Shown here piece by piece: positions 1-64,000 of a stretch of DNA of 64,000 nt. The stretch spans positions 124,001 to 188,000 of the forward strand of contig NZ_QQRR01000003.1 of the NCBI RefSeq assembly GCF_003439925.1, written 5' to 3'. The notes below the pieces were generated by a model. It had not been told where the DNA came from and did no database searches. It saw nothing but the letters and a program-made list of their open reading frames with translations. The translations under genes were made by a program, and so were the position numbers. The DNA is from Haloprofundus halophilus. GTDB lineage: Archaea > Halobacteriota > Halobacteria > Halobacteriales > Haloferacaceae. Each line of letters begins with the position of its first letter. The first letter of the stretch is position 1.

Positions 1-37
1 CGACTTGCGATGCGTCGTAGACGACGAGGTCGGTCAC
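1..37 (-). CDS. hutI: Imidazolonepropionase, N-terminal fragment (cut by window edge)
   Basis: Only the first 12 codons are inside the window. They start with GTG at 37 and read [12 protein letters not shown], which fits the N-terminus of haloarchaeal imidazolonepropionases. The GTG overlaps the hutG stop as GTGA, so the gene is translationally coupled to hutG. HutI hydrolyses imidazolonepropionate to N-formimidoyl-glutamate, the step between HutU and HutG. The call rests on the short match plus operon context; histidine ammonia-lyase is the alternative. Confidence 0.55.
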
Positions 38-948
38 GAAGACCACCCCGAGAGGAAGTGCGCAACCGTCCGGGCGGCGGCGTCGACGGTCCGCCCCTGG
101 GCGTCGAGCGAGGGGGCACATTCGACGAGTTCGAAGCCCGCGATTCGCTCGTCGGAACCGACGAGGCGGACGAGTCGGAACAGTTCTCGCGGAAGGAGAC
201 CGCCGGGCGTCGGTGCGCTACATCCGCAGTACGTCGCGTCGAGAACGTCGATATCGACGCTACAGTAGAGTCGGTCGACCGAACCGAGCCCGGAGAGCGC
301 TCGGTCGACGGCCGCGACGACGTCGTCTGCGACTTCCTCCGCCGTCACGACGGTGCCGCCGTTCTCGCGGACGTAGTCGTGATACACCGAACTGGTCTCG
401 AAGTGCCGAGCACCGATGCAAGCGTACGCGTCGAGGCCGGCCTCGCCTAACTGGCGGTAGGGTGTCCCGCTCGTCGGTCCGTCTCGAACTTCTCGAACGT
501 CGAGGTGCGCGTCGACGTTGAGGACGCCGACGCTCGCATCTTCGAGCAACGGCGCGACGTTCGGGACAGTCACCGAGTTGTCGCCGCCGAGGAACACAGG
601 GAGGGCGTCGAGTTCGTGAACTGTCTCGGTAACGCTCCGGATGGCGTCTTGCACCTCTGCGACCGACCCTGCTGGAACCTCGACGTCGCCGAGGTCGGCG
701 ACGCTCTCGACGGCCCCCGCGTCGAAGTGATGGGTCTTCACGGTCGCCAGCGCCTCTCTGATAGCCGACGGGCCCTCAGCGGCACCGGGTCGGGAGATGA
801 CCGCGCCGTCGTACGGTTCCCCGACGAGCACGGCGTCGTACGCGTCTGCGCTTTCGAGGTCCGCGCGCTCGACGATATCGCCGAACTGTTCGTCCGCGGG
901 GTCCGACGACGTACCCGACCAGGCGGTTGATTCGGTCAGGCTACTCAT
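34..948 (-). CDS. hutG: Formimidoylglutamase (HutG)
   Basis: 304 aa, ureohydrolase (arginase) fold. It hydrolyses N-formimidoyl-L-glutamate to glutamate and formamide, the last step of histidine degradation. The binuclear-Mn family signatures are visible: FLGGDNSVT near residue 115, VDAHLDVR near 140, and SVDIDVLD near 225. The open frame continues upstream through hutU, but the real start is the ATG at 948, which overlaps the hutU stop as ATGA. The stop in turn overlaps the next gene by GTGA, giving a tightly coupled hutU-hutG-hutI string. Confidence 0.93.
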
Positions 949-2690
949 CGGTCCTCCCGCATCGGGATGTGGACGCCTGACGCCGCCGCCTCCGCTACTG
1001 CGTCTTCGTAGCCGGCGTCGACGTGGCGGACGATACCCATGCCGGGGTCCGTCGTGAAGACGCGCTCGGCCTTCTCGGCGGCGAGGGCTGAGCCGTCGAG
1101 GACGACGTGGTTGTTGGCGTGCAGCGAGTTGCCGATGCCGACGCCGCCGCCGTCGTGGACGCTCACGATGTCGGCACCGGCCGCACAGTTGAGCAAGGCG
1201 TTGAGAATCGGCCAGTCCGCAATCGCGTCGGAATCGTCGCGCATCGCCTCGGTCTCGCGATTCGGGCTGGCGACGCTGCCGGCGTCGAGGTGGTCGCGCG
1301 TGACGACGACCGGCGCTGCAATCTCGTCGTCGGCGACGAGTTCGTTGATTTCGAGCGCGAACCGCGCACGCTCGGTCAGCCCCTCGTCGTCGGTCTCGTA
1401 GCCGAGCCAACAGACGCGACTCGGCAGCCCCTGAAACGACACCTGCTCCTGTGCGAGATCTATCCAGCGGTGCAGCATCTCCTTCTCGGGGAACAGTTCC
1501 TTCACCGCTCGGTCGGTCCGATGGATGTCCGCCTCCTCGCCGGAGAGCGCGACCCAGCGGAACGGCCCCTTCCCGCGGCAGAACAGCGGCCGGATGTACG
1601 CCGGGACGAACCCCGGAAAGTCGAACGCGTTCTCCATTCCGCGATGGGTCTGGACCTGTCCGCGGATGTTGTTGCCGTACTCGAAGGCGACTGCTCCTCG
1701 TTCCTGCATGGCGAGGATGCCCTCGACGTGTCGTTGCATCGTGTCGAGGCTCGCTTCGACGTACCGTTCGGGGTCCTCCTCGCGCAACGCGTCGGCCTCT
1801 TCGACGGTGTAGCCCGACGGGTAGTAGCCTTCCAGTTCGTCGTGCGCGCTCGTCTGGTCGGTGACGAGGTCCGGGACGAACTCGCGCTCGAGCAGCCCGT
1901 CGAACATATCGGCGGCGTTCATGTGGACGGCGATGGAAAGCGGTTCGCCGTTTTCGGCGGCTCTCTCGGCCAGTTCGACGGCCTCGTCGAGGTCGTCGGT
2001 CTTCTCCATGCAGTACTCCGTCTCGATGCGCCGGTCGATTCGATTCCCGTCGACTTCGGCGGCGATGCAGACGCCGTGGTTCATCGTCACGGCCAGCGGC
2101 TGCGCCCCGCCCATCCCGCCGAGACCGGCGGTGACCGTGATCGTCCCCCGCAATCCCTCGCGGTCGGGGAAGTGTTGCCGGGCCGCCTCGGCCAGCGTCT
2201 CGAACGTCCCCTGGACGATGCCCTGGGTTCCGATGTACGCCCACGACCCGGCGGTCATCTGTCCGTACATGATGAGCCCCTTCGATTCGAGTTCGTGGAA
2301 GTGCGCCCAGTTGTCCCACGCGCCGACGAGGTTCGAGTTCGCGATTAGTACTCGCGGGGCGCGTTCGTGGGTCGTGAATCGGCCGACCGGCTTCCCCGAC
2401 TGGACGAGCAGCGTCTCGTCGTCGGCGAGCGTCCGGAGCTCCGAGAGGATACCGTCGTAGGCGTCCCAACTGCGGGCCGCTCGGCCGGTGCCGCCGTACA
2501 CCACGAGCTCCTCGGGTTTCTCCCCGACTTCGGGGTCGAGGTTGTTGTTGAGCATGCGGAGGGCGGCCTCCTGTCGCCACCCTTCGCACTCGATATCCGT
2601 TCCCGTCGGCGCACCCTGGTAGTCGAGCCACTGCGACGACGGCGCGCCGATGTCGTCCGTCGCTTCGTCTCCGGAGTGGTGTTTGACCAT
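945..2690 (-). CDS. hutU: Urocanate hydratase (HutU)
   Basis: 581 aa, close to the usual length of about 550-560. It converts urocanate to imidazolonepropionate using tightly bound NAD+ as an electrophile. Near the N-terminus it has the urocanase signature [10 protein letters not shown] and [24 protein letters not shown] lies near 175 and [11 protein letters not shown] near the C-terminus. A GTG 15 bp further upstream (2705) is in frame, but the ATG at 2690 matches the family N-terminus. It heads a minus-strand hut operon, divergent from an HTH-10 regulator, with a perfect 12-bp palindrome directly before the start codon. Confidence 0.95.
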
Positions 2691-2702
2691 GTATACGTAT
2701 AC
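2691..2702. promoter_or_regulatory. Perfect 12-bp palindrome at the hutU start
   Basis: GTATACGTATAC is a perfect palindrome that abuts the hutU ATG (2690). In a leaderless layout it covers about -1 to -12 of the hutU transcript, where a bound repressor would block initiation. It is inside the 87-bp divergent region shared with the regulator that starts at 2778. Operator function is inferred from position and symmetry only. Confidence 0.45.
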
Positions 2703-2748
2703 CACAGACGAGTAGACCCCATAGTTTGGGCTGTCCGTGCGGAAAGGG

Positions 2749-2757
2749 ATTTAAATA
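2749..2757 (+). promoter_or_regulatory. TATA box of the hut-linked HTH-10 regulator
   Basis: ATTTAAATA is centred about 25 bp before the ATG at 2778, the standard haloarchaeal TATA spacing for a leaderless transcript. It supports 2778 as the start of the regulator rather than upstream in-frame codons. Confidence 0.6.
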
Positions 2758-2777
2758 CGGAGCACGACTGCGAGACG

Positions 2778-3422
2778 ATGCACAAGGCGGTGTTCCGAAT
2801 CCGGAGCGACAGTCCGTACGCGAGTGCGACGGCGGGAAACGACACTCGAATCGAACTGTGGTGTAACGACCACTGCGACTTACTTCACGTCGAAGGCGAC
2901 CGGCAGTCCGACGTCGTCGACCACGTCGAATCGACGGTCGGCGTTCACGAGCGAATCGAAAACGGCGACGACCGGACCATCGTCACCGAGGCGTGTCTGA
3001 AAGAGTATCGGGACGACTACATCGAACGTCACATCGCCGTAAACGGTTGTCTCCTCCTCCCGCCGCTTCGGTACGAACGCGGCGCGAAAGTCGTCCGCGT
3101 GCTCGCGTTGGACCCGGCGAACCTGACGACGTTGTACGCCGATATCTCGGCGGACCACGACGTGACGGTCGAGTCGAAACAGGAACTGACGTCGGTGAAG
3201 TCAGAAACGCCCGTGCTCTCGGCGAGCGCGCTCCTCCCGGACCTCTCGAAACGACAGCGAGAGGTGTTTCTCACCGCGTACGAGCACGGGTACTACGAGA
3301 TACCGCGCGGTACGACGACGGCGGAGATTGCGGACGCGGTCGGTGTGGGTCGTCGGACCGCAGAACACCATCTCAGACGCGCTGAGGAAAAACTCGCCAC
3401 GGCGTTCACCGAGTATCTGTGA
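2778..3422 (+). CDS. HTH-10 (bacterio-opsin activator type) regulator, probable hut regulator
   Basis: 214 aa. The C-terminal 55 or so residues form the HTH-10 domain: [22 protein letters not shown] followed by [27 protein letters not shown]. The N-terminal 150 residues are a family-typical sensor region without a domain I can name. It is divergent from hutU across 87 bp, which suggests local control of histidine degradation. The start at 2778 fits a TATA box 25 bp upstream. The target and ligand are inference. Confidence 0.82.
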
Positions 3423-3593
3423 GAGCGACGTGCTACCTCCGGATGGAGGTTCGCTTCCGCTGGTCGTCCTCGGTACTATCTGGGTTGCGGTCGGGCTTTC
3501 TGTTGTGATATCCGAGGCGGTTTGAACAGTCGTGGAACTGTAGTCCTCCCCCTCGACTGCGATTCAAGACGGGCATCTCCTCAACAGAAGACA

Positions 3594-3599
3594 TTTAAT
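3594..3599 (+). promoter_or_regulatory. TATA box of the serpin gene
   Basis: TTTAAT lies about 29 bp before the ATG at 3626. The earlier in-frame ATG at 3611 would be only about 14 bp from it, too close for a leaderless start, so the spacing decides for 3626. Confidence 0.45.
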
Positions 3600-3625
3600 T
3601 GCACGTTTGAATGAGGCGAGCGAAC

Positions 3626-4978
3626 ATGAACCGACGAAAGGTCCTGACGCTGTCGGGAGTGCTCGCTGCTGCGACGCTCGCAGGTTGCACCGACGGCGAG
3701 CAGACGCCGTCAGGAGCCGAGACGCCGGTCGATACACCGACGGAGACGCCAACCGATGAACCGTCGGGCGACGAACCGCCGACCGGCGAGCCCGACGTCG
3801 ACGACGAACGATTGGCCGCCCTCGCCGCTGGTAACGCGGCGTTCGCCTTCGACCTCCACAAACACCTCGCCTCGGAGAAGGAGACGAACCTGTTTCTGTC
3901 CCCGTACAGCGTCTCGGCGGCGCTCGCGATGACGTACGCCGGTGCCCGCGGTGAGACTCGCAAGCAGATGGAAGAGACCCTCCACTACACGCTGGGCGAG
4001 GAGCTCCATCCGGCCTTCGCCGACGTTCGGGCCGCCCTCGACGAGCGAGAGACGACCGAGGACCGGACGAACGGTGAGGAAGTCGACGCCTTCCAACTCG
4101 CAGTGGCTAACGCGCTTTGGGGTCGGGAGGACTTCCCCTTCGACGAGGACTACCTCGCCCTGTTGGAGGAGCACTACGCTGCGGGCCTCCGCCGGAGCGA
4201 CTTCGTCGACGACCCCGACGGAGAGCGCGAGCGAATCAACGACTGGGTCGCCGACGCGACCAACGACCGTATCGAAGGGTTGTTGCAACCGGGTTCGCTC
4301 ACCCCCGCGACGGTTCTCGTCCTCACGAACGCCATCTATTTCATGGCGAGTTGGCAGTTCGAGTTCGACCCCCAAGACACCGAAGACGGCGCGTTCACCG
4401 GGCTGGATGGGACCGATTCGACCGTCCCGATGATGCACCAGAACCTCCGGACGAACTACGCGTCCATACCCGACGCTCAGGCCATCGAACTGCCGTACGT
4501 CGGCGGGGAGGTCTCGATGGTGTTGATTCTCCCCGACGAGGGCGAGTTCGAGGCCGTCGAACAGAATCTCGATGCCGACCGACTGTTCGGTATCTTCGAC
4601 GAGTTGAGCGACGCTGCTGGTGATCTGGTACTTCCGAAGTTCGAGTTCGAGACGGAAGCCAACCTCTCGAAGACGCTGCGAGACCTCGGCATGCCGGTAG
4701 CGTTCGAGGGGAGCGCCGACTTCGGCGGGATGGCCGAAGGAGATGGCGGCGATCTCCGGATCGACCAGGTGGCCCACAAAACGTTCGTCTCCGTCGACGA
4801 GGAGGGCACCGAGGCCGCGGCTTCCACGGCCGTCGTGATGGTCGAATCCATGCCGCCGGACTGGGGCGAACTGCGGTTCGACCGACCGTTCCTGTTCTGC
4901 ATCCGGGACCGTCCCACGGACGCCGTCTTGTTCCTCGGTCGGGTCGTCGACGCGGAGGCTATGGAGGGGAACCGGTAG
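3626..4978 (+). CDS. Secreted serpin (serine protease inhibitor), lipoprotein
   Basis: 450 aa. The N-terminus has a lipobox LAGC with the lipidated Cys at about residue 21, then a Thr/Pro/Glu-rich linker of some 40 residues, then a full serpin domain. NLFLSPYSVSAALAMTYAGARG near the start, LTNAIYFMASW in the middle and DRPFLF at the end are serpin signatures. The reactive-loop hinge EEGTEAAAST (about 392-401) keeps the small-residue pattern of inhibitory serpins, so this is likely a working suicide inhibitor anchored outside the membrane. Counting from the hinge puts P1 near E-S-M. It is convergent with the next gene. Confidence 0.93.
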   Translation: MNRRKVLTLSGVLAAATLAGCTDGEQTPSGAETPVDTPTETPTDEPSGDEPPTGEPDVDDERLAALAAGNAAFAFDLHKHLASEKETNLFLSPYSVSAALAMTYAGARGETRKQMEETLHYTLGEELHPAFADVRAALDERETTEDRTNGEEVDAFQLAVANALWGREDFPFDEDYLALLEEHYAAGLRRSDFVDDPDGERERINDWVADATNDRIEGLLQPGSLTPATVLVLTNAIYFMASWQFEFDPQDTEDGAFTGLDGTDSTVPMMHQNLRTNYASIPDAQAIELPYVGGEVSMVLILPDEGEFEAVEQNLDADRLFGIFDELSDAAGDLVLPKFEFETEANLSKTLRDLGMPVAFEGSADFGGMAEGDGGDLRIDQVAHKTFVSVDEEGTEAAASTAVVMVESMPPDWGELRFDRPFLFCIRDRPTDAVLFLGRVVDAEAMEGNR

Positions 4979-5032
4979 GTGTAGTTACGAAACTCGTCAG
5001 GTGCCTGCGGCCGCGGAAGCGGCGATTTTGGT

Positions 5033-5968
5033 TCACCGGACACCGAGTGCGTCCACCACGTCCCCAGCGACGTCCGAAATCGCTTCGTGGGCCCGGTCGA
5101 CGTCGCGCATCGTCATGAAGCCGTGGACCATAGCGTCGTAGTTCTCGTAGCGCGTCGGAACCCCGTCGCCGACGAGCTGTTCGGCATATGCCTTGCCGCC
5201 GTCTCGGAGCGGGTCGAATCCGGCAGTGACGACCGTCGCGGGTGCGACACCGGAGACGTCGGCGGCGTTCGTCGGGTCTGCGTACGGGTTCCGCCGGTGG
5301 ATGTCGCTCCCGTAGTAGCAGTCGCCGAACCACTCCATGTCGGCTTCGCTGAGGACGATTCCGGCGTTCTCTCGAACGGACCGTTGGCCCTCGTCGATGC
5401 CGACGGCGGGGTAGATGAGGAGTTGGTGAGCGAGTTCCGGGCCGTCGTTCTCGGCGGCCACGAGCGCCGTGACGGCGGCGAGATTCCCGCCGGCGGAGTC
5501 GCCAGCGACGGCGATATCGCCGGTTCCGCGGAGCGCGTCCGTGTGCTCCGCCGCCCACTCGACGGCGGCGTAGGCGTCCTCGACCGCCGCGGGGAAGGGA
5601 TGTTCGGGTGCGAGGCGGTAATCGACCGAGAGGACGGCGCAGCCGCTTTCGCGCGTGAGTTGTCTGCAGAGCCAGTCGTGCGTGCCGATGCTCCCGAGGA
5701 CGAACCCGCCGCCGTGAAAGAACACGACCGTCGGGACGGGTCCGTCACCTTCCGGGAGGTACAGGCGAGCATCGAGTTCGCCGGCGGGGCCGGGAATCGT
5801 TCGGTCGACGGTCGCGCCGACGTTCGGCGGGTTCCGGTTCTGAATCCACGTTATCGGCCGGGAGACGAGACGGAGGAACTTCAGCCCGCGGCGGCTGTGC
5901 GGGAGCGGAAATCGGTCCTGGCGTGCGACCGCAGCCTGCGCCTGCGGGTCGATCTCGTCGGCTTGCAT
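5033..5968 (-). CDS. Alpha/beta hydrolase, HSL-family esterase/lipase
   Basis: 311 aa, full length for the hormone-sensitive-lipase (bHSL) family. The oxyanion motif HGGGF is at about 85-89 and the nucleophile elbow GDSAGG at about 156-161 (Ser158). The acid is probably in GFDPLRD near 253 and the His in MVHGF near 283. These enzymes hydrolyse short to medium acyl esters in the cytoplasm; the substrate is unknown. No signal peptide is seen. It is convergent with the serpin and probably monocistronic. Confidence 0.9.
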   Translation of the reverse strand: MQADEIDPQAQAAVARQDRFPLPHSRRGLKFLRLVSRPITWIQNRNPPNVGATVDRTIPGPAGELDARLYLPEGDGPVPTVVFFHGGGFVLGSIGTHDWLCRQLTRESGCAVLSVDYRLAPEHPFPAAVEDAYAAVEWAAEHTDALRGTGDIAVAGDSAGGNLAAVTALVAAENDGPELAHQLLIYPAVGIDEGQRSVRENAGIVLSEADMEWFGDCYYGSDIHRRNPYADPTNAADVSGVAPATVVTAGFDPLRDGGKAYAEQLVGDGVPTRYENYDAMVHGFMTMRDVDRAHEAISDVAGDVVDALGVR

Positions 5969-6065
5969 CGCTGATCGTTTGGTCAGTCGGCCACAAACCG
6001 CTTGTGTTCGTGACCGACCGCCGACTCGCCCGCCGTCCCGCCTGCTGACGCCGTCCCGGAACTGC

Positions 6066-6836
6066 TCACTTGATGTCGTCCCACGCGCCGATTTCGCTCC
6101 GTCGGAGTTCGCCGGTCGCCTGCCAGACGCGCGGGCGGAACGTGACCGCGACGAGCGCCAGGTAGAACGCGACGACGACTCCCGTGGTAAGCGTCCCCGA
6201 TACCGGTCCTATCGAGGCACTCGCGGGCCACGGCTGTGTTCCGGACGTGACGACAGTGCGGAACAGCCACGCCGCGAGCAACACGGTGAAGATCGGGAGG
6301 TACACCCGACGCAGACGGTGGGCGATAGCCTCCTCGTAGGAGATTTTCACGCGAGGTTCGCGGTAATCGCGGGAGAGCCGCGGCCGCCAGTCGGGGTCCT
6401 CGATACCCTGAGACGGGTCTAAGGAGTACGCGAACACGTTCCGCTGGAGCATCCGCACCCGCGAACGCCACATGTCGTAGCCCCGGTACCGGCGGGCTTC
6501 GATGACGAGAAACACCGTCACCATCACGACGCCGACGAGGATGACCGAGTGGGGGCGGTCCGAACCGGAGAACGCGAAGGTGAGGATGGCTGCGATGAGC
6601 GTCACCGCCCAGTTCGAGGTGTGGTCGAGTCGCTCGCGCCACAGTTTCATCCGGTGAATCTCGCCACGGTAGAGGTGCGCCATCGCCGACCCGGGGGCGC
6701 TGGACTCCTCGAAGAAGCCGCGGCCCATCGTCCGAGCCTCCTCGCTCGCCGCGTCGAACGACTCGTCGTGGTCGTAGCCGTCTCTCTGGGCGTCTGCGCG
6801 CTCGTCGGCGTCGGGGTTCGACTCTGAATCAGTCAT
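6066..6836 (-). CDS. DUF2270 membrane protein
   Basis: 256 aa. After a charged N-terminus of about 50 residues comes the conserved HLYRGEIHRMKLWRERLD segment. Two membrane helices follow near 75-115 (NWAVTLIAAILTFAF, then VILVGVVMVTVFLVIEARRYRGYD), with two more near 185-235. The RYRGYDMWRSRVR motif after the second helix is typical of DUF2270, a family without known function in halophilic archaea and some bacteria. It stands alone with about 100 bp on either side. Confidence 0.8.
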   Translation of the reverse strand: MTDSESNPDADERADAQRDGYDHDESFDAASEEARTMGRGFFEESSAPGSAMAHLYRGEIHRMKLWRERLDHTSNWAVTLIAAILTFAFSGSDRPHSVILVGVVMVTVFLVIEARRYRGYDMWRSRVRMLQRNVFAYSLDPSQGIEDPDWRPRLSRDYREPRVKISYEEAIAHRLRRVYLPIFTVLLAAWLFRTVVTSGTQPWPASASIGPVSGTLTTGVVVAFYLALVAVTFRPRVWQATGELRRSEIGAWDDIK

Positions 6837-6921
6837 TTAGTGTCTCTCTCGCTGCTGGAGGAAAATGGTTGTACCGCCGCTGGAAGCGGTGCCCGCGTGA
6901 GTCGGGTGGAACGAACTACGC

Positions 6922-7308
6922 TCACAGCGAGTCGAGAACGCGCTCGAACCGAGTCGAGACCTCGTCGGCGATAGGGTCGAGGTCGGGATTGCCGGCGATG
7001 CCGACGAGTCGCGCCGGGTCGACCGCACTCACCGTGACCGTTCCGTCGTCGTCCTCGTAGACGATGACGTTACACGGGAGCAACGCCCCGAGTTCGATTT
7101 CGTCGTTCAACCCTTCGTGCGCGAGTTGCGGGTTGCACGCGCCGAGAATGCGGTAGTTCCGGAACTGTTCGTCGAGTTTCTTCTCGAACGTCGCTCGGAC
7201 GTCGATATCACAGAGGACGCCGAACCCCTCGTCTTCGAGCGCGCTGACGGTCTGCTCGACGACGTCGTCGAACGAGCCGCTCACTTGCGTTTTCGTCGTG
7301 TAGCTCAT
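6922..7308 (-). CDS. DUF302 family protein
   Basis: 128 aa, soluble. The family core is visible: a fold beginning TTKTQVSGSFDDVVEQTVSAL, then ALEDEGFGVLCDIDV, then YRILGACNPQLAHEGL with the conserved Cys, and LLPCNVIVYEDDDG with a second Cys. DUF302 proteins often sit near sulfur and thiol-redox genes. Here it lies downstream of the DsrE-like and TusA genes on the same strand, 43 bp from the former, so it is probably the last gene of that operon. Function unknown. Confidence 0.85.
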   Translation of the reverse strand: MSYTTKTQVSGSFDDVVEQTVSALEDEGFGVLCDIDVRATFEKKLDEQFRNYRILGACNPQLAHEGLNDEIELGALLPCNVIVYEDDDGTVTVSAVDPARLVGIAGNPDLDPIADEVSTRFERVLDSL

Positions 7309-7351
7309 GTTGTTCGAATCCGTTGGATGTGTGTTCGTCGCTCTATCCGGC

Positions 7352-7960
7352 TCAAACTAGCAACTGGACGTCCGCGTCGGCCATGCGCTGTAGAGCCGTC
7401 GCGGCCCCGACGCCGGTGGTGACGCCGTCGTAGAAGTCGTTTTCGTCGTAGTCCATGAGGTCGATGGTCATCTGACACGCCTGCAGGTCGACGCCCTGGT
7501 CGAGCGACACCTCGATGAGTTCCTCGATGGTCGCCGTCCCGTTGTCGGCGATCTTCTTGTTCATCATCTTCGTCGCCATCGAGTCCATGCCCGGAAGCGA
7601 CGCGATGGCGTTCGGCATCGGCATGCTCGGGTTGCCGACCGCCGAGAGCTTGAGATTCTTCGACTTCTCCTCGTGGAGGATGTCGAGCCCCCAGAACGTG
7701 TGGAAGACGGTGACGTCCCAGCCGAACGCCGCCGCCGTCGACGCGAGGATGAGCGGCGGGTACGCCATGTCGAGCGTCCCCTTCGTCGAGACGATGACCA
7801 TCGATTTCTGGTCGTCGCCGACCTCGGCTCTCAGGTCTGCGAGCTCCTCGCGTAGCTCCTCTACCTCGGCCGCGAGCTCGGCCACCGAGGCGTCCTCGGG
7901 AACGTCGACCGGGTCGGCGACCGTTTTCGTCTCGGAGCTCTCGGGTGTTTCCGTACTCAT
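7352..7960 (-). CDS. DsrE/DsrF-like sulfur-relay protein
   Basis: 202 aa. Residues 1-50 are an acidic segment with a short coiled coil (ELAAEVEELREELADLRAEV). The DsrE/F fold follows: SMVIVSTKGTLDMAYPPLILASTAAAFG, then VTVFHTFWGLDIL, and LQACQMTIDLMDY carrying a Cys in the usual sulfur-accepting position. Such proteins take persulfide sulfur from partners like TusA. It lies 2 bp downstream of tusA on the same strand, a classic pair. The ATG at 7960 was chosen because upstream sequence is tusA in another frame. Confidence 0.86.
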   Translation of the reverse strand: MSTETPESSETKTVADPVDVPEDASVAELAAEVEELREELADLRAEVGDDQKSMVIVSTKGTLDMAYPPLILASTAAAFGWDVTVFHTFWGLDILHEEKSKNLKLSAVGNPSMPMPNAIASLPGMDSMATKMMNKKIADNGTATIEELIEVSLDQGVDLQACQMTIDLMDYDENDFYDGVTTGVGAATALQRMADADVQLLV

Positions 7961-7962
7961 GA

Positions 7963-8208
7963 TTACTCGGTCTTGCGCACGTAGTGTCTGAACACGTCGC
8001 CGCCGTCTTCCTGGTCGAGGAGTTCGACGCCGTCGGTCGTCTCCGCCCATCCCGCGATGTCGCTCATGCTGCCGGAGTCCGTCGCGAGGACCTCCAGGAC
8101 GTCGCCCTCGCTCAGGCCGTCGATGGCTCCCTTCGTCTTCACGACCGGCATCGGGCACGATTCGCCTTTCACGTCGAGTGTCTCGGTGACTGTGTATTCC
8201 GAACTCAT
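7963..8208 (-). CDS. tusA: TusA-family sulfurtransferase
   Basis: 81 aa, normal length for TusA/SirA. It contains the signature CPMP with the persulfide-carrying Cys at about residue 18, after LDVKGES. TusA proteins carry sulfur as a cysteine persulfide to DsrE-type partners, to tRNA thiolation or to molybdopterin pathways. It is the first gene of the tusA-dsrE-DUF302 set and is divergent from the YeeE/TauE transport genes. A near-perfect inverted repeat covers its core promoter. Confidence 0.9.
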   Translation of the reverse strand: MSSEYTVTETLDVKGESCPMPVVKTKGAIDGLSEGDVLEVLATDSGSMSDIAGWAETTDGVELLDQEDGGDVFRHYVRKTE

Positions 8209-8226
8209 TCTCTATCTGCCCGTTCT

Positions 8227-8249
8227 GTATTGGGCTTGGCCCACAATAC
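8227..8249. promoter_or_regulatory. Inverted repeat over the tusA core promoter
   Basis: The 23-bp element reads GTATTGGGC, TTG, GCCCACAATAC. The arms match except for a 2-nt insertion in the right arm. It lies 19-41 bp upstream of the tusA ATG, over the expected TATA and start region, and in the control region shared with the divergent yeeE genes. It is a good operator candidate; no regulator is identified. Confidence 0.4.
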
Positions 8250-8439
8250 TCACCTGTTCCTAAAAAGTGTGTCGATTATTGGAAATCACACGCACGACCG
8301 TATCCGCCCGGTTCGCCCTCGTGATACGCTTCGGCGCGTATGCTCGCACATGACGCCATAATCCGAGAAATGGTATTGTATGACTACTGAAATTCTATGG
8401 GAACTCTTATGTGCGACGAGGCGGTACTGGAGCGCACAG

Positions 8440-8550
8440 ATGAATCACGCATCCCCCGAGTCGGAGACGGATGTGACATCGGTCATCCCGAAGACACTCG
8501 AAAGGCGCATCGACGACGACGACGCGGCGACGACCGACTACACTCGATGA
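8440..8550 (+). CDS. Possible 36-aa small protein upstream of yeeE
   Basis: ATG at 8440 opens a 36-codon frame, M-N-H-A-S-P-E-S-E-T-D and so on, rich in Asp, Glu, Ser and Thr as in haloarchaeal proteins. A weak TATA-like CTTATG is about 30 bp upstream and the frame ends 16 bp before the first yeeE gene. It could be a leader peptide or small soluble protein, but chance is not excluded in GC-rich DNA. Confidence 0.3.
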   Translation: MNHASPESETDVTSVIPKTLERRIDDDDAATTDYTR

Positions 8551-8566
8551 GAGCTACAACGACACA

Positions 8567-9064
8567 ATGAGTTTGACGACATTTTCGCTGCTCGCGTTCG
8601 CGGACCTGTTCCCGCGGGGCGTCGCACAGTACGCCGTCGGTGGCCTGTTCATCGGACTCGGCGTCGCGACCATCTACCTCGGGACGGGTATCATCGCGGG
8701 TGCGAGTACGTTCCTCGAGTCGACGCTGTCGTACGTCTCGAACGTCTCCCGGTTCAACCAGACGAAGTACGTCACCTCCCGCGACTGGCGGGTCGTGTTC
8801 ACGCTCGGTATCGTCGGTGGTGCCGCCGCGTACGCGCTCGCCTTCGGCGAGTTCGGCTGGACGACCCAGGTCCAGTGGTGGCGACTGCTCGGCGGCGGCT
8901 TCCTCGTCGGCGTCGGGACGCGCGTCGGGAAGGGCTGTACCTCCGGACACGGCGTCTGCGGTATCGGCTCGCTCTCGGAGACCTCGCTCGTGAACGTCGC
9001 GACGTTCATGGCCGTCGCCATCGGGACCGCGCAGGTCGTCGCCGCGCTGGGGGTGACGCCATGA
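8567..9064 (+). CDS. YeeE/YedE-family transporter, first half
   Basis: 165 aa with about four membrane helices. GTRVGKGCTSGHGVCGIG near 125-142 is the family motif with the conserved Cys that binds sulfur compounds in YeeE (TsuA), a thiosulfate importer. Bacterial YeeE is one chain of about 330-350 residues; here the two halves are separate genes overlapping by ATGA. The gene opens the plus-strand sulfur transport set opposite tusA. Confidence 0.88.
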   Translation: MSLTTFSLLAFADLFPRGVAQYAVGGLFIGLGVATIYLGTGIIAGASTFLESTLSYVSNVSRFNQTKYVTSRDWRVVFTLGIVGGAAAYALAFGEFGWTTQVQWWRLLGGGFLVGVGTRVGKGCTSGHGVCGIGSLSETSLVNVATFMAVAIGTAQVVAALGVTP

Positions 9065-9540
9065 GCGCCGACACCGACGACGGACGCGGACTCGCGTTCA
9101 CGCTCGTCATCCTCCTCGGCGGGCTGGTGTTCGGATTCGGACTCGGCCTCAGCGGGATGGCGAAACCCGAAATCGTGCTGGACTTCCTCCAGTTCGAAGA
9201 CTTCGGCCTCGTGTTCGTGATGGGCGGCGCTGCCGTCGTCTCCGGGCTGACGTTCTTCGTCGCCACGAACTATCTCGACCGCGCCCCGCTCACCGGCCGC
9301 GGCTACACCCGCCGGCTGAAGACGATGGACCGAAACGTCCCCGTCGGCGGGGTCATCTTCGGCGTCGGTTGGGGTATCTCGGGGATCTGTCCCGGCGCAG
9401 CCTACGCGAGCGTCGGCCTCGGGAACGTCACCATCCTGTGGGCGATACTGGGGATGTTCCTCGGCGCGTACGCACAAGGGTTCGTCCGCTCGTCTCGCGC
9501 CGACGAGACCGAGACCGTCGAGCCGACCGCGTCGGACTGA
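9061..9540 (+). CDS. YeeE/YedE-family transporter, second half
   Basis: 159 aa. The ATG at 9061 overlaps the stop of the first half. Four membrane segments are visible, with GLGLSGMAKPEIVLDFL near 27-43 and WGISGICPGAAYASVG near 110-125; the Cys in ICPGAA is the second sulfur-relay cysteine of the family. The C-terminus is a short acidic tail. The two products probably assemble into one pseudo-symmetric importer for thiosulfate or another sulfur compound; the substrate is inferred from the family. Confidence 0.88.
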   Translation: MSADTDDGRGLAFTLVILLGGLVFGFGLGLSGMAKPEIVLDFLQFEDFGLVFVMGGAAVVSGLTFFVATNYLDRAPLTGRGYTRRLKTMDRNVPVGGVIFGVGWGISGICPGAAYASVGLGNVTILWAILGMFLGAYAQGFVRSSRADETETVEPTASD

Positions 9541-9633
9541 TTCCCATGTTTCGAGACACTTGCTCGGTGAACGAGCGTAATGGAGATTGCACAGTAACTG
9601 AACGACAGACCAAGACAGATCGGAGCACGTGAA

Positions 9634-9783
9634 ATGTTCGTATTCGAGTCACTGAGCGGGTCGATGGAGGCGATAACGACCATCGGACTCGTCCTCGGAG
9701 AAGCCATCGCGCTGTACGTCGGGTACGGCGTACTCAGTAGGGTCGTCGGCGAACCGGTCCTCGACGCGATTGGAGGGGAGTGA
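9634..9783 (+). CDS. Small single-helix membrane protein (DUF7512-like)
   Basis: 49 aa, M-F-V-F-E-S-L-S-G-S at the start, then one hydrophobic segment of about 25 residues (ITTIGLVLGEAIALYVGYGVL) and a short amphipathic C-terminus. It ends 2 bp before the ATG of the TauE/SafE exporter and lies between the yeeE pair and that exporter. I recall a small haloarchaeal family (DUF7512) with this size and context; that name is from memory. It may be an accessory subunit of the exporter. Confidence 0.72.
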   Translation: MFVFESLSGSMEAITTIGLVLGEAIALYVGYGVLSRVVGEPVLDAIGGE

Positions 9784-9785
9784 CG

Positions 9786-10784
9786 ATGGAACTACTCGGG
9801 CTGAGCCTCGCGATGGTCGGCGTGTTCGTCGGCTTCGGCCTCCTCATCGGCATCCTGTTCGGGTTCTTCGGGATGGGCGGGTCGTTCCTCGTGACGCCGG
9901 CGCTTCTGGTGCTGGGGTATCCCTCGACGGTCGCCGTCGGGAGCGGCCTGGCGTTCGTCTTCGGGACGAGCGTCATCGGCGCGCTCCGCCACCGCGACCA
10001 CGGACAGGTCGACTACAAACTCGCGGTCATCATGACCGTCGCGATGACTATCGGCATCGAAGGCGGCAAGAGTGTCGTCTTCTTCCTGGAGTCGACCGGG
10101 ATGGCCGACCTCATCATCAGCGTCGCGTACGTCGGTCTGCTGGCGACTGTCGGGCTGTTCACGCTGCGCGACGCGTACAGCACCGACGGCGCCGACGGAG
10201 ACGGTCGCGACCTCGCCGACCGGGTGCAGTCGCTGCACATCCCGCCGATGGTGACGTTGCGCGGTGACGTCCGCGTCTCCGGGACGATCATCTTCGCGGT
10301 CGGACTCGTCATCGGCGTGCTCTCCGGGTTCCTCGGCGTCGGCGGCGGGTTCCTGCTGATGCCCGCGATGATGTACGGTCTCGGCGTTCCCGCGGCCGTC
10401 GCCGTCGGCACGGACATCCTCCAGATCACCATCTCCGGGGCGTTCGGGGCGTTCCGCTACGCACAGCTCGGCGCGGTTTCGCTGCCCGTCGTCGTCGCAC
10501 TCCTGGCCGGAAGCGCCCTCGGGGCGCGCATCGGCGCTGGCGCGACGAAACTCGTCGACGAAGACGCCATCAAGGGGTACTTCGCCGCGATGCTGCTCGC
10601 GGGGAGCGTCGCCGTGGCGTCGAAGGAACTCGGGAACGCCTACGGCGTCGAACTGCTGAACACGGTGAGCATCGCCCTCATCTTCGGCGCGGCCGTCCTC
10701 GTCAGCGGTGCGGTCGTCCTCGCCGCCGTCTGCCGGCTCAGAGGTAACCGGACGGGGACGTGGTGTCGACTCACCACGTCCTGA
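9786..10784 (+). CDS. TauE/SafE-family sulfite/organosulfonate exporter
   Basis: 332 aa with about eight membrane helices. Both family half-motifs are present: GILFGFFGMGGSFLVTPALLVLG near 25-48 and GVLSGFLGVGGGFLLMPAMMYGLG near 185. A short acidic cytoplasmic loop (TDGADGDGRDLADRVQ) joins the halves. TauE/SafE proteins export sulfite, sulfoacetate or related anions. An in-frame GTG is 6 bp upstream, but the ATG at 9786 is preferred. It closes the plus-strand sulfur set and could remove sulfite made by sulfur oxidation. Confidence 0.9.
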   Translation: MELLGLSLAMVGVFVGFGLLIGILFGFFGMGGSFLVTPALLVLGYPSTVAVGSGLAFVFGTSVIGALRHRDHGQVDYKLAVIMTVAMTIGIEGGKSVVFFLESTGMADLIISVAYVGLLATVGLFTLRDAYSTDGADGDGRDLADRVQSLHIPPMVTLRGDVRVSGTIIFAVGLVIGVLSGFLGVGGGFLLMPAMMYGLGVPAAVAVGTDILQITISGAFGAFRYAQLGAVSLPVVVALLAGSALGARIGAGATKLVDEDAIKGYFAAMLLAGSVAVASKELGNAYGVELLNTVSIALIFGAAVLVSGAVVLAAVCRLRGNRTGTWCRLTTS

Positions 10785-11074
10785 GCGCGTCGTCCGGCGT
10801 CCAGCGTCCGGCGTCTGTCGTTCGGAGCTCCGATTTCGGGTCTGTACCGCGCGTCACGACCGGGCGCCAAACCGACCGCCGGGCGACCGTGGTATTGTGA
10901 ATAAACCGAAACATCGACGCGACATCTCGCGGCTCGAACCGAGATTCCGAACCGCTCCCACAACCGTATCGCCGTCCGTGTACCTGACGGAGTACGAACC
11001 GGCCGAATACATCAGTCGAGCGACCGATATCACCAACGCATTTAACTGGGTTCGCCTTCATAGTTGTGGATGTA

Positions 11075-12193
11075 ATGAGCAATACTGGATACGAACCGTC
11101 GACGGTCGCCCAGCGAGTGGCGGACGACGAGTCGGACCCGTTCGTCCTCGACGTTCGACGAGAGGAGGAGTACGACGAGTGGCAAATTCCCGGGAGCACC
11201 AACCTGCCCATCTACGACGAACTCCTCGACTACGACTACTCGACCCTCGAGGCGCACCTCGACGACCTCCCCGAAGACGAGGAGATAATCGTCGTCTGTA
11301 TCGCTGGCGTCACGTCCGCGCGCGCCGCTGACTTCCTGCGCGAACACGGGTACGACGCCGAATCCGTCGACGACGGCATGAACGGTTGGGGCCGCGTCCA
11401 CCGTCAGTACGAACTCGACATCGACGGCGTCGTTCAGATCGTCCGCCCCGGAACCGGCTGCGTCTCCTACCTCGTCCACGACGGCGACGAAGCCGTCGTC
11501 GTCGACCCGACGCAGTACGTCGAGGAGTATCTCGCCGCCGCCGAGGAACGCGACTTGGAAATCGTCGGCGTCACCGACACCCACGCCCACGCCGACCACG
11601 TCTCGGGAGCGCGACGCCTCGCGGGCGAACTCGACGTCCCCTACTACCTCCACCGCGAGGACGTCGCCGACCTCGACCGCGTGACCGAACTCGCGGACGG
11701 GGACGCCATCGAAGTCGGCTCCCGCGAACTCGACGTGCGCCACACGCCCGGTCACACGCCCGGAAGCGTCTCCTTCGAGTACGGCGACGCCCTCCTCTCG
11801 GGGGACACGCTGTTCCTCCGGAGCGTCGGTCGACCCGACCTCGAAGATAGCTCCGAAGACGCTGTCCGTACGGCCGCGAGTCGGCTGTTCGACAGCCTCG
11901 ACGACCTGACCGACCTCGACGACGGAACGGTCGTCCTCCCCGGCCACTTCAGCGACGAGGAGGTCCGTCCCCTCGCGACGGAACTCGGAGAGCTCCGCGC
12001 GGAGTCGACGAACGAGCTCTTGAGCTACGTCGAAGACGGCGACGAGGAGGCGTTCGTCGAGACCATCGTCGAGAGCCTCGCGGACGAACCCGCGAACTAC
12101 AACGAAATCAAGCAGATCAACTGGGGGAAGGAACAGCCCGGCGACGACGTCGAGGAACTCGAACTCGGGCCGAACAACTGCGCGGCCAACTGA
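11075..12193 (+). CDS. Rhodanese-metallo-beta-lactamase fusion (persulfide dioxygenase-like)
   Basis: 372 aa. Residues 8-108 form a rhodanese domain with active-site Cys75 in VCIAGVTS. Residues 115-330 form a metallo-beta-lactamase domain with THAHADH (His170, His172, Asp174, His175), HTPGHTPGS and SGDTLFL. Persulfide dioxygenases (ETHE1 type) oxidise protein or glutathione persulfides to sulfite, and fused rhodaneses pass sulfur on. Nearby TusA, DsrE and TauE fit a sulfane-sulfur oxidation and export role. ATG 11075 is about 31 bp after TTTAACT; an in-frame GTG at 11066 is less likely. Confidence 0.9.
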   Translation: MSNTGYEPSTVAQRVADDESDPFVLDVRREEEYDEWQIPGSTNLPIYDELLDYDYSTLEAHLDDLPEDEEIIVVCIAGVTSARAADFLREHGYDAESVDDGMNGWGRVHRQYELDIDGVVQIVRPGTGCVSYLVHDGDEAVVVDPTQYVEEYLAAAEERDLEIVGVTDTHAHADHVSGARRLAGELDVPYYLHREDVADLDRVTELADGDAIEVGSRELDVRHTPGHTPGSVSFEYGDALLSGDTLFLRSVGRPDLEDSSEDAVRTAASRLFDSLDDLTDLDDGTVVLPGHFSDEEVRPLATELGELRAESTNELLSYVEDGDEEAFVETIVESLADEPANYNEIKQINWGKEQPGDDVEELELGPNNCAAN

Positions 12194-12365
12194 AGACCGA
12201 GAAGTCCGATGTCGTACGCGTACGGTACACGGCAAAACGGGTCACAGTTCGCGCTGCAACTGCTCGCCGTCTTCGCAATCGCGTCCACCATCGGTGCCGC
12301 GCGACCGACTCCTCTCGGTCGTGAGCCGAAAACACCTTCAGATAGCTCCATATTAGTGTATAGTC

Positions 12366-13103
12366 ATGGACTCTGAGGACAATATTACCCGGCGACGCGC
12401 CCTCGTCGCCGGCGGAGCCACGGTCGCGTTCGGCGGCGGTGTCGCGTATCTCGCGACCCGTTCGGGTTCGGGCGGCCGAGAGTACGTTCCGTCGTCGTTC
12501 GCGACGAACGATTCGACGACCGGGTACGGCGTCGAACTCGCCGGGCGTCCGGTTGCGGGCGACTCCGACGCTCAGGTCGACATCTACTACTGGACCGACT
12601 ACCTCTGTCCGTTCTGCAAACGATTCGAGACGGAGACGCTCCCCAAAATCGGTGCGAACTACATCGACGACGGGACGGTGAGGCTCGTCTCGCTTCTGTA
12701 CCCGAACATCGGCGAGTACTCGATGCCGGCGGCGGTCTGGAGTCGCTGCGTCTGGCGGCAGGTCGCCGACGACGACCCGAGCGTCTTCTGGAACTGGCAC
12801 GGCGCCGCGTTCGAGGCGCAGTCGGAGTCCGGAGACGACTGGGCGAACGAGGAGACGTTCGACCGCATCACCAGACAGACGGATGGCGTCTCGGTCGACG
12901 CCGTCCGCGACTGCCGCGAGACGCGCAGCGACGCGATGCGCGAGACGGTCAGCGTCGACGTCGACACCGCCCGGTCCTCGGACATCCAGGGGACACCGGG
13001 CTTCGTCCTCTACAACCGGAAGTCGGACACGGCGGGAAAGATGGTCGGTGCTCACCCGTACGAGACGTTCTCGAAGGCGATAGACCGAGTACGAGACGCA
13101 TGA
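12366..13103 (+). CDS. DsbA-like thiol-disulfide oxidoreductase, Tat-exported
   Basis: 245 aa. The N-terminus has a Tat-type motif TRRRALVAGG followed by a hydrophobic stretch (about 8-32), so it should act at the outer face of the membrane. The thioredoxin fold contains CPFC at 81-84 and the cis-Pro loop QGTPGF near 210. Further cysteines occur in SRCVWRQ and RDCRETR. DsbA-like proteins oxidise or isomerise disulfides in secreted proteins. It is the first of three genes joined by ATGA overlaps, the other two being membrane proteins with cysteine pairs. Confidence 0.87.
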   Translation: MDSEDNITRRRALVAGGATVAFGGGVAYLATRSGSGGREYVPSSFATNDSTTGYGVELAGRPVAGDSDAQVDIYYWTDYLCPFCKRFETETLPKIGANYIDDGTVRLVSLLYPNIGEYSMPAAVWSRCVWRQVADDDPSVFWNWHGAAFEAQSESGDDWANEETFDRITRQTDGVSVDAVRDCRETRSDAMRETVSVDVDTARSSDIQGTPGFVLYNRKSDTAGKMVGAHPYETFSKAIDRVRDA

Positions 13104-13666
13104 ACGACTACCGAACTGCCGTCGGCGACTGGTTCCGTCGGTTTCGGCGCGCGCTCGCGTACCCGCTCACTTCGTACGCGCGACTGCTGACCGCCGCCGT
13201 CGCGACCGGCGCCACCTACGTCGTACTGGTCTTGAGCACGTTCCCGCAGTTTTCGCTCCAGATACTCGCAAATTCGCCGTCGAGGCTCGTCTACGCGGTG
13301 GTCGCGCTGACGCGAGAGAGCTACCTGAGTGCGGGGGGAGTCGGTATCAGTCTCCTCGTCGCGTACGCGCTCTTGACCGGCATCGCGGTGACCAACGCCG
13401 TCGCGCTCGTCCGGCGGGCGCGTCGCGCGAGCGTCGAAACGCTCGCCGGGGTCGTTCCTGGACTGCTCGCCGCCGGCTGTGCGACCTGCGGCGCGGGCGT
13501 TCTCGGCGCGCTCGGGTTCGTCGGAGCGATGGCCGTCCTCCCGTTCGACGGGAATCTCCTCAGAGTCGAGGGAATACTGCTGTTGGCGTTCTTCCTCGGG
13601 CGAGCGGGCGACCCTCGGACGTGCTCGATATCGTCGACGGCTCGCGGCGAGGCGGGAGTCGAATGA
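13100..13666 (+). CDS. Membrane protein with intramembrane CATC motif
   Basis: 188 aa with about four membrane segments: near 30-58, 75-100, 115-145 and 150-165. The third begins with AAGCATCGAG, a Cys-X-X-Cys inside the bilayer, and a further Cys is in GDPRTCS near the end. Its ATG overlaps the stop of the DsbA-like gene. I do not recognise a named family with known function. The context suggests it passes electrons to or from the DsbA-like protein, as DsbB, VKOR or CcdA do, or that it handles a thiophilic metal. Confidence 0.75.
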   Translation: MNDYRTAVGDWFRRFRRALAYPLTSYARLLTAAVATGATYVVLVLSTFPQFSLQILANSPSRLVYAVVALTRESYLSAGGVGISLLVAYALLTGIAVTNAVALVRRARRASVETLAGVVPGLLAAGCATCGAGVLGALGFVGAMAVLPFDGNLLRVEGILLLAFFLGRAGDPRTCSISSTARGEAGVE

Positions 13667-14079
13667 CGGCCTTGACTCGACGCCGAGTCGCCACGAGTAT
13701 CGGCGTCGCCGTCGGTGCCTTCCTGTTGTTCGGCGCCGTCACCGGTCTCTTACCGAACCCAGTCTACGTCAGGATGGTCCCGAGTACGCCGCTGGACTAC
13801 CTCTTCCTGCTCACGACCGCCGTCTTCGCGGGTGCGTTCGTCTACCAGCGAGCCACCATCGAGGAACCCGTCGGCGACCGAGTCGCCGGCGGCGGACTCG
13901 TGGTCGGGTTTCTGGCGTTCGGCTGCCCGGTCTGCAACGTCGTACTGCTCACGCTGTTCGGTTCGTCCACGCTCATGACGTTCTTCGACCCGCTGCGTCC
14001 GGTACTCGGCGCCGCGAGTGTCGTCCTCCTCGGTGGACTCCTCTACTACCGGCGAAGAACTACCTGCGGGGCCTGTTGA
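13663..14079 (+). CDS. Membrane protein with CPVC motif and C-terminal Cys pair
   Basis: 138 aa. Membrane segments lie near 8-30, 38-58, 68-95 and 100-128. FGCPVCN near 85-92 holds a thioredoxin-like CPVC at the start of the third hydrophobic stretch, and the chain ends TTCGAC, a second Cys pair. The start ATG overlaps the previous stop (GAATGA), so translation is coupled to the CATC protein. Upstream in-frame codons exist but lie inside that gene. No known family is recognised; a membrane thiol relay is an inference. Confidence 0.72.
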   Translation: MTALTRRRVATSIGVAVGAFLLFGAVTGLLPNPVYVRMVPSTPLDYLFLLTTAVFAGAFVYQRATIEEPVGDRVAGGGLVVGFLAFGCPVCNVVLLTLFGSSTLMTFFDPLRPVLGAASVVLLGGLLYYRRRTTCGAC

Positions 14080-14235
14080 GACGGCAGAAGGGCCCGAGGC
14101 CAATGCGGGATTGTCCCACCAGCGCAAGACCCTCTCGCTCTCGCGGCCGGCGTCGGCACCGCCGCATTCGCCGCGAAGCAGGTCACAGACCGTGACCATC
14201 GAACCGCCGCTGGCGGGGGTTCGGTGCTCCAGTAG

Positions 14236-14243
14236 CTATTTAT
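14236..14243 (+). promoter_or_regulatory. TATA box of the crcB operon
   Basis: TATTTATC is about 30-35 bp before the first paired bases of the fluoride riboswitch. A transcript starting about 26 bp downstream (near 14266) would carry the whole aptamer as its 5' leader. Confidence 0.5.
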
Positions 14244-14271
14244 CACCCCGAACGAGATTCGTGTCCACACC

Positions 14272-14328
14272 TCGGGCGATGGAGTCTGCCCGACCCAACC
14301 GCCGACCGCGTCGGCCGACGACTCCTCC
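14272..14328 (+). ncRNA. Fluoride riboswitch (crcB motif RNA)
   Basis: The segment matches the crcB motif. P1 is GGGC (14274-14277) with GCCC (14288-14291), enclosing GATGGAGTCT. The pseudoknot is GGAGTC (14281-14286) with GACTCC (14320-14325). P2 is GCCGA (14301-14305) with TCGGC (14311-14315). The landmark GATGG, AACCGCC and ACTCCT elements are in consensus order and spacing. It ends about 16 nt before the ATG of the first crcB, so fluoride binding probably raises expression of the exporter at initiation or early elongation. Fit and context make this a confident call. Confidence 0.88.
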
Positions 14329-14343
14329 TCGCCAGCGTCGTCC

Positions 14344-14739
14344 ATGTCAGAGACTACTCGCCATCCGCTCGTCCGACTCGAATCGCTCGCACTCGTCGCA
14401 ATCGGGGGGTTCGCCGGGTCGAACCTCCGGTACTTCGCCGACCTCGTCCTCCCTGGTCTGGTCGGGACGCTCGTCGTCAACGCCGTCGGCAGCGCGGTTC
14501 TCGGGTTTGTTCTCTACGAGAAACTGTATTCGGGCATCTTGACGAAGGAGACTCGCACCGTCGTCTCGACGGGCTTTCTCTCCTCGTTCACCACCTACAG
14601 CACGTTCGCGCTCCAGTCGGCGCAGGCCCCGCCGCTGTGGCTCGTCGCGAACGTCGTCGCCAACTACGCGCTCGGGTTCGCCGGTGTGCTCGTCGGGCGG
14701 CGGACCGCTCGGGTCGTCGACCGGCGGTGGTCGCGTTGA
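14344..14739 (+). CDS. crcB1: Fluoride efflux protein CrcB/FluC, first copy
   Basis: 131 aa, four membrane helices, the normal size of a Fluc subunit. Family motifs: GGFAGSNLRYF near 20-30, LVVNAVGSAVLGF near 42-54 with the pore Asn, and STGFLSSFTTYSTFALQ near 75-91 with the Phe/Thr track. Fluc channels are dual-topology dimers that let F- leave the cell. It directly follows a fluoride riboswitch and overlaps a second crcB gene. Confidence 0.93.
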   Translation: MSETTRHPLVRLESLALVAIGGFAGSNLRYFADLVLPGLVGTLVVNAVGSAVLGFVLYEKLYSGILTKETRTVVSTGFLSSFTTYSTFALQSAQAPPLWLVANVVANYALGFAGVLVGRRTARVVDRRWSR

Positions 14740-15098
14740 TCGAGTTCGACCCCGCACACGTCGTCGGTACCGGCGGAGCCGTCGGCGCGCTCCTCCGACA
14801 GTACGTCGGCCGCCTCGTGGAGTCAGACGAGTTCCCGCTGGGAACGCTCGCCGTGAACGTACTCGGAACGTTTCTTCTCGGATTCGTGACGTTTCTGGGC
14901 GTGGACTCGACGACGCTGCTGCTGCTCGGAACGGGCGTCTGCGGGTCGTTCACGACGTTCTCCTCGTTCTCCGTCCAGACCGTCCGGCTCTGGGAGACGG
15001 GTGACCGTCTCCGGGCGGTCGTAAACGCCGGTGCGAACCTGCTCGGTGCGGGGCTCGCACTCGGCGTCGCGTGGGGCCTCGCTCAAGTGCTCGTCTGA
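14727..15098 (+). CDS. crcB2: Fluoride efflux protein CrcB/FluC, second copy
   Basis: About 123 aa, four helices. GTGGAVGALLRQYVGR, LAVNVLGTFLLGFVTFLG and GVCGSFTTFSSFSVQT are the Fluc motifs. No ATG is available: the start is GTG 14727 or TTG 14736, and the TTG overlaps the crcB1 stop as TTGA. Either choice overlaps crcB1, so the two subunits are made together. Paired, non-identical Fluc genes usually form an obligate heterodimer with opposite topologies. Confidence 0.9.
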   Translation: MVALIEFDPAHVVGTGGAVGALLRQYVGRLVESDEFPLGTLAVNVLGTFLLGFVTFLGVDSTTLLLLGTGVCGSFTTFSSFSVQTVRLWETGDRLRAVVNAGANLLGAGLALGVAWGLAQVLV

Positions 15099-15195
15099 AC
15101 GTCTTTCGGCTACACTCGTTTCGAACAGTAAACTCCACCGGACTCTTTGGCAGTTGACAAAGACCGAAGAGGTTCGCGCGCAGAGAGACGAATAG

Positions 15196-16542
15196 ATGAC
15201 CTCCGACCTCCGACCTACGACCGACGAACATCCGCCCGGCCCCGACGGGCTACCGCTCCTCGGGTCGGCCATCGCGTCGATTCGGGGTGGGCTGGCGTTC
15301 AGCGAGCGAATGGCGCGCGAGTACGGCGACGTCGTCCACTGGGAAGACCCCGCCGGGCACGTCTATCAACTCAACCACCCCGACGACATCGAGCGCGTCC
15401 TCGTCCACAACAACCAGAACTACGAGAAGGGCGACGAGTTTCAGAAGGTTCTGGGGCCGCTGACGGGCAACGGAATCCTGAACAGCGAAGGCGAGGAGTG
15501 GCGACGGAACCGCCGGCTGGTCCAACCGTCGTTTCACCCCGACCGGATTCAGGTTTACTCGGAGATGATGACCGACCTCACCGGGAACGTGCTCGACGAG
15601 TGGGAAGACGGCGAGGCGTACTCGATTCACGAGGAGATGATGGAGCTGACGCTTCGAATCGTCACGAAGGCGCTGTTCGGCGTCGATATCGACGAGTACG
15701 TCGACGAGGTCGAAGCGGCTATCGAGGCGTTTCTCCCCGCGACGACCAGTCTGCCGAACGTGCTACTCCCGGAGGACGTACCGCTTCCCTCGCGTCGGCG
15801 GATGGCGAACGCCCGCGACACGCTCGACCGCGTCGTCGACGACATCATCCAGCAGAAGAAGGGGAGTCCCGGCGACCACGACGTGGTCTCGATGCTTCTG
15901 GCGGCGCGCGACGAGGACGGGGAGCCACTTTCGGAGAGACAGATTCGAGACGAGGCTATCACGCTTCTCGCCGCCGGCCACGAGACGACCGCCGTGTCGA
16001 TGACGTACACCGCGTTCTTGCTCTCACAGCACCCACAGATCGAGGCGAAACTCGTCGCGGAACTCGATCGCGTACTCGGCGGCGACCTCCCGACGATGGC
16101 CGACCTGCCGGAACTGACCTACACCGAGCGGATAGTCAAAGAGTCGATGCGGTTGTACCCGCCGGTTCCCCGTATCGTCCGCGAGTCCGTCGACGCCGAC
16201 GTTCTCGGCGGCTACCGCATCCCCCCGCGGTCGAAGATCATGCTGAACCAGTGGGTCGTCCATCGCGACGCCCGGTGGTACGACGACCCGCTCGCGTTCG
16301 ACCCGGAGCGGTGGACCGACGAGTTCGAGCGGTCGTTGCCGCGACTGGCCTACTTCCCGTTCGCCGCCGGACCGCGGCGCTGTATCGGCGACCGATTCGC
16401 GATGCTGGAGGCTCGCCTGATTCTCGCGATGATGTACCAGCGGTTCCATCTCGAACTCGTCTCCGACCGGAGCATCGAGGTCATCCCGACGGTGACCTCT
16501 CGTCCGAAGGAAGATATCGTCGTAACGGTTCACGAGCGGTGA
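15196..16542 (+). CDS. Cytochrome P450 (CYP174-like)
   Basis: 448 aa, full length. The I-helix oxygen-activation motif AGHETT is at 260-265, the K-helix ESMR at 316-319, the PERW region at 370-373, and the heme loop FAAGPRRCIGDRFA with the thiolate Cys396. This heme loop resembles CYP102/CYP174-type enzymes; Halobacterium CYP174A1 is the family I am reminded of. It is soluble, with no membrane anchor, and needs an external ferredoxin/reductase. The substrate is unknown. It is followed by a GC hairpin that may end transcription. Confidence 0.93.
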   Translation: MTSDLRPTTDEHPPGPDGLPLLGSAIASIRGGLAFSERMAREYGDVVHWEDPAGHVYQLNHPDDIERVLVHNNQNYEKGDEFQKVLGPLTGNGILNSEGEEWRRNRRLVQPSFHPDRIQVYSEMMTDLTGNVLDEWEDGEAYSIHEEMMELTLRIVTKALFGVDIDEYVDEVEAAIEAFLPATTSLPNVLLPEDVPLPSRRRMANARDTLDRVVDDIIQQKKGSPGDHDVVSMLLAARDEDGEPLSERQIRDEAITLLAAGHETTAVSMTYTAFLLSQHPQIEAKLVAELDRVLGGDLPTMADLPELTYTERIVKESMRLYPPVPRIVRESVDADVLGGYRIPPRSKIMLNQWVVHRDARWYDDPLAFDPERWTDEFERSLPRLAYFPFAAGPRRCIGDRFAMLEARLILAMMYQRFHLELVSDRSIEVIPTVTSRPKEDIVVTVHER

Positions 16543-16565
16543 TGGACGGCGAAAACCGTAGCTTC

Positions 16566-16585
16566 GCCGCCGTTAATTCGGCGGC
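16566..16585 (+). terminator. GC-rich hairpin after the P450 gene
   Basis: GCCGCCG and CGGCGGC form a perfect 7-bp stem around a TTAATT loop, 24 bp after the P450 stop codon. No T tract follows, so it may act as an RNA 3' stabiliser rather than a terminator. Confidence 0.35.
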
Positions 16586-16650
16586 TTCGTGATGTTCACG
16601 TGTTGTGTTCATTAGGTTCATTCACCGAGTTCAACGCGAGCCGGAGCCGC

Positions 16651-16839
16651 TCACTCGACGGGTCGTTCGAGGATGAGGTACTTCGTGCCGCCGCCGACGT
16701 ACTCGACCGTCTCGACGAGTCGCCAACCGTCGGCCGCGTACTCGTTCAACTCCTCTTTCGGGTCGGATGACTCCTTCTTCGTCGCTCCGCGCGGGACGCG
16801 GAGACTCTCGTACTCGAAGCGGGCGTCGTCTCGGCTCAT
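16651..16839 (-). CDS. DUF4177 small protein
   Basis: 62 aa. The pattern RFEYESLRVPRG, then LNEYAADGWRLVETV, then KYLILERP is the DUF4177 core (an alpha/beta roll with a conserved GW). Proteins of this family have no assigned function. It is single, between the P450 and a lipoprotein gene. Confidence 0.8.
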   Translation of the reverse strand: MSRDDARFEYESLRVPRGATKKESSDPKEELNEYAADGWRLVETVEYVGGGTKYLILERPVE

Positions 16840-16929
16840 GTGACGTAGATTGTACGCGGACGCTCCTAAAGCTGAGCGTCGCTCCGCGCGGAACCGAATC
16901 TGGGCACCGAGAGATTGAGAGTCGGGCGG

Positions 16930-17328
16930 TTACGGGTACGTCGAACCGCCGATAGTCACGTTCTGTCTGGCGACGACGGTTCCGTTGACGGTGTTGACGG
17001 CGTAGATCTGTGCGGTCTGACCGGTCGGTAGTACGACCGAGACGTCCGTCTGTCCGGTGTCGACCGTCGTCGTATAGAACGATTTACCGCTCTCGGAGAT
17101 AACGCTCACCTTCGTGACGCCGCGCTGAGTCGTCGCCTCGGACGTCAACGTCACTGACGCGTCTACCGACGCCGTTCCCCAGCGGTCGGTCGTCGAGACG
17201 TTCTCGAAGACGGTGGCGTCGCTCGTCTGGAGGCTCACCGTCGGCTGGACGGTGAGACAGCCGCTGCAGGCCAGAAGCACTACGGTGAAAACTGCGAGTT
17301 TTCGGGGCCACGCTGTCGGACGTTCCAT
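16930..17328 (-). CDS. Predicted lipoprotein
   Basis: 132 aa. A positively charged start (ERPTAWPRK) leads into a hydrophobic segment that ends in the lipobox ACSGC near residue 24. The mature part is rich in Thr, Val and Ser with beta-type spacing (RGVTKVSVISESGKSFYTTTV), like a small Ig-like or carbohydrate-binding surface domain. ATG 17328 was chosen because it places the signal at the N-terminus. No family is recognised. It is divergent from the membrane protein at 17647. Confidence 0.7.
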   Translation of the reverse strand: MERPTAWPRKLAVFTVVLLACSGCLTVQPTVSLQTSDATVFENVSTTDRWGTASVDASVTLTSEATTQRGVTKVSVISESGKSFYTTTVDTGQTDVSVVLPTGQTAQIYAVNTVNGTVVARQNVTIGGSTYP

Positions 17329-17646
17329 ATCCACGTTTACCTCGGGAGTGGTTATTACTTCGAGGGCTCGTACTACTCCGTCGCCCGACGCGAGTTTCTC
17401 GCACCTGAAACTTTCGGACGCAAACTCAAGTGGACGGCCGTTGTCGATACCGTACCTACAGATGAACGAAACAGGAACACGCCGTTCGGAGGCCGAGTGC
17501 CGGCTCTCTCTCGTCGGCCCGTCGGACAGTTCGATGCCGAGTTCACGTACGAGTCCGGACGCTCCCGCGTCCACCAAAGAGCACGTACGGGCGGGTGTTT
17601 CGCGCCGCGCAACGGCAGATTCGAACGCGCCACGTCCACCAGTTCG

Positions 17647-18720
17647 ATGAGCGACGAGAGCTCTGACACCATCGACACGCGGGAGGAAGACCCGAACGTC
17701 GACCTCACCGCCGACGAGGACATCAGCACCGCGAACACGATGCGCCAGCGCAGCGGTGAGACGAAGATCAAGACGTGGTTCATGCTCGAGGGCTCCCGTC
17801 TCGTCGTCACGGGGCTGCTCGCCATGCTGATACTCGGCGTGTTCGTGTTCGGAGGGACGTTCTTCTACCAGTACTTCCTGATCGACGCGCAGAGCGCCGA
17901 CACCGTCGAGACGGTGTTCTCGACGATGATCAGTGCGATCATCACCGGCGTCACGCTGGTGTTGACCATCTCGCAGATCGTCATCTCCCAGGAGAACGGC
18001 CCGCTCGGCGACCAGCGTCAGCGTATGAGCAACACGATGGACTTCCGCGAGTACACCGAGGAGATGATCGGCTCGCCGACGCCCGCGGACCCGTCTGCGT
18101 TCCTTCGCGCACTCATCCTCGAGAGCAGAGAGCACGCCGAACAACTCCGCGACGAGGTCGCCGACACCGACGACGACGAACTCCGCAACGAAGTCGACGA
18201 GTTCACGACCAGCCTCATCGGCAACGCCGACGCCGCGGCGGACAAACTCGAAGGCCGCTCGTTCGGCTCGTACACCGTCGTCTCGGCGGCGCTCGACTAC
18301 AACTACGGCTGGAAAATCTTCCAGGTGGAGCGTCTCGCGGACGGCTACGTCGACACGCTCTCGGCGGAGGCGATGTCGATTCTCGACGAACTGAAGACGT
18401 CGCTGTCGATGTTCGGACCGGCCCGCGAACACATCAAGACGCTGTACTTCGAGTGGGAACTCATCAGCCTCTCGCAGAACATCCTCTACCTCTCGGTCCC
18501 GGCGCTCATCGTCGCCGGGTTCACGACGACGTATCTGGGCGGGAACGCGCTCACCGGCGGGACGCTCGGCGTCCCGAATCTCATCTGGTGGGCGTCGATC
18601 GCGTTCGCGATCACGTCGCTGCCGTTCCTCCTGCTCATCTCGTACATCGCCCGCATCGCGACCATCGCCAAGCGGACGCTCGCAATCGGTCCGTTCATCC
18701 TCCGGGACTCACAGCGCTGA
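17647..18720 (+). CDS. Conserved haloarchaeal membrane protein
   Basis: 357 aa. A disordered acidic N-terminus of about 45 residues is followed by two membrane helices (SRLVVTGLLAMLILGVFVFG near 55-75 and STMISAIITGVTLVLTISQIV near 95-118). A soluble helical domain of about 150 residues comes next, then two more helices near 285-310 and 322-345. The first pair with the following QENGPLGDQRQRM recalls DUF2254-type membrane proteins but no match is certain. It may be a channel-like or sensory protein. ATG 17647 opens the acidic segment; further upstream the frame lacks haloarchaeal character. Confidence 0.72.
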   Translation: MSDESSDTIDTREEDPNVDLTADEDISTANTMRQRSGETKIKTWFMLEGSRLVVTGLLAMLILGVFVFGGTFFYQYFLIDAQSADTVETVFSTMISAIITGVTLVLTISQIVISQENGPLGDQRQRMSNTMDFREYTEEMIGSPTPADPSAFLRALILESREHAEQLRDEVADTDDDELRNEVDEFTTSLIGNADAAADKLEGRSFGSYTVVSAALDYNYGWKIFQVERLADGYVDTLSAEAMSILDELKTSLSMFGPAREHIKTLYFEWELISLSQNILYLSVPALIVAGFTTTYLGGNALTGGTLGVPNLIWWASIAFAITSLPFLLLISYIARIATIAKRTLAIGPFILRDSQR

Positions 18721-18776
18721 CCGACGGCTCCGACCGTCGGCGTCGCACCGCCGAGGCTCCGTTTTCGGCCCTTCGA

Positions 18777-19934
18777 CTAACTCGGCAGCCGTCCCGCGCG
18801 CTCGAACACGACGAGAACGAGAATACTGAGCCCGAGTGCGACCGCGGCGTTCGCGAACACGGTGTCGTACGTGTATCCCTGCTCGACGAGCGTCCCGACC
18901 GCGGACGAACCGAGCGCTTGCGTCAGCATCCAGACCGAACTGAACACGGCGTAGGCACTCCCCCGGGTGGAGTCCGGGAGCGTATCGAGGAGGTACGTGT
19001 CCACCGCCGGAAACACGGCGTGAGCGACGAACCCGAGCAGGCAGGTGACGACGCCCACGACCAGCAGCCCCTCGACCATCGTCAACAGGTACACGCAGGC
19101 GGCGAACACGCCGACCACGCCGAGCAGATACGGGATCTGCGGGAGTCGGTCGGCCAGGTCGCCGCCGACGTAGAACGCCGGAACGCCGGCGGCGAAGACG
19201 ACGGCCAACATCGCCCCAGCCGCCTGGTCGGAGAGCCCCTTCGACTGCATGTACAGCTCGTAGAAGTTGAACAGCCCCTGCCAGACGAACACCGCCGCCC
19301 CGACGATTGCGAGCGAGGTGACGATGATACGCCACTCGGAGAGCGCGCCGGCGACGAAGTCGCGGTCCGCTTGCCCCGCCGTCGGCATGTCGATTCGACT
19401 CGCCGCGAGCCACGTGTAGGCGGTCACCACGGCGGCGCCGACGGCGATCGCCCACAGCGAGAGCCGCCAGTCGACGAGCAACGTCAGCGCGACGAGCGGG
19501 GCGGCTATCACCGCCGCGATCTGGCTCGCCACGCCGTGGATGCCGATGACGCGACCGACCCGCTGCGGGTACAACTCGCTCAAGAGGGGGTTCGCCGAGA
19601 CGAAGTAGACGCCGGAGGCGATGCCCATCAGAAACGCGCCGGCCATGAGATGCGGAACCGTCGTCGCGGTGGCCGCGAACCCCGACGAGAGCGCGAGAAT
19701 GACGCCGGAGACGACGACGACGTGGTGGCGCGGGACCTTGGTCAGCAGCCAGCCGGTCGGCAGTCGGAGCGACGCGCTCCCGACCCACGCGAGCGTGACG
19801 ATGAGGCCGGCGGTCCCCTCTCCGATGGAAAACTCGGCGATGAACACGTCCAGAAGCGGTGCGAAGACGATTCTGGCGAGATTCAGCAGAAAGACGAGGC
19901 CACACAGAGAGCCGAAGAGACGAGCGCGAGACAC
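18777..19934 (-). CDS. Major facilitator superfamily transporter
   Basis: 385 aa, twelve predicted helices. FIAEFSIGEGTAGLIVTLAWVG is the first helix pair and LRLPTGWLLTKVPRHHVVVVSG is the loop 2-3 MFS signature. YVGGDLADRLPQIP marks the equivalent loop in the second half. It starts with GTG 19934, with a GTTTGAGG box about 30 bp upstream. The substrate cannot be told. It is convergent with the preceding membrane protein and next to the DUF3006 gene. Confidence 0.88.
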   Translation of the reverse strand: MSRARLFGSLCGLVFLLNLARIVFAPLLDVFIAEFSIGEGTAGLIVTLAWVGSASLRLPTGWLLTKVPRHHVVVVSGVILALSSGFAATATTVPHLMAGAFLMGIASGVYFVSANPLLSELYPQRVGRVIGIHGVASQIAAVIAAPLVALTLLVDWRLSLWAIAVGAAVVTAYTWLAASRIDMPTAGQADRDFVAGALSEWRIIVTSLAIVGAAVFVWQGLFNFYELYMQSKGLSDQAAGAMLAVVFAAGVPAFYVGGDLADRLPQIPYLLGVVGVFAACVYLLTMVEGLLVVGVVTCLLGFVAHAVFPAVDTYLLDTLPDSTRGSAYAVFSSVWMLTQALGSSAVGTLVEQGYTYDTVFANAAVALGLSILVLVVFERAGRLPS

Positions 19935-20040
19935 GGGTCGTGGTTTTCCGTAGGGTGCCTCAAACGTTCCGTTTCCGGAAGTTCTGCGCTAACGATTCGC
20001 GCGACTCGTTTCTCCGTCGATTCCGCTCTCGTCGTTGGGC

Positions 20041-20337
20041 TCACAACTCGTCGGACGCTTCGTCGGATTCCTCGTCGGGCAAGGACCGGGAGAGTCGGTC
20101 GAAGCGGTCCTGCGCGGACTGGCGACGCTCGGCGGTCATCTCGGGGTCGTACCGGAGCTCGACGCGCGTCTCGTCGGGGCGAGCGAGCGAGAGAATCGCG
20201 TCCTGGTGCTGGCCATCGGTCGGCAGCATCGCCGTCGGCAACACGAGTTCGTCGACGAGTTCGCCGTCCTCTTCGACCAACAACACGGCGTCGTCTCCCT
20301 CGAAGCGGTCGACGACGAGTAGGGTAGAGTCGTCCAT
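20041..20337 (-). CDS. DUF3006 protein
   Basis: 98 aa, acidic. STLLVVDRFEGDDAVLLVEEDGE at the N-terminus and LVLPTAMLPTDGQHQDAI are the DUF3006 core, a small beta-barrel usually encoded next to secreted ComEC/Rec2-like metallo-beta-lactamases. That partner is present: its stop overlaps this ATG as TGATG, so the two are co-translated. Confidence 0.87.
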   Translation of the reverse strand: MDDSTLLVVDRFEGDDAVLLVEEDGELVDELVLPTAMLPTDGQHQDAILSLARPDETRVELRYDPEMTAERRQSAQDRFDRLSRSLPDEESDEASDEL

Positions 20338-21884
20338 CAGTAACGCTCCTCCAACACTACCGTCCCGGCGTCGTCGCTTACGCGTATCGTATCGCCGCCG
20401 TTGTTCCAGACGGCGCTGCCGGACCCCCAGTACAGCTCGGAGTCGGTGTCGCTGCCATCGCCCGTGTAGAGCGTCACCCGCGCCCCCGGGGCGAGCGTGA
20501 ATCCCGTCGGGAACGTGTACGCGTGACCGGCCTCGTCCTCGACGGTCCAGCCGGTGAGGTCGAGCGGTTCGTCGCCCGCGTTCTCGAAGACGAGATACTC
20601 GCCGTTCGTGTTCTCGTGGTCGTCACCGGGGGCGTCGGCCCGAATCGCCGCGAGCGATAGCTCGCCACCCGACGCCTCGTCGTCGGGGGCTGTCGTCTCC
20701 GTCGGCGCCGACTCCTCGGCCGAGTCGGGTGAGTCCGACGCACCAGTCGAGTCGGGCGAGTCGGAACCGTCGGACGACGCCCCCGGCGTCGCCGGCGTGT
20801 TCACCCCACCGTCCGTGGCGACGAGCGTCGACGCGGCCGAGACGCCGCCGGTGAGTGTCATCCGTTCGACGACCGGGTCGGTGGCCCCGGGTTCGACGGG
20901 GGGTGCAGTGCGCAACTCGGTCGCCGTCGTCGTCGCGTTTCGCTGCGTCGAAACCGTCAGATTACGCCCGTCGCTCGTGAGAACGGTGTTCCCGTGGACT
21001 GCGGTCCAGTAGGTCGGAATCGAGCGCTCGCCGAGACGTGCGAGCGTCTCCTCGTGCGGATGTCCGTACTGCGACTCGTAGGCGCTCGAGACGACCGCGA
21101 CCCGCGGCGAACTCGCGTCGAGGAGCGCGTCGCCCGTGCTGGAGCCGCTCCCGTGGTGTCCCGCCTGGAGTACGGTCGCGTTGAGTCGTTCGCCGTACGT
21201 CTCGACGAGGTACTCCTCGCCGGCGGCTTCGGCGTCACCGGTGAGCAGGAACCGCTGTTCGCCGTGAGTCACCATCAGGACGACGCTGTTTTCGTTCCGT
21301 TCACCGCCCGCGAGCGGCTCCGAGGGCGGCGCGAGTACGGAGACGTTCGCGCCCGCGACCGGGAGCGTATCGTTCGAGGCGACTCGGTAGAGGGGGACAT
21401 CGTACCGCTCGACCGCGTCGAGATACGCTTCGTACGTCCGCGAACTCGACGCGATACCCGGGTCGTAAACCGCGCCGACGCCGTCGGCTTGCGACTCGTA
21501 GTACTCGATGACGGCCGCGTGTCCGCCGATGTGGTCGGCGTCGGCGTGGGAGGTGACGAGGTGGTCTATCCGGGTGACGTTCCGCGACTGGAGATACGCG
21601 AGCACGTGGCGTCCGTCGTCGCGCCAGTCGCCCGAATCGATGAGCATCGTTTCGTTCTCCGGCGTGACGACGAGCGTACTCGTGGACTGTCCGACGTTGA
21701 TGTAGTGGACCTCCAACGTCCCGTTCGCCGTCGACACGGCGGCCGTCTGCGTGGCCGCGGCGGCCGCCGCTGATGCCGATTCGGTTCGCGGCTCCGACGG
21801 CGCGACCGCCTGACCACCGACGCAACCCGACAGCACGACGAGAAGTACGACGACGAAGACGGTAGAGACACGCCGAGTGAACAT
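20337..21884 (-). CDS. Secreted ComEC/Rec2-like metallo-beta-lactamase lipoprotein with lamin-tail domain
   Basis: 515 aa. The signal ends in lipobox LSGC near residue 20. A ComEC-type metallo-beta-lactamase domain spans about 50-300 (VHYINVGQSTSTLVV, TSHADADHIGG, LLTGDAEAAGEEYL, LQAGHHGSGSST). A Ser/Asp/Pro-rich linker leads to a C-terminal lamin-tail domain (YLVFENAGDEPLDLTGWTVED, then VWNNGGDTIRV). ComEC-type hydrolases act on phosphodiesters, possibly extracellular DNA, and LTD modules often accompany secreted nucleases. The start ATG 21884 puts the signal peptide first. Coupled to DUF3006 downstream. Confidence 0.9.
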   Translation of the reverse strand: MFTRRVSTVFVVVLLVVLSGCVGGQAVAPSEPRTESASAAAAAATQTAAVSTANGTLEVHYINVGQSTSTLVVTPENETMLIDSGDWRDDGRHVLAYLQSRNVTRIDHLVTSHADADHIGGHAAVIEYYESQADGVGAVYDPGIASSSRTYEAYLDAVERYDVPLYRVASNDTLPVAGANVSVLAPPSEPLAGGERNENSVVLMVTHGEQRFLLTGDAEAAGEEYLVETYGERLNATVLQAGHHGSGSSTGDALLDASSPRVAVVSSAYESQYGHPHEETLARLGERSIPTYWTAVHGNTVLTSDGRNLTVSTQRNATTTATELRTAPPVEPGATDPVVERMTLTGGVSAASTLVATDGGVNTPATPGASSDGSDSPDSTGASDSPDSAEESAPTETTAPDDEASGGELSLAAIRADAPGDDHENTNGEYLVFENAGDEPLDLTGWTVEDEAGHAYTFPTGFTLAPGARVTLYTGDGSDTDSELYWGSGSAVWNNGGDTIRVSDDAGTVVLEERY

Positions 21885-22024
21885 ACGTCTGACACGCGGC
21901 GACGGGAGAAAAATCGTGACAACGGTCCGCACGCTGTACACTCTCGGCTACGGACACGAACGGTCAGTCTGCTACCGAACACGGGCCTCGACTTATCGGG
22001 GAAGCGACGACCGGAACCGTCCGC

Positions 22025-22708
22025 TCAGACGCCGAGCGCGTCCGCCAACTCGAAGAATGTCTCGATGGTGAGGTCGGGTTCGCCGCCGAACGTCTCCCAC
22101 GGCGAACCCTTCCGATCGACCCAGACGCTCTGCATCCCGGCGTGCTTTGCTCCCATAACGTCGAACCAGCCGGCGGTCACGTGGGCGATCTCGTCGATGG
22201 GCGTTCCGGTCCGGCCTGCGGCGTGTCTGTACAGGTCGGCGGCGGGTTTGAACGTCCGTATCTCGTCGGCGCTGACGGTGTCCTCCAAGAGGTCGCCGAT
22301 GTCGGCGTGTTCGACCATCGACTCGAGCATCTCCGGGTCGCCGTTCGAGACGACGTAGCAGTCGTAGCCGCCGTCGCGCAGTCGCTCGATACCGTCTCTC
22401 ACGTCGTCGAACACGTCCAGTTCGTGGTACACCGCGAGAATCTCGTCTCGCTCGTCTGTGCCGATATCGGCGTCGTGAGCGTCGAGTGCGTACTGCAGCG
22501 CGTCGCGGTTCATCTCGTAGAACGGCTGGTAGGCGTCGACCTGGTTGGCGACGAACGTGTATTCGAGCGACCGCGACCGCCAGAGCTTCGAGACCGGTTC
22601 CGGGTCGTCGACCCGCTCGGCCAACGCCTGCTCGGCGGCGTCCACGTCCACCAGCGTACTGTACGAGTCGAACGTCACCGTCGAGACCCGCTCGGCATCC
22701 AGCGTCAT
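22025..22708 (-). CDS. HAD hydrolase, (S)-2-haloacid dehalogenase type II family
   Basis: 227 aa, family length. The nucleophile Asp14 is in VTFDSYSTLVD, the Ser/Thr motif is VVSNGDPEML, the Lys is in FKPAADLYRHAA, and GWFDVMGAKHAGMQSVWVDR carries the final acidic motif. Type II haloacid dehalogenases form an Asp-ester with the 2-haloacid; many members of this branch hydrolyse phosphate esters instead. The substrate is unproven. Single gene on the minus strand. Confidence 0.87.
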   Translation of the reverse strand: MTLDAERVSTVTFDSYSTLVDVDAAEQALAERVDDPEPVSKLWRSRSLEYTFVANQVDAYQPFYEMNRDALQYALDAHDADIGTDERDEILAVYHELDVFDDVRDGIERLRDGGYDCYVVSNGDPEMLESMVEHADIGDLLEDTVSADEIRTFKPAADLYRHAAGRTGTPIDEIAHVTAGWFDVMGAKHAGMQSVWVDRKGSPWETFGGEPDLTIETFFELADALGV

Positions 22709-22851
22709 TCCGTGACAGTACGGGAGTGTTCGTCTTAGCTCTCCGGGGGACGTGCGCGGTGGCTATGTTCGGCGATGCCGTCGCGCTCGTATCGTTGCGC
22801 CCTGGACATCGGCGTTCACGCAGGGGAGTTCCGAGTCGACGAGGAGTCGGC

Positions 22852-23148
22852 TCAACGACTCTCCGCCGGCCGACCCGCCGCTGCGGGGACGAACAGCGAG
22901 ACGAGAATCAGAAGCATTCCCGAGGCGAGAACCGAAGACTGGACCAGTCCGGAGAGGAACACGGAGAGTTCGAACACGTCGTAGCAGACGCTTTCGAGCA
23001 CCGACCCCACGCTGAGGAGCGCGAAACCGCCGGCGACGAACAGCATCCGCCGGCTCTGCTCTCGCCGGGAGGCGCGAAAGCCCTGCACCGCGATGAGGAG
23101 TCCGAGGACGACGACTATGGCCTTCGCCACGAGCAGTTCCGACTGCAT
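22852..23148 (-). CDS. Small membrane protein paired with winged-helix regulator (DUF7521-like)
   Basis: 98 aa with three hydrophobic stretches (about 4-22, 35-55 and 62-90) and a basic loop RASRREQSRRM between the first two. Its start coincides with the stop of the upstream winged-helix gene (TGATG type at 23148), so they are co-translated. I believe this corresponds to the haloarchaeal DUF7521 family, usually next to an ArsR-like gene; the family number is from memory. It may anchor or antagonise the regulator. Confidence 0.72.
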   Translation of the reverse strand: MQSELLVAKAIVVVLGLLIAVQGFRASRREQSRRMLFVAGGFALLSVGSVLESVCYDVFELSVFLSGLVQSSVLASGMLLILVSLFVPAAAGRPAESR

Positions 23149-23504
23149 CAGTCGAATCCTCGTTGCATGCTGTCCCAGATGCCGCGGAACCGGTCGGGAG
23201 CGTCGTCGCGTCTGGCTACGTCGACGGCGAGCGACCCGTCGTCGAGGCTGACGTCGACCTGTTCGAGGTTCGCCTCGAACGTCTTGTAGTGGTTACCGTC
23301 CGGGCGGAGTTCGGTCCGCTCGCGGAGCAGCCGGTGCGCCAAGAGGTCCTCGATGCGGCGGTAGATTGTCGCCAGCGACGCGTCGCAGCGCTCTTCGAGC
23401 GTCTGTGCGGACAACGGCTGGCGGTCCGTTGCGGCGAGAATTGTCCGACTGACGTCGTCTCCGAGCAGTGCTAGTATCTCGCTTCCGCGTTGCTCGTTCC
23501 GCAT
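23148..23504 (-). CDS. ArsR-like winged-helix regulator
   Basis: 118 aa. ILALLGDDVSRTILAATDRQPLSAQTL and ERCDASLATIYRRIEDLLAHRLL form the winged-helix DNA-binding domain, and the C-terminal half has the GNHYKTFEANLEQVDVSLDDG beta-domain typical of this haloarchaeal group. An in-frame ATG at 23534 exists, but a TATA-like AATATG about 30 bp before 23504 favours the later start. It is co-translated with a small membrane protein. Confidence 0.78.
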   Translation of the reverse strand: MRNEQRGSEILALLGDDVSRTILAATDRQPLSAQTLEERCDASLATIYRRIEDLLAHRLLRERTELRPDGNHYKTFEANLEQVDVSLDDGSLAVDVARRDDAPDRFRGIWDSMQRGFD

Positions 23505-23534
23505 CGTTCGCTCGTCGACTGCACTCGCGTACAT

Positions 23535-23865
23535 ATTCTTATGGACTCGCTAAGCCGTCTTTGCGTCAGTTCTCGTCGGGCGATGGGTGTTGTCTCGGTG
23601 CGATTCGGGCGTTCGTCGTTCGTCGTTCGTCGTTCGTCGTTCATCGTTCATCGTTCGTCGGGCGGGTCGTTCGCTCCGTCTGTCGGCTTCGCGTAGTCGC
23701 TCGCAGAGCCCACAGAAAAACTCGACAGCGCGTTCTCACTCGCTGTGAACGCGCCTGAACCCTTATCTCTCGGGAGCACTGCGTCTCGAGCGCAGACGGA
23801 CACTCGAACCGTAGTTTCGACGGCCCCCGCCGTCGAGTTGGTCCGTTCGACTCACCCCCCGCACG
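23535..23865. other. Intergenic stretch with heptanucleotide repeat
   Basis: No gene is supported. It holds the seven-copy repeat at 23611-23659 and a likely TATA (CTTATCTC near 23761) for a transcript towards the carbamoyltransferase. The right part, 23660-23865, looks like ordinary upstream sequence. Confidence 0.5.
23611..23659. repeat. Heptanucleotide tandem repeat (GTTCGTC x 7)
   Basis: Seven adjacent 7-bp units: four GTTCGTC, two GTTCATC and a final GTTCGTC. It sits between the divergent regulator and the carbamoyltransferase. A count of units that varies between strains would be expected of slipped-strand pairing. Confidence 0.85.
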
Positions 23866-25602
23866 ATGACCAGATACACACTCTCGCTCAAGCCGGCTAT
23901 CACGCTCTACGGGCAGCACGACCCCAGCGCCGCACTGTTCGAGGACGGTCGCCTCGTCTTCGCGGTCGAAGAGGAGCGATACACGAGGCGTAAACACGCG
24001 CCGAACACCTTCCCCGAGAACGCGATTCGGGCGTGTCTCGACCACGCGAACGTCGAACTCTCCGACGTCGAAACGGTCGTCCTCCCGTACGACCCCTCCC
24101 TGCGGCGGAACATCCTCCCGCACTACGTCCGCTCGGCGCTCCGCAGACCCGGCGTGCTCCGGAAAGTCGAAGCCGTCGAACAGATGCTCGTCAAAGAGAC
24201 GCAGGCACAGCTGTACCCGGTACGGCGGGTGGAGTCGAGGCTCGCCGACATCGGGACGCCGGTGCCGCCGATAGAGACGAGGTCGCACCACGCCTGCCAC
24301 GCCGCGAGCGCCTTCCACCCCTCGGGCTTCGACGAGGCCGTCGTCGTCACCGTCGACGCGAAAGGCGAGTACGACTCGACGGTCGTCTGGCACGCGACGC
24401 AGGAGGGGCTGACCCGCGTTCGGACGTACGACCACCCGAACAGCCTCGGGCTGTTCTACGCCGTCGTCACCGAGTACCTCGGCTACCACATGTTCAACGG
24501 CGAGGGGAAGGTGATGGGGCTCGCACCGTACGGCTCCGAGAACGCCGAGATCGAGTCCCGGCTCAGAGAGCTCGTCGACGTCGGCGTCGACTACGACGTG
24601 ACGGCGCTCACCGGCGAGTGGGGGACCGACGCGGGCGTCTCCCGACTGGAGTCGCTTTTCGGCCGCGAGTGGCGCGACGAACCCGGCGAGTTCACGCAGT
24701 TCGAGAAGGACCTCGCCTACGCTACGCAGAAGCTCACCGAGGAGACGGTGCTGGACATCGCCGAGTCGTTCGCTCGCCGACTCGGCGTCGACGACGTCGC
24801 CCTCGCCGGCGGCGTCGCGCTCAACTGCAAACTGAACGGACGACTCGTCGCCTCCGACGTCGTCGACGACGTGTTCGTCCAACCGGTCGCCCACGACGCC
24901 GGACTGGCGCTCGGTGCGGGCTGGCTCGACGCCGACCCGGCGGACGTACCCGAACAGACGCACGTCTACTGGGGGCCGGAGTACTCGATGGACGAGATTC
25001 GGGCGCTCTTGGAGACGAACAAGCTCTCCTACGAGGAACCCGACGACCTCGAACGACACGTCGCACAGCGGCTCGCCGACGGCGCCCTCGTCGGCTGGTT
25101 TCAGGGCCGGACCGAACTCGGTCCGCGAGCGCTCGGCAACCGGAGCATCCTCGCGGACCCGCGAAGCGTCGACTCGCGGGACCGCGTCAATCGGTTCGTG
25201 AAACACCGCGAGGAGTGGCGACCGTTCGCCCCGTCGATGCTCGAATCTGCGGCCGACGACTACCTCCGCGCCGGCGGTCCCGCCCCGTACATGATCACGG
25301 CCGACGACGTCCACGACGACCGAGTCGACGAGGTTCCGGCGGTACTGCATCCGGCCGACGATACGACCAGACCCCAGACCGTCCGCGCCGACCAGAACCC
25401 CCGGTATCACCGGCTCATCAGCGAGTTCGAGCGGGTTACGGGCGTACCAGTGCTGCTCAACACCTCGTTCAACGACCACGCCGAACCCATCGTGAACACG
25501 CCGAAAGAGGCGCTGAAGGACTTCTACGGGATGGGTCTCGACGTGCTGGTGCTCGAAGACGCGGTGCTCTCGAAAGAGCCGTCGAGTGCGGACGGGACGT
25601 AG
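23866..25602 (+). CDS. Carbamoyltransferase (NodU/CmcH family)
   Basis: 578 aa, full length. The N-terminal Kae1-like domain has HDPSAALFEDGRLVFAVEEER near 18-40 and the metal-binding HHACHAASAF near 145. The C-terminal YrdC-like part has LVGWFQGRTELGPRALGNRS near 410-428 and VPVLLNTSFN near 530. Such enzymes transfer a carbamoyl group from carbamoyl phosphate, through carbamoyl-AMP, to a hydroxyl of a small molecule or sugar. The acceptor is unknown, and no biosynthetic cluster surrounds it. Confidence 0.92.
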   Translation: MTRYTLSLKPAITLYGQHDPSAALFEDGRLVFAVEEERYTRRKHAPNTFPENAIRACLDHANVELSDVETVVLPYDPSLRRNILPHYVRSALRRPGVLRKVEAVEQMLVKETQAQLYPVRRVESRLADIGTPVPPIETRSHHACHAASAFHPSGFDEAVVVTVDAKGEYDSTVVWHATQEGLTRVRTYDHPNSLGLFYAVVTEYLGYHMFNGEGKVMGLAPYGSENAEIESRLRELVDVGVDYDVTALTGEWGTDAGVSRLESLFGREWRDEPGEFTQFEKDLAYATQKLTEETVLDIAESFARRLGVDDVALAGGVALNCKLNGRLVASDVVDDVFVQPVAHDAGLALGAGWLDADPADVPEQTHVYWGPEYSMDEIRALLETNKLSYEEPDDLERHVAQRLADGALVGWFQGRTELGPRALGNRSILADPRSVDSRDRVNRFVKHREEWRPFAPSMLESAADDYLRAGGPAPYMITADDVHDDRVDEVPAVLHPADDTTRPQTVRADQNPRYHRLISEFERVTGVPVLLNTSFNDHAEPIVNTPKEALKDFYGMGLDVLVLEDAVLSKEPSSADGT

Positions 25603-25715
25603 TCCGTTTCCGCCGTCGTTCCGTCACACTCTCGGGCCATCTCGCAGTCGGCTGCTGTGCGAACGAATCGCGCGACCGGGATAACTTTCTTTCGAGCGTG
25701 TGTGTATCACCTACG

Positions 25716-27152
25716 ATGACCGACCCGTTCGTAGTCGTGGGCGGCGACGCCGCAGGATTGAGCGCAGCGAGCAAACTGAAGCGAGAGGCACCGTCTCGTG
25801 ACGTCGTCGTCTTCGAGAAGGGCCGGTGGGTCTCCTACGCACACTGCGGAACGCCGTACTTCGTCAAAGGGAGCGTCGAGACCCTGACCGACCTCCTGTC
25901 TCTCTCCCCGGAGGAGATCGACGAGCGGGGTATCGACCTCCGCCGAGAAGCCGAGTTGACGGCGATACAGCCGGAAGAGCGCCTCGTGACGGTCGCAGAC
26001 GCGGACGGCTCGACGTACGAACAGCCGTACCGAGAACTGCTCGTCGCTACCGGCGGTCGTGCCTCCACCGCGCCGATTCCCGGCACCGACGCCGACGGCG
26101 TGTTCACGATGCACGGGCTCGACTCCGCGGCTGCGGTCCGCGCGTTTCTCTCCGACCCCGAGACGTTCACCGTGGAGTCGCTCGGCGGCGAGGGGTTCGT
26201 CGACGAAGCCACCGTCTCGCGGTACGGGTCGATGGAACCGCCCGAGCGGGTCGCCGTCGTCGGCGGGGGCTACGTCGGCGTCGAGATGGCGGAGGCGTTC
26301 TCCGCGTGGGACCTCGACGTTCACCTGTTCCAGCGGGGCGACCGACTCCTCTCCCCGTTCGGCGAGGCGGTCTCCGAGCGCGTCGCGCCGCATCTCGAAG
26401 AGAACGGCGTGACGCTGCATCTCGGTGCAGCGGTCGAGAGACTACGCGAATCGGACGGCCGCGTCGCGTCGGTCGTCTGCGCCGACGGAACCGAACTCGA
26501 CACCGACGCCGCCCTCGTCGGTATCGGCATCCGGCCGAACGTCGAACTGGTCGAGGGGACCGGCGTCGAACTCGGAGCGTCCGGCGCGATAGCGGTCGAC
26601 GAGTACGGCCGCACCTCGGTCGACGGAGTCTACGCGGCGGGTGATTGCGCGGAGATGCCGCACACGGTCACCGGCGAGTCGGTGTGGGTCCCGCTCGGTC
26701 TCACGGCGAACCGAGCGGGGAGAGCTATCGGACAGACGGTAGCCGGCGACCCCACGCCGGTCGGAAGCGTCGCGGGCACCGCCGTGGTCAAGGCGTTCGA
26801 CCTCGAGTGCGGCCGGGCCGGGTTCGTCGACCCCGAGGCCGCCCGAGATGCTGGTTTCGACCCCGTCTCGGAGACGATAACCGCGGGGTCGCGCTCCGGA
26901 TACTACCCCGGCAACGCCGAGACGACGGTGACGCTCGTCGCCGACCGCGACAGCGGCCGGCTGCTCGGCGGAAGCATCGTCGGAGCGGACCGCGCGGCCA
27001 TCAGAATCGACACGGTCGCGACGGCGCTCGAAGGCGGTCTCACCGTCGAAGCGGTCGAACGACTCGACCTCGGGTACGCGCCGCCGTTCAGTCCGGTCTG
27101 GGACCCCGTCTTGGTCGCGGCGAAGGTGCTCGACGGGTCGTCGTCCGAGTAG
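25716..27152 (+). CDS. CoA-disulfide-reductase-like FAD/NAD(P)H oxidoreductase
   Basis: 478 aa. VVGGDAAGLSAASKLKR is the FAD-binding start, the redox Cys44 is in YAHCGTPYF, VAVVGGGYVGVEMAEAF near 180 is the NAD(P)H site, VDGVYAAGDCAE near 305 is the second FAD site, and a dimerisation domain ends the chain. The single active-site Cys places it with CoA-disulfide reductases, NADH oxidases and persulfide reductases. A TATA-like ATAACTTT about 30 bp before ATG 25716 supports the start. Confidence 0.9.
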   Translation: MTDPFVVVGGDAAGLSAASKLKREAPSRDVVVFEKGRWVSYAHCGTPYFVKGSVETLTDLLSLSPEEIDERGIDLRREAELTAIQPEERLVTVADADGSTYEQPYRELLVATGGRASTAPIPGTDADGVFTMHGLDSAAAVRAFLSDPETFTVESLGGEGFVDEATVSRYGSMEPPERVAVVGGGYVGVEMAEAFSAWDLDVHLFQRGDRLLSPFGEAVSERVAPHLEENGVTLHLGAAVERLRESDGRVASVVCADGTELDTDAALVGIGIRPNVELVEGTGVELGASGAIAVDEYGRTSVDGVYAAGDCAEMPHTVTGESVWVPLGLTANRAGRAIGQTVAGDPTPVGSVAGTAVVKAFDLECGRAGFVDPEAARDAGFDPVSETITAGSRSGYYPGNAETTVTLVADRDSGRLLGGSIVGADRAAIRIDTVATALEGGLTVEAVERLDLGYAPPFSPVWDPVLVAAKVLDGSSSE

Positions 27153-27198
27153 CGGGCGTCGTCTCGTAACCTCCCCGGCGCGAACGCCGAGAAGAACG

Positions 27199-27621
27199 TC
27201 ATCCGTCCGGGAAGAACTCGTCGAAGAGGTCGCTCACCCGTGTTTCGATCTCGTCGCGAATCTCGCGGACGCGCTCGACGTCCTGTCCGTGCGGGTCGTC
27301 GAGGTCCCAGTCTCGAACGTCGACGGACGCGTCGAGTTCGAGCGTCGAACAGCCCATTGTCGCGACGACGTCGCATTCGTCGAGTTCCTCGTCGGAGACT
27401 TCCCTCGGGACGCGTCCAGACAGGTCGACGCCGCGTTCCCGCATGGCTTCGACGACCTCCGGGTGGACCTCGTCTGCCGGCATCGTCCCGCCGGTGAGAA
27501 TCTCGACGCGGTTTTCGAGGTCACGGCGTTGCCGTTCCCGCTCCGCGAAGGCCGCCGACATCTGACTTCGGCCAGCGTTTTGCACGCACACAAACCCAAA
27601 CCGTACCGGGGTCTCGCTCAT
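27199..27621 (-). CDS. Arsenate-reductase-like low-molecular-weight phosphatase
   Basis: 140 aa. The P-loop CVQNAGRSQM near residues 12-21 has the CX5R nucleophile motif, and WDLDDPHGQD near 105 is the DP acid motif of the ArsC/LMW-PTPase family. An additional Cys pair lies at DECDVVATMGCS, matching the resolving cysteines of thioredoxin-linked ArsC enzymes. It may reduce arsenate or act as a tyrosine phosphatase. Start ATG 27621. It is convergent with the flavoprotein; no other ars genes are nearby. Confidence 0.83.
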   Translation of the reverse strand: MSETPVRFGFVCVQNAGRSQMSAAFAERERQRRDLENRVEILTGGTMPADEVHPEVVEAMRERGVDLSGRVPREVSDEELDECDVVATMGCSTLELDASVDVRDWDLDDPHGQDVERVREIRDEIETRVSDLFDEFFPDG

Positions 27622-27783
27622 ACCGCTGCTTGAACACCCACTGAAGTAACGTTTGCTAAGAATGCTATTGAGAACTCTATCGTATCCGTACTCGGGCACC
27701 GACTCGGTGAGCAAACGATTTATCGCCCGAGTCTGAGCTACGAGCGAACTCCGACTCCGAGCGGGCATCGCTCGCGGTCCACG

Positions 27784-28332
27784 ATGTTCGAGTCTCCCGA
27801 TATGGACGCTATCGACACCGCTTACTACGAGATCGATTCGACGGCATCGGTCCCCGAGTTCCTCGCCGTCTCGAAACTCTACGCCCGCGACGTCGTCGAG
27901 CACTACGGACTCACCGCCTCGGTGAGTGACTTGGAGTGGACGGTGAGCAAGCGAGCGAAACGGCGAGCGGGCGCGGTGAGCTACCGCGACGGCGTCCCGG
28001 AGTCCGTCTCGTTGACCTGGGAGTTCTTCGAGACGCACGGGTGGGAGGCGACCGCCGAGACGATTCGCCACGAGCTCATCCACGTCCACTTGCTCAACGA
28101 ACGGGGCGACGGCTCCCACGGCGACCGATTTCGGGAACTCGCGGACGAACTCGACACGCACGTCCACTGCGAGCGGTTCGCCGAGCCGAACTGGTGGATA
28201 CGCTGCGACGCGTGCGGAACCCAGCTCGTCCGATACCGGCGGTCGAAACTCGTCGACGAGGTCGACTCGTATCGGTGCGGGGCCTGCGGCGGCGAACTCC
28301 GAGCGATAGAAAATACGGAACGCGGGCGATAA
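27784..28332 (+). CDS. SprT-like zinc metalloprotease family protein
   Basis: 182 aa. The SprT core contains RHELIHVHLL near 100-109 (HEXXH) with a further His at HGDRFRELA. The C-terminus is a zinc ribbon with CDACGTQLVRYRR and CGACGGEL. SprT/Spartan-type proteins cut DNA-crosslinked proteins in eukaryotes; the role of the archaeal versions is untested. An alternative ATG at 27802 would remove six residues. Divergent from the ArsC-like gene. Confidence 0.88.
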   Translation: MFESPDMDAIDTAYYEIDSTASVPEFLAVSKLYARDVVEHYGLTASVSDLEWTVSKRAKRRAGAVSYRDGVPESVSLTWEFFETHGWEATAETIRHELIHVHLLNERGDGSHGDRFRELADELDTHVHCERFAEPNWWIRCDACGTQLVRYRRSKLVDEVDSYRCGACGGELRAIENTERGR

Positions 28333-28422
28333 TCACCGCTCGATGCGGGTCCGGTTTCGTCGGCTTTAGGACACGAGCTGCGACTGTAACTGCCGTATCT
28401 GCGCGTCTCTGGTCCGCCAGCC

Positions 28423-29409
28423 TCAGACCCAGCCTTGACGACGGAAGTGGACGAGCATGACGCCGGCGAGAACTCCTATCCCGAGCATCGTCGCCGGGTA
28501 GCCGTACCTCCAGTAGAGCTCCGGCATCGCGTACGGGGAACCGGCGAAGTTCATCCCGTAGACGCCGACGACGAACGTCAGCGGGATGAATATCGTCGCC
28601 ACGACGGTGAGCGTCCGCATCACTTCGTTCGTCGACTGCGAGACGGCGTTGAGATAGATATCTCTGGACCCGCTCGTGAGGTCGCGGTACGTCTCGGTGA
28701 GGTCGACCACCTGGACGAGGTGGTCGTGCACGTCTCGAAAGTACTTCTCGTTGCGCTCGGCGACTTCGGGAACGTCGCCTCGGGAGAGCACCGAGAGCGC
28801 TTCGCGGGCGGGCCACGTGACTTTCCGGAACGCGAGGAGGTCGCGGCGGACGTCGTTCAACACCTCCAGCATCTGGGGGTCGGGCGTCTCCAGCACGCGC
28901 TCTTCGACCGCTTCGATGTCGTCTTCTATCTCGTCGAGCACGTCGTAATACTGCTCGACGATCGCGTCCATGATTCGGTAGGCGAGAAAGTCGGTCCCCC
29001 GGTCCGCGAACCGACGACCGTTCTTCGTCCACTGCGTCGCCGATAGGTCGACGACATCGACGTCGGACGTCGACATCGTCACCAGCCACTCCTCGCCGAT
29101 GAAGAACCCGACGGGTTTGGTTCTGACCTCCTTGTGGAACTGGAAATCGTCGCGCTGGCTGAGTCGGGCAGTCTTCAGCAACACGAACGAGTGAGTGTCG
29201 TACTCCGCGACTTTCGGCCGCGTCTGCTCGCGCAAAACGTCATCGACAGCGAGCTGGTGGATACCGAACCTCTCTTTGAGCGACGCTATCTCGCTCGATT
29301 CGAAGCCGTCGGCGTGAACCCACGTCTCGCCGGTCGCCGAGAGTGCCGCGTCGATGTCGTCGTAGCGCTCGACGCCCGCCGCCGTGTACACCATCGCGTG
29401 CAGGCTCAT
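28423..29409 (-). CDS. corA: CorA-type Mg2+/Co2+ transporter
   Basis: 328 aa. A long cytoplasmic N-domain with a coiled stretch (ILDEIEDDIEAVEERVLE) leads to two C-terminal helices, and the selectivity signature YGMNF lies between them near residue 285. CorA pentamers admit Mg2+ and related divalent ions, gated by cytoplasmic Mg2+. The start ATG overlaps the stop of a small membrane protein gene (ATGA). An inverted repeat covers the operon promoter. Confidence 0.93.
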   Translation of the reverse strand: MSLHAMVYTAAGVERYDDIDAALSATGETWVHADGFESSEIASLKERFGIHQLAVDDVLREQTRPKVAEYDTHSFVLLKTARLSQRDDFQFHKEVRTKPVGFFIGEEWLVTMSTSDVDVVDLSATQWTKNGRRFADRGTDFLAYRIMDAIVEQYYDVLDEIEDDIEAVEERVLETPDPQMLEVLNDVRRDLLAFRKVTWPAREALSVLSRGDVPEVAERNEKYFRDVHDHLVQVVDLTETYRDLTSGSRDIYLNAVSQSTNEVMRTLTVVATIFIPLTFVVGVYGMNFAGSPYAMPELYWRYGYPATMLGIGVLAGVMLVHFRRQGWV

Positions 29410-29576
29410 GGATGCTCGGCCTCGGTCGCCGTCAGCCCCGTTGCGAGAAGCGCGATGCCGGCCATAACCGCGGTGAGAGAGAACGCGCGGCCCGGGTACG
29501 TCACGGAGATGCCGACGACGTAGCCGACGACACCGGCGACGGACAGACAGAGGCCGGCGAGTATCTGTCGATTCAT
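29406..29576 (-). CDS. Small membrane protein coupled to corA
   Basis: 56 aa, two hydrophobic segments: ILAGLCLSVAGVVGYVVGI and SLTAVMAGIALLATGLTA. Its stop overlaps the corA ATG as ATGA, so it is the first gene of a two-gene operon. Small membrane partners of Mg transporters are known in bacteria (for example MgtS), but no homology to them is claimed. The function is unknown. Confidence 0.7.
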   Translation of the reverse strand: MNRQILAGLCLSVAGVVGYVVGISVTYPGRAFSLTAVMAGIALLATGLTATEAEHP

Positions 29577-29579
29577 ACT

Positions 29580-29600
29580 TATCTCGAAACCACCGAGATA
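29580..29600. promoter_or_regulatory. Inverted repeat at the corA operon promoter
   Basis: TATCTCG, AAACCAC, CGAGATA: perfect 7-bp arms with a 7-bp spacer, directly upstream (4-24 bp) of the small-protein ATG at 29576. It covers the expected region between the TATA box and the transcription start. It suggests repression of the corA operon; the regulator is not identified. Confidence 0.45.
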
Positions 29601-29691
29601 GATGAACGTACGGTGTGAGTGCGCTCGTCGAAGGTCGTCCGACAGTCCGTCTCGCTCCGTTGGGGGCAGACCCGCCGCCGCGCAGAGACGG

Positions 29692-30594
29692 TCAAGAACT
29701 GTCGAGTTCGCGGGCGCGTTCCAAGACGAGGTCGTCGTCGATATAGTCGAGCAGCCGACGCTGACTCCGCTCGTCCCGCGCGTCGATCGCCTCGTCGGAG
29801 ATGTACGCGTCGAGTCGACGCTCGATCTGGGCGTCGCGCAACTCGGCCCACCGCGACGCATCGACGTCGTGGTCGTCGGGTCGCCGCGCGTCGAGATACC
29901 GGCGCCACCGGTCGCGGTCGGCCCACTCGTCGGTGAGTTCGGCGTCCCGTCGGACCCAGTCGTACGTCGTTGCGATGTCGTCGAAGTAGCCCCGCTCACG
30001 TCGGACGTCCTCGATTAGCGTCAGCGCGACGCGGGCCCCGCGACCGGCGGCGATGATCGCCTGTCGGTCCGACTCGTCGGACGGAGAGGCGACGTACAGA
30101 CCCGCTACGGGCGTGGTCCCGTCTCCCCCGGCGTACGAGCGGTCGAACTCCTCGTGCGTCTCGCCGTCGTACTCGCTCTCGGTGAACATCGCGTCGTCGT
30201 CGTCGAGCGGTCGAAGGTACGACCCGTCGTACCGTGTGGCCGCGATAACCCGTCTCGCGGTGACGGCGTCACCTTCCTGTGGGTCGACGACGAACCCCTC
30301 GCCGTCGTCTCTCCGAGTTACGGATTCGACGAGGTCAGAGACGAGCGTACACCGGGCTTCTTCGACGTGGTCGTGCATCAGTTCGTACATCCGCCGGATG
30401 CCGATTCCCGCCGGGAAGCCGAGGTAGTTTTCGAGGTGGGCGCATCGCTGCAACGAGGACCGACCGCGGTCGAAAACAAGCGTGTCGAGGCCGTACCGGC
30501 CGGTGAAGAGGCTCGCCGAACAGCCCGCCGGGCCCCCACCGACGACGGCGACGTCGTACTCGCTGTCGTGTTCGTCGACACCGATGCGACTCAT
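29692..30594 (-). CDS. Thioredoxin-reductase-like FAD protein without NADPH domain, iron-box controlled
   Basis: 300 aa. AVVGGGPAGCSASLFTGRYGL near 15-36 is the FAD-binding fold, LENYLGFPAGI near 55 is typical of the thioredoxin-reductase family, and PVAGLYVASPSDESDRQAIIAAGRG near 160-185 replaces the usual second FAD motif. The central NADPH-binding domain and the CXXC are both absent. The C-terminal 100 residues are charged and helical. A DtxR-type box sits on its promoter, so an iron-related redox role is likely. The ATG overlaps the stop of a 13-codon frame as ATGA. Confidence 0.78.
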   Translation of the reverse strand: MSRIGVDEHDSEYDVAVVGGGPAGCSASLFTGRYGLDTLVFDRGRSSLQRCAHLENYLGFPAGIGIRRMYELMHDHVEEARCTLVSDLVESVTRRDDGEGFVVDPQEGDAVTARRVIAATRYDGSYLRPLDDDDAMFTESEYDGETHEEFDRSYAGGDGTTPVAGLYVASPSDESDRQAIIAAGRGARVALTLIEDVRRERGYFDDIATTYDWVRRDAELTDEWADRDRWRRYLDARRPDDHDVDASRWAELRDAQIERRLDAYISDEAIDARDERSQRRLLDYIDDDLVLERARELDSS

Positions 30595-30632
30595 CTCCGA
30601 ACCCCCTCGGTGAGACGCTCGTCTCGTTCCAT
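30591..30632 (-). CDS. Possible 13-codon leader peptide
   Basis: ATG at 30632 opens M-E-R-D-E-R-L-T-E-G-V-R-R, and its TGA overlaps the start codon of the flavoprotein. A frame this short can arise by chance, but the ATGA overlap and the position after the iron box are suggestive. If the transcript starts downstream of 30632 the frame is not translated. Confidence 0.25.
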   Translation of the reverse strand: MERDERLTEGVRR

Positions 30633-30635
30633 AGT

Positions 30636-30653
30636 TTTTAGGCTTCCCTAAAA
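30636..30653. promoter_or_regulatory. DtxR-type iron box
   Basis: TTTTAGG, CTTC, CCTAAAA: perfect 7-bp arms with a 4-bp spacer, the architecture of DtxR/IdeR operators (TTAGG-N4-CCTAA). Haloarchaea use such DtxR-family regulators (SirR/Idr type) for iron genes. The box lies 42-59 bp upstream of the flavoprotein ATG and overlaps the likely TATA region, so occupancy would repress when iron is plentiful. Confidence 0.6.
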
Positions 30654-30772
30654 CAAATAGGTGTTACGACTCGCGGTCCTCGTCGCTCTTCGGTTCGCGC
30701 CACGATTTGGCGGATTCCGACGCTGTCGGTTTCGCCGAGTTCGCCGAGTTCGCCGTTCGACGCGGTCGACGT

Positions 30773-31189
30773 TCAGAATCCGATGTGAGACGTCGAATCG
30801 GGGCCGTCGTCGTCGTCGGTACCGCCCTCGTGCAGGTAGGTGTAGTTGTCGTCGGTGAGAAACACGGTGTCGTTTTCGACGGCGATTTCGATATCCGGTA
30901 GCGTCGTCCCCGCCGCCTCGCCGTTGTCGCAGTCGCCCGAACAGGCGTCGAACATCGACCCGTGCTTCGGACAGATTATCTCGCCGTCGCGCATAGCCGC
31001 ACCCGACCCACGGTCGAGTCGCTGGTTCTCGTGCGTACAGTTGTTTATCCACGCTTCGACGCCGGGGTCTCTCTCGCAGCGGACGAGAATCACTTCGCGT
31101 TCGTTGGTAAAGGCGTCCTCGGCGGTGAACAGGTACGACCCCACCTCGGGGACGTCTTCGACGCTCGCGATTCGCGTTCCGTCGACCAT
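30773..31189 (-). CDS. Rieske-type [2Fe-2S] protein
   Basis: 138 aa. The cluster ligands are in NNCTHENQRL (Cys, His) near 65 and CPKHGSMFDACSGDC (Cys, His) near 85, spaced as in Rieske ferredoxins. There is no membrane helix, so it is a soluble electron carrier or the ferredoxin part of an oxygenase. ATG 31189 is preferred because the upstream extension is not family-like. It lies 229 bp downstream of the J-domain ferredoxin on the same strand. Confidence 0.83.
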   Translation of the reverse strand: MVDGTRIASVEDVPEVGSYLFTAEDAFTNEREVILVRCERDPGVEAWINNCTHENQRLDRGSGAAMRDGEIICPKHGSMFDACSGDCDNGEAAGTTLPDIEIAVENDTVFLTDDNYTYLHEGGTDDDDGPDSTSHIGF

Positions 31190-31418
31190 CGGTTTCACGT
31201 ACTCGCCAGGCACGCAAATAGGCACCGAGCGTCGACACGAAACTCGTACTCGACTCTGTACCCCATCGCGGACGAGTCACAACGCTCCGGTCGATCCGAC
31301 ACCCGATGGGTCGGTCGTCGAACTCGTCGGTAGCGAGGAGACCAGTTCCACCGCCGTCGTCGGGTACGCTGTCGCCACCCTCGTCGACGAGGGTCGAACG
31401 TCGACGCCGACGGGAAAC

Positions 31419-32129
31419 TCAGTCGTTCAACTGCGCGTTGTCGAACGGGTCCGACGGCAGACGGAGTTCGTCGAGTCCGGGGAGGTTCTTCACGTTGTAC
31501 ACGACTTTCATCTCGTCGGTGACGGGTGCGCTGATGCAGGAGAGTTGGATGCCGCTGTCGGTCATCGACGACGGGAGGATGTGGTTCGACGGCATCTCGA
31601 CGGCCCCGTCGACGACGGCGATGGCGCAGTTCGCACACGCGCCCCCGCGACAGGAGTACGGCCAGGAGAAGCCGCGGCTCTCGGCGGCTTCGAGGATGTT
31701 CTCCCTCGGTTGCGCGAAGAACCGACCGTAATCGTCGGGCGCGAGGTCGGCCTCAGAGGCCTTCTCGAACAGGTCGTCGTCGTCGATCTGCCACCCGTGG
31801 TCGGCGAGCACCTCGTAGTTGAGAAACTCGATTTTCGACCCCGACTCTTCGGGTTCTGCCGCTTCAGGACCGGGGGGCGAGGGGTCCTCCGGGGGCTCCG
31901 CCTCGGAAGCGGTTTCGCGCTCGCCGGAGTCGTCCGCCGACGCGACTTCGAGTTCGGCGTCGGTGTTGCCCGCCATCACCTGCCGATAGGCGGTGTACAC
32001 CAACTGGAACTCCCTCGCGGAGCCGCCGTGGTCGGGATGAGCCTCCTTCACCCGGCGCCGGTACGCACGCTCGATTTCTTCGTCGTCCGCGTCCGGGTCG
32101 ACCGCTAAAACATCGAACGGGGATGCCAC
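31419..32129 (-). CDS. [2Fe-2S] ferredoxin fused to a J-domain
   Basis: 236 aa. Residues 3-65 are a DnaJ-type J-domain with the HPD motif (KEAHPDHGG) and no G/F or zinc region. An acidic linker (about 80-120) follows. The plant-type ferredoxin domain has YSCRGGACANCAIAV with three ligands and LSCISAP with the fourth. The fusion would link a cluster carrier to a DnaK-like chaperone. The start is GTG 32129: a TTTATAC box lies about 27 bp upstream, and no ATG fits. Confidence 0.85.
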   Translation of the reverse strand: MASPFDVLAVDPDADDEEIERAYRRRVKEAHPDHGGSAREFQLVYTAYRQVMAGNTDAELEVASADDSGERETASEAEPPEDPSPPGPEAAEPEESGSKIEFLNYEVLADHGWQIDDDDLFEKASEADLAPDDYGRFFAQPRENILEAAESRGFSWPYSCRGGACANCAIAVVDGAVEMPSNHILPSSMTDSGIQLSCISAPVTDEMKVVYNVKNLPGLDELRLPSDPFDNAQLND

Positions 32130-32329
32130 GGCTACCGCTAGGGAACGGCGAGTATAAAGGCCCTCGCCCGGCAGCAAGACGGCACGCCGCCGCGTCGTCT
32201 GTCGTATTCCGACACGTTCGAGCGCGAACGGGACCGACGCGGGGCCGACCGTACTGTGGCGTTGGCGCTAATCTGTACAATCAGTATATTAACAATGGTG
32301 GTGCTCGTACGGGAAGAAGCGAGCAAAAA

Positions 32330-32770
32330 ATGGACGTCTCTGGAGATTTATTGTGTCTGTACACTGCGACGGTGGAAGAACAGGACGGTTCGTACGTGGT
32401 CGAACTTCCCGAACAGGAGGTAGAACTGGGCGAGTTGGCCGCCGGTGAGACGTATCGACTGGCAGTTCTCGATACGAACGCCGACAGCGAACACGCCGGG
32501 AACCGAGACACCGCCGAGTCGTCGAGTCACGCCGGCAGTCGGCCCGACGCGCAGCAGCCACCGTCGCCGCCGGTCGAAGTCGGCGAGCAGCGAACGGTCG
32601 ACATCGAAGGGCTCGGCGAGCAGGGCGACGGTATCGCCCGCGTCGAGCGCGGATACGTCGTCATCGTTCCCGATACCGAAGTGAACGAACGGGTAACCGT
32701 CGAAATCGAGAAAGTGACCGAGAACGTCGGTTTCGCGACCGTCGTCGAGCGCGAAGCGTACTACCAGTAA
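32330..32770 (+). CDS. TRAM-domain protein
   Basis: 146 aa. The C-terminal 60 residues form the TRAM domain: VGEQRTVDIEGLGEQGDGIARVERGYVVIVPDTEVNERVTVEIE, with the GDGIAR signature. The N-terminal half contains a CLYTATVEEQDGSYVVELPEQEV strand region and a Ser/Pro-rich linker. TRAM proteins bind RNA (in methanogens they act as RNA chaperones). ATG 32330 is preceded by TATATTA about 45 bp upstream, so a short leader is likely. Divergent from the ferredoxin gene. Confidence 0.85.
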   Translation: MDVSGDLLCLYTATVEEQDGSYVVELPEQEVELGELAAGETYRLAVLDTNADSEHAGNRDTAESSSHAGSRPDAQQPPSPPVEVGEQRTVDIEGLGEQGDGIARVERGYVVIVPDTEVNERVTVEIEKVTENVGFATVVEREAYYQ

Positions 32771-32816
32771 TCGGTAGTTCGACGCCCGGTCGCTTCAGTT
32801 CGAATCCACCGTCGAG

Positions 32817-33059
32817 TCAGTTAGTGCTCTGTAGCGAGTACACCCGCTTTCGCGCGTCTTCGAGGCAAATCTCTTTGTTCACCAACTCCGCCGACTCCAG
32901 TCGGTCCAGGGCGTTTCGGACCGTCCGCGAGGACAGTTCCGTCCGGTCTATGAGTTCGGTCTGCGTGAGCGGGGACTCCCGCTGCAGCACCATGTGAACT
33001 AACTTTGCGCTGGCCGTCAGGTCACCGAATTCGTCCGCGTTTCGTGTCGATTGTGCCAT
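32817..33059 (-). CDS. Small winged-helix regulator (MarR-like)
   Basis: 80 aa. SAKLVHMVLQRESPLTQTELIDRTELSSRTVRNALDRLESAELV is the winged-helix core, with TELSSRTVRNALDRL as recognition helix, and a basic wing (EDARKRVYSL) closes the chain. It lacks a ligand-binding domain. It is divergent from the aldehyde dehydrogenase across 303 bp that carry a 20-bp palindrome, so it may regulate that gene. Confidence 0.8.
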   Translation of the reverse strand: MAQSTRNADEFGDLTASAKLVHMVLQRESPLTQTELIDRTELSSRTVRNALDRLESAELVNKEICLEDARKRVYSLQSTN

Positions 33060-33260
33060 AGGTGGGGTGGGGTTCGCGTCTTATCCGCTGCGTCGTGGTG
33101 TGAGCGAGTCGCTGGGAGCGCGGTTCGGGGAAAATGTAAACGGGCGACCGGTTCGTCGACCGCCGGTCTTCGCCGACTGAGTGCCGTACTCGCTCGGTGC
33201 CAGTCACGGGGAGTCGTACGTCGTCGGAGTATATAGTGATTCGACAACGGAGACGTTACC

Positions 33261-33280
33261 CGGTGACATCGTTGTCACCG
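33261..33280. promoter_or_regulatory. 20-bp inverted repeat upstream of aldehyde dehydrogenase
   Basis: CGGTGACA, TCGT, TGTCACCG: perfect 8-bp arms with a 4-bp spacer, about 83 bp before the dehydrogenase ATG. A TATATAG box at 33231-33237 would place the transcription start near the left arm, so the element is either an operator or a 5' leader hairpin. Confidence 0.4.
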
Positions 33281-33362
33281 CCTCGTGTGGTTAGGTCTGT
33301 CGCTACGCGAACATCTCGCTGCTTGCTCGGGCGACTTATCCGTCAGGGACGTACGGAGAGAT

Positions 33363-34853
33363 ATGGTCACCGAGATATCGACGGCGGCTGACTGGAACGC
33401 AGTTTACATCGACGGCGACTGGGTCGACTCCGACAGCGGCGAGAGTATCGGCGTCGAGGACCCATCCACCCGCGAGACCGTGTGGGAGGTGCCCGCGGGC
33501 GTCGAAGCCGACGTGAACGCCGCCTACGAGGCCGCGGCCGAAGCCCAGGCGGAGTGGGCCGACCAGCCGCCGGCGCGACGTCGACAGGTCGTCCAGAAGG
33601 TGCTCGGCGTTCTCGACGAACACGAGGAGGAAATCGTCGAACTGCTCGCCACCGAGGCCGGCGGGACCGAGATCATGGGCCGGACGTCGCTGCAGATAAC
33701 CCGCGACCACGTGAGCGAGGCGGCGACGCTCCCCAACCGGATGAAGGGCCAGCACGCCGACTCCAACATTCCGGGCAAGGAGAACATCGTCCAGCGAAAT
33801 CCCAAAGGCGTCGTGACCGCCATCTCGCCGTGGAACTTCCCGCTGAACCTCTCGATTCGAGCGGTCGCACCCGCCATCGCCACCGGTAACGCCGTGGTGC
33901 TGAAACCGGCGACGAACACACCGGTCACCGGGGGGCTTCTCATCGCCAAACTGTTCGAGGAGGCGGGACTTCCCGAAGGCGTCCTGAACGTCGTCACCGG
34001 ACGCGGTTCGGACATCGGCGACCGCGTGGCCGGACACCCCGAGAGCGGCGTGGTCGCGTTCACCGGGTCGACCGCGGTCGGCCGACAGGTCGCCGCCACC
34101 GCCGCGGAGAACCTCGCCATCCAGGCGATGGAACTCGGCGGCAACAACGCCCACGTCGTCACCGCCGACGCCGACCTCGACGCCGCCGTCGACAGCGCGG
34201 TGTTCGGCAGTTTCGTCCACCAGGGACAGGTCTGTATCTCCATCAACCGCCACGTCGTCCACGAGGACGTGTACGACGAGTACGTCGAACGGCTCACCGA
34301 ACGCGCCGAGGAACTCGCGGCGGGCAGCGCGCACGACGCCGAGACGGTCGTCGGTCCCATCATCGACGAGTCCCAGCGCGAGGAGATGCTCGGCTACGTC
34401 GAGGAGACGGTCGAGGCGGGAGCGACGCTCGAAACCGGCGGCGAGACGGTCGACGTCGACGGGACGGACGACTCGCTGGTCGTCGCACCGACGGTGCTAT
34501 CGGACGTGACCAACGACATGGCCGCCGCCTGCAACGAGCACTTCGGTCCCATCGCACCGGTCATCTCCGTCTCGGACGTGGACGAAGCGGTCGAGGTCGC
34601 CAACGACACCGAACACGGCCTCTCGGGGTCGGTCCACGCCGGCGACGTCGGCACCGCCATGGACGTCGCCGACCGGATGGAGACCGGCCACGTCCACATC
34701 AACGACCAACCGATCAACGACGAGGCGCACGTCCCCTTCAGCGGTACCGCGGCGTCCGGGATGGGCGGCTACAACAGCGACACCATCCTCCACGAGGTGA
34801 CCGAGACGAAGTGGGTCTCGATTCAGCGCGAGGAGCGAGAGTACCCGTTCTGA
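33363..34853 (+). CDS. Aldehyde dehydrogenase (NAD(P)+)
   Basis: 496 aa, full length. SPWNFPLNLSIRA near 155 binds the cofactor, VAFTGSTAVGRQVA near 235 is the Rossmann loop, the general base is in MELGGNNAHVV near 260 and the nucleophile Cys in GQVCIS near 295. The pattern resembles benzaldehyde/vanillin or succinate-semialdehyde dehydrogenases, but the substrate cannot be fixed from sequence. ATG 33363 is the natural start after the leader with the inverted repeat. Confidence 0.92.
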   Translation: MVTEISTAADWNAVYIDGDWVDSDSGESIGVEDPSTRETVWEVPAGVEADVNAAYEAAAEAQAEWADQPPARRRQVVQKVLGVLDEHEEEIVELLATEAGGTEIMGRTSLQITRDHVSEAATLPNRMKGQHADSNIPGKENIVQRNPKGVVTAISPWNFPLNLSIRAVAPAIATGNAVVLKPATNTPVTGGLLIAKLFEEAGLPEGVLNVVTGRGSDIGDRVAGHPESGVVAFTGSTAVGRQVAATAAENLAIQAMELGGNNAHVVTADADLDAAVDSAVFGSFVHQGQVCISINRHVVHEDVYDEYVERLTERAEELAAGSAHDAETVVGPIIDESQREEMLGYVEETVEAGATLETGGETVDVDGTDDSLVVAPTVLSDVTNDMAAACNEHFGPIAPVISVSDVDEAVEVANDTEHGLSGSVHAGDVGTAMDVADRMETGHVHINDQPINDEAHVPFSGTAASGMGGYNSDTILHEVTETKWVSIQREEREYPF

Positions 34854-34877
34854 GCCGGACCGGACCCGAAATCGCGT

Positions 34878-35750
34878 CTACTCTCGGTCGTCGTCTTCGG
34901 GGTACCGCAAACTGACGAACGGTGGCTTCTCGGCCTCGTCGGCGAACGTTCCGTCTTCGAGATGACGACGGATTCCCTCGACGTGCGCCTTCCCGACGAC
35001 GGCTACCACGTCGTCGCCCTGCTGCCGCAGGTACTCCAGACGGCGGGCCATGTACGCGTCCCGGTCCCGAATCATCACGCGGACGAGTCCGGGAGCGAGA
35101 CGTTCGAGCGCGTGTTGGAACGATGCCGCCTGTTCCGGCGAGAGTCGTTCCATGACGGCCGCCTTCGCGGCCGGGCTGTCGGCGGTCAGCGTGCCGTACC
35201 AGAAGTGAAGCCCGAGCAGTTGCGCTAAGCCCGTAACCGGTCGGGCGGTGTCGGCTACGAGGTCGGAAGCCAACTCGCTCCACTCGCCTTTTACAGCTTG
35301 ATCCGCTCGACGCCTCGTCGACGCGTAGGTGTCGTCTGCGCCGGAGCGTACCACCGCCGCGAGTTCGTCGAGCGTCTCTTCGATAGGCCGGTCGATAGCG
35401 GCGGTTCGTCGACCCGACGACTCGGCCGCGTCGATCGCCGCGAACATGTCGCGGTCGTCCCTGTCGACGCCGGTGTCGTCGTGGTACGACTGCTGGGAGA
35501 GCTTGAACAGCACGTTGAGCGCAAACCCCGACCGCGAGAGCGAACGGTAGCTCTCGGCGAGGTTGCGGAGCTTCTGTCTCGCTGTGTTCGGCGCGTACAG
35601 ATGGCGCAGCCGCATCGAACAGAGTTCGACGGTGACGACGTCGGGGTCGCGTCGTTCGATCGCCCGGCGGACGTTCTCGCCGCTCTCTTCGGTGACGTGA
35701 ACCGTCCCGACGAGTGCTACCGTTCCGGTGTCGCCGTTCGCGTGGACCAT
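34878..35750 (-). CDS. TraB-family protein
   Basis: 290 aa. GTVALVGTVHVTEESGENV at the N-terminus and VVTVELCSMRLR near 40 are the TraB signatures, with KAHVEGIRRHL near the C-terminus. TraB/PrgY proteins are thought to be metalloproteases that inactivate peptides, or membrane proteins; no clear helix is seen here. A Shine-Dalgarno stretch GGAGAG is 5-10 nt before ATG 35750, unusual among the many leaderless genes in this window. Function uncertain. Confidence 0.83.
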   Translation of the reverse strand: MVHANGDTGTVALVGTVHVTEESGENVRRAIERRDPDVVTVELCSMRLRHLYAPNTARQKLRNLAESYRSLSRSGFALNVLFKLSQQSYHDDTGVDRDDRDMFAAIDAAESSGRRTAAIDRPIEETLDELAAVVRSGADDTYASTRRRADQAVKGEWSELASDLVADTARPVTGLAQLLGLHFWYGTLTADSPAAKAAVMERLSPEQAASFQHALERLAPGLVRVMIRDRDAYMARRLEYLRQQGDDVVAVVGKAHVEGIRRHLEDGTFADEAEKPPFVSLRYPEDDDRE

Positions 35751-36331
35751 TCTCTCTCCTCGTTAGGGGTCTCGATTCAAGAGCATTCGCATCACCAGAC
35801 ACCGACACATCGACGAGGACGACGAAGTCGCCAGGAGGCGGTACCGAACCGGGAGTACCGTCGAAAGTCGGGGGCGGGAGCCGCGACGCTGGGCGGAATT
35901 CCGAGAACTGCACTCGAGGACGTGGCGGACGCTACGAGAGCACGTCGGTCGGTGAGAAGTGTGGGAACCCTCGCAACGCGGGTGGTGTGTCAGTGAGAGA
36001 GTGCGTATCGAGGGTACGTTCCCAACACCACAGAATTAGGCATCCGATACTAATCTCTTTCGAAGTGTTTCATTCGGCAGTTCGAGCCGTATCGCCGTCG
36101 AAATCGGGTAAACAGCGGGGCGACGTGACCGCGGACGTCGCCCCTGCAGACGGGCGAGAGCCGGTCCCCCACCGGCTCGGTTGTCGGTGCGACAGACGAC
36201 GGCTCCCGCCCCGGCCGTCCCCGCCGCTCACCAGAGGCGACACCGACAACCACGTCGGCGTACCACCGACAACGGTTTAGAGATTATCAACTGTTAGACT
36301 TTGCGAACGATGCCGTCCGACCGCGAACGAC
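35751..36331. other. 581-bp region without supported gene
   Basis: It lies between the TraB start and the thiD stop, both minus strand. Its GC content is locally lower around 36030-36080. Open frames inside have no haloarchaeal character (basic, Arg-rich). A TATA-like ATTATC near 36286 is followed by no plausible gene. No RNA signature is recognised. Confidence 0.5.
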
Positions 36332-37195
36332 TCAGCGGAGCGCTCCGTCCCAGCGGGTCGAACCGGCGAGGTGGTCGACGCTTCCCGGGCCTCTCCCGAC
36401 GTCGGCGGGGTGAGTAATCGTCGCGTGGGTGAACTCGATGCCTCGTTCGACGGCCGTCGACAACTCGTCTCCGTGCGCGAGTCGAGACGCGATAGCGCTC
36501 GATAGCGTACAGCCGGACCCGTGCGTTCGCTCGGTCTGTACGCGCGGGTTCGTGAACTCAACGACTCGCTCGCGTGTGACGAGCGTGTCCCTGACGGCGT
36601 TCGCGCCAGTGTCGACGTGTCCACCCTTGAACAGGACCGCATCTGCACCCCAGCCGAAAAGCGTCTCGGCGGCCTCCGCTCTCGACCGCTCGTCGTCCGG
36701 GTACGCGCCGGTGAGGCGTTCTACTTCGTCGGCGTTCGGCGTGAGAAGTGTCGCTCGCTCGAACAGACGGGTGTACGCGTCGACGGCGTCGTCTTCGAGC
36801 AGTGGGTCTCCCGAGGTGGCGACCATCACCGGGTCCAGAACGACCGGACCGTCGTACGCGCGAAGGCAGTCGTCGACGACCTCCACCGCCGAGGCCGCCG
36901 CGAGCATCCCGAGTTTGATCGCTCCGACGTCGAAGTCGCCGACAACCGCGTCGAACTGGGCACGAATCTCCTCGTCGGGCAGGACGTACGTCGAGTCGAC
37001 GCCGCGGGTGTGCTGTGCGGTGACCGCGACGACGACGGACCCGCCGTACGCGCCCAGTCGGGTCATCGTCTTCAAGTCCGCCTGTATCCCCGCACCGCCG
37101 CCGGAGTCGCTGGAGGCGACCGTCAACGCGTACGGTCGCTTCGTCGGCAACTCCGGGATGAAGTCCGACGACTGAGACGACTCCGGCGAGGTCAT
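36332..37195 (-). CDS. thiD: Hydroxymethylpyrimidine/phosphomethylpyrimidine kinase (ThiD)
   Basis: 287 aa. SDSGGGAGIQADLKT near 30 is the substrate-binding signature, DPVMVATSGDPLLEDDAV lies near 130, and the HGSGCTLSSAIASRL anion-hole motif near 240. ThiD phosphorylates HMP to HMP-PP for thiamine synthesis. No C-terminal ThiN domain is present. The ATG overlaps the stop of the SDR gene as ATGA; it is the last gene of thiE-thiM-SDR-thiD. Confidence 0.93.
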   Translation of the reverse strand: MTSPESSQSSDFIPELPTKRPYALTVASSDSGGGAGIQADLKTMTRLGAYGGSVVVAVTAQHTRGVDSTYVLPDEEIRAQFDAVVGDFDVGAIKLGMLAAASAVEVVDDCLRAYDGPVVLDPVMVATSGDPLLEDDAVDAYTRLFERATLLTPNADEVERLTGAYPDDERSRAEAAETLFGWGADAVLFKGGHVDTGANAVRDTLVTRERVVEFTNPRVQTERTHGSGCTLSSAIASRLAHGDELSTAVERGIEFTHATITHPADVGRGPGSVDHLAGSTRWDGALR

Positions 37196-37920
37196 CGGAA
37201 CTGCATCCCCCCGTTGACGTCGAGAATCTCCCCTTGGACGAACGAGCTGTCGAGGAGATACCGAGCGGCGCGCGCGATTTCCTCCGGCGAACACGCGTAG
37301 TCGGGGTGGTGAGTGTCGAGATTCTCGTGGCCCGAGAAGTCGGTCGACTCGAGGTAGTCGACGATGGCGTCGTTCATCGACGTGTCCACCGGACCGGGAG
37401 CGATAGCGTTCACGCGAACGCCGTCGGGGCCGAGTTCTCGCGCCAGGGCGCGAACGAGTCCGTGGAGTCCCGATTTGCTCGCCGCGTAGCTCGTGTCGAC
37501 GGTCCCGGCGGTGCCGCCGATACTGGAGAGAAAGACGAGCGACCCCGCAGAGTCGCGTAGGTGCGGAACCGCCGCCCGGGCGACGCGGTACGACCCGACG
37601 AGGTTCGTCTCGACGACACGGGACCACTGCGCCTCCGTCGAGTCCCGTATCGTCGCCGGGTCGACGACACCGACGGTGTGGACGACGGCGTCGATACCGT
37701 CGAGTCGGTCGGTCGCTGCGTCGAAGAACGACATGACCGAGTCGGTGTCGGTGACGTCCATGTGGAACGCACTGCGCTCGGTGCGTTCCGGCGCAGCGTC
37801 CACGAGGGCATCGGCACCCTCACCGTCGGTCAGATAGGAGAACACGACGCCGTCCTCCACGAGTGCCTCGACGACAGCGGTTCCGATACCGCCGGTACCG
37901 CCCGTGACCACCACGCCCAT
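37192..37920 (-). CDS. Short-chain dehydrogenase/reductase inside the thiamine operon
   Basis: 242 aa. VVTGGTGGIGTAVVEAL is the NAD(P)-binding TGXXXGXG motif. LVFLSSIGG carries the catalytic Ser and TSYAASKSG the YXXXK pair, with PGPVDTSM after it. The usual NNAG is replaced by HTVG. The genes on both sides overlap it (TGATG with thiM, ATGA with thiD), so it is part of the thi operon. FabG-like enzymes normally reduce 3-oxoacyl groups; here the substrate is unknown. Confidence 0.87.
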   Translation of the reverse strand: MGVVVTGGTGGIGTAVVEALVEDGVVFSYLTDGEGADALVDAAPERTERSAFHMDVTDTDSVMSFFDAATDRLDGIDAVVHTVGVVDPATIRDSTEAQWSRVVETNLVGSYRVARAAVPHLRDSAGSLVFLSSIGGTAGTVDTSYAASKSGLHGLVRALARELGPDGVRVNAIAPGPVDTSMNDAIVDYLESTDFSGHENLDTHHPDYACSPEEIARAARYLLDSSFVQGEILDVNGGMQFR

Positions 37921-38750
37921 CAGGACCTCACCTCCCGAACGCGGCCGCTCAGGTCGAACTCGTCGTCGTTCGCCATACCGGCGACCGCATCGAGGAACGC
38001 GATTTTGTAGCTCGCCGGTCCTTCGTACTCGCCGTACTCCCCCGCGGCCGCCCGCTCGCCCGCGAGACCGTACGCCGCGGTTCCGACGAGCGCCGCTCGA
38101 AGCGGGTCCGCCGTCGCGGCGGCGAACACCGCGAGCGTCGCACCGAGCATGCACCCGGTGCCGACGACGGTTCCCATCATCGGGTCCCCGACGTCGACTT
38201 CGTACGCCGTCTCCGCGTCGGCGACGATGTCCGTCTCGCCCGAGGCGACGACGACCGCGTCGGTACGCCGGGCGCACGCGATCGCCGTCTCCGCGATGTC
38301 GGCGTACTCGCCGACCGACTCGACGCCCCTCACCTCCGCATCCTCACCGGTGAGTGCGGTGATTTCGGCGCGGTTGCCGTTGACGACCGCGACGTCGAGT
38401 TCGGTGACGAGACGGTCGGCGACCGCCGAGCGGGTCGGCGTCGCACCGACGCCGACGGGGTCGACGACGACCGGAACGCCCTCGTCGTTGGCGGCGCGAC
38501 CGGCGGTCAGCATCGCCGTCTCGCCGCGTTCGCTGACGGTTCCCATGTTCAACAGACAGCCGTCGGCGCCCGCAACCATATCGGCGACCTCCCGCGTGTC
38601 GTCGGACATGACCGGCAGGCCGCCCCAGTGGAGCGTGGCGTTCGCCACGTCGTTCACCGTGACCTCGTTCGTCAACGCGTTGACGAGCGGTGCGTCCGCT
38701 TCGACGGCCGAGAGCGTCCCGACCACGTCGAGACGAGGACCGTCGGTCAT
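37920..38750 (-). CDS. thiM: Hydroxyethylthiazole kinase (ThiM)
   Basis: 276 aa. VNALTNEVTVNDVANATLHWGG near 24-45 and PVVVDPVGVGATPTR near 90 are the ribokinase-like ThiM signatures; VVGTGCMLGATLAVF near 195 holds the catalytic Cys/anion hole. It phosphorylates hydroxyethylthiazole, a salvage step that feeds ThiE. Its start overlaps thiE and its stop overlaps the SDR start. Confidence 0.93.
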   Translation of the reverse strand: MTDGPRLDVVGTLSAVEADAPLVNALTNEVTVNDVANATLHWGGLPVMSDDTREVADMVAGADGCLLNMGTVSERGETAMLTAGRAANDEGVPVVVDPVGVGATPTRSAVADRLVTELDVAVVNGNRAEITALTGEDAEVRGVESVGEYADIAETAIACARRTDAVVVASGETDIVADAETAYEVDVGDPMMGTVVGTGCMLGATLAVFAAATADPLRAALVGTAAYGLAGERAAAGEYGEYEGPASYKIAFLDAVAGMANDDEFDLSGRVREVRS

Positions 38751-39391
38751 CGTTTCCGCCTCCCGGCCTCGACGGCCGAAGCGAGTCGGCGCGTCGCCGT
38801 CTCCGGGTCGGACGCACTCGTTATCTCGGAGACGACCGCGACCCCGTCGGCACCGGCCTCGACGACATCTCCGGCATTCTCCGCCGTGATGCCGCCGATT
38901 CCGACGATAGGGACTTCGACGGCGTCCGCGACGGCCGCGACGGTCTCGACGCCGACGTTCGACTCGTCCTCGGGGACGTCTTTCGAGGACGTGGGGAACA
39001 CGGCACCGACGCCCAGATAATCCGCCCCCGCTTCGGCCGCTCGCCGCGCGGCCGCGACGGTCGACACCGACCGGCCGACGAGCGCGTTCTCGCCGAGCTG
39101 TGCCCGCGCGGCCGAGACGGGGAGGTCGTCGTCGCCGAGGTGGACGCCGTCGGCGTCGACGGCGACGGCGATGTCGACGCGGTCGTTGACGACGAACGGG
39201 ACTCCCGCCTCGGTCGTCAGTTCGCGCAACACCCGCGCGAGGCGGTACCGTTCTCGCGCGCTGGCGTGTTTCTCCCGCAGTTGGACGACGTCGACGCCGC
39301 CCTCGATGGCTTCGCGGACTACCGTCTCGCTGGACCGTCCCGCAGAGAGGTCCGCCTGCGTGACAAGATACGTGTTCACCGGTTTATTCAT
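38747..39391 (-). CDS. thiE: Thiamine-phosphate synthase (ThiE)
   Basis: 214 aa. VDVVQLREKHASARE near 35-50 and VNDRVDIAVAVDADGVHLGDDDLP near 70 bind HMP-PP and Mg2+; YLGVGAVFPTSSK near 130 and VPIVGIGGITAENA near 165 hold the thiazole site. It joins HMP-PP and HET-P to thiamine phosphate. As the first gene of a four-gene operon, its 5' region (39392-39533) shows no TPP-riboswitch elements. Confidence 0.93.
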   Translation of the reverse strand: MNKPVNTYLVTQADLSAGRSSETVVREAIEGGVDVVQLREKHASARERYRLARVLRELTTEAGVPFVVNDRVDIAVAVDADGVHLGDDDLPVSAARAQLGENALVGRSVSTVAAARRAAEAGADYLGVGAVFPTSSKDVPEDESNVGVETVAAVADAVEVPIVGIGGITAENAGDVVEAGADGVAVVSEITSASDPETATRRLASAVEAGRRKR

Positions 39392-39533
39392 TGGTAGTAT
39401 TCCTCGGTAATTCGCGGGTCGACAAAATCCTTGCTATCCAGTGTCGAGAGTATCGACGGAGCAGGCGGCTACTGCAGGCTGGCGCTACCGAAAAAGGAGG
39501 GGACGAACGTCGTTCTCGGGGGGTAGGCGGTCG

Positions 39534-39896
39534 TCAGGGCCGTCCGAGTATCGGGTCTTTGAGGGCGACGACTTCGCTCATGATACCGTCGATATCGTCG
39601 TCACTGACGCCGTTTTCGCGCAGCGCGCGTTCGAGGTGAGCGCCGACGGCGTCGAAATCCGCTTCGTCGATATCGAGGTGGGCGTGCGCTTCGCGCATGT
39701 TGCCGCCGGTGTACTCGACCGGGCCGCCGGCGACCGAACTGATGAACTGGACTTGGTGGGCACGGAGCTGTTCCATCTCCATTCCCTCGAAGTATTCGAC
39801 GAGCCGTTCGTCGGCGAGAACGCGGTCGTAGAAGTCGTCGACGACGTCTTCGACGGCGTCTTTACCGCCGATCCTTCGGTACATTGATTGAGACAT
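39534..39896 (-). CDS. Group 1 truncated hemoglobin
   Basis: 120 aa. MYRRIGGKDAVEDVVDDFYDRVLADERL is the trHb start, YFEGMEMEQLRAHQVQF the B/E region, and GGNMREAHAHLDI contains the probable proximal His71. Truncated hemoglobins bind O2 or NO and often detoxify NO. ATG 39896 was chosen over an upstream in-frame ATG because the extension is not family-like. A GATAAAAAC box near 39959 would give a leader of about 35 nt. Confidence 0.88.
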   Translation of the reverse strand: MSQSMYRRIGGKDAVEDVVDDFYDRVLADERLVEYFEGMEMEQLRAHQVQFISSVAGGPVEYTGGNMREAHAHLDIDEADFDAVGAHLERALRENGVSDDDIDGIMSEVVALKDPILGRP

Positions 39897-39998
39897 CGAG
39901 CGGTTACCGCTTCGTTCGACGGACGGATAGGGATTCCTGCTAAGACACACGGGTTTTTATCAATGGCTGTGATGCGTTCACACAGCACGCGTCGCGTC

Positions 39999-40643
39999 TC
40001 AGTGAGCGGCCAGCAACTGGTCGAGAAGTTTCTCCTGGGTGACGGCGAGATGCTCGCTGAACGTCGCCACCGAGATTCCCAGTTCCGCCGCGACCGTCGC
40101 CGAGTCCGCTCGTTTGGGGCGGGCGAAGTACCCCATCTCGTGGGCCGTTCGCAGCACTTCGTACTGCCGGTCGGTGAACGCCTGGCGGTTCACGAACAGG
40201 AGTCGTCGCCGAGCGCTCGACGTCGACTGCGTCAGTCGTTGAACGCGAACCGTGTCACAGCAGGACTGAAGGTCGGCGACGATGGACTGGAGAGTCTGCA
40301 CGTCGGGGGCGATAAACGACAGGGAGAGCGACCCCGAGTCGGCGCGAACCTCACGAACGGGACAGTCGTGGTCGGGGAGGCGACCGCAGGGGCAGTCACC
40401 CGCCGGGTTCTCGAACCGATACACCGACCGTGTCTCGTCGGCGAACACCCGCTCTACGCTCTCGGGCGTCTCCTCCTCGGCGGCGGTTTCGCCGACGGTG
40501 ACGTCCCCCACGACAGCCCCACCCCGGAGCTCCGAGCGTCGGTCGACGGTGACGGATTCGATTTCGAGCGTCTCGCTCATAGACGCGGCGGGACACCCTT
40601 CGACGCCGTTCACTACGACTTGTGCGTGGATTCCGCCGTCCAT
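39999..40643 (-). CDS. HTH-10 (bacterio-opsin activator type) regulator
   Basis: 214 aa. The C-terminal domain (RQAFTDRQYEVLRTAHEMGYFARPKRADSATVAAELGISVATFSEHL) is HTH-10. The N-terminal 150 residues contain a Cys/His cluster, CPCGRLPDHDCP, and CC further on, which could bind a metal or sense redox. ATG 40643 has a GATTTATACC box about 27 bp upstream (leaderless). It is upstream of the globin gene on the same strand. Confidence 0.85.
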   Translation of the reverse strand: MDGGIHAQVVVNGVEGCPAASMSETLEIESVTVDRRSELRGGAVVGDVTVGETAAEEETPESVERVFADETRSVYRFENPAGDCPCGRLPDHDCPVREVRADSGSLSLSFIAPDVQTLQSIVADLQSCCDTVRVQRLTQSTSSARRRLLFVNRQAFTDRQYEVLRTAHEMGYFARPKRADSATVAAELGISVATFSEHLAVTQEKLLDQLLAAH

Positions 40644-40798
40644 AGCTCGAAGCAGGGTCTGCTCGGTATAAATCGGGCGTGAAACGCCGCGTCTCTGTAG
40701 TCTCGTCGACACGACGGCTCCGAAACTTCGGTCGATGGACGACTGCTGGAAGTCTACAGCTCTTTCGAGGGCCGGAAAGTGGAGCGTCGGAGGAGGGT

Positions 40799-40835
40799 GA
40801 GTCGGTGGAAGGCGAGTCGGTGGAAGGCGAGTCGA
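40799..40835. repeat. 15-bp tandem duplication
   Basis: GAGTCGGTGGAAGGC occurs twice in a row (40799-40813, 40814-40828), followed by the first six bases of a third copy (GAGTCG). It lies between the HTH-10 regulator and the VIT1-like gene and overlaps no gene. Confidence 0.75.
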
Positions 40836-40863
40836 CTGTGGCGGCTATCGTCGATACCGGGCG

Positions 40864-41406
40864 TCAGGCGAACCCGCTCAACAGCGCGCCGACGACGTAC
40901 GCAACCGTCGCAGCAGCCATCCCGACGAGAAACATCTCGGCTCCGTTGACGTACCACCGACGGTTCGTCACGAGACTGCGACTCGCGCCGACGCCGAAGA
41001 ACGCGATTCCGGTGACGACGACGGAGGACGGAAACAGCGGGTCGACGCCGAACAGGTACGGGATGAGCGGCATCCACCCCGCGGCGACGAAGGCGAGAAA
41101 CGTGACGAACGCGGTGTTTGCCGGCGATTTGTCGGGGTCGGCGTCGGTGGGAACACCGTCGTCGACGGTCGCTCGGTAGTCCATCTCCGAGCGTCGACTC
41201 AGGTAGTTGCTCATCCCCATCGAGAACCCGTCGGCGAGGAGGTTTGCGACGCCGAGAATTACCACGATAGAGGGTTTCAACGCCGCCCCGGCGACGCCGG
41301 CGACGACGGCGAACGTCGTGACGATGCCGTCGTTCGCGCCGTAGATTACCTCCGCGAGATACCGACCGGAGGACCGAACGTCGTCCCCGAGGAGCCGCTC
41401 TATCAT
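40864..41406 (-). CDS. VIT1/CCC1-family membrane transporter
   Basis: 180 aa with about five membrane helices. [23 protein letters not shown] near 22-45 and [18 protein letters not shown] near 58-75 are the first helices of the family with the metal-binding Asp/Ser and acidic cluster. The loop [19 protein letters not shown] leads to three more helices. Family members move Fe2+ or Mn2+ across membranes. ATG 41406 places the family core at the N-terminus. Confidence 0.85.
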
Positions 41407-41499
41407 CGATAGGCGGGTGTTCGAGACGCGTCGATACAAAACTACCCCAGCGACGACTCTCCGTCCGTTCCGCGTCGCGGGACGCGAGGGCCGCGGTCG

Positions 41500-42021
41500 C
41501 TACTCGTCGAACAGCTCCTCGTGCCGGTCGACCAGAGTACCGTACTCGCCGGAGGAGTACGTCGAGAATATCTCCTCGGCGCTGATTCGCTCGTCGGCCA
41601 GCGGCGTGACGCGGGCGGGGACACCGCGGACGAACGACTCGGCGGGGATATCGTACTGCTCCGGTATCACGGCCCCGGCGGCGACGACGCTTCGCTCGCC
41701 GACCGTGACGCCGGTGTTCACCGTCGAGTTGAACCCGACGAGCGAGCCGTCTTCGACCGTCGCCTCGTTGATGACCGCGCCGTGGCCGACCATCACCCGG
41801 TCGCCGACCGTCGACGCGTGAACGACGGCGTTGTCGCCGACGTGGGACTGCCGGCCGATGTTCACCGGGCCGATGTCGCCGCGCAGGACGACGCCGGGCC
41901 AGACGCTGGCGTCGGCGGCGACGGTCACGTCGCCGACGAGCGTCGATTCGCGGCTCACGTCGGCGTCGGCGTGAATCTCCGGTTCGACTCCCTCGAAACT
42001 GTAGTATCGTCTATCGGGCAT
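41500..42021 (-). CDS. Gamma-carbonic-anhydrase-like left-handed beta-helix protein
   Basis: 173 aa. Hexapeptide turns are visible: VGDVTVAADASVWPGVVLRGDIGPVNIGRQSHVGDNAVVHA and so on, with His ligands in HVGDNAVVH and VMVGHGAVI (three His for a zinc). The C-terminus ends in a helix with FVRGVPARV. Such proteins (YrdA/PaaY type) may be carbonic anhydrases or thioesterase-like accessory proteins; many members have low or no activity. Single gene. Confidence 0.88.
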   Translation of the reverse strand: MPDRRYYSFEGVEPEIHADADVSRESTLVGDVTVAADASVWPGVVLRGDIGPVNIGRQSHVGDNAVVHASTVGDRVMVGHGAVINEATVEDGSLVGFNSTVNTGVTVGERSVVAAGAVIPEQYDIPAESFVRGVPARVTPLADERISAEEIFSTYSSGEYGTLVDRHEELFDE

Positions 42022-42345
42022 ACGGAGAGAACAGAACCGACGGGCAAAACCGTTCAGTCGTCGGGAGGCGGCTGCGACGGAGTACTCTCACCGCGGAGAC
42101 GACGGATGTGGCCGCTCTACAGCGGTCACGACGGAGGTGGCGAGAGAGAAGACTCCAATCGACCGAAGAGTGAGAGAAAACGGGAGTTGGAGATGTACCA
42201 ATGGCCAACCCGTTCGCGCATCTGTCGGGGACAGGCGCATCTGAAGCGCGGGGCGTGGTCGTTGTAAGCTTGTTGGTCGACTGTCACGCTACCGGAACCG
42301 AGTCGAGTCGGGCGGAACTGACCGCGAACCGTGGCTCGAACTCGG
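42022..42345. other. 324-bp region without supported gene
   Basis: Between the gamma-CA start (42021) and the RtcB stop. GC falls around 42160-42210 (GTGAGAGAAAACGGG). Short frames inside lack haloarchaeal bias. I see no RNA or repeat. Confidence 0.45.
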
Positions 42346-43797
42346 TTACTTCGCCTTGAGGTTGTGGACGACGTCGAGTCGGTCGACGATTTCGGCCGTC
42401 GGTTCGAGCGCCTCGGCGATGGACTGGGCCGATTTGTACGCCATCGGCGCTTCGTCCAGCACCGACTCGACGACGGACTCGGAGTAGACGCCGTCCATCG
42501 CCTCGTCGAACTCGTCGAGCGAGAGCGTCTCGAAGGCGTCCGTCCGACTCATCACGCGGCCCGCGCCGTGCGGGGCCGTCGAGTGGTACGCCTCGTTGCC
42601 CTTGCCGCGGGCGAGTATCGACCCGTCGGCCATGTTGAACGGGACGACCAGTCGCTGCCCCTCCCGCGCGGGGGTCGCTCCCTTCCGGATGGTCAAATCG
42701 CGGAAGTCGACGAAGTTGTGCGTCGACTGGAACCGGTCGACCGCGTCGACGCCGAGCGCCTCGCAGACGGCGTCGCTCATCAGGTCGCGGTTCCACCGGG
42801 CGTACTGCTGGGCGAACAGCATGTCGACGAAGTAACCGTGGGCCTCGCGGCCCTCCAGCCAGTCGAGGTCGGACCCCGGGCGGTCTTCGTCGGTCGACGG
42901 TCGGATGTCGGCGAGCCTGTCGAACGCGTGTTCGATATCCTTCCCGTCGAACGCCTCGCGGACGCGGTCCTTGCGGATGTACGATTCGCCTTTCCCGCCG
43001 GTGACCCACTCGAAGAGGTCCGCGTCGCTCACCGTCTCGGGGTCGAACTTCAGGAAGCGTTCGTCGCCCTCTGCGATAGACTCGCGGATGGCGTCGGCGG
43101 CGCGGTACTCGGAGGCCCGCTGTTGCCAGTACTGTGCGACCGCCAGGCCGAGATACCGAGAACCGCTGTGGATGACGAGCCAGTACTCACCCGAGTCGCG
43201 CGCGCGGGCGAACTCGACGAAGTGGTTGCCGCCGCCGAGAGTCCCCGCGCTCTGGATGATGTGTCCCATCGACGGATTCCTATCGGCGAGCACGCGGCGA
43301 CAGAGCGACTTGAAGTACTCGCCATCGTAGCCGTCGAACTCGAACTCGATAGGGTCGACCAATTCCCCGAACCGCTCGCGGTAGGCGGCGTCGAACCGCT
43401 CGAAGCGCTCGTTGGTCCGCTCGAACGGGAACTCGTCGACGAGATGCGGTGCGTCGTCGTAGTCGTGGACGCTCCGGCCCATCGGGACGGCGTCGCGGAC
43501 GCGCCGCTCGCGTTCGGCGTCCGAGAGCGGGAGGTCCTCGCCGAGGTTCGTCACGCACATCCCGCAGCCGATGTCGACGCCGACGACGTTCGGGACGATT
43601 CGCTCGCCCAGCGGCATCGTGAAGCCGACCGGCGCGCCCGCACCCCAGTGGGTGTCCGGCATCACGCGCACCGGTTCGGTGAACGCCGGGTGGTCGACGA
43701 GCGTCTGTATCTGGTCCAGGCAGTTGTCGTCGACCAGACTCTCGTCGTCGACCATCACGCGAGCGCTGGTGTGCACCCCGTTCAGTTCTATCGGCAT
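42346..43797 (-). CDS. rtcB: RtcB-family RNA ligase
   Basis: 483 aa. VGVDIGCGM near 72-80 binds Mn2+, GGGNHFVE near 200 and HSGSR near 225 are further metal ligands, and APHGAGRVMSR near 400-410 contains the guanylylated His. RtcB joins RNA 2',3'-cyclic phosphate to 5'-OH ends, as in archaeal tRNA splicing and RNA repair. It is intein-free. No archease gene is nearby. ATG 43797 was chosen because the upstream extension lacks family similarity. Confidence 0.9.
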   Translation of the reverse strand: MPIELNGVHTSARVMVDDESLVDDNCLDQIQTLVDHPAFTEPVRVMPDTHWGAGAPVGFTMPLGERIVPNVVGVDIGCGMCVTNLGEDLPLSDAERERRVRDAVPMGRSVHDYDDAPHLVDEFPFERTNERFERFDAAYRERFGELVDPIEFEFDGYDGEYFKSLCRRVLADRNPSMGHIIQSAGTLGGGNHFVEFARARDSGEYWLVIHSGSRYLGLAVAQYWQQRASEYRAADAIRESIAEGDERFLKFDPETVSDADLFEWVTGGKGESYIRKDRVREAFDGKDIEHAFDRLADIRPSTDEDRPGSDLDWLEGREAHGYFVDMLFAQQYARWNRDLMSDAVCEALGVDAVDRFQSTHNFVDFRDLTIRKGATPAREGQRLVVPFNMADGSILARGKGNEAYHSTAPHGAGRVMSRTDAFETLSLDEFDEAMDGVYSESVVESVLDEAPMAYKSAQSIAEALEPTAEIVDRLDVVHNLKAK

Positions 43798-44001
43798 GGT
43801 CTGTACCGGGTCGTCGCAGCGGGTGGATATCAAACTGGTTTGTGTGTGTCACGCAGACGCGGTCCGCGCTACGGCCGCGGCGAACTCGGGTCCGCCGCCT
43901 CGAACGCATCGAGAAAAATATCATATTATTTATCCAGAATGACACGAAAAACGGAACGATAGCGGGCCACCTATATGCTCGAATCTTCTTACCCCGCTCG
44001 T

Positions 44002-44241
44002 ATGTCCAGAGTCGAGCTGACGCTGCCGGACGACCTCTCCGACCGCATCGATATACTCGTCGAACAGGGCGAGTTCCTGACGCGCCAGAAAGCCATGGAA
44101 GAGCTGCTGTCGATGGGCATCTCCACCTACGACACCGTCGAGGAGGACGAGATTCAGATGGAGGAGGAGCTGTTCCACCAAGCCGTGTCGGACCAGCAGG
44201 ACCCGGCGATGCGCGACGAAGGCGACGACTACACGTTCTAA
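44002..44241 (+). CDS. Small ribbon-helix-helix (CopG-like) protein
   Basis: 79 aa. SRVELTLPDDLSDRIDILVEQGEFLTRQKAMEELLSMGI is a ribbon-helix-helix DNA-binding domain, followed by an acidic tail. Haloarchaeal DUF7120 proteins have this shape; the family number is from memory. A CTATATG box about 28 bp before ATG 44002 indicates a leaderless transcript. A T-rich run follows the stop codon. Confidence 0.75.
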   Translation: MSRVELTLPDDLSDRIDILVEQGEFLTRQKAMEELLSMGISTYDTVEEDEIQMEEELFHQAVSDQQDPAMRDEGDDYTF

Positions 44242-44249
44242 CCGACCCC

Positions 44250-44264
44250 GGTTTTTCGATTTTC
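44250..44264 (+). terminator. T-rich terminator after the RHH gene
   Basis: Two T runs (TTTTT and TTTT) separated by CGA begin 11 nt after the stop codon at 44241. Archaeal transcription stops at such U-rich tracts, mostly without a stem-loop. The next gene starts at 44368. Confidence 0.4.
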
Positions 44265-44340
44265 TGCCGTCTACGCCTCTGGACCGAGCGAGTCACCCAC
44301 CCATGTTACGTGTTAGCAAAGACTTAGATAGTGTGGTCAC

Positions 44341-44350
44341 TAACTAGTTA
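44341..44350. promoter_or_regulatory. Palindrome TAACTAGTTA on the 44368 gene promoter
   Basis: A perfect 10-bp palindrome 18-27 bp before the ATG at 44368, exactly where the TATA box of a leaderless gene lies. It can be the TATA itself, an operator, or both. Confidence 0.35.
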
Positions 44351-44367
44351 TCGTAACAGAACGAACG

Positions 44368-44691
44368 ATGCCCTCGATAACTAACGACGCGCCAACGGTC
44401 GAACTCGAACTGAGCCTCGAAGAGCAGTGGGTGGTCCACCACGTCCTCACCGAGTATATCGACGTCGCCAGCGACGAAAGCGCGGAGCTGCCGAAACCGG
44501 TCGTCGAAATCGCGCTGGTCGAGAAGATCGAAGCGGGGACGTTCGCGTTCACCGCATTCGAGTTGGAGAAACTCCGGTTCAGATGCCGGTTCCACGCGCG
44601 AAACGACGCCGCACCCGCCGCCGACAGACCGGTGGCGCAAGCGTTAGCCGACCGAATCGACCACGAACACGGACAGTCGGTTCTTCGGTAG
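44368..44691 (+). CDS. Conserved haloarchaeal protein of unknown function
   Basis: 107 aa, acidic and helical. ELELSLEEQWVVHHVLTEYIDVASDE is followed by VVEIALVEKIEAGTFAFTAFELEKLRFRCRFHA, with DRPVAQALADRIDHEH at the end. I do not recognise the family. The expected TATA position holds a 10-bp palindrome, suggesting control at the promoter. Convergent with the halocyanin gene. Confidence 0.68.
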   Translation: MPSITNDAPTVELELSLEEQWVVHHVLTEYIDVASDESAELPKPVVEIALVEKIEAGTFAFTAFELEKLRFRCRFHARNDAAPAADRPVAQALADRIDHEHGQSVLR

Positions 44692-44757
44692 TGTCGACCT
44701 CCTCTCGACGACGCTCGCCCTCTACAGACTCGTCTGCGGTGGAGAGCTCACCGGCGA

Positions 44758-45318
44758 CTACGAGTCGTCGACGACGACGGCGCCTTTCATCCCCATTCCG
44801 CGATGTGGGGTACAGAAGTACAGATACGTCCCGGGCGCGTCTGCGGTGTACTCGAACGTCGCGTCACCGCTGGAGTAGAGACGGCTCTCGAACTCGCCGT
44901 CTCGTTCGACCACGTTGTGCCTGCCGCCGGCGCCGGTCCACTTCCAGACGACTACCGTTCCCGGGGAGACGCGAACCGCCGCCGGGTCGTAGGCGTACGG
45001 TCCGCTCGCGGAGTCGGCACCGACTCTGACGGTGACCCGACCGGTGCCGGTTTCGTCGACGACGCCGTCGTAGCCGAGCCCGTCGCTCATCCACTCCTCG
45101 ACCGTCGCCTCCGGGTCGGCGGCGTCCCCGGTCGTCGAACTAGACTCGCCTGAGTCGTCGGACTCCCCGGAGTCGCTCGCCTCGTCGCTATCGCCCGCGG
45201 TCGACGGCGTCTCGTCGAGACACCCAGCGAGCGACGCACCGCCGGTTGCCGCCGCGAGCGCGAGCACCCGCCGGCGTGTCGTCGCCGCGTCGGAATCGAG
45301 AGGAGTGTTCGGGACCAT
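44758..45318 (-). CDS. Halocyanin-type blue copper lipoprotein
   Basis: 186 aa. A Tat motif TRRRVLALAAATGGASLAGC ends in a lipobox with Cys near residue 32. A Ser/Asp/Glu linker follows. The copper domain has GRHNVVERDGEF with the first His and YLYFCTPHRGMGM with Cys, His and Met, the plastocyanin-like set. It carries electrons on the outer membrane face. ATG 45318 has TTATGAG about 26 bp upstream. It is divergent from a CopD-like gene. Confidence 0.92.
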   Translation of the reverse strand: MVPNTPLDSDAATTRRRVLALAAATGGASLAGCLDETPSTAGDSDEASDSGESDDSGESSSTTGDAADPEATVEEWMSDGLGYDGVVDETGTGRVTVRVGADSASGPYAYDPAAVRVSPGTVVVWKWTGAGGRHNVVERDGEFESRLYSSGDATFEYTADAPGTYLYFCTPHRGMGMKGAVVVDDS

Positions 45319-45435
45319 ACGCGAGATTCGGCGAACGGCGCTCATAACGCTTCCTAAGCGTCGACGTGGTGGTGTAGTCCGTTCGTCGAAAATAGTTCGT
45401 AAACAGATATATCCGTGGAGTCGAACGCTTCACCG

Positions 45436-45876
45436 ATGGCAATCATCGATACGACGGTACGAGTCGTACACGCGTTGTTCGCCGGCGCGTGGGCGGGTGG
45501 GACGCTCCTGTTCGTCGGAGCAGTGTTGCCGGCGGCGCGAAACGGCGTACTCGATGCGCCGGCGCTGCGAGCAGTTACGAAGCGATTCAGTTACCTCTCT
45601 GTCGCGGCGGTCCTCCTCCTCCTTTTCACGGGCGGCCACCTCGCTGGGACGCTGTACACGTTCGAGAGACTCCAGTCGACGGGGGCCGGGCATCTGGTGC
45701 TCTCGATGGTCGCTCTCTGGTTCCTGCTGGCGGGCGTCGCCCACGTCGCGACCAAGCGCCTGACCGACGCCCTGGAGACGGACGACCCGAAGTCGGCCGT
45801 CGACCGCACGTGGAACCTGTTCGTCCTCGCGGCTCTCCTCGCGACCGGCTTGCTCGTCGTCGCCGGACTGCTGTGA
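45436..45876 (+). CDS. CopD-like copper-linked membrane protein
   Basis: 146 aa with four helices. RVVHALFAGAWAGGTLLFVGAVLPAAR near 8-35 and FSYLSVAAVLLLLFTGGHLAG near 52-75 are typical of the CopD domain, with His17 and His near 72 as possible metal or heme ligands. It is probably involved in copper uptake, or resembles a b-type cytochrome. An ATATAT box about 27 bp before ATG 45436 indicates a leaderless start. Divergent from halocyanin across 117 bp. Confidence 0.78.
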   Translation: MAIIDTTVRVVHALFAGAWAGGTLLFVGAVLPAARNGVLDAPALRAVTKRFSYLSVAAVLLLLFTGGHLAGTLYTFERLQSTGAGHLVLSMVALWFLLAGVAHVATKRLTDALETDDPKSAVDRTWNLFVLAALLATGLLVVAGLL

Positions 45877-45891
45877 GTCGGCGACGGAGGC

Positions 45892-46590
45892 TCACTGCAC
45901 TCTGGTCGCGTCGATACGCGAGACGAACGGATTCGCCTGGTCTACGGTCGTTCCCTGAACGACCATCGTCACCGACGTGCCGTCCGTGACGCCCTGCAAC
46001 ACCGCTCCTTCGGCTATCGCCTTCGGGAACGGAAGCGGGGGAATCCCCGGTGCGATCACGGTCGGTGCGTTGACGAGGTTCAACGCGACGGACTTGTCGC
46101 GGTGGGAGTCGACGAACGTTCCGGCGAACTCGGTCAGTTGCTGGTTCCCCTGGATCTCCCAGTACTGCAGCAAGAGCGGACCGGGGTTCGGATTCGGAAT
46201 CGACGGGTCGAACGGCACTTCCGCGACAGCCGCCGACCAGACGTCGACGGCCCCCGGAGCAGCCTTGTCGTCGGCTCCGGCGACGAGGTTGAACGGGTTC
46301 TGCTCGACGGAAACGCCGTCGGAGATCGGTGCGGAGACGATGAACGTCGCCGGATGCTGGAACGACTGAACTCCGAGCGACTGTCCGGAGAGCGGGTCGA
46401 TGGTGTCGATATCGGTGAACTGCGTTCCGGCGAACACCTGACTGGCGTTCTGCGCTGTGACGGACTCTATCGACGCACTGCCGAGCGCGCCGAGGGCGAG
46501 GGCTCCTGCAGAAACTCGCAAGAAGGCCCGCCGCGACATCGGGGCAGTCGGCGAACGAGTCTGCCGAGGGGTGATGGTAGTAGATACCAT
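45892..46590 (-). CDS. Tat-exported secreted protein of unknown function
   Basis: 232 aa. A twin-arginine motif SRRAFLRVSAGALALGALG is preceded by 17 residues; a start at 46539 (MSRRAF) would give a canonical short n-region. There is no lipobox. The mature part is rich in Pro, Ala and Asn (DPSIPNPNPGPLLLQYW) and lacks cysteines. No domain is recognised. Two TATA-like boxes (TTATTAATG near 46611, TATTGATT near 46622) leave the start open. Confidence 0.72.
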   Translation of the reverse strand: MVSTTITPRQTRSPTAPMSRRAFLRVSAGALALGALGSASIESVTAQNASQVFAGTQFTDIDTIDPLSGQSLGVQSFQHPATFIVSAPISDGVSVEQNPFNLVAGADDKAAPGAVDVWSAAVAEVPFDPSIPNPNPGPLLLQYWEIQGNQQLTEFAGTFVDSHRDKSVALNLVNAPTVIAPGIPPLPFPKAIAEGAVLQGVTDGTSVTMVVQGTTVDQANPFVSRIDATRVQ

Positions 46591-46843
46591 GCTAGTATGA
46601 CGACACCATTAATAATCAATATTTTTACATCATAGCGTCTGGAACACTTCGATAAACCACACGAACACCGATTGTAGCCACCGAACAAGGTAGATCAAAC
46701 ACAGCTACTAAGTGTCAAATGTTGCACCTTCTATCGTGTCGATCGGTGGATAGCGCCGGGTCGCGGGGCACACATTCAGCCAATCACAGCACCGGGTGCG
46801 AGAGACGGAACACCGTTTTCACGTCAGAAAACGAATAGCGCAC

Positions 46844-47809
46844 GTGAACGAGAACGGCCCCCGAACGGCGCGGACGCGAGACGGCGACTCCCCGCGGCTC
46901 GTCGGCGCGAACGGACACCGACGCGTCGTGATGAACCCGACGAGCGGCGGCGGTAAACACAGAGACGCGGTTCGCGCGCTGGCCGACGAGTACGGGTACG
47001 ACGTCGTCGAGACCGCCGGACCGGGAGACGCGGCGGCGCTCGCGCGCGAGGCCGCGGACGACGACGTCCGACGACTCGCCGTCGCCGGTGGAGACGGGAC
47101 GCTTCACGAGGTCGTGACGGGACTGTTCGAAGTCGACGCACTCGGAGACGTGACCGTCGGTATCGTTCCCGTCGGAACCGCGAACATCTTCGCGCGAAAC
47201 GTCGGCGTCGAGGACGTGGAAGCGGGGTTCAACCTGCTCGAAAACGGCGAGAAACGGCGAATCGACCTCGGGGTCGCGGGCGAGGAACCGTTCGTCGTCT
47301 CGGCCGTCGCCGGGCTGACCGCCGAAACCAGCGTGGCGACGAGTGCCGCGCTGAAGGAGCGTCTCGGGTCGCTCGCGTTCCTCTACACCGGTATCAAGAA
47401 GACGGTCGAGTTCGAGAGCTTGCAACTGGAAGTCGAAGCGGTCTCGGAGGGCGAGGAGGTCACGTGGACCGGCGAAGCGCTCTGCGTGCTCGTCGGCAAC
47501 GTCCGACAGTTCGCCAAGGAGGGCGGCCAGGCGAACGCCGAAGACGGGCTGTTCGACGTGGTCATCGTCGAGGAGATGCCGCCGCAGAACGTCCTCGCCG
47601 AGGCCGCTGCTCACCGCGTGTTCGGCAAGGGAACAGAACACGTGGTCCACCTCCGGGCGAGTCAACTGACCGTCGAGGGACTTTCGAGCGAGAGAATCGC
47701 GTACAGTCTCGACGGTGAGGTGAGCGAGCACGAGCGCCTCGTTCTACACTCGAAACCGCGGACGCTCTCGGTAGCAGTCGGCCCGACGTACGAAGCGAAT
47801 CCCAGCTAG
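46844..47809 (+). CDS. Diacylglycerol/sphingosine-type lipid kinase (YegS family)
   Basis: 321 aa from GTG 46844. VVMNPTSGGGKHRDAV near 30, LAVAGGDGTLHEVVTGL near 78 (GGDGT catalytic loop) and VPVGTANIFARN near 105 are the DAGK catalytic-domain motifs; the C-terminal beta-sandwich contains EDGLFDVVIV near 225. It phosphorylates a lipid hydroxyl, with the substrate unknown. The next upstream in-frame GTG at 46796 would add 16 residues. Confidence 0.85.
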   Translation: MNENGPRTARTRDGDSPRLVGANGHRRVVMNPTSGGGKHRDAVRALADEYGYDVVETAGPGDAAALAREAADDDVRRLAVAGGDGTLHEVVTGLFEVDALGDVTVGIVPVGTANIFARNVGVEDVEAGFNLLENGEKRRIDLGVAGEEPFVVSAVAGLTAETSVATSAALKERLGSLAFLYTGIKKTVEFESLQLEVEAVSEGEEVTWTGEALCVLVGNVRQFAKEGGQANAEDGLFDVVIVEEMPPQNVLAEAAAHRVFGKGTEHVVHLRASQLTVEGLSSERIAYSLDGEVSEHERLVLHSKPRTLSVAVGPTYEANPS

Positions 47810-47884
47810 AAAAGACGGGAGCCGATACACAGGTTCGAGGAGAACGCCGACTCCGAGGAGTCAGGATGAATCCGACACTGTAGT

Positions 47885-48163
47885 TCACTCCAACGAGACG
47901 TACTGGTCCTCCCAATCCCGCCGTGACCGGAGGCTCTCGCGCCCTTTGTCGGTTATCGCGTAGTAGTTGGTTCGGCGGTCTATCGGTCCCTTCTCGACGT
48001 ACGATTTGTTCACGAGCGTGTCGAGGTTCGGGTACAGTCGACCGTGGTTGATTTCACCTTCGACGTACTCCTCTAACTCCGTCTTGACTTCTTGACCCGA
48101 TGGTCGTTCTTGACCTGCGATTACCCACAGCAGGTCGCGCTGAAAGCCGCTGAGGTCGTTCAT
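47885..48163 (-). CDS. PadR-family regulator
   Basis: 92 aa. FQRDLLWVIAGQERPSGQEVKTELEEYVEGEINHGRLYPNLDTLVNKSYVEKGPIDRRTNYYAITDKGRESL is the PadR winged-helix, with GRLYPNLDTL as recognition helix. The C-terminal dimerisation helix is short. Upstream, CGTAAAGT is repeated at 48186-48193 and 48198-48205. Confidence 0.88.
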   Translation of the reverse strand: MNDLSGFQRDLLWVIAGQERPSGQEVKTELEEYVEGEINHGRLYPNLDTLVNKSYVEKGPIDRRTNYYAITDKGRESLRSRRDWEDQYVSLE

Positions 48164-48493
48164 ACGCTACCGAACCAGAGTCCTACGTAAAGTTGCTCGT
48201 AAAGTCACGTTTCTGATACAGTCGCCGATGGCGGTAGGTCAGCAGTCGCTCGCTCCTTTTTCGCTCGGCGAGGAAACCGACGTCGACCCAGTACTAACAA
48301 GCACTACATTCATTATTTCCATACTGTATCCCTTAGATGACTGTCGAAGGCTACCCGGTCTCGCCCGGTCCGGGTGTCAAGGGGGAGATGGACTCGCGTC
48401 CATCGACTTCGGCAGTCGTTTTCGAGGTGATGCTCGAACGGTGTGACGCGCTGTGGCCCGCTGCACGTCGCTCACCCATCGCCGTAGGGTTCG
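48164..48493. other. 330-bp region with 8-bp direct repeat
   Basis: Two copies of CGTAAAGT spaced 12 bp (48186-48205) lie upstream of the PadR gene and could bind it. Beyond that there is an AT-rich patch (ACATTCATTATTTCCATACTG). No gene is supported between it and the MFS stop at 48494. Confidence 0.45.
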
Positions 48494-49807
48494 TTACTCT
48501 CCCGCAGCGGCAGACTCACTGATGCTGTAGTCGTCGCCCCACTTGACGACGATACCGACGACGAGCGCAGCGACGCCCAGCGCGACCACGGCGATGGATG
48601 CGAACGCGACCCGGAAGCCGAACCCTTCGATTATCACGCCGAAAACCGGCGGCGCGATCGTGCTGCCCACCATGATGCCGACGGTGACGACGGCGAAGTT
48701 TCGGCCGAGGTCCGCGCGCGCCGAGAGGACGTCGGCCAGTTTGTCGCGGGCGGGCGTGCTCAGACTCCCGACGCTCCCGCCGACCACAGCGGCGACGACG
48801 GCGGCGGACGGCGGGAGGACGAACGACGCGAGCAGTAAGACGAACGCGGCAACGAGAACGTAGCTGCCGAGAATGAGCGGGGCGGGCGCAAAGCGGTCCG
48901 ACAGGTCGCCGCCGACGAGCATGAACACCGCCCCGACGCCGAACATCACCGAGAGGGTGAGACTCGCCGTCGACGATTCGACGCCGTACCCCTGTTCGAG
49001 CAGCGTGACGACGAACGACGTGATACCCCACATCGCCGTCGACGCGACGAGCGCCAGCAGACCGAGTGCGAGAATCTTCGGCGAGTCGAGGAGCGCGACG
49101 ACTCCGGAGCGCAGTCGGTTCCCTAACGACGGCGTCTCCGTCGCCGTCTGTACACCGCTGACCGACTCGCCGCCGCTGACCGACTCGCCGGCGACGTTCG
49201 GGCGACGGACGGACCGGGGCACGTATCGGTAGAGGACGAAAACGGCGAGGACGGCGTACAACAGCCCGACAACCCCGATGAAGGCGAACGCGTGTCTCCA
49301 GTTCAACCCCGCGATCGAGGTGATAGCGACGATGACCACCGGCGGAGCGGCGAAGCCGACGTTGCCCGCGAACCCGTGGATACTGAACACTCGACCGCGG
49401 TTCGTCTCCGTCGTCGCGTCCGAGAGGAGCGGGTAGTGCGCCGGGTGGTGACCGGCGACGCCGACGCCGAGCAGTATCTGACCGGCGAGGAGCCACTCGA
49501 ACGTCGGCGCGGCCGCGAGAACGAGCGCTCCGAGGCCCCCGATAACGAGACAGAGACCGAGCGTGAGCGTGCGGTCGTACGTGTCCGAGAGGTAACCGAA
49601 GGGGAGTTGAAACGCGGTGTTGACGAACGCCTGCGCGCCCATGGCGAACCCGAGCGTCGCGAGCGTCACGTCGAACTCCGTCGCCAACACGCCGAGAATC
49701 GGCGGAAAGAGCACGAGATACATGTGGTTGACGACGTGCGAACCGCTCACGAGACTCAGAACGACGACGGCCTCTCGGGGGAGCGTCCGCAGCGAGCTAA
49801 ACGACAC
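48494..49807 (-). CDS. Major facilitator superfamily transporter
   Basis: 437 aa, twelve helices. Start GTG 49807 reads V-S-F-S-S-L-R-T-L and leads directly into the first helix VVVLSLVSGSHVVNHMYLVL. A TTAATTA box about 26 bp upstream supports it, while a longer frame to 49918 starts with non-family residues. FGYLSDTYDRTLTLG is the loop 2-3 signature. The central loop carries a duplicated VAGESVSGGESVSG stretch. The substrate is unknown. Confidence 0.85.
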   Translation of the reverse strand: MSFSSLRTLPREAVVVLSLVSGSHVVNHMYLVLFPPILGVLATEFDVTLATLGFAMGAQAFVNTAFQLPFGYLSDTYDRTLTLGLCLVIGGLGALVLAAAPTFEWLLAGQILLGVGVAGHHPAHYPLLSDATTETNRGRVFSIHGFAGNVGFAAPPVVIVAITSIAGLNWRHAFAFIGVVGLLYAVLAVFVLYRYVPRSVRRPNVAGESVSGGESVSGVQTATETPSLGNRLRSGVVALLDSPKILALGLLALVASTAMWGITSFVVTLLEQGYGVESSTASLTLSVMFGVGAVFMLVGGDLSDRFAPAPLILGSYVLVAAFVLLLASFVLPPSAAVVAAVVGGSVGSLSTPARDKLADVLSARADLGRNFAVVTVGIMVGSTIAPPVFGVIIEGFGFRVAFASIAVVALGVAALVVGIVVKWGDDYSISESAAAGE

Positions 49808-49951
49808 GCGGGACCGGTCGCGTCCTCGGTAATTAATTCTGCGTAAACCGGAAGCTGACTCCGAGACGCCGAGAACCGACTCCGAGACAGCGAGTGGCGC
49901 GTGAGAGACGGTCGGCACTCATTTGACCCGACCACGCGTAGCCGAGCGAAC

Positions 49952-50884
49952 GTGAGTCGAACCCACCGAATCGAGGTTAGCGAGGGGAGCCCAGAGGGAA
50001 CGAACAGCGCGTACGTCCTCCCGGACCGCGGCGTCCTCGTCGACCCCGGACCGCCGGTCGACGGCGCGTGGGACCGCCTCGTCTCCGGCATCGGCGAGGC
50101 CGGTCTCGAACTCGCGGACGTCTCGTCGGTTCTCGTCACCCACTGGCACGCCGACCACGCCGGACTCGCACCCCGACTCTGCGAGGCAAGCGACGCGACG
50201 CTGTACGTGCACGAATCCGACGCGCCGCTTGTCGCCGACTACGCGGCGGCGAGAGCGAATCGAGTGAGGCGAGACGCACGGCGACTAATCGAGTGGGGCG
50301 TTCCCGAAGAGACGGTCGAGACGGTGATGAGTGGGGATACGCCGTCGCCGATGCCGGACGCGTACCCGGTAGAGGCGCTCGCCGACGGCGACGTCGTCGC
50401 GGGTATCGAGACGCTTCACACGCCCGGCCACACGCTCGGTCACGCCGCGTTCGCCGACAACCGAAGTGATACGGTGTTCGTCGGCGACGCGGTGTTACCG
50501 ACGTACACCCCGAACGTCGGCGGCAGCGACACACGCGTCGAGGACGCGTTGGCGACGTACCGGGAGACGCTGAATCGGCTCCGCGAACGGGCCGAACGGT
50601 CGGAGATACCGGAGACGGCGCACCCCGGACACGGGACGGAGCTCTCGCTCGTCAACCGAATCGACGAGATTCTGTCGCACCACGAGACGCGAACCGAACA
50701 GATGTACGATTGTGTCGAGGAACGGGGACCCCTCACGCCGTGGGACGTCGCTACCGACCGCTTCGGCGAGATGCGGGGAATACACGTGAAGATGGGCGCG
50801 GGCGAGGCGGCGGCGCATCTCTCGGCGTTGGCGTCGGGAGGCCGGGTCGAGCAGGTGAGCGAGGAACCCGTCGTCTACAGGTGA
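49952..50884 (+). CDS. Metallo-beta-lactamase-fold hydrolase with C-terminal winged helix
   Basis: 310 aa from GTG 49952. VLVTHWHADHAGLAPRL near 68-84 (HXHXDH), TLHTPGHTLGHAAF near 165 and AHPGHG near 232 are the metal ligands. The C-terminal 70 residues (DCVEERGPLTPWDVATDRFG) resemble the winged-helix of LACTB2-like proteins, which cleave RNA or CoA thioesters. The substrate is unproven. Divergent from the MFS gene. Confidence 0.83.
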   Translation: MSRTHRIEVSEGSPEGTNSAYVLPDRGVLVDPGPPVDGAWDRLVSGIGEAGLELADVSSVLVTHWHADHAGLAPRLCEASDATLYVHESDAPLVADYAAARANRVRRDARRLIEWGVPEETVETVMSGDTPSPMPDAYPVEALADGDVVAGIETLHTPGHTLGHAAFADNRSDTVFVGDAVLPTYTPNVGGSDTRVEDALATYRETLNRLRERAERSEIPETAHPGHGTELSLVNRIDEILSHHETRTEQMYDCVEERGPLTPWDVATDRFGEMRGIHVKMGAGEAAAHLSALASGGRVEQVSEEPVVYR

Positions 50885-50905
50885 GCGAGGCGAGTGCCCC
50901 GAGGC

Positions 50906-51211
50906 TCAACCCCGAGGCGGTTCGCTCAGACCGAGCCGCCCCGCTCGCCACTCCCATATCGATCCGAAAACCACCCACAACAGCAACCACATCGACAGAA
51001 TCGCAAACACGATCGCCGTCGACGAGAGGAGTCCGAGCGGTTCCGCGACCGCGGCTAACCAGGAGTAGAAGGCGAGAGCGAGAACCGTCGTCAGCGCGAG
51101 ACCGACTGCGCCGCAGACGCAGTACTCGACCAATCCGGAACGTGCCTCCTGGTCCGTGTTAACCCTCAATCGGCGATGCTTCGCGTCCTCCCCCCGTTGT
51201 GGTGTGCTCAC
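50906..51211 (-). CDS. Small membrane protein
   Basis: 101 aa from GTG 51211. A charged N-terminus of about 28 residues is followed by two helices (YCVCGAVGLALTTVLALAFYSWLAAV and TAIVFAILSMWLLLWVVFGSIWEW). A CVC motif starts the first helix. No family is recognised. Convergent with the metallo-beta-lactamase gene, 21 bp away. Weakly supported start. Confidence 0.6.
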   Translation of the reverse strand: MSTPQRGEDAKHRRLRVNTDQEARSGLVEYCVCGAVGLALTTVLALAFYSWLAAVAEPLGLLSSTAIVFAILSMWLLLWVVFGSIWEWRAGRLGLSEPPRG

Positions 51212-51318
51212 ACATATCTACCCCGTGAGGTATTGGTGAGGAACGAGTATAAATTCTCTCCCGGCTACACCGGTAATTCCGGCGCGACGACGGGGCAACG
51301 GCGAGAATCGCCCGTCGA

Positions 51319-52773
51319 TTACTCGCTTCGTCGCGACGAGGGAGAGACAGGCGCGAACTTGGCGCCGTACCGCGGCACGCCTTCCTGTTCGTACAGTTTT
51401 CTGACGACCGCCCGGACCTCGTCGCCGACGTCGACCGTCCCGGAGTCGACGTCGGTCAGTTGCGACGGGACCGTCACCGACTCGCCCTCGTGTTCGAGTT
51501 CGACGAGCGCGACGTCGTACGCGCCGTCGCGTCGCTGCTGTTCGGCGAACTCCGGCGGTGCGCCGCCGTGGCCGATGGCGGTGACTGCGCGGACGACACC
51601 GGTTCGAGAGAGTTCGACGCGCTCGAACTCGACCCGCCGGTGACAGGTTCCGCATGCTCCCTCCGGCGGAAACGTGAGCGCCTCGCATTCTGGACAACGC
51701 CCGGCCACAAGTCGGTAGCGCTGGTCGAGCGACCGCTGCCACGTCGGAAGGCTGACGTGTGCGCCGCCGCCAGCAACGTCGACGGTGCCGACGTAACCTC
51801 GCTCGCGGAGGTACTCCGGATACGTGACCGCCGAGCCACCGTCGAGTTCGGCGTCGAGTCCGCCGTCGACGCGTCCCTCGAACAGCATCGCCGTCGCCCC
51901 GCCACCGCTTCCGAAGAAGACCCCGAGCGTCCGGTCTCCGTCGTCCGCGGCGTCGAGGGCGGCGACCAGCCCGAGCGGCACGCCCGCGGCACCCGCGTCG
52001 CCGACTCGGTCGACGACCGTTCCCCGAGCGAGCGCCTCGCGAGGAACCGAGAGGTCGCCCGCCGCGCGCGAGGGCATCCGGGCATCGGGTTGGAACACTG
52101 CTGCACCGTCGACAGCGGCGGCGTCGACTTCGACGCCGCCGTCGTCCGTACTCAGTCCGTCGACCGCCTGCGTTACGCACTCCCGAATCGCGCCCCGCTC
52201 GTATCCCGTGACGTCGAGCCCGCGCAGTTCGTCGGTGCCGCGTTCGCGGTAACTGATGCCCGCGAGTTCGTCGACGTGACTCGCCGAACCGAGTCGCTCC
52301 ACGGACCCCGAGTCGGCGAGCAGAAACGCCGCGGCACCCGCACCGAACGGGTGGTCGGCGTCCGCCGGGTCGCCGCGGGGCGCGTCGGCGGCGACGACGA
52401 GGGCGGGGCCGTCGGCTTCGAACCCCGAATCGAGGGCGTGCGCACCCGCGAGCGTACTCTGCGTGAACGTGCGTATCGCCGTCGACGGCGGCAGTCCGAG
52501 CGCGCGGACGAGTCGCGGAGCAATCTCCTCCGTGTCGAGCGGCGGCGTCGTCGTCGCCAGAGAGACCGCCTCGATGTCGGCAGCGTCGGCGGTGCCCCGT
52601 GAGAGAGCGGACTCGGCTGCCTCGATAGCGAGCGTCAGCGCGTCCTCGTCGGCGGCCGCGACGGTTTTCTCCTCGATACCAGCGCCCGAGTACCGACCCC
52701 ACGCGTCGGCGATTTCGTCCGTCGGGATTCGGAGGCGAGGGAGTGCGACGCCGACCGCGTCGATTCGGTTCAT
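51319..52773 (-). CDS. HMG-CoA-synthase-like/DUF35 zinc-ribbon fusion, catalytic residues lost
   Basis: 484 aa. Residues 1-345 resemble archaeal HMG-CoA synthase (GIEEKTVAAADEDALTLAIEAA near 32-53). Residues 350-470 are a DUF35 domain with zinc-ribbon Cys360, 363, 374, 377, then an OB-fold. The nucleophile Cys is missing: the segment FTQSTLAG at 103-110 has none, and the first Cys in the protein is Cys199. The His of the family HQP motif is Phe in VFQPDARMP near 226. A scaffold role is likely. The ATG overlaps the thiolase stop (ATGA). Confidence 0.85.
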   Translation of the reverse strand: MNRIDAVGVALPRLRIPTDEIADAWGRYSGAGIEEKTVAAADEDALTLAIEAAESALSRGTADAADIEAVSLATTTPPLDTEEIAPRLVRALGLPPSTAIRTFTQSTLAGAHALDSGFEADGPALVVAADAPRGDPADADHPFGAGAAAFLLADSGSVERLGSASHVDELAGISYRERGTDELRGLDVTGYERGAIRECVTQAVDGLSTDDGGVEVDAAAVDGAAVFQPDARMPSRAAGDLSVPREALARGTVVDRVGDAGAAGVPLGLVAALDAADDGDRTLGVFFGSGGGATAMLFEGRVDGGLDAELDGGSAVTYPEYLRERGYVGTVDVAGGGAHVSLPTWQRSLDQRYRLVAGRCPECEALTFPPEGACGTCHRRVEFERVELSRTGVVRAVTAIGHGGAPPEFAEQQRRDGAYDVALVELEHEGESVTVPSQLTDVDSGTVDVGDEVRAVVRKLYEQEGVPRYGAKFAPVSPSSRRSE

Positions 52774-53945
52774 CGCTCGCCTCCGTCGGTCCGCTCGAAC
52801 AGGTGAACCGTCGCGCCGCCGCCGCTGCCGCCGACGTTGTGCGCGAGGCCGTACCGCGGACCGTCGACCTGCGTGTGCGCCTCGCCGCGGAGTTGCTCGA
52901 ATATCTCCGTAATCTGGCCGGTGCCCGTCGCGCCGATGGGGTGGCCTTTCGACTTCAGCCCGCCGGAGGTGTTGACCGGGAGAGTCCCGTCGGGGTCGGT
53001 GACGCCCTCGCGGAGCAACGTGCCGCTCTCGCCGGGGTCGCAGAAGCCGAGGTCCTCGTACGCGACGAGTTCGGCGATGGCGAAGCAGTCGTGGACCTCC
53101 GCGACGTCGACGTCGCTCGGACCGACTCCCGCCTCGTCGTAGGCGGCTTCGGCGGCGCGGCGGGTCGCGGGGATGCTCGTGAACGTGTCGCGCTGAAAGA
53201 GACCGACGTGGCCGCTCGACGCGCCCATCCCGGCGACGCGAACCGGGGCGTCGCTCAGTTCGAAGGCCGCCTCCTCGCTGGCGACGACGACGACGCTCGC
53301 ACCGTCGGTCGTCGGACAGCAGTGATAGAGGTTCAGCGGGTCGGCGACCGTCGGCGCGGCCATCGCGTCCTCCAGCGAACACTCGAAGCCGAGGTGGGCG
53401 TTCGGGTTCCGCGCGCCGTTGGCGTGGTTCTTCACCGCCACGCGCGAGAGGTCCTCCGCGGTCGTTCCGTACTCGCTCATGTGGGCGCTCGCCATCTGGG
53501 CGTAGACGCCGGAGAACGTCGTCCCGGAGAGCCGTTCCCACTCGGTTTCGCCGCTGACGCCGAGCCACCACTTCGTGTGGTCGGAACTCGTGTCGGTCAT
53601 CACTTCGTACCCGCCGGCCAGCGCGATATCCGCCAGTCCGGCCCGAACCGCCGCGACGGCGCTGCGGAACGCGTAGCCGCTGGCGGCGCAGGCGTTCTCG
53701 ACGCGAGTCGTCGGGATGCCGTGGAGACCGACGTGCTCCGTCACGGCCGGCCCGCTCAGGCCGAGCTGTCGGCCGCCGACGCCGAGCGTGCCGACGAACG
53801 CCTCGTCGATCCGTCGCGGGTCGAACTCGGCGTCGACGCTCGCCGTCGCGCGGTCGAACGCCGTCTCGAACAGGGAGCGATAGCTCTCGTCGGGAAACGA
53901 CCCGAACGGTGACTGCCCCGCGCCGACGACGTACGCCTCTGTCAT
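52770..53945 (-). CDS. Thiolase (SCP2-type acetyl-CoA acetyltransferase)
   Basis: 391 aa. The nucleophile Cys86 is in VENACAASGYAF. VHDCFAIAE near 293 and GLKSKGHPIGATGTGQI near 340 supply the His residues; the chain ends with NVGGSGGGATVHLF as in SCP2-type thiolases. It condenses acetyl-CoA or cleaves 3-oxoacyl-CoA. Its stop overlaps the HMG-CoA-synthase-like gene start, so both are made together, as in archaeal thiolase complexes with DUF35 bridges. Confidence 0.91.
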   Translation of the reverse strand: MTEAYVVGAGQSPFGSFPDESYRSLFETAFDRATASVDAEFDPRRIDEAFVGTLGVGGRQLGLSGPAVTEHVGLHGIPTTRVENACAASGYAFRSAVAAVRAGLADIALAGGYEVMTDTSSDHTKWWLGVSGETEWERLSGTTFSGVYAQMASAHMSEYGTTAEDLSRVAVKNHANGARNPNAHLGFECSLEDAMAAPTVADPLNLYHCCPTTDGASVVVVASEEAAFELSDAPVRVAGMGASSGHVGLFQRDTFTSIPATRRAAEAAYDEAGVGPSDVDVAEVHDCFAIAELVAYEDLGFCDPGESGTLLREGVTDPDGTLPVNTSGGLKSKGHPIGATGTGQITEIFEQLRGEAHTQVDGPRYGLAHNVGGSGGGATVHLFERTDGGER

Positions 53946-54035
53946 GCCCCGAGAAGGGACCGAGAGTGAGAAAAAACCATAGGACCCGACGAGGGTCGGG
54001 CCGCGGTCGGGCCGCGGACGGGGAGCCACGTTTAA

Positions 54036-54051
54036 CACCGACCGCTCGGTG
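54036..54051. promoter_or_regulatory. TetR-type operator candidate
   Basis: CACCGA, CCGC, TCGGTG is a perfect inverted repeat with 6-bp arms. It lies between the TATA-like TTTAAC (54031-54036) and the enoyl-CoA hydratase ATG (54060), and in the gap shared with the divergent thiolase. The sequence is similar to operators of fatty-acid TetR regulators. Regulator not present in the window. Confidence 0.45.
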
Positions 54052-54059
54052 AACTCTGC

Positions 54060-54827
54060 ATGGTACGCACCGAAACCGACGGGCGCGTGCGAACGCTCAC
54101 GTTCGACCGACCGGCGACGCGAAACGCGTTCACCGAGTCGACGGCGCGGGAGTTGGTCGCAGCGCTCGAAGACGCGGCCGACGACGACGCGCGGGCGGTC
54201 GTTCTCACCGGGGAGGGCAAAGCGTTCAGCGCGGGCGGCGACCTCGAAGCGATGCGCGACCGGGAGGAGACCCCCGCGGAGGCGTACACTCGCGTCAGCG
54301 AGACGCTCAACGCGGTCGTCGAGACGATTCTCACGGCCCCGTTCCCGGTCGTCGCGAAGGTCAACGGCGACGCCGTCGGCGCCGGGACGAACGTCGCCGC
54401 AGCCTGCGACTTCGTCGTCGCCGCCGAGCGCGCCCGGTTCGGCGAAGTGTTCGTCAACGTCGGCCTCATCCCCGACAGCGGCGGAACCGTGCTCCTGCCG
54501 CAGTTGGTGGGCCTCCGCCGGGCGAAGGAGCTGACGATGACCGGGCGACTGTTCGACGCCGAGGAGGCGCTGGAGATGGGCCTCGTCAACGACGTCGTCT
54601 CGGGCGACGAGTTGGACGCCGCCGTCTCCGCGTTGCTCGATACGCTCGCGTCGAAACCGACAGAGACGCTCGCGCTGATAAAACGGGGACTGCACGAGAA
54701 CGTCGGCCGACCGTTCCGCGACGGGTTGGAACGGGAGGCGCATCTGCAAGTACAGGCCTACGGGACCGAGTCGCACGCCGAGGGCGTCGACGCGTTCTTG
54801 GAGGGGCGGTCGCCGACGTTCGAGTAG
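54060..54827 (+). CDS. Enoyl-CoA hydratase/isomerase family protein
   Basis: 255 aa, crotonase fold. FSAGGDLEAM near 58-67 and VNGDAVGAGTNVAAACDFVVA near 100-120 form the oxyanion hole; VGLIPDSGGTVLLPQLVG near 138-155 holds the second. The acidic pair is partly changed (the usual Glu of the hydratase is Asp147 in PDSGG), so isomerase or hydratase is open. ATG 54060 is about 28 bp after TTTAAC. Likely beta-oxidation with the divergent thiolase. Confidence 0.88.
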   Translation: MVRTETDGRVRTLTFDRPATRNAFTESTARELVAALEDAADDDARAVVLTGEGKAFSAGGDLEAMRDREETPAEAYTRVSETLNAVVETILTAPFPVVAKVNGDAVGAGTNVAAACDFVVAAERARFGEVFVNVGLIPDSGGTVLLPQLVGLRRAKELTMTGRLFDAEEALEMGLVNDVVSGDELDAAVSALLDTLASKPTETLALIKRGLHENVGRPFRDGLEREAHLQVQAYGTESHAEGVDAFLEGRSPTFE

Positions 54828-54851
54828 CGGACGGAGGCGTGCGACAGCGTG

Positions 54852-54865
54852 ACTGTCGTGACAGT
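54852..54865. repeat. 14-bp inverted repeat before second P450
   Basis: ACTGTC, GT, GACAGT: perfect 6-bp arms, 25 bp after the hydratase stop and 65 bp before the P450 ATG. An overlapping hairpin (CGACAG with CTGTCG) is possible. Operator or terminator cannot be decided. Confidence 0.35.
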
Positions 54866-54929
54866 GCTACATTCGTATTCGAAACGGTGTTCGTGAAGGT
54901 TGATTGACCCGACGGTCGTACCTTCGGTG

Positions 54930-56162
54930 ATGAGCTCAGCCGACCCGCAAGGGCTGCAAGCGTTCCCCGACGAACTCGCCGGGCGTGAGTCGTGGCTCGA
55001 ACCGTTCGAGTGGTACCGAGAGATGCGGGACGACGCGCCCGTTCGTTACGACGCGTCCCGAGGGTCGTGGGACGTGTTCCGCTACGACGACGTGAAGCGG
55101 GTCCTCGACGACGACGAGACGTTCTCGGTCGACCCGGAGCGGGCGAGCGACTACGTCGAACCCGAGAACGAGGGCGAAGGGCTGATTCTCCAGACGATGC
55201 TGTTCGAGGACCCGCCGCGACACGACGTCCTCCGCGGCGTCGTCGAGGAGCCGTTCCGCCCGCGCGCGATTCGACAGCTGGAACCGCGGATACGCGAGTT
55301 GACGACGGAGATACTGGACGACGTACTCGACGACGCGAGTGGGGAGATGGATATCGTCGACGACCTCGCCTATCCGGTGCCGGTGATGGTTATCGCCGAA
55401 CTGCTCGGCGTCCCCGCCGAGAAGCGCGACCAGTTCAAGACGTGGTCGGACACGCTGGTTGAGGCCGCGAGCGACGACATCGACGCGCAGGCGTACGTCG
55501 AAGAACAGCAGCAGGTCCAGATGGAGATGGCGTGGTACTTCCTCGAACTCATCGAGGACCGCCGTGAGAACCCGCGCGACGACCTCATCTCGACTATCGT
55601 CACCGCCGAGCTCGACGACGGGTCGAAACTCACCCGCGAGGAGGCGCTCGGAACGTGTATCCTCCTGCTCGTCGCCGGTAACATCACCACGACGAATCTC
55701 GTCACGAACGCGGTTCGGTGCTTCGACGAGGCCGACCACTTCGACGCCGTCCGCGGCGACGACCGGGCGCTCTCGACGGCTATCGAGGAGGTGCTTCGGT
55801 ACCGGTCGCCGGTTCAGGCGATGACGCGAATCGCCACGAGAGACGTCGAGGTGCAGGGCGCGACGATCGAGGCGGGCGACCGAATCGTCGTCTGGCTCGG
55901 GTCGGGCAACCGCGACGAACGCACGTTCGACGACGCGGGGACGTTCGTCCCCGACCGAGCGCCGAACCAACACCTCGGCTTCGGTCACGGGACGCACTAC
56001 TGTCTCGGCGCGCCGTTAGCCCGTCTCGAAGCGAAAGTCGTCCTCTCGGAGCTGCTCGACCGCGTGACCGACCTCCGCGTGGCCGAGACGGAACTGTCGC
56101 CGACGCGGAGTTCGTTCATCTACGGCGTGGAGTCGCTGCCGGTCGAGTTCCAGCGACGGTAG
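54930..56162 (+). CDS. Cytochrome P450, bacterial CYP107/109-like
   Basis: 410 aa. The heme loop FGHGTHYCLGAPLARLE has Cys358, the K-helix EVLR is at 287-290, and LFEDPPRHDVLR near 91 is the C-helix. The I-helix motif is AGNITT (249-254), with Ile at the usual acidic position, which departs from the first P450 of this window. ATG 54930 was chosen; an upstream in-frame ATG has no TATA support. It follows the enoyl-CoA hydratase by about 100 bp and may work on an acyl chain. Confidence 0.91.
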   Translation: MSSADPQGLQAFPDELAGRESWLEPFEWYREMRDDAPVRYDASRGSWDVFRYDDVKRVLDDDETFSVDPERASDYVEPENEGEGLILQTMLFEDPPRHDVLRGVVEEPFRPRAIRQLEPRIRELTTEILDDVLDDASGEMDIVDDLAYPVPVMVIAELLGVPAEKRDQFKTWSDTLVEAASDDIDAQAYVEEQQQVQMEMAWYFLELIEDRRENPRDDLISTIVTAELDDGSKLTREEALGTCILLLVAGNITTTNLVTNAVRCFDEADHFDAVRGDDRALSTAIEEVLRYRSPVQAMTRIATRDVEVQGATIEAGDRIVVWLGSGNRDERTFDDAGTFVPDRAPNQHLGFGHGTHYCLGAPLARLEAKVVLSELLDRVTDLRVAETELSPTRSSFIYGVESLPVEFQRR

Positions 56163-56206
56163 CGCAGAGTCCGTCGCATCCGACCGGCGACGCCGACGAA
56201 TCGGGG

Positions 56207-56890
56207 TCACTCCAGCGAGAGCGAGAAACCCCACGTCGCCCGCTCCTCCGACTCCATCGACTCCGAGAGCACGGTGTACGTCGCCTCGAAGCGGAACTCG
56301 CCGACCGGCAGACAGGCGTCTTCGCCGGGCGTCGCGTAGAGGTCGACCAGTTCCTCCTTCGACGCGCCGGGTTCGAGGGTGATCGTTCGGTACTCGCTGG
56401 TTATCGCGATCGGCTCGGCGAGTCGCCAACACCCCGGTTCGGCGTCGTACTCGCCCCCCGCGGGCAGAAGTATCAGATCGTTCTCGGTGTCGGAGACGTA
56501 CTGGAAGAACACGTCTCGACCTTCGCCCAGTCGGACTGTCCGGTCGCTCTCGTTGGTAATCGTCACGCGGAGCTGCGGGGGATGGTCGTCGGTGGCGACG
56601 TCCTCGGTCAGTTCGACGCTCGGGGCGACAGGCACCTCGGGCGCGTCGTCGGTGTCAGAGACGACGACGCCCGGACCGCCGGTACCCGCCGGGCGCGTCC
56701 CGTCCGAACCGCCGGAGTCGTTGCCGCCCGGCAGGTCGGAGCCGTTTCCGTCGTCACCGGCGTCGTTGCTTCCGTTCTGACCGTTCGAGTCGTCGCCTCC
56801 GGGGGTTTCCGCGTTCGACGTACAACCGGCGAGCGCCGCGACGGAGAGCAACCCGGCGGTTTTCAACAGCGTTCGTCGTGTCGGGGACAT
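56207..56890 (-). CDS. Tat-type lipoprotein
   Basis: 227 aa. TRRTLLKTAGLLSVAALAGC gives a twin-arginine motif and an LAGC lipobox (Cys near 23). A Gly/Asn/Asp-rich linker to about residue 80 precedes a beta-rich domain with TITNESDRTVRL and two Cys (EPGCWRL, EDACLP) that could form a disulfide. No domain is named. TATA-like GTTATCC about 24 bp before ATG 56890. Confidence 0.72.
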   Translation of the reverse strand: MSPTRRTLLKTAGLLSVAALAGCTSNAETPGGDDSNGQNGSNDAGDDGNGSDLPGGNDSGGSDGTRPAGTGGPGVVVSDTDDAPEVPVAPSVELTEDVATDDHPPQLRVTITNESDRTVRLGEGRDVFFQYVSDTENDLILLPAGGEYDAEPGCWRLAEPIAITSEYRTITLEPGASKEELVDLYATPGEDACLPVGEFRFEATYTVLSESMESEERATWGFSLSLE

Positions 56891-57147
56891 AGGGAGAGAT
56901 TGGCCGGTGGGGGGATAACCACGACGTAAGCACAAACAGTTCTTTGCGTCTTCGGACGGGCACCAGTCCCTCTACGGGCGCACACGCGGAGAGACTACAC
57001 GGAATAGTGCGATAGCATACAGGACAGCGTGATAGGGCAGTTTAGATGAATGTTCTCCTCAAGGTACTCTCTCTATTTCCAACTTATTCTCAGAACAATT
57101 ACGATAGAAAAAACTATTTATAACACTACTTCAGATGCACGGATAGA

Positions 57148-58662
57148 ATGTCATCCACGCGCGACATTGGCTCGTTTCTCGTCACCGTCGCGCTCGTTTT
57201 CGCCCTCCTCACCGCGGCTGGCGCGCCCGTCGCGGCAAGCGCCGTCCACGAATCGGACGAGAGGACCGTCCAGGCGAACGAGCGAGGCGGCGTACTCCAC
57301 CAGTCGACCACGCAGACGCAAAACCAGACGACCAGCGGAGCCGAGAGCGACGACACCGAGACCGAGAACGAAACCAGTACTACAGAGACCGCGAGCGCGA
57401 CACCGACAGCGACGTCGACTCCGACGGCAACGCCGACCGAGACGGCGACACCGACCGAGACGGCGACGCCCGGAGAACGCGCGAGCGAGGGGACGAGTTT
57501 CGAGGTTTCGAACCTCTCGGCGCCGTCCTCGGTTCGGCGAGGCGACGGTATCGACATCGCGGCGACGGTGACGAACCGCGGACCCGCGAGCGGCTCCGAG
57601 CGGGTCAACTACACGTTCGGCGGAACCGTCGTCGCCTCGGAGCGAATCGCGCTCGAATCAGGCGAGTCGACGCGGGTCACGTTCTCGTCGTCGTTCTCGG
57701 CGGTCGAACAGCGGCGAGGGTCGGTCGCACCCGGGAGCTACGTCCACGGAGTCCGAAACGAGACGGGGGAGGGCGCTGCCGCGCGGGTCCGGGCGACACC
57801 CGACGTCGACTTCACGACGCGGACGTTCGACGCGCCGACCGAACTCTCACACGGCGAGTCGTACATCGTCCTCGCGACGGTCGAGAACCCCGGCGAGACG
57901 ACCATCACTCGGACCGTGAGCTACGAGTTCGACGGGTCGAAGGTGCGCGAGAAGGCGGTCACCGTCGACGGCGGCGAACAGCGACAGGTCGCCTTCGAGA
58001 TCGCGCTCGCCGACGTCGAGGCGGCGGTCGGACCGGTCGCAAACGGAACCACGCACAGCCACGGCGTCGTCACCGGAGAGTCGAGACGCGGCGGCGAGGT
58101 TCGCGTCGTCGAAGGACCGAGTTCGGACGCGTCGATGCTCGCGGTCGAGGAACTGGAGACGAAAAGCGACGTCCGCCCGGGCGAGACGGTGACGGCGAAT
58201 CTGACGGTCCGGAACGTCGGAGCGAGCGACTTCGAGGGGCAACTGTCGTATCGGCTGGACGACGCCATCGTCGCAACCGAGTGGGTCCGCGTTCCGATCG
58301 GCGAGCAGCGAACGGTGCGGTTCCGGATGGAGTACGAGCGCGTCGAACGCGCCGCGGTTCCGCTGTCCTCACAGGAGACGACCCACGGCGTCTGGGTCGG
58401 CGACGAGGCGTTGCAGACGCGGCCGGTGACCGTCTACGCGCCCACCGAGACGCCGACCGAGACGCCGCCGCCGGCGACGTTCACGCCCGACGAAGGTGCG
58501 TCCGGCGGCCAGTCGGACGCGGACCGGTCGGAGAGCGACGCGTGCCAACGCGGGTTCTTCAGCGAGTGTGGCGGAACGGCGATGGACGAGACGACGCTCA
58601 CGCTCGTCGGTATCGCCACGTCCGTGTTCGGAATCGTCTACGAGATGCTCAAGAGTCGATGA
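57148..58662 (+). CDS. Surface protein with repeated CARDB-like domains
   Basis: 504 aa. A signal peptide (FLVTVALVFALLTAAGAPVAASA) is followed by a Thr/Pro-rich linker (TPTATPTETATPTETATPGE). Three Ig/CARDB-like repeats follow, each with a pattern such as VTNRGPASGSERVNYTFGGTVVASERIALESGESTRVTF. A second Thr/Pro stretch and a C-terminal membrane helix (TLVGIATSVFGIVYEML) end the chain. ATG 57148 is 28 bp after TTTATAAC. Coupled to the next gene by ATGA. Confidence 0.82.
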   Translation: MSSTRDIGSFLVTVALVFALLTAAGAPVAASAVHESDERTVQANERGGVLHQSTTQTQNQTTSGAESDDTETENETSTTETASATPTATSTPTATPTETATPTETATPGERASEGTSFEVSNLSAPSSVRRGDGIDIAATVTNRGPASGSERVNYTFGGTVVASERIALESGESTRVTFSSSFSAVEQRRGSVAPGSYVHGVRNETGEGAAARVRATPDVDFTTRTFDAPTELSHGESYIVLATVENPGETTITRTVSYEFDGSKVREKAVTVDGGEQRQVAFEIALADVEAAVGPVANGTTHSHGVVTGESRRGGEVRVVEGPSSDASMLAVEELETKSDVRPGETVTANLTVRNVGASDFEGQLSYRLDDAIVATEWVRVPIGEQRTVRFRMEYERVERAAVPLSSQETTHGVWVGDEALQTRPVTVYAPTETPTETPPPATFTPDEGASGGQSDADRSESDACQRGFFSECGGTAMDETTLTLVGIATSVFGIVYEMLKSR

Positions 58663-59495
58663 CCATGTCACGAGGACTTCCCGCCGCCTGGAGCGCGCTG
58701 TTCGGGCTACCGTTCGTCGCCGTCGGCGGCTACATCTACGAGTTCCAATCGCAGTACCCGCTCGTCGAGGGGCAGGCGACGGCGCCACCGATAGCCGGCG
58801 TCGTACTCGGACTGTTCGGCCTGTTCGTCTGCGGACTCGGTCTGTACGTCCAGTTCGTCGGTGCGCCGCCGGCCCCGACGATGCGAACGGGCGAACGGTT
58901 CGTCGACGACAGGGACCCCGCCCAGCGGAACGCACTGGCGCAGGCATCCGCCTCCCTCCCGTTTCTCGCGGGCGGTATCTCGCTTCTGTACTTCACCGCG
59001 TACCCGCTCGTCTATCCGACGATAGTGCTCGCGGTGGGGCTGTACCTCTTTTCGACCGGTATCCACCGCTACTGGCGGAACACGCTCACGACGTATCTCG
59101 TGACCAACCAGCGCGTGATGGAGGAGTACCGGTTTCTCTCGCTCGTCAGAAACGAACTGCCGATGGAGAAAGTCCGCGCCGTCGAGGAGCGACGGTCGAT
59201 GCGGGAGTCGCTGGCGGGAATCGGCAGCGTCCACGTCAGGGCGGGCGCGTCCGGCGGTCTCACCGTCACCGTCGACGAGGTGTACGATTCGACGGAGTTC
59301 GCGGACGTGATTCGCGCCCAACTCGGCGCTGGTTCGGAGGACGCCGACGGCTACATCGATACCGTCGGTACGCACTCGCAGTCAGACGGCGACCGGTCGG
59401 ACGGACCCGCGGAGGCGCTCGCAGCGAGCGAAGAGGCGTCTGACAACGAGTTCGAGTTCCCGAGCGAGCCCTCGAACCGGTCACAGAACCGCTAA
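58659..59495 (+). CDS. Membrane protein with bacterial PH domain
   Basis: 278 aa. Four helices near 10-30, 42-65, 92-110 and 115-135 are followed by a bPH2-type domain (LTTYLVTNQRVMEEYRFLSLVRNELPMEKVRAVEERRS) and an acidic tail. The start ATG 58659 overlaps the surface-protein stop (ATGA); an ATG two codons later (58665) also fits. The pair may be a membrane-bound surface assembly. Confidence 0.78.
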   Translation: MTMSRGLPAAWSALFGLPFVAVGGYIYEFQSQYPLVEGQATAPPIAGVVLGLFGLFVCGLGLYVQFVGAPPAPTMRTGERFVDDRDPAQRNALAQASASLPFLAGGISLLYFTAYPLVYPTIVLAVGLYLFSTGIHRYWRNTLTTYLVTNQRVMEEYRFLSLVRNELPMEKVRAVEERRSMRESLAGIGSVHVRAGASGGLTVTVDEVYDSTEFADVIRAQLGAGSEDADGYIDTVGTHSQSDGDRSDGPAEALAASEEASDNEFEFPSEPSNRSQNR

Positions 59496-60243
59496 CGACG
59501 CCTTCGGGGGGAGTAGTCGAACTGGCGGTTCGAGACGCCGCAGTCGCGTCTGTACCGAGCGCCGAGACGAGTCAGTATCGAAAAGTGGGCGGGGAAGTAT
59601 CAGTGCAAGAACCTAACCAAACACAGTATCTTCCGCCCAAGCTACGATAACGTCCAGACAAACATCAATTTGTCGGGAAACTACGGTCACGAGTGCCCGT
59701 TACCTGCTCGCGGCTACGGTCGTGAGTCCTCTCTTCTCGAATTCGTGCGAACGGAAACCGAGTGCCGTAAAACGGTGCGACTGAACGCACTAGAACCCCG
59801 TCCGTGGGGACAGAACGGCGGCGAATGCTTCCGTGATTCCGGTGTGAGTCAGCTCTCACCCCGATGAGAGATACGTGGGGGTGAGCAGTCGAAAATTCGA
59901 CAACCCCCCACAGCGCTGTCACGTGTTAGCCGAGCATATCGTGTCAATTCGTCTGCGAGTTTTCGCTTTCGTGTCCACTCGAGAATCAGAAGCCGAGCGA
60001 GCGGCCCGCGACTCCTACTATCGCTGGTTCTGTCTGATAAACTGTCACTAACGCCACGTGGCTTGCAGCAGCTCCGAATCAATCGTTTTCCAACTGTATG
60101 AGAGTTTTTCGTTCACAAAACTTCAATACAGTTGTTGGGACGCTTCGTCGCTCGTTCGCACGTCTCGGTCGGGTACTACGCTGTCCGTACGTCGGTCGGA
60201 GAACGACACCATTGTTAACGTGTGTCGTATATCGTCACTCGAA
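59496..60243. other. 748-bp region of lower GC without supported gene
   Basis: GC is visibly lower than in the rest of the window (for example around 59580-59680 and 60040-60130). Open frames in it are Arg- or Ser-rich in the wrong way for a haloarchaeon. Two imperfect copies of CTACGGTCRYGAGTSC occur near 59683 and 59716. A TATA-like TTGTTAACG near 60216 serves the next gene. It could be a decayed gene or mobile-element scar. Confidence 0.5.
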
Positions 60244-61326
60244 ATGCTACCCGACTGGAACAGTAGCCCTCGAATCTCGACGGCGTTCACCTACCGAGGT
60301 CTCGACGCAGTACTGCTGGAAAACCGGTCGCTCAGAGTCGTACTACTTCCCGAGAAGGGAGGCGACATCGTCTCTCTGCGGGACAAACGAACCGACGTGG
60401 ACGTTCTCTGGCACGCACCGCACAACTGGAGTGCACCGACTGCCCGCTATCTCCCTTCGGAACCGAACTCCACGTGGAACGATCACTATCCGGGCGGATG
60501 GCAGACGAACTTGCCGAACGCCGGCGGTGAGCGGGAGATCGCCGGAAGCGCGTACGGACTCCACGGCGAGAGCGCGTTGCTCCCTTGGGATGCGACCGTC
60601 ACCCGCGCGGACGACGAAGCAGTGTCGGTTCGGCTCGAAGTAGAGTTAGTGCGCTATCCGTTCTCCGTCGAACGAGAGCTCACACTCCACGCCGACGAAT
60701 CGAAACTACGCTGTTCCGAAACGGTGACAAACCACGGTGGGGTTGAACTCGACTACGTTTGGCAGCAACACATCGCGCTCGGTCCCCCGCTTCTTGCACC
60801 CGATGCGCGTCTGGATGTCCCCGCCGCTCGCGGCGTCGTCGAAGACTACGGTGACGGCTACCCGAACCGTCGCCTTCGGAGCGGAGCGGAGTTCGACTGG
60901 CCGAACGCACCGGGCCACGACGGCGGCGAGATAGACCTCTCGACGGACGTTCCGGGCCAGGACGCCGAGATTCACGACCTCGCCTACGCCATCGATCTGT
61001 CCGAGGGCTGGTACGCGCTCACGAACCCGGAACTCAACCTCGGATTCGCGCTTCGGTTCCCGACGGACCCGTTCGAGTCGCTGTGGTACTGGCAGCCGTT
61101 CGGCGGGTACGCCGAGTCGCCATTCTGGAACCGAACGTACAACGTCGGTCTCGAACCGACGACGGCGTATCCCGGCGATACCGAGGGACAGCGAACGTCC
61201 GGTACGATGAAGACGCTCGCTCCCGGCGAGACCGTCGAAGCCGAGTTCGTCGCCGCGACGTACGGCGGTCTCTCCGCGGTCGATTCCGTTTCCGCCGACG
61301 GCGTCGTCGACGGACCTCCGCGGTGA
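60244..61326 (+). CDS. DUF4432 / aldose-1-epimerase-like protein
   Basis: 360 aa. SLRVVLLPEKGGDIVSLRDKRTDVDVLWHAPH at the N-terminus, GGWQTNLPNAGG near 80 and YGLHGESALLPWDAT near 100 are galactose-mutarotase-like motifs; DYVWQQHIALGPPLL near 165 and WYWQPFGGYAESPFW near 270 complete the fold. The gene probably binds a sugar or sugar acid. A TATA-like TTGTTAACG is about 28 bp before ATG 60244. First of a sugar/PLP gene group. Confidence 0.82.
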   Translation: MLPDWNSSPRISTAFTYRGLDAVLLENRSLRVVLLPEKGGDIVSLRDKRTDVDVLWHAPHNWSAPTARYLPSEPNSTWNDHYPGGWQTNLPNAGGEREIAGSAYGLHGESALLPWDATVTRADDEAVSVRLEVELVRYPFSVERELTLHADESKLRCSETVTNHGGVELDYVWQQHIALGPPLLAPDARLDVPAARGVVEDYGDGYPNRRLRSGAEFDWPNAPGHDGGEIDLSTDVPGQDAEIHDLAYAIDLSEGWYALTNPELNLGFALRFPTDPFESLWYWQPFGGYAESPFWNRTYNVGLEPTTAYPGDTEGQRTSGTMKTLAPGETVEAEFVAATYGGLSAVDSVSADGVVDGPPR

Positions 61327-61411
61327 ACGACGCTCTCGTCGGAGCGAGTCGCGTCGTCCAGCAGGGTGATTCATTACCCATGCCCGCGGAGATGATGCCG
61401 ACAGCCGAGCT

Positions 61412-62623
61412 ATGGAGTACGAATCCACCATCTACGACGAGTTGGGCGTCCCGAACGTCGTCAACGCAGCGGGGACGAAGACACGCATCGGCGGCAGCCG
61501 AATCCGACCGGAGGCGGTCGAGGCGATGAGTCGGGCGGCGGAGGCGTTCGTCCGCCTCTCGGACCTGCAGGTCCGGGCGGGGGAACTCATCTCCGAGGTA
61601 ACCGGTGCGGAGGCGGGATACGTCGGCAGCGGTGCGGCCGCCTGCATGACGCTCGCGGCCGCAGCGGCCATCGCCGGCGACGACCTCGGAACGATGGCGA
61701 GACTCCCGGAGACCGAGGGAGTTCCGAACGAAATCGTGATGCCCCGGACCCACCGTAACGGCTACGACCACGCGTTTCGCGCCGCGGGCGCACGAATCGT
61801 CGACGTCGGTAACAACGACAACTACCTCGGGACGGGGTCGAACAGCACCGAACCGTGGGAGATCGCCGACGCGATAACCGAACAGACGGTCGCCGTCGGC
61901 TACATGCAGAAGGTGTACAGCACGCCGCCGTTGGACGAAGTCGTCGAGGTGGCCCACGACCACGGCGTCCCGGTCATCGTCGACGCCGCCGCCGAGGTGC
62001 CGCCGCGGGAGAACCTCTCGGCGTTCGTCGAGGCGGGCGCGGACATGGTCGTCTTCAGCGGTGGAAAGGCCATCCGCGGCCCGCAGACGACGGGCATCCT
62101 CGCGGGGAAGCGAGAGTACGTCCGCTCGGCGGCGCTGCAGCACCTCGACATGCACGTCGCCGAATCCGTCTGGGAACCACCGACGGAACTGTTCGACAAG
62201 GAGTCGCTCGACGGCGTTCCTCGACAGGGAATCGGGCGACCGCTCAAAGTCGGGAAAGAGGAGCTTGTCGGGCTCATCGCGGCGTTAGAAGCGTTCCTCG
62301 ACGAGGACCAGGACGCGCTCACGGCCGAGTGGAACGCCCGACTCGACATCGTTTCGGCGGGCCTCGAAGGGCTCCGCGGCGTGACGACGAGGCGGGAACC
62401 GGGTGGCAAACTGATGGTCGCTCCCGAAGTGTACGTCGAGGTCGACCCCGAAGCGGCCGCGCTCGACGCAGTCGAACTCGTCGGCGCGCTCAGGGAGGAG
62501 AACCCGCGTATCTTCGTCGGTTCCGACGACCTCCTCGACGGTGGATTCACCATCAATCCCATGTGTCTCTCTGACGACGGTGCTGAGTACGTCGTCGAGC
62601 GGATTCGGGGCCACCTCGGGTAG
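61412..62623 (+). CDS. SelA-like PLP-dependent enzyme
   Basis: 403 aa. GAEAGYVGSGAAACMTLAAAAAIAG near 65-90 is the phosphate-binding region; VIVDAAAEVPPRENL near 183 has the Asp for the PLP pyridine and VVFSGGKAIRGPQTTG near 215 has the Schiff-base Lys. This branch of the SelA/DgaE family includes D-glucosaminate-6-phosphate ammonia-lyase and other beta-eliminating enzymes rather than selenocysteine synthase. The epimerase-like gene upstream and RidA downstream support a sugar-amine substrate. Confidence 0.83.
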   Translation: MEYESTIYDELGVPNVVNAAGTKTRIGGSRIRPEAVEAMSRAAEAFVRLSDLQVRAGELISEVTGAEAGYVGSGAAACMTLAAAAAIAGDDLGTMARLPETEGVPNEIVMPRTHRNGYDHAFRAAGARIVDVGNNDNYLGTGSNSTEPWEIADAITEQTVAVGYMQKVYSTPPLDEVVEVAHDHGVPVIVDAAAEVPPRENLSAFVEAGADMVVFSGGKAIRGPQTTGILAGKREYVRSAALQHLDMHVAESVWEPPTELFDKESLDGVPRQGIGRPLKVGKEELVGLIAALEAFLDEDQDALTAEWNARLDIVSAGLEGLRGVTTRREPGGKLMVAPEVYVEVDPEAAALDAVELVGALREENPRIFVGSDDLLDGGFTINPMCLSDDGAEYVVERIRGHLG

Positions 62624-62692
62624 TCGTCTTCGGAGAGGCAGTCGACGGTCGGCGTCGGCCGGAGTCGGCCGTTCGATCACCCGACCGTTCGA

Positions 62693-63070
62693 CTACTCGA
62701 CCGTCGCGACGACCTCGATTTCGACGCCAATATCGATGGGGAGGTCGGCGACTTCGACGGCGCTTCGGGCGGGGTACGGGTCGCTCATGTACTCGCCGTA
62801 CACCTCGTTGACCGCGTCGTAGTTCGCCATGTCGGTGACGAACACCGTCGCCTTCACGACGCTGTCGAGCGAGCTTCCGCCGGCTTCGAGGACGGCGGCG
62901 ACGTTGTCGAGCGTCCGTGCGGTCTGTTCGCCGATGTCGTCGCTGACGACGTCGCCGGATTCGGGGTCGACGGGACCCTGCCCGGAGACGAAGATGCGGT
63001 CGCCGTCCCGAATCGCCTGCGAGAACGGACCGATGCTGGCCGGCGCTGCGTCCGTGTGTATCTCTTCCAT
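62693..63070 (-). CDS. ridA: RidA-family reactive-intermediate deaminase
   Basis: 125 aa. SIGPFSQAIRDGDRIFVSGQGPVDPESGD near 12-40 and YPARSAVEVADLPIDIGVEIEVVA near 95-120, with the catalytic Arg in PARSAVEV and the Glu in VEIEVVA. RidA hydrolyses enamine/imine intermediates such as 2-aminoacrylate made by PLP enzymes, and one lies 70 bp away in convergent orientation. ATG 63070 has TATA-like ACTAAGAAC about 25 bp upstream. Confidence 0.92.
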   Translation of the reverse strand: MEEIHTDAAPASIGPFSQAIRDGDRIFVSGQGPVDPESGDVVSDDIGEQTARTLDNVAAVLEAGGSSLDSVVKATVFVTDMANYDAVNEVYGEYMSDPYPARSAVEVADLPIDIGVEIEVVATVE

Positions 63071-63211
63071 GCGCGTCCGTGACGAGGACTCCCGCGTTCT
63101 TAGTGGTTTCTCTCGCCCCTTCACCGGGTGTCGCGTGCGCTGGAACCCGCTCCGCTCACACCCCCCACGACAGTTATCACCTATCCGCCCGAACCGGCGC
63201 TCGAACCCCCG

Positions 63212-63817
63212 ATGGACCTCATGCGCCTGTTGGACGAGTTGCGAGTGCTGAGCCAGAACGGGCTCAGATACGCCGACGACTCCTACGACGAGGAGCGGTA
63301 CGAGCGGATACTCGAACTGACGTGTCGGTACTACGGAGCGGCGCTCGACCTCCCGGCCGACGACGTTCGGGAGCGCTTCGCCGCCGAACTCGGACACGTC
63401 ACGCCGAAAGTCGGCGCCGAGGCCGCCGTGTTCGACTCGTCGGGTCGGATTCTGTTGATGCGCCGCGCCGACGACGGGACGTGGTGTCTCCCCTGCGGGT
63501 GGGTCGACCCGAACGAGTCGCCGGCCAAGGCCGCGGTCCGCGAGACGCGCGAGGAGACCGGACTCGACGTCTCGGTGACCGAGCTGGTCGACGTCTATCA
63601 CTACGCACCGAGCGAACGGTTCGGGCCGCACGGCCGGGTCGACCTGCTCTACCGTTGTACGGTCGAAGGCGGGTCGCTCGAACTCTCCCCCGAGGGCGAA
63701 GCGCTCGACTACTGGGAGATAGCCGACGTTCCCGTCTGGCACAAGGCGCACGAAACGTACGCCAGAGCCGCGCTCGGCACGACGTCGAAGACGTACGACG
63801 ACGGGTCGAACGGCTAA
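63212..63817 (+). CDS. Nudix hydrolase with N-terminal Nudix-associated domain
   Basis: 201 aa. Residues 1-60 (LLDELRVLSQNGLRYADDSYDEERYERILELTCRYYGAAL) form a helical N-domain common to this group. The Nudix box GWVDPNESPAKAAVRETREETGLDV lies near 99-123 with the RE-EE-G residues in place. They hydrolyse nucleoside diphosphates linked to a moiety X; the substrate is unknown. ATG 63212 is preferred over frames starting upstream. Confidence 0.9.
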   Translation: MDLMRLLDELRVLSQNGLRYADDSYDEERYERILELTCRYYGAALDLPADDVRERFAAELGHVTPKVGAEAAVFDSSGRILLMRRADDGTWCLPCGWVDPNESPAKAAVRETREETGLDVSVTELVDVYHYAPSERFGPHGRVDLLYRCTVEGGSLELSPEGEALDYWEIADVPVWHKAHETYARAALGTTSKTYDDGSNG

Positions 63818-63870
63818 TTCGACAGGTACGGGCGGAACGGCTATGTGGGTGGCTCACATCTCCCGAACCG

Positions 63871-64000
63871 ATGGTCCGACCGGCGATTCAGCTGTACACG
63901 CTCCGCGAGTTAGACGAACCGTTGACCGAAACGCTCCGCCGCGTCGGCGAGACGGGGTACGAGGGCGTCGAGTTCGCCGGCCTCGGCGGCGAATCACCGT
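63871..64000 (+). CDS. Sugar phosphate isomerase/epimerase, N-terminal fragment
   Basis: The first 43 codons from ATG 63871 read IQLYTLRELDEPLTETLRRVGETGYEGVEFAG, the beginning of a xylose-isomerase-like TIM barrel. The gene runs past the window. With the DUF4432, SelA-like and RidA genes it points to a sugar catabolic locus. Confidence 0.8.
   Translation, partial: MVRPAIQLYTLRELDEPLTETLRRVGETGYEGVEFAGLGGESP

Follow-up and report, generated by a model that had tools for sequence, protein, structure and literature searches.

The crcB motif has been known from both bacteria and archaea since 2010 (Weinberg et al., PMC2864571). In fluoride riboswitches, the pocket for the ion is held by a pseudoknot together with a reverse Watson-Crick and a reverse Hoogsteen pair (PMC8004769), and A40-U48 is the linchpin pair (PMC8752731). 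Natural riboswitches have barely been tested in archaea: a 2021 paper (PMC8241225) names one case, the fluoride riboswitch of Thermococcus kodakarensis, as the sole natural riboswitch of archaea to have been established experimentally, and its control is presumably translational. Translational control via structured leaders is held to be untypical of haloarchaea (Haloferax study, PMC4983044), and our search of the open-access literature turned up no paper on fluoride riboswitches of haloarchaea.

Here we describe a locus in 64,000 nucleotides of DNA from Haloprofundus halophilus (the window, that is, the whole stretch that was analysed), for which a fluoride riboswitch leader before overlapping crcB genes had been predicted. 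The RNA class is already known; the expression platform that we suggest for haloarchaea, which abuts the start codon, is a new proposal and is put forward as a hypothesis. The features of the locus, all on the plus strand, are as follows.

14237-14243, plus strand: TATA box (TATTTAT), read from the sequence
14273-14326, plus strand: predicted fluoride (crcB) riboswitch aptamer
14275-14290, plus strand: P1 hairpin (14275-14278 with 14287-14290), 99.2% of cells paired, innermost pair exchanged between G-C and A-U
14281-14286, plus strand: pseudoknot 5′ strand, GGAGUC, 100% paired, two pairs changed on both sides
14301-14315, plus strand: P3 hairpin (GCCG 14301-14304 with CGGC 14312-14315, extending to 14306/14310), 97.7% paired, two pairs changed on both sides
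14316-14319, plus strand: changed junction CGAC (consensus UGAU) from the alignment, with U38C at 14316 and U41C at 14319
14320-14325, plus strand: pseudoknot 3′ strand, GACUCC, from the covariation alignment, followed by U14326 (the U48 linchpin position)
14317-14342, plus strand: proposed OFF hairpin just 5′ of the AUG (GACGAC 14317-14322 with GUCGUC 14337-14342), present in the MFE and centroid folds
14344-14739, plus strand: crcB1, fluoride channel subunit, 131 aa, ATG start
14736-15098, plus strand: crcB2, fluoride channel subunit, 120 aa, TTG start at 14736-14738

The predicted aptamer and its distribution

The Rfam model RF01734 aligns along all of its 64 positions to 14266-14334 in the leader, scoring 29.5 bits with a genome-wide E of 4.7e-6, and this is the sole RF01734 match in the genome. 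The original prediction had named this Infernal search as its check and a score below threshold as its refutation; taken literally, that is the outcome, because the gathering cut-off of RF01734 is 34 bits and a search at that threshold returns no match in the window. However, the cut-off is a choice of the Rfam curators and not a structural feature, and many clear haloarchaeal orthologues also lie under it. We rely on R1, a clade covariance model from 30 aligned haloarchaeal aptamers that excludes the genus of the window. R1 scores the aptamer at 65.6 bits (E 4.4e-20 genome-wide), with the next match in the genome at ~24 bits, and it scores the orthologous leaders of two sister species at 71.6 and 75.7 bits. 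R1 also matches the window at 31925-31982 (minus strand, 14.7 bits); we rejected this match, its score being in the chance range.

Across 33 aligned sequences, P1, P3, and the pseudoknot are paired in 99.1% of cells and all covary: changes on both sides of a pair occur in 30 cells vs 8.4 in shuffles (0 of 500 shuffles reached this number), and pairing falls to 32-58% when the pairing partners are slid. The pseudoknot is seen as GGAGUC/GACUCC, GGCGUC/GACGCC, and GGGGCC/GGUCCC in the alignment, and U14326 is invariant in the aptamer alignment (A2). That the element might be no riboswitch, but a chance match in G+C-rich sequence, could draw on the Rfam score; the R1 scores of the window and of the sister leaders, the gap to the next match in the genome, the covariation, and the placement before crcB in dozens of genera all oppose it, and we exclude it on the covariation and on the R1 searches of the window and genomes, leaving it a negligible probability. 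The prediction of a riboswitch leader is upheld by the same R1 score and covariation, and its GGAGTC/GACTCC pseudoknot is present where the two strands are listed above; the claim that every consensus element is present was wrong, in that the near-universal CUGAUG is CCGACG here. By sequence and predicted structure, 14273-14326 is a fluoride riboswitch aptamer.

With RF01734, the element is detected in 18 of the 170 genomes of the window's family and in 66 of the 391 genomes of the class; with R1 the class count rises to as many as 143, with matches below ~30 bits probably due to chance. Haloarchaeal genomes with the element seem to number on the order of a hundred in this one sample of 391. 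The aptamers of family f4 have a long, variable P3 (with a loop of up to tens of nucleotides) and the GGGGCC/GGUCCC pseudoknot; RF01734 underscores or misses these loci (L041-type, e.g., L048, L053, L065, L190, and L202) because the length of the P3 loop varies widely, and R1 recovers many more of them.

Several variants were seen along the way. Within the genus, two sister species (G080 and G082) have the crcB pair without the riboswitch. One leader (L213, from G321) has P1 and both pseudoknot strands before the crcB start and no P3, and looks like a remnant; two others (L189 and L206) are also degenerate leaders before crcB-like starts, and the three possibly form a decay series of riboswitches. 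Two loci, L019 (G016:C2:46753-46822) and L020 (G040:C36:89647-89716), have a second aptamer ~415 nt upstream of that of crcB1; the ORF behind it (~68-72 aa) has the look of a membrane protein and no convincing Pfam match, and may possibly encode a new fluoride-regulated small protein. In the same phylum, outside the haloarchaea, eight RF01734 matches lie within ~12 kb of a single contig (G762:C16, ~70000-82100).

The crcB gene pair and its surroundings

Both genes match PF02537 over the whole domain (crcB1, 67 bits; crcB2, 86.2 bits; cut-off 32.9), both products match solved CrcB chains in the PDB (E 7e-5 for crcB1), and crcB2 is also above the cut-off of TIGR00494; these are the only CrcB matches in the genome. 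The prediction that the second subunit lacks an ATG and overlaps the first held up: there is no ATG near the expected start of crcB2, where the codon is TTG, and this TTG overlaps the stop codon of crcB1 (TGA) by 4 nt. At the same position, the RefSeq annotation of pMHR1-3 (the plasmid of Haloprofundus sp. MHR1) and of H. salinisoli has GTG. In H. salinisoli and H. marisrubri the start reads GTG ATG, with ATG as the codon after the start; in the window and pMHR1-3 that codon is ATC.

Compared with the two sister species that have the riboswitch, dN/dS is 0.19-0.20 for crcB1 and 0.14-0.17 for crcB2, and therefore both proteins are maintained by purifying selection. Of 60 relatives searched, nearly all have two CrcB matches. 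The overlap and the co-conservation support a paired exporter; the obligate dependence that was originally predicted is a possible, stronger reading of the same two features.

The window is part of a Haloprofundus megaplasmid, two 24-kb pieces of it being 98.2% identical to pMHR1-3; riboswitch-bearing crcB pairs are also plasmid-borne in H. salinisoli and in Halorubrum sp. BOL3-1. Upstream of the leader (12366-14079) are a gene for a DsbA/thioredoxin-like protein and two overlapping genes for small membrane-like proteins with cysteine motifs (CATCGAG and CPVC), the latter two without a Pfam or NCBIfam match; these genes are kept in pMHR1-3 and do not adjoin crcB in H. salinisoli. A cytochrome P450 gene (15196-16542) is located 3′ of crcB2 in the window, in pMHR1-3, and in H. 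salinisoli; a functional tie to fluoride is not evident.

Leader, junction, and start codon

The leader lies between the TATA box and the ATG of crcB1 at 14344, as had been predicted. In two sister leaders (L010 and L011) the TATA box occupies the same place, 37-38 nt before the aptamer, and across 73 loci the A+T content peaks 31-39 nt upstream of the aptamer; by the usual rule of thumb, the TATA box predicts a transcription start at ~14264-14268. The linker between the pseudoknot and the start codon is 9-25 nt long in 68 haloarchaeal leaders and 9-20 nt in all but one of these. It is 18 nt in the window, so the short spacing that had been described is right and its length of about 16 nt is not. 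From the short linker and the position of the A+T peak it follows that the aptamer occupies nearly the entire leader. We found no terminator-like site in the linker of the window, in agreement with the original prediction of no terminator stem between the aptamer and crcB1; runs of four U occur in 6 of the 68 linkers and runs of five in none, and the linker of the window has neither. A scan for bacterial-type promoters found nothing, as expected for an archaeon, and an SD-like GGAG is present in only 5 of the 68 linkers.

Many haloarchaeal linkers are complementary to the 3′ strand of their aptamer, with the complementary bases placed against the start codon. For example, in L022 CAUCAGCC, before or into the AUG, pairs with GGCUGAUG; in L048, L068, and L075 GUCAGCC-AUG pairs with GGCUGAC; in L004 and L005 GAGUCAU, which overlaps the AUG, pairs with AUGACUC; and in L013 CCAUCC-AUG pairs with GAUGG. 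In 25 dissimilar leaders the best-helix score is 13.5 vs 11.0 for shuffled linkers (z 5.1; 0 of 1000 shuffles) and vs 11.5 (z 3.8) for the starts of 205 other genes, these being ORF starts from the loci examined, with the first ATG taken as the start. The best helix touches positions −3 to +2 in 76% of leaders (33% when shuffled) and overlaps the U38-U41 junction in 80%; because it uses junction bases in most leaders, it excludes the ligand-bound fold. The predicted gain in start-site accessibility under a two-state folding model is 0.127 vs 0.024 for shuffled linkers (z 5.4; 38 leaders). At the level of the group, these results support sequestration of the start region in one of two mutually exclusive folds; about one third of the leaders have no convincing helix. 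Linkers swapped across types score 12.8, almost like the 13.5 of the leaders' own linkers, and we make no claim that the OFF helix covaries. The comparison of crcB1 leaders with and without the riboswitch (MWU p 0.09-0.19) is underpowered, its negative set is contaminated by misparsed riboswitch leaders, and it is given no weight here.

In the window, the hairpin GACGAC/GUCGUC (−6.1 kcal/mol) takes the place of GAUGAC/GUCAUC (−4.7 kcal/mol) in the sisters, that is, compared with both sisters, U41C comes with a matching A to G change in the partner strand. Between the junction and the start codon, the window differs from both sisters alike at six positions, always toward G+C, and the seeming compensation may therefore have arisen by chance. 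The hairpin of the window taken alone is not significant (p 0.07 by shuffling; p 0.13 against gene starts), its predicted gain in accessibility is small (0.03), and the MFE fold of the leader, calculated without the pseudoknot, is no stabler than shuffles (z −0.47).

We take the U38/U41 numbering of the junction bases to be that of the Thermotoga petrophila structure, in which U38 is presumably a member of the reverse Watson-Crick pair. Position 38 is U in 67 of the 68 haloarchaeal leaders tabulated and C only in the window, whereas position 41 is divided between U (35 leaders) and C (33 leaders); of 26 archaeal loci from outside the haloarchaea, ten were amenable to parsing, and these all have U at both positions. 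The window retains A40, U48, and the rest of the pocket bases, and H. marisrubri (G081) and H. salinisoli (G083) keep both U38 and U41. The leader of pMHR1-3 has both changes and differs at one of 114 nt (14296), so U38C and U41C are not sequencing errors of one assembly.

How a haloarchaeal riboswitch would act without a terminator had been raised as a question by the original prediction. A reasonable answer from the comparison of leaders is that the 3′ strand of the aptamer competes with the bases at the start codon, that is, that control is translational. Without fluoride, GACGAC, from the junction and the pseudoknot strand of the aptamer, would pair with GUCGUC just before the AUG and hinder access of the ribosome. 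Fluoride and Mg2+ would lock the GGAGUC/GACUCC pseudoknot, leaving GUCGUC and the AUG single-stranded, and crcB1 would be translated; translation of crcB2 could follow via the stop/start overlap. The direction of control (ON with fluoride) is suggested by the role of the exporter and by the riboswitch class, and the simplest reading would be an ON switch at the level of translation, in which the start region itself is what is masked. We consider it reasonably probable that the element is a riboswitch in the ~75-nt leader of a crcB1-crcB2 mRNA and acts on translation. With less confidence, we tentatively extend this to a compact translational platform shared by the haloarchaeal fluoride riboswitches, in which no Shine-Dalgarno sequence is masked and the 3′ junction/pseudoknot strand of the aptamer pairs with bases that touch the start codon, and which in Haloprofundus would have been retuned by U38C, U41C, and the matching change in the start strand; we offer the start-abutting platform as a hypothesis, supported statistically at the level of the group.

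Two other explanations bear on this reading. The riboswitch could act on transcription, with early termination in the leader that is averted when the aptamer binds fluoride, or on mRNA decay; most of the bacterial fluoride riboswitches that have been studied control termination (PMC11077080, PMC13273304), and UUUU directly follows the aptamer in some haloarchaeal linkers (e.g., L009, L030, and L036). The rarity of such U runs and their lack in the window, where no terminator-like site was found, argue against this explanation, as does a spacing of 9-25 nt, which leaves little room for a separate terminator; it also leaves the complementarity that abuts the start unexplained, and we regard it as unlikely.

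Somewhat less unlikely, and a live alternative, is that the aptamer of the window is weakened, decaying, or retuned; U38C and U41C would then reduce or abolish the binding of fluoride, and expression of the crcB pair would be constitutive or would respond at another threshold. The otherwise invariant U38, the loss of the response in Bacillus cereus when U41 is changed to A (PMC11077080), the two sister species with the crcB pair and no riboswitch, and the remnant elsewhere (L213) all favor it. C41, however, is normal in family f4 and therefore must be tolerated; P1, P3, the pseudoknot, A40, and U48 are intact; and the crcB genes are under purifying selection. The near-identity of the pMHR1-3 leader also speaks against decay, although it says little, since divergence over the entire plasmid is just 1.8%. 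In the Haloprofundus lineage, binding may plausibly be weaker or its threshold shifted, and either is compatible with the translational switch that we prefer; the natural U38C variant offers a test of an otherwise invariant base.

Comparison with described systems

Since about a hundred haloarchaeal genomes seem to carry the element, it is a natural switch that can be tested in genetically tractable organisms. It might also serve as a fluoride-inducible tool for expression in halophiles, and it would exemplify an RNA that senses its ligand at molar salt. With the RF01734 class the window shares P1, P3, the pseudoknot, the conserved pocket bases, and a location in the 5′ leader of crcB; it differs in U38C and U41C, in a score under the Rfam cut-off, and in having no terminator. 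The haloarchaeal crcB1-crcB2 pairs (CrcB/Fluc, PF02537) likewise are two adjoining CrcB genes; a minority of these pairs have a riboswitch, and the crcB2 of the window differs by its TTG start.

The bacterial fluoride riboswitches that act on translation, those of B. pseudomallei and P. syringae (controls in PMC13273304; compared here by description), are of the same aptamer class and also lack a terminator; they serve bacterial initiation, in contrast to the haloarchaeal linkers with their few SD-like sequences. The T. kodakarensis riboswitch (Speed et al. 2018), as it is described in the 2021 paper that cites it (PMC8241225), is likewise archaeal, with TATA/TBP transcription and presumed translational control. 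The T. kodakarensis RNA is upstream of TK0513 and not directly before crcB (PMC4247193), and its host is a hyperthermophile, whereas the leader described here directly precedes a crcB pair in a halophile.
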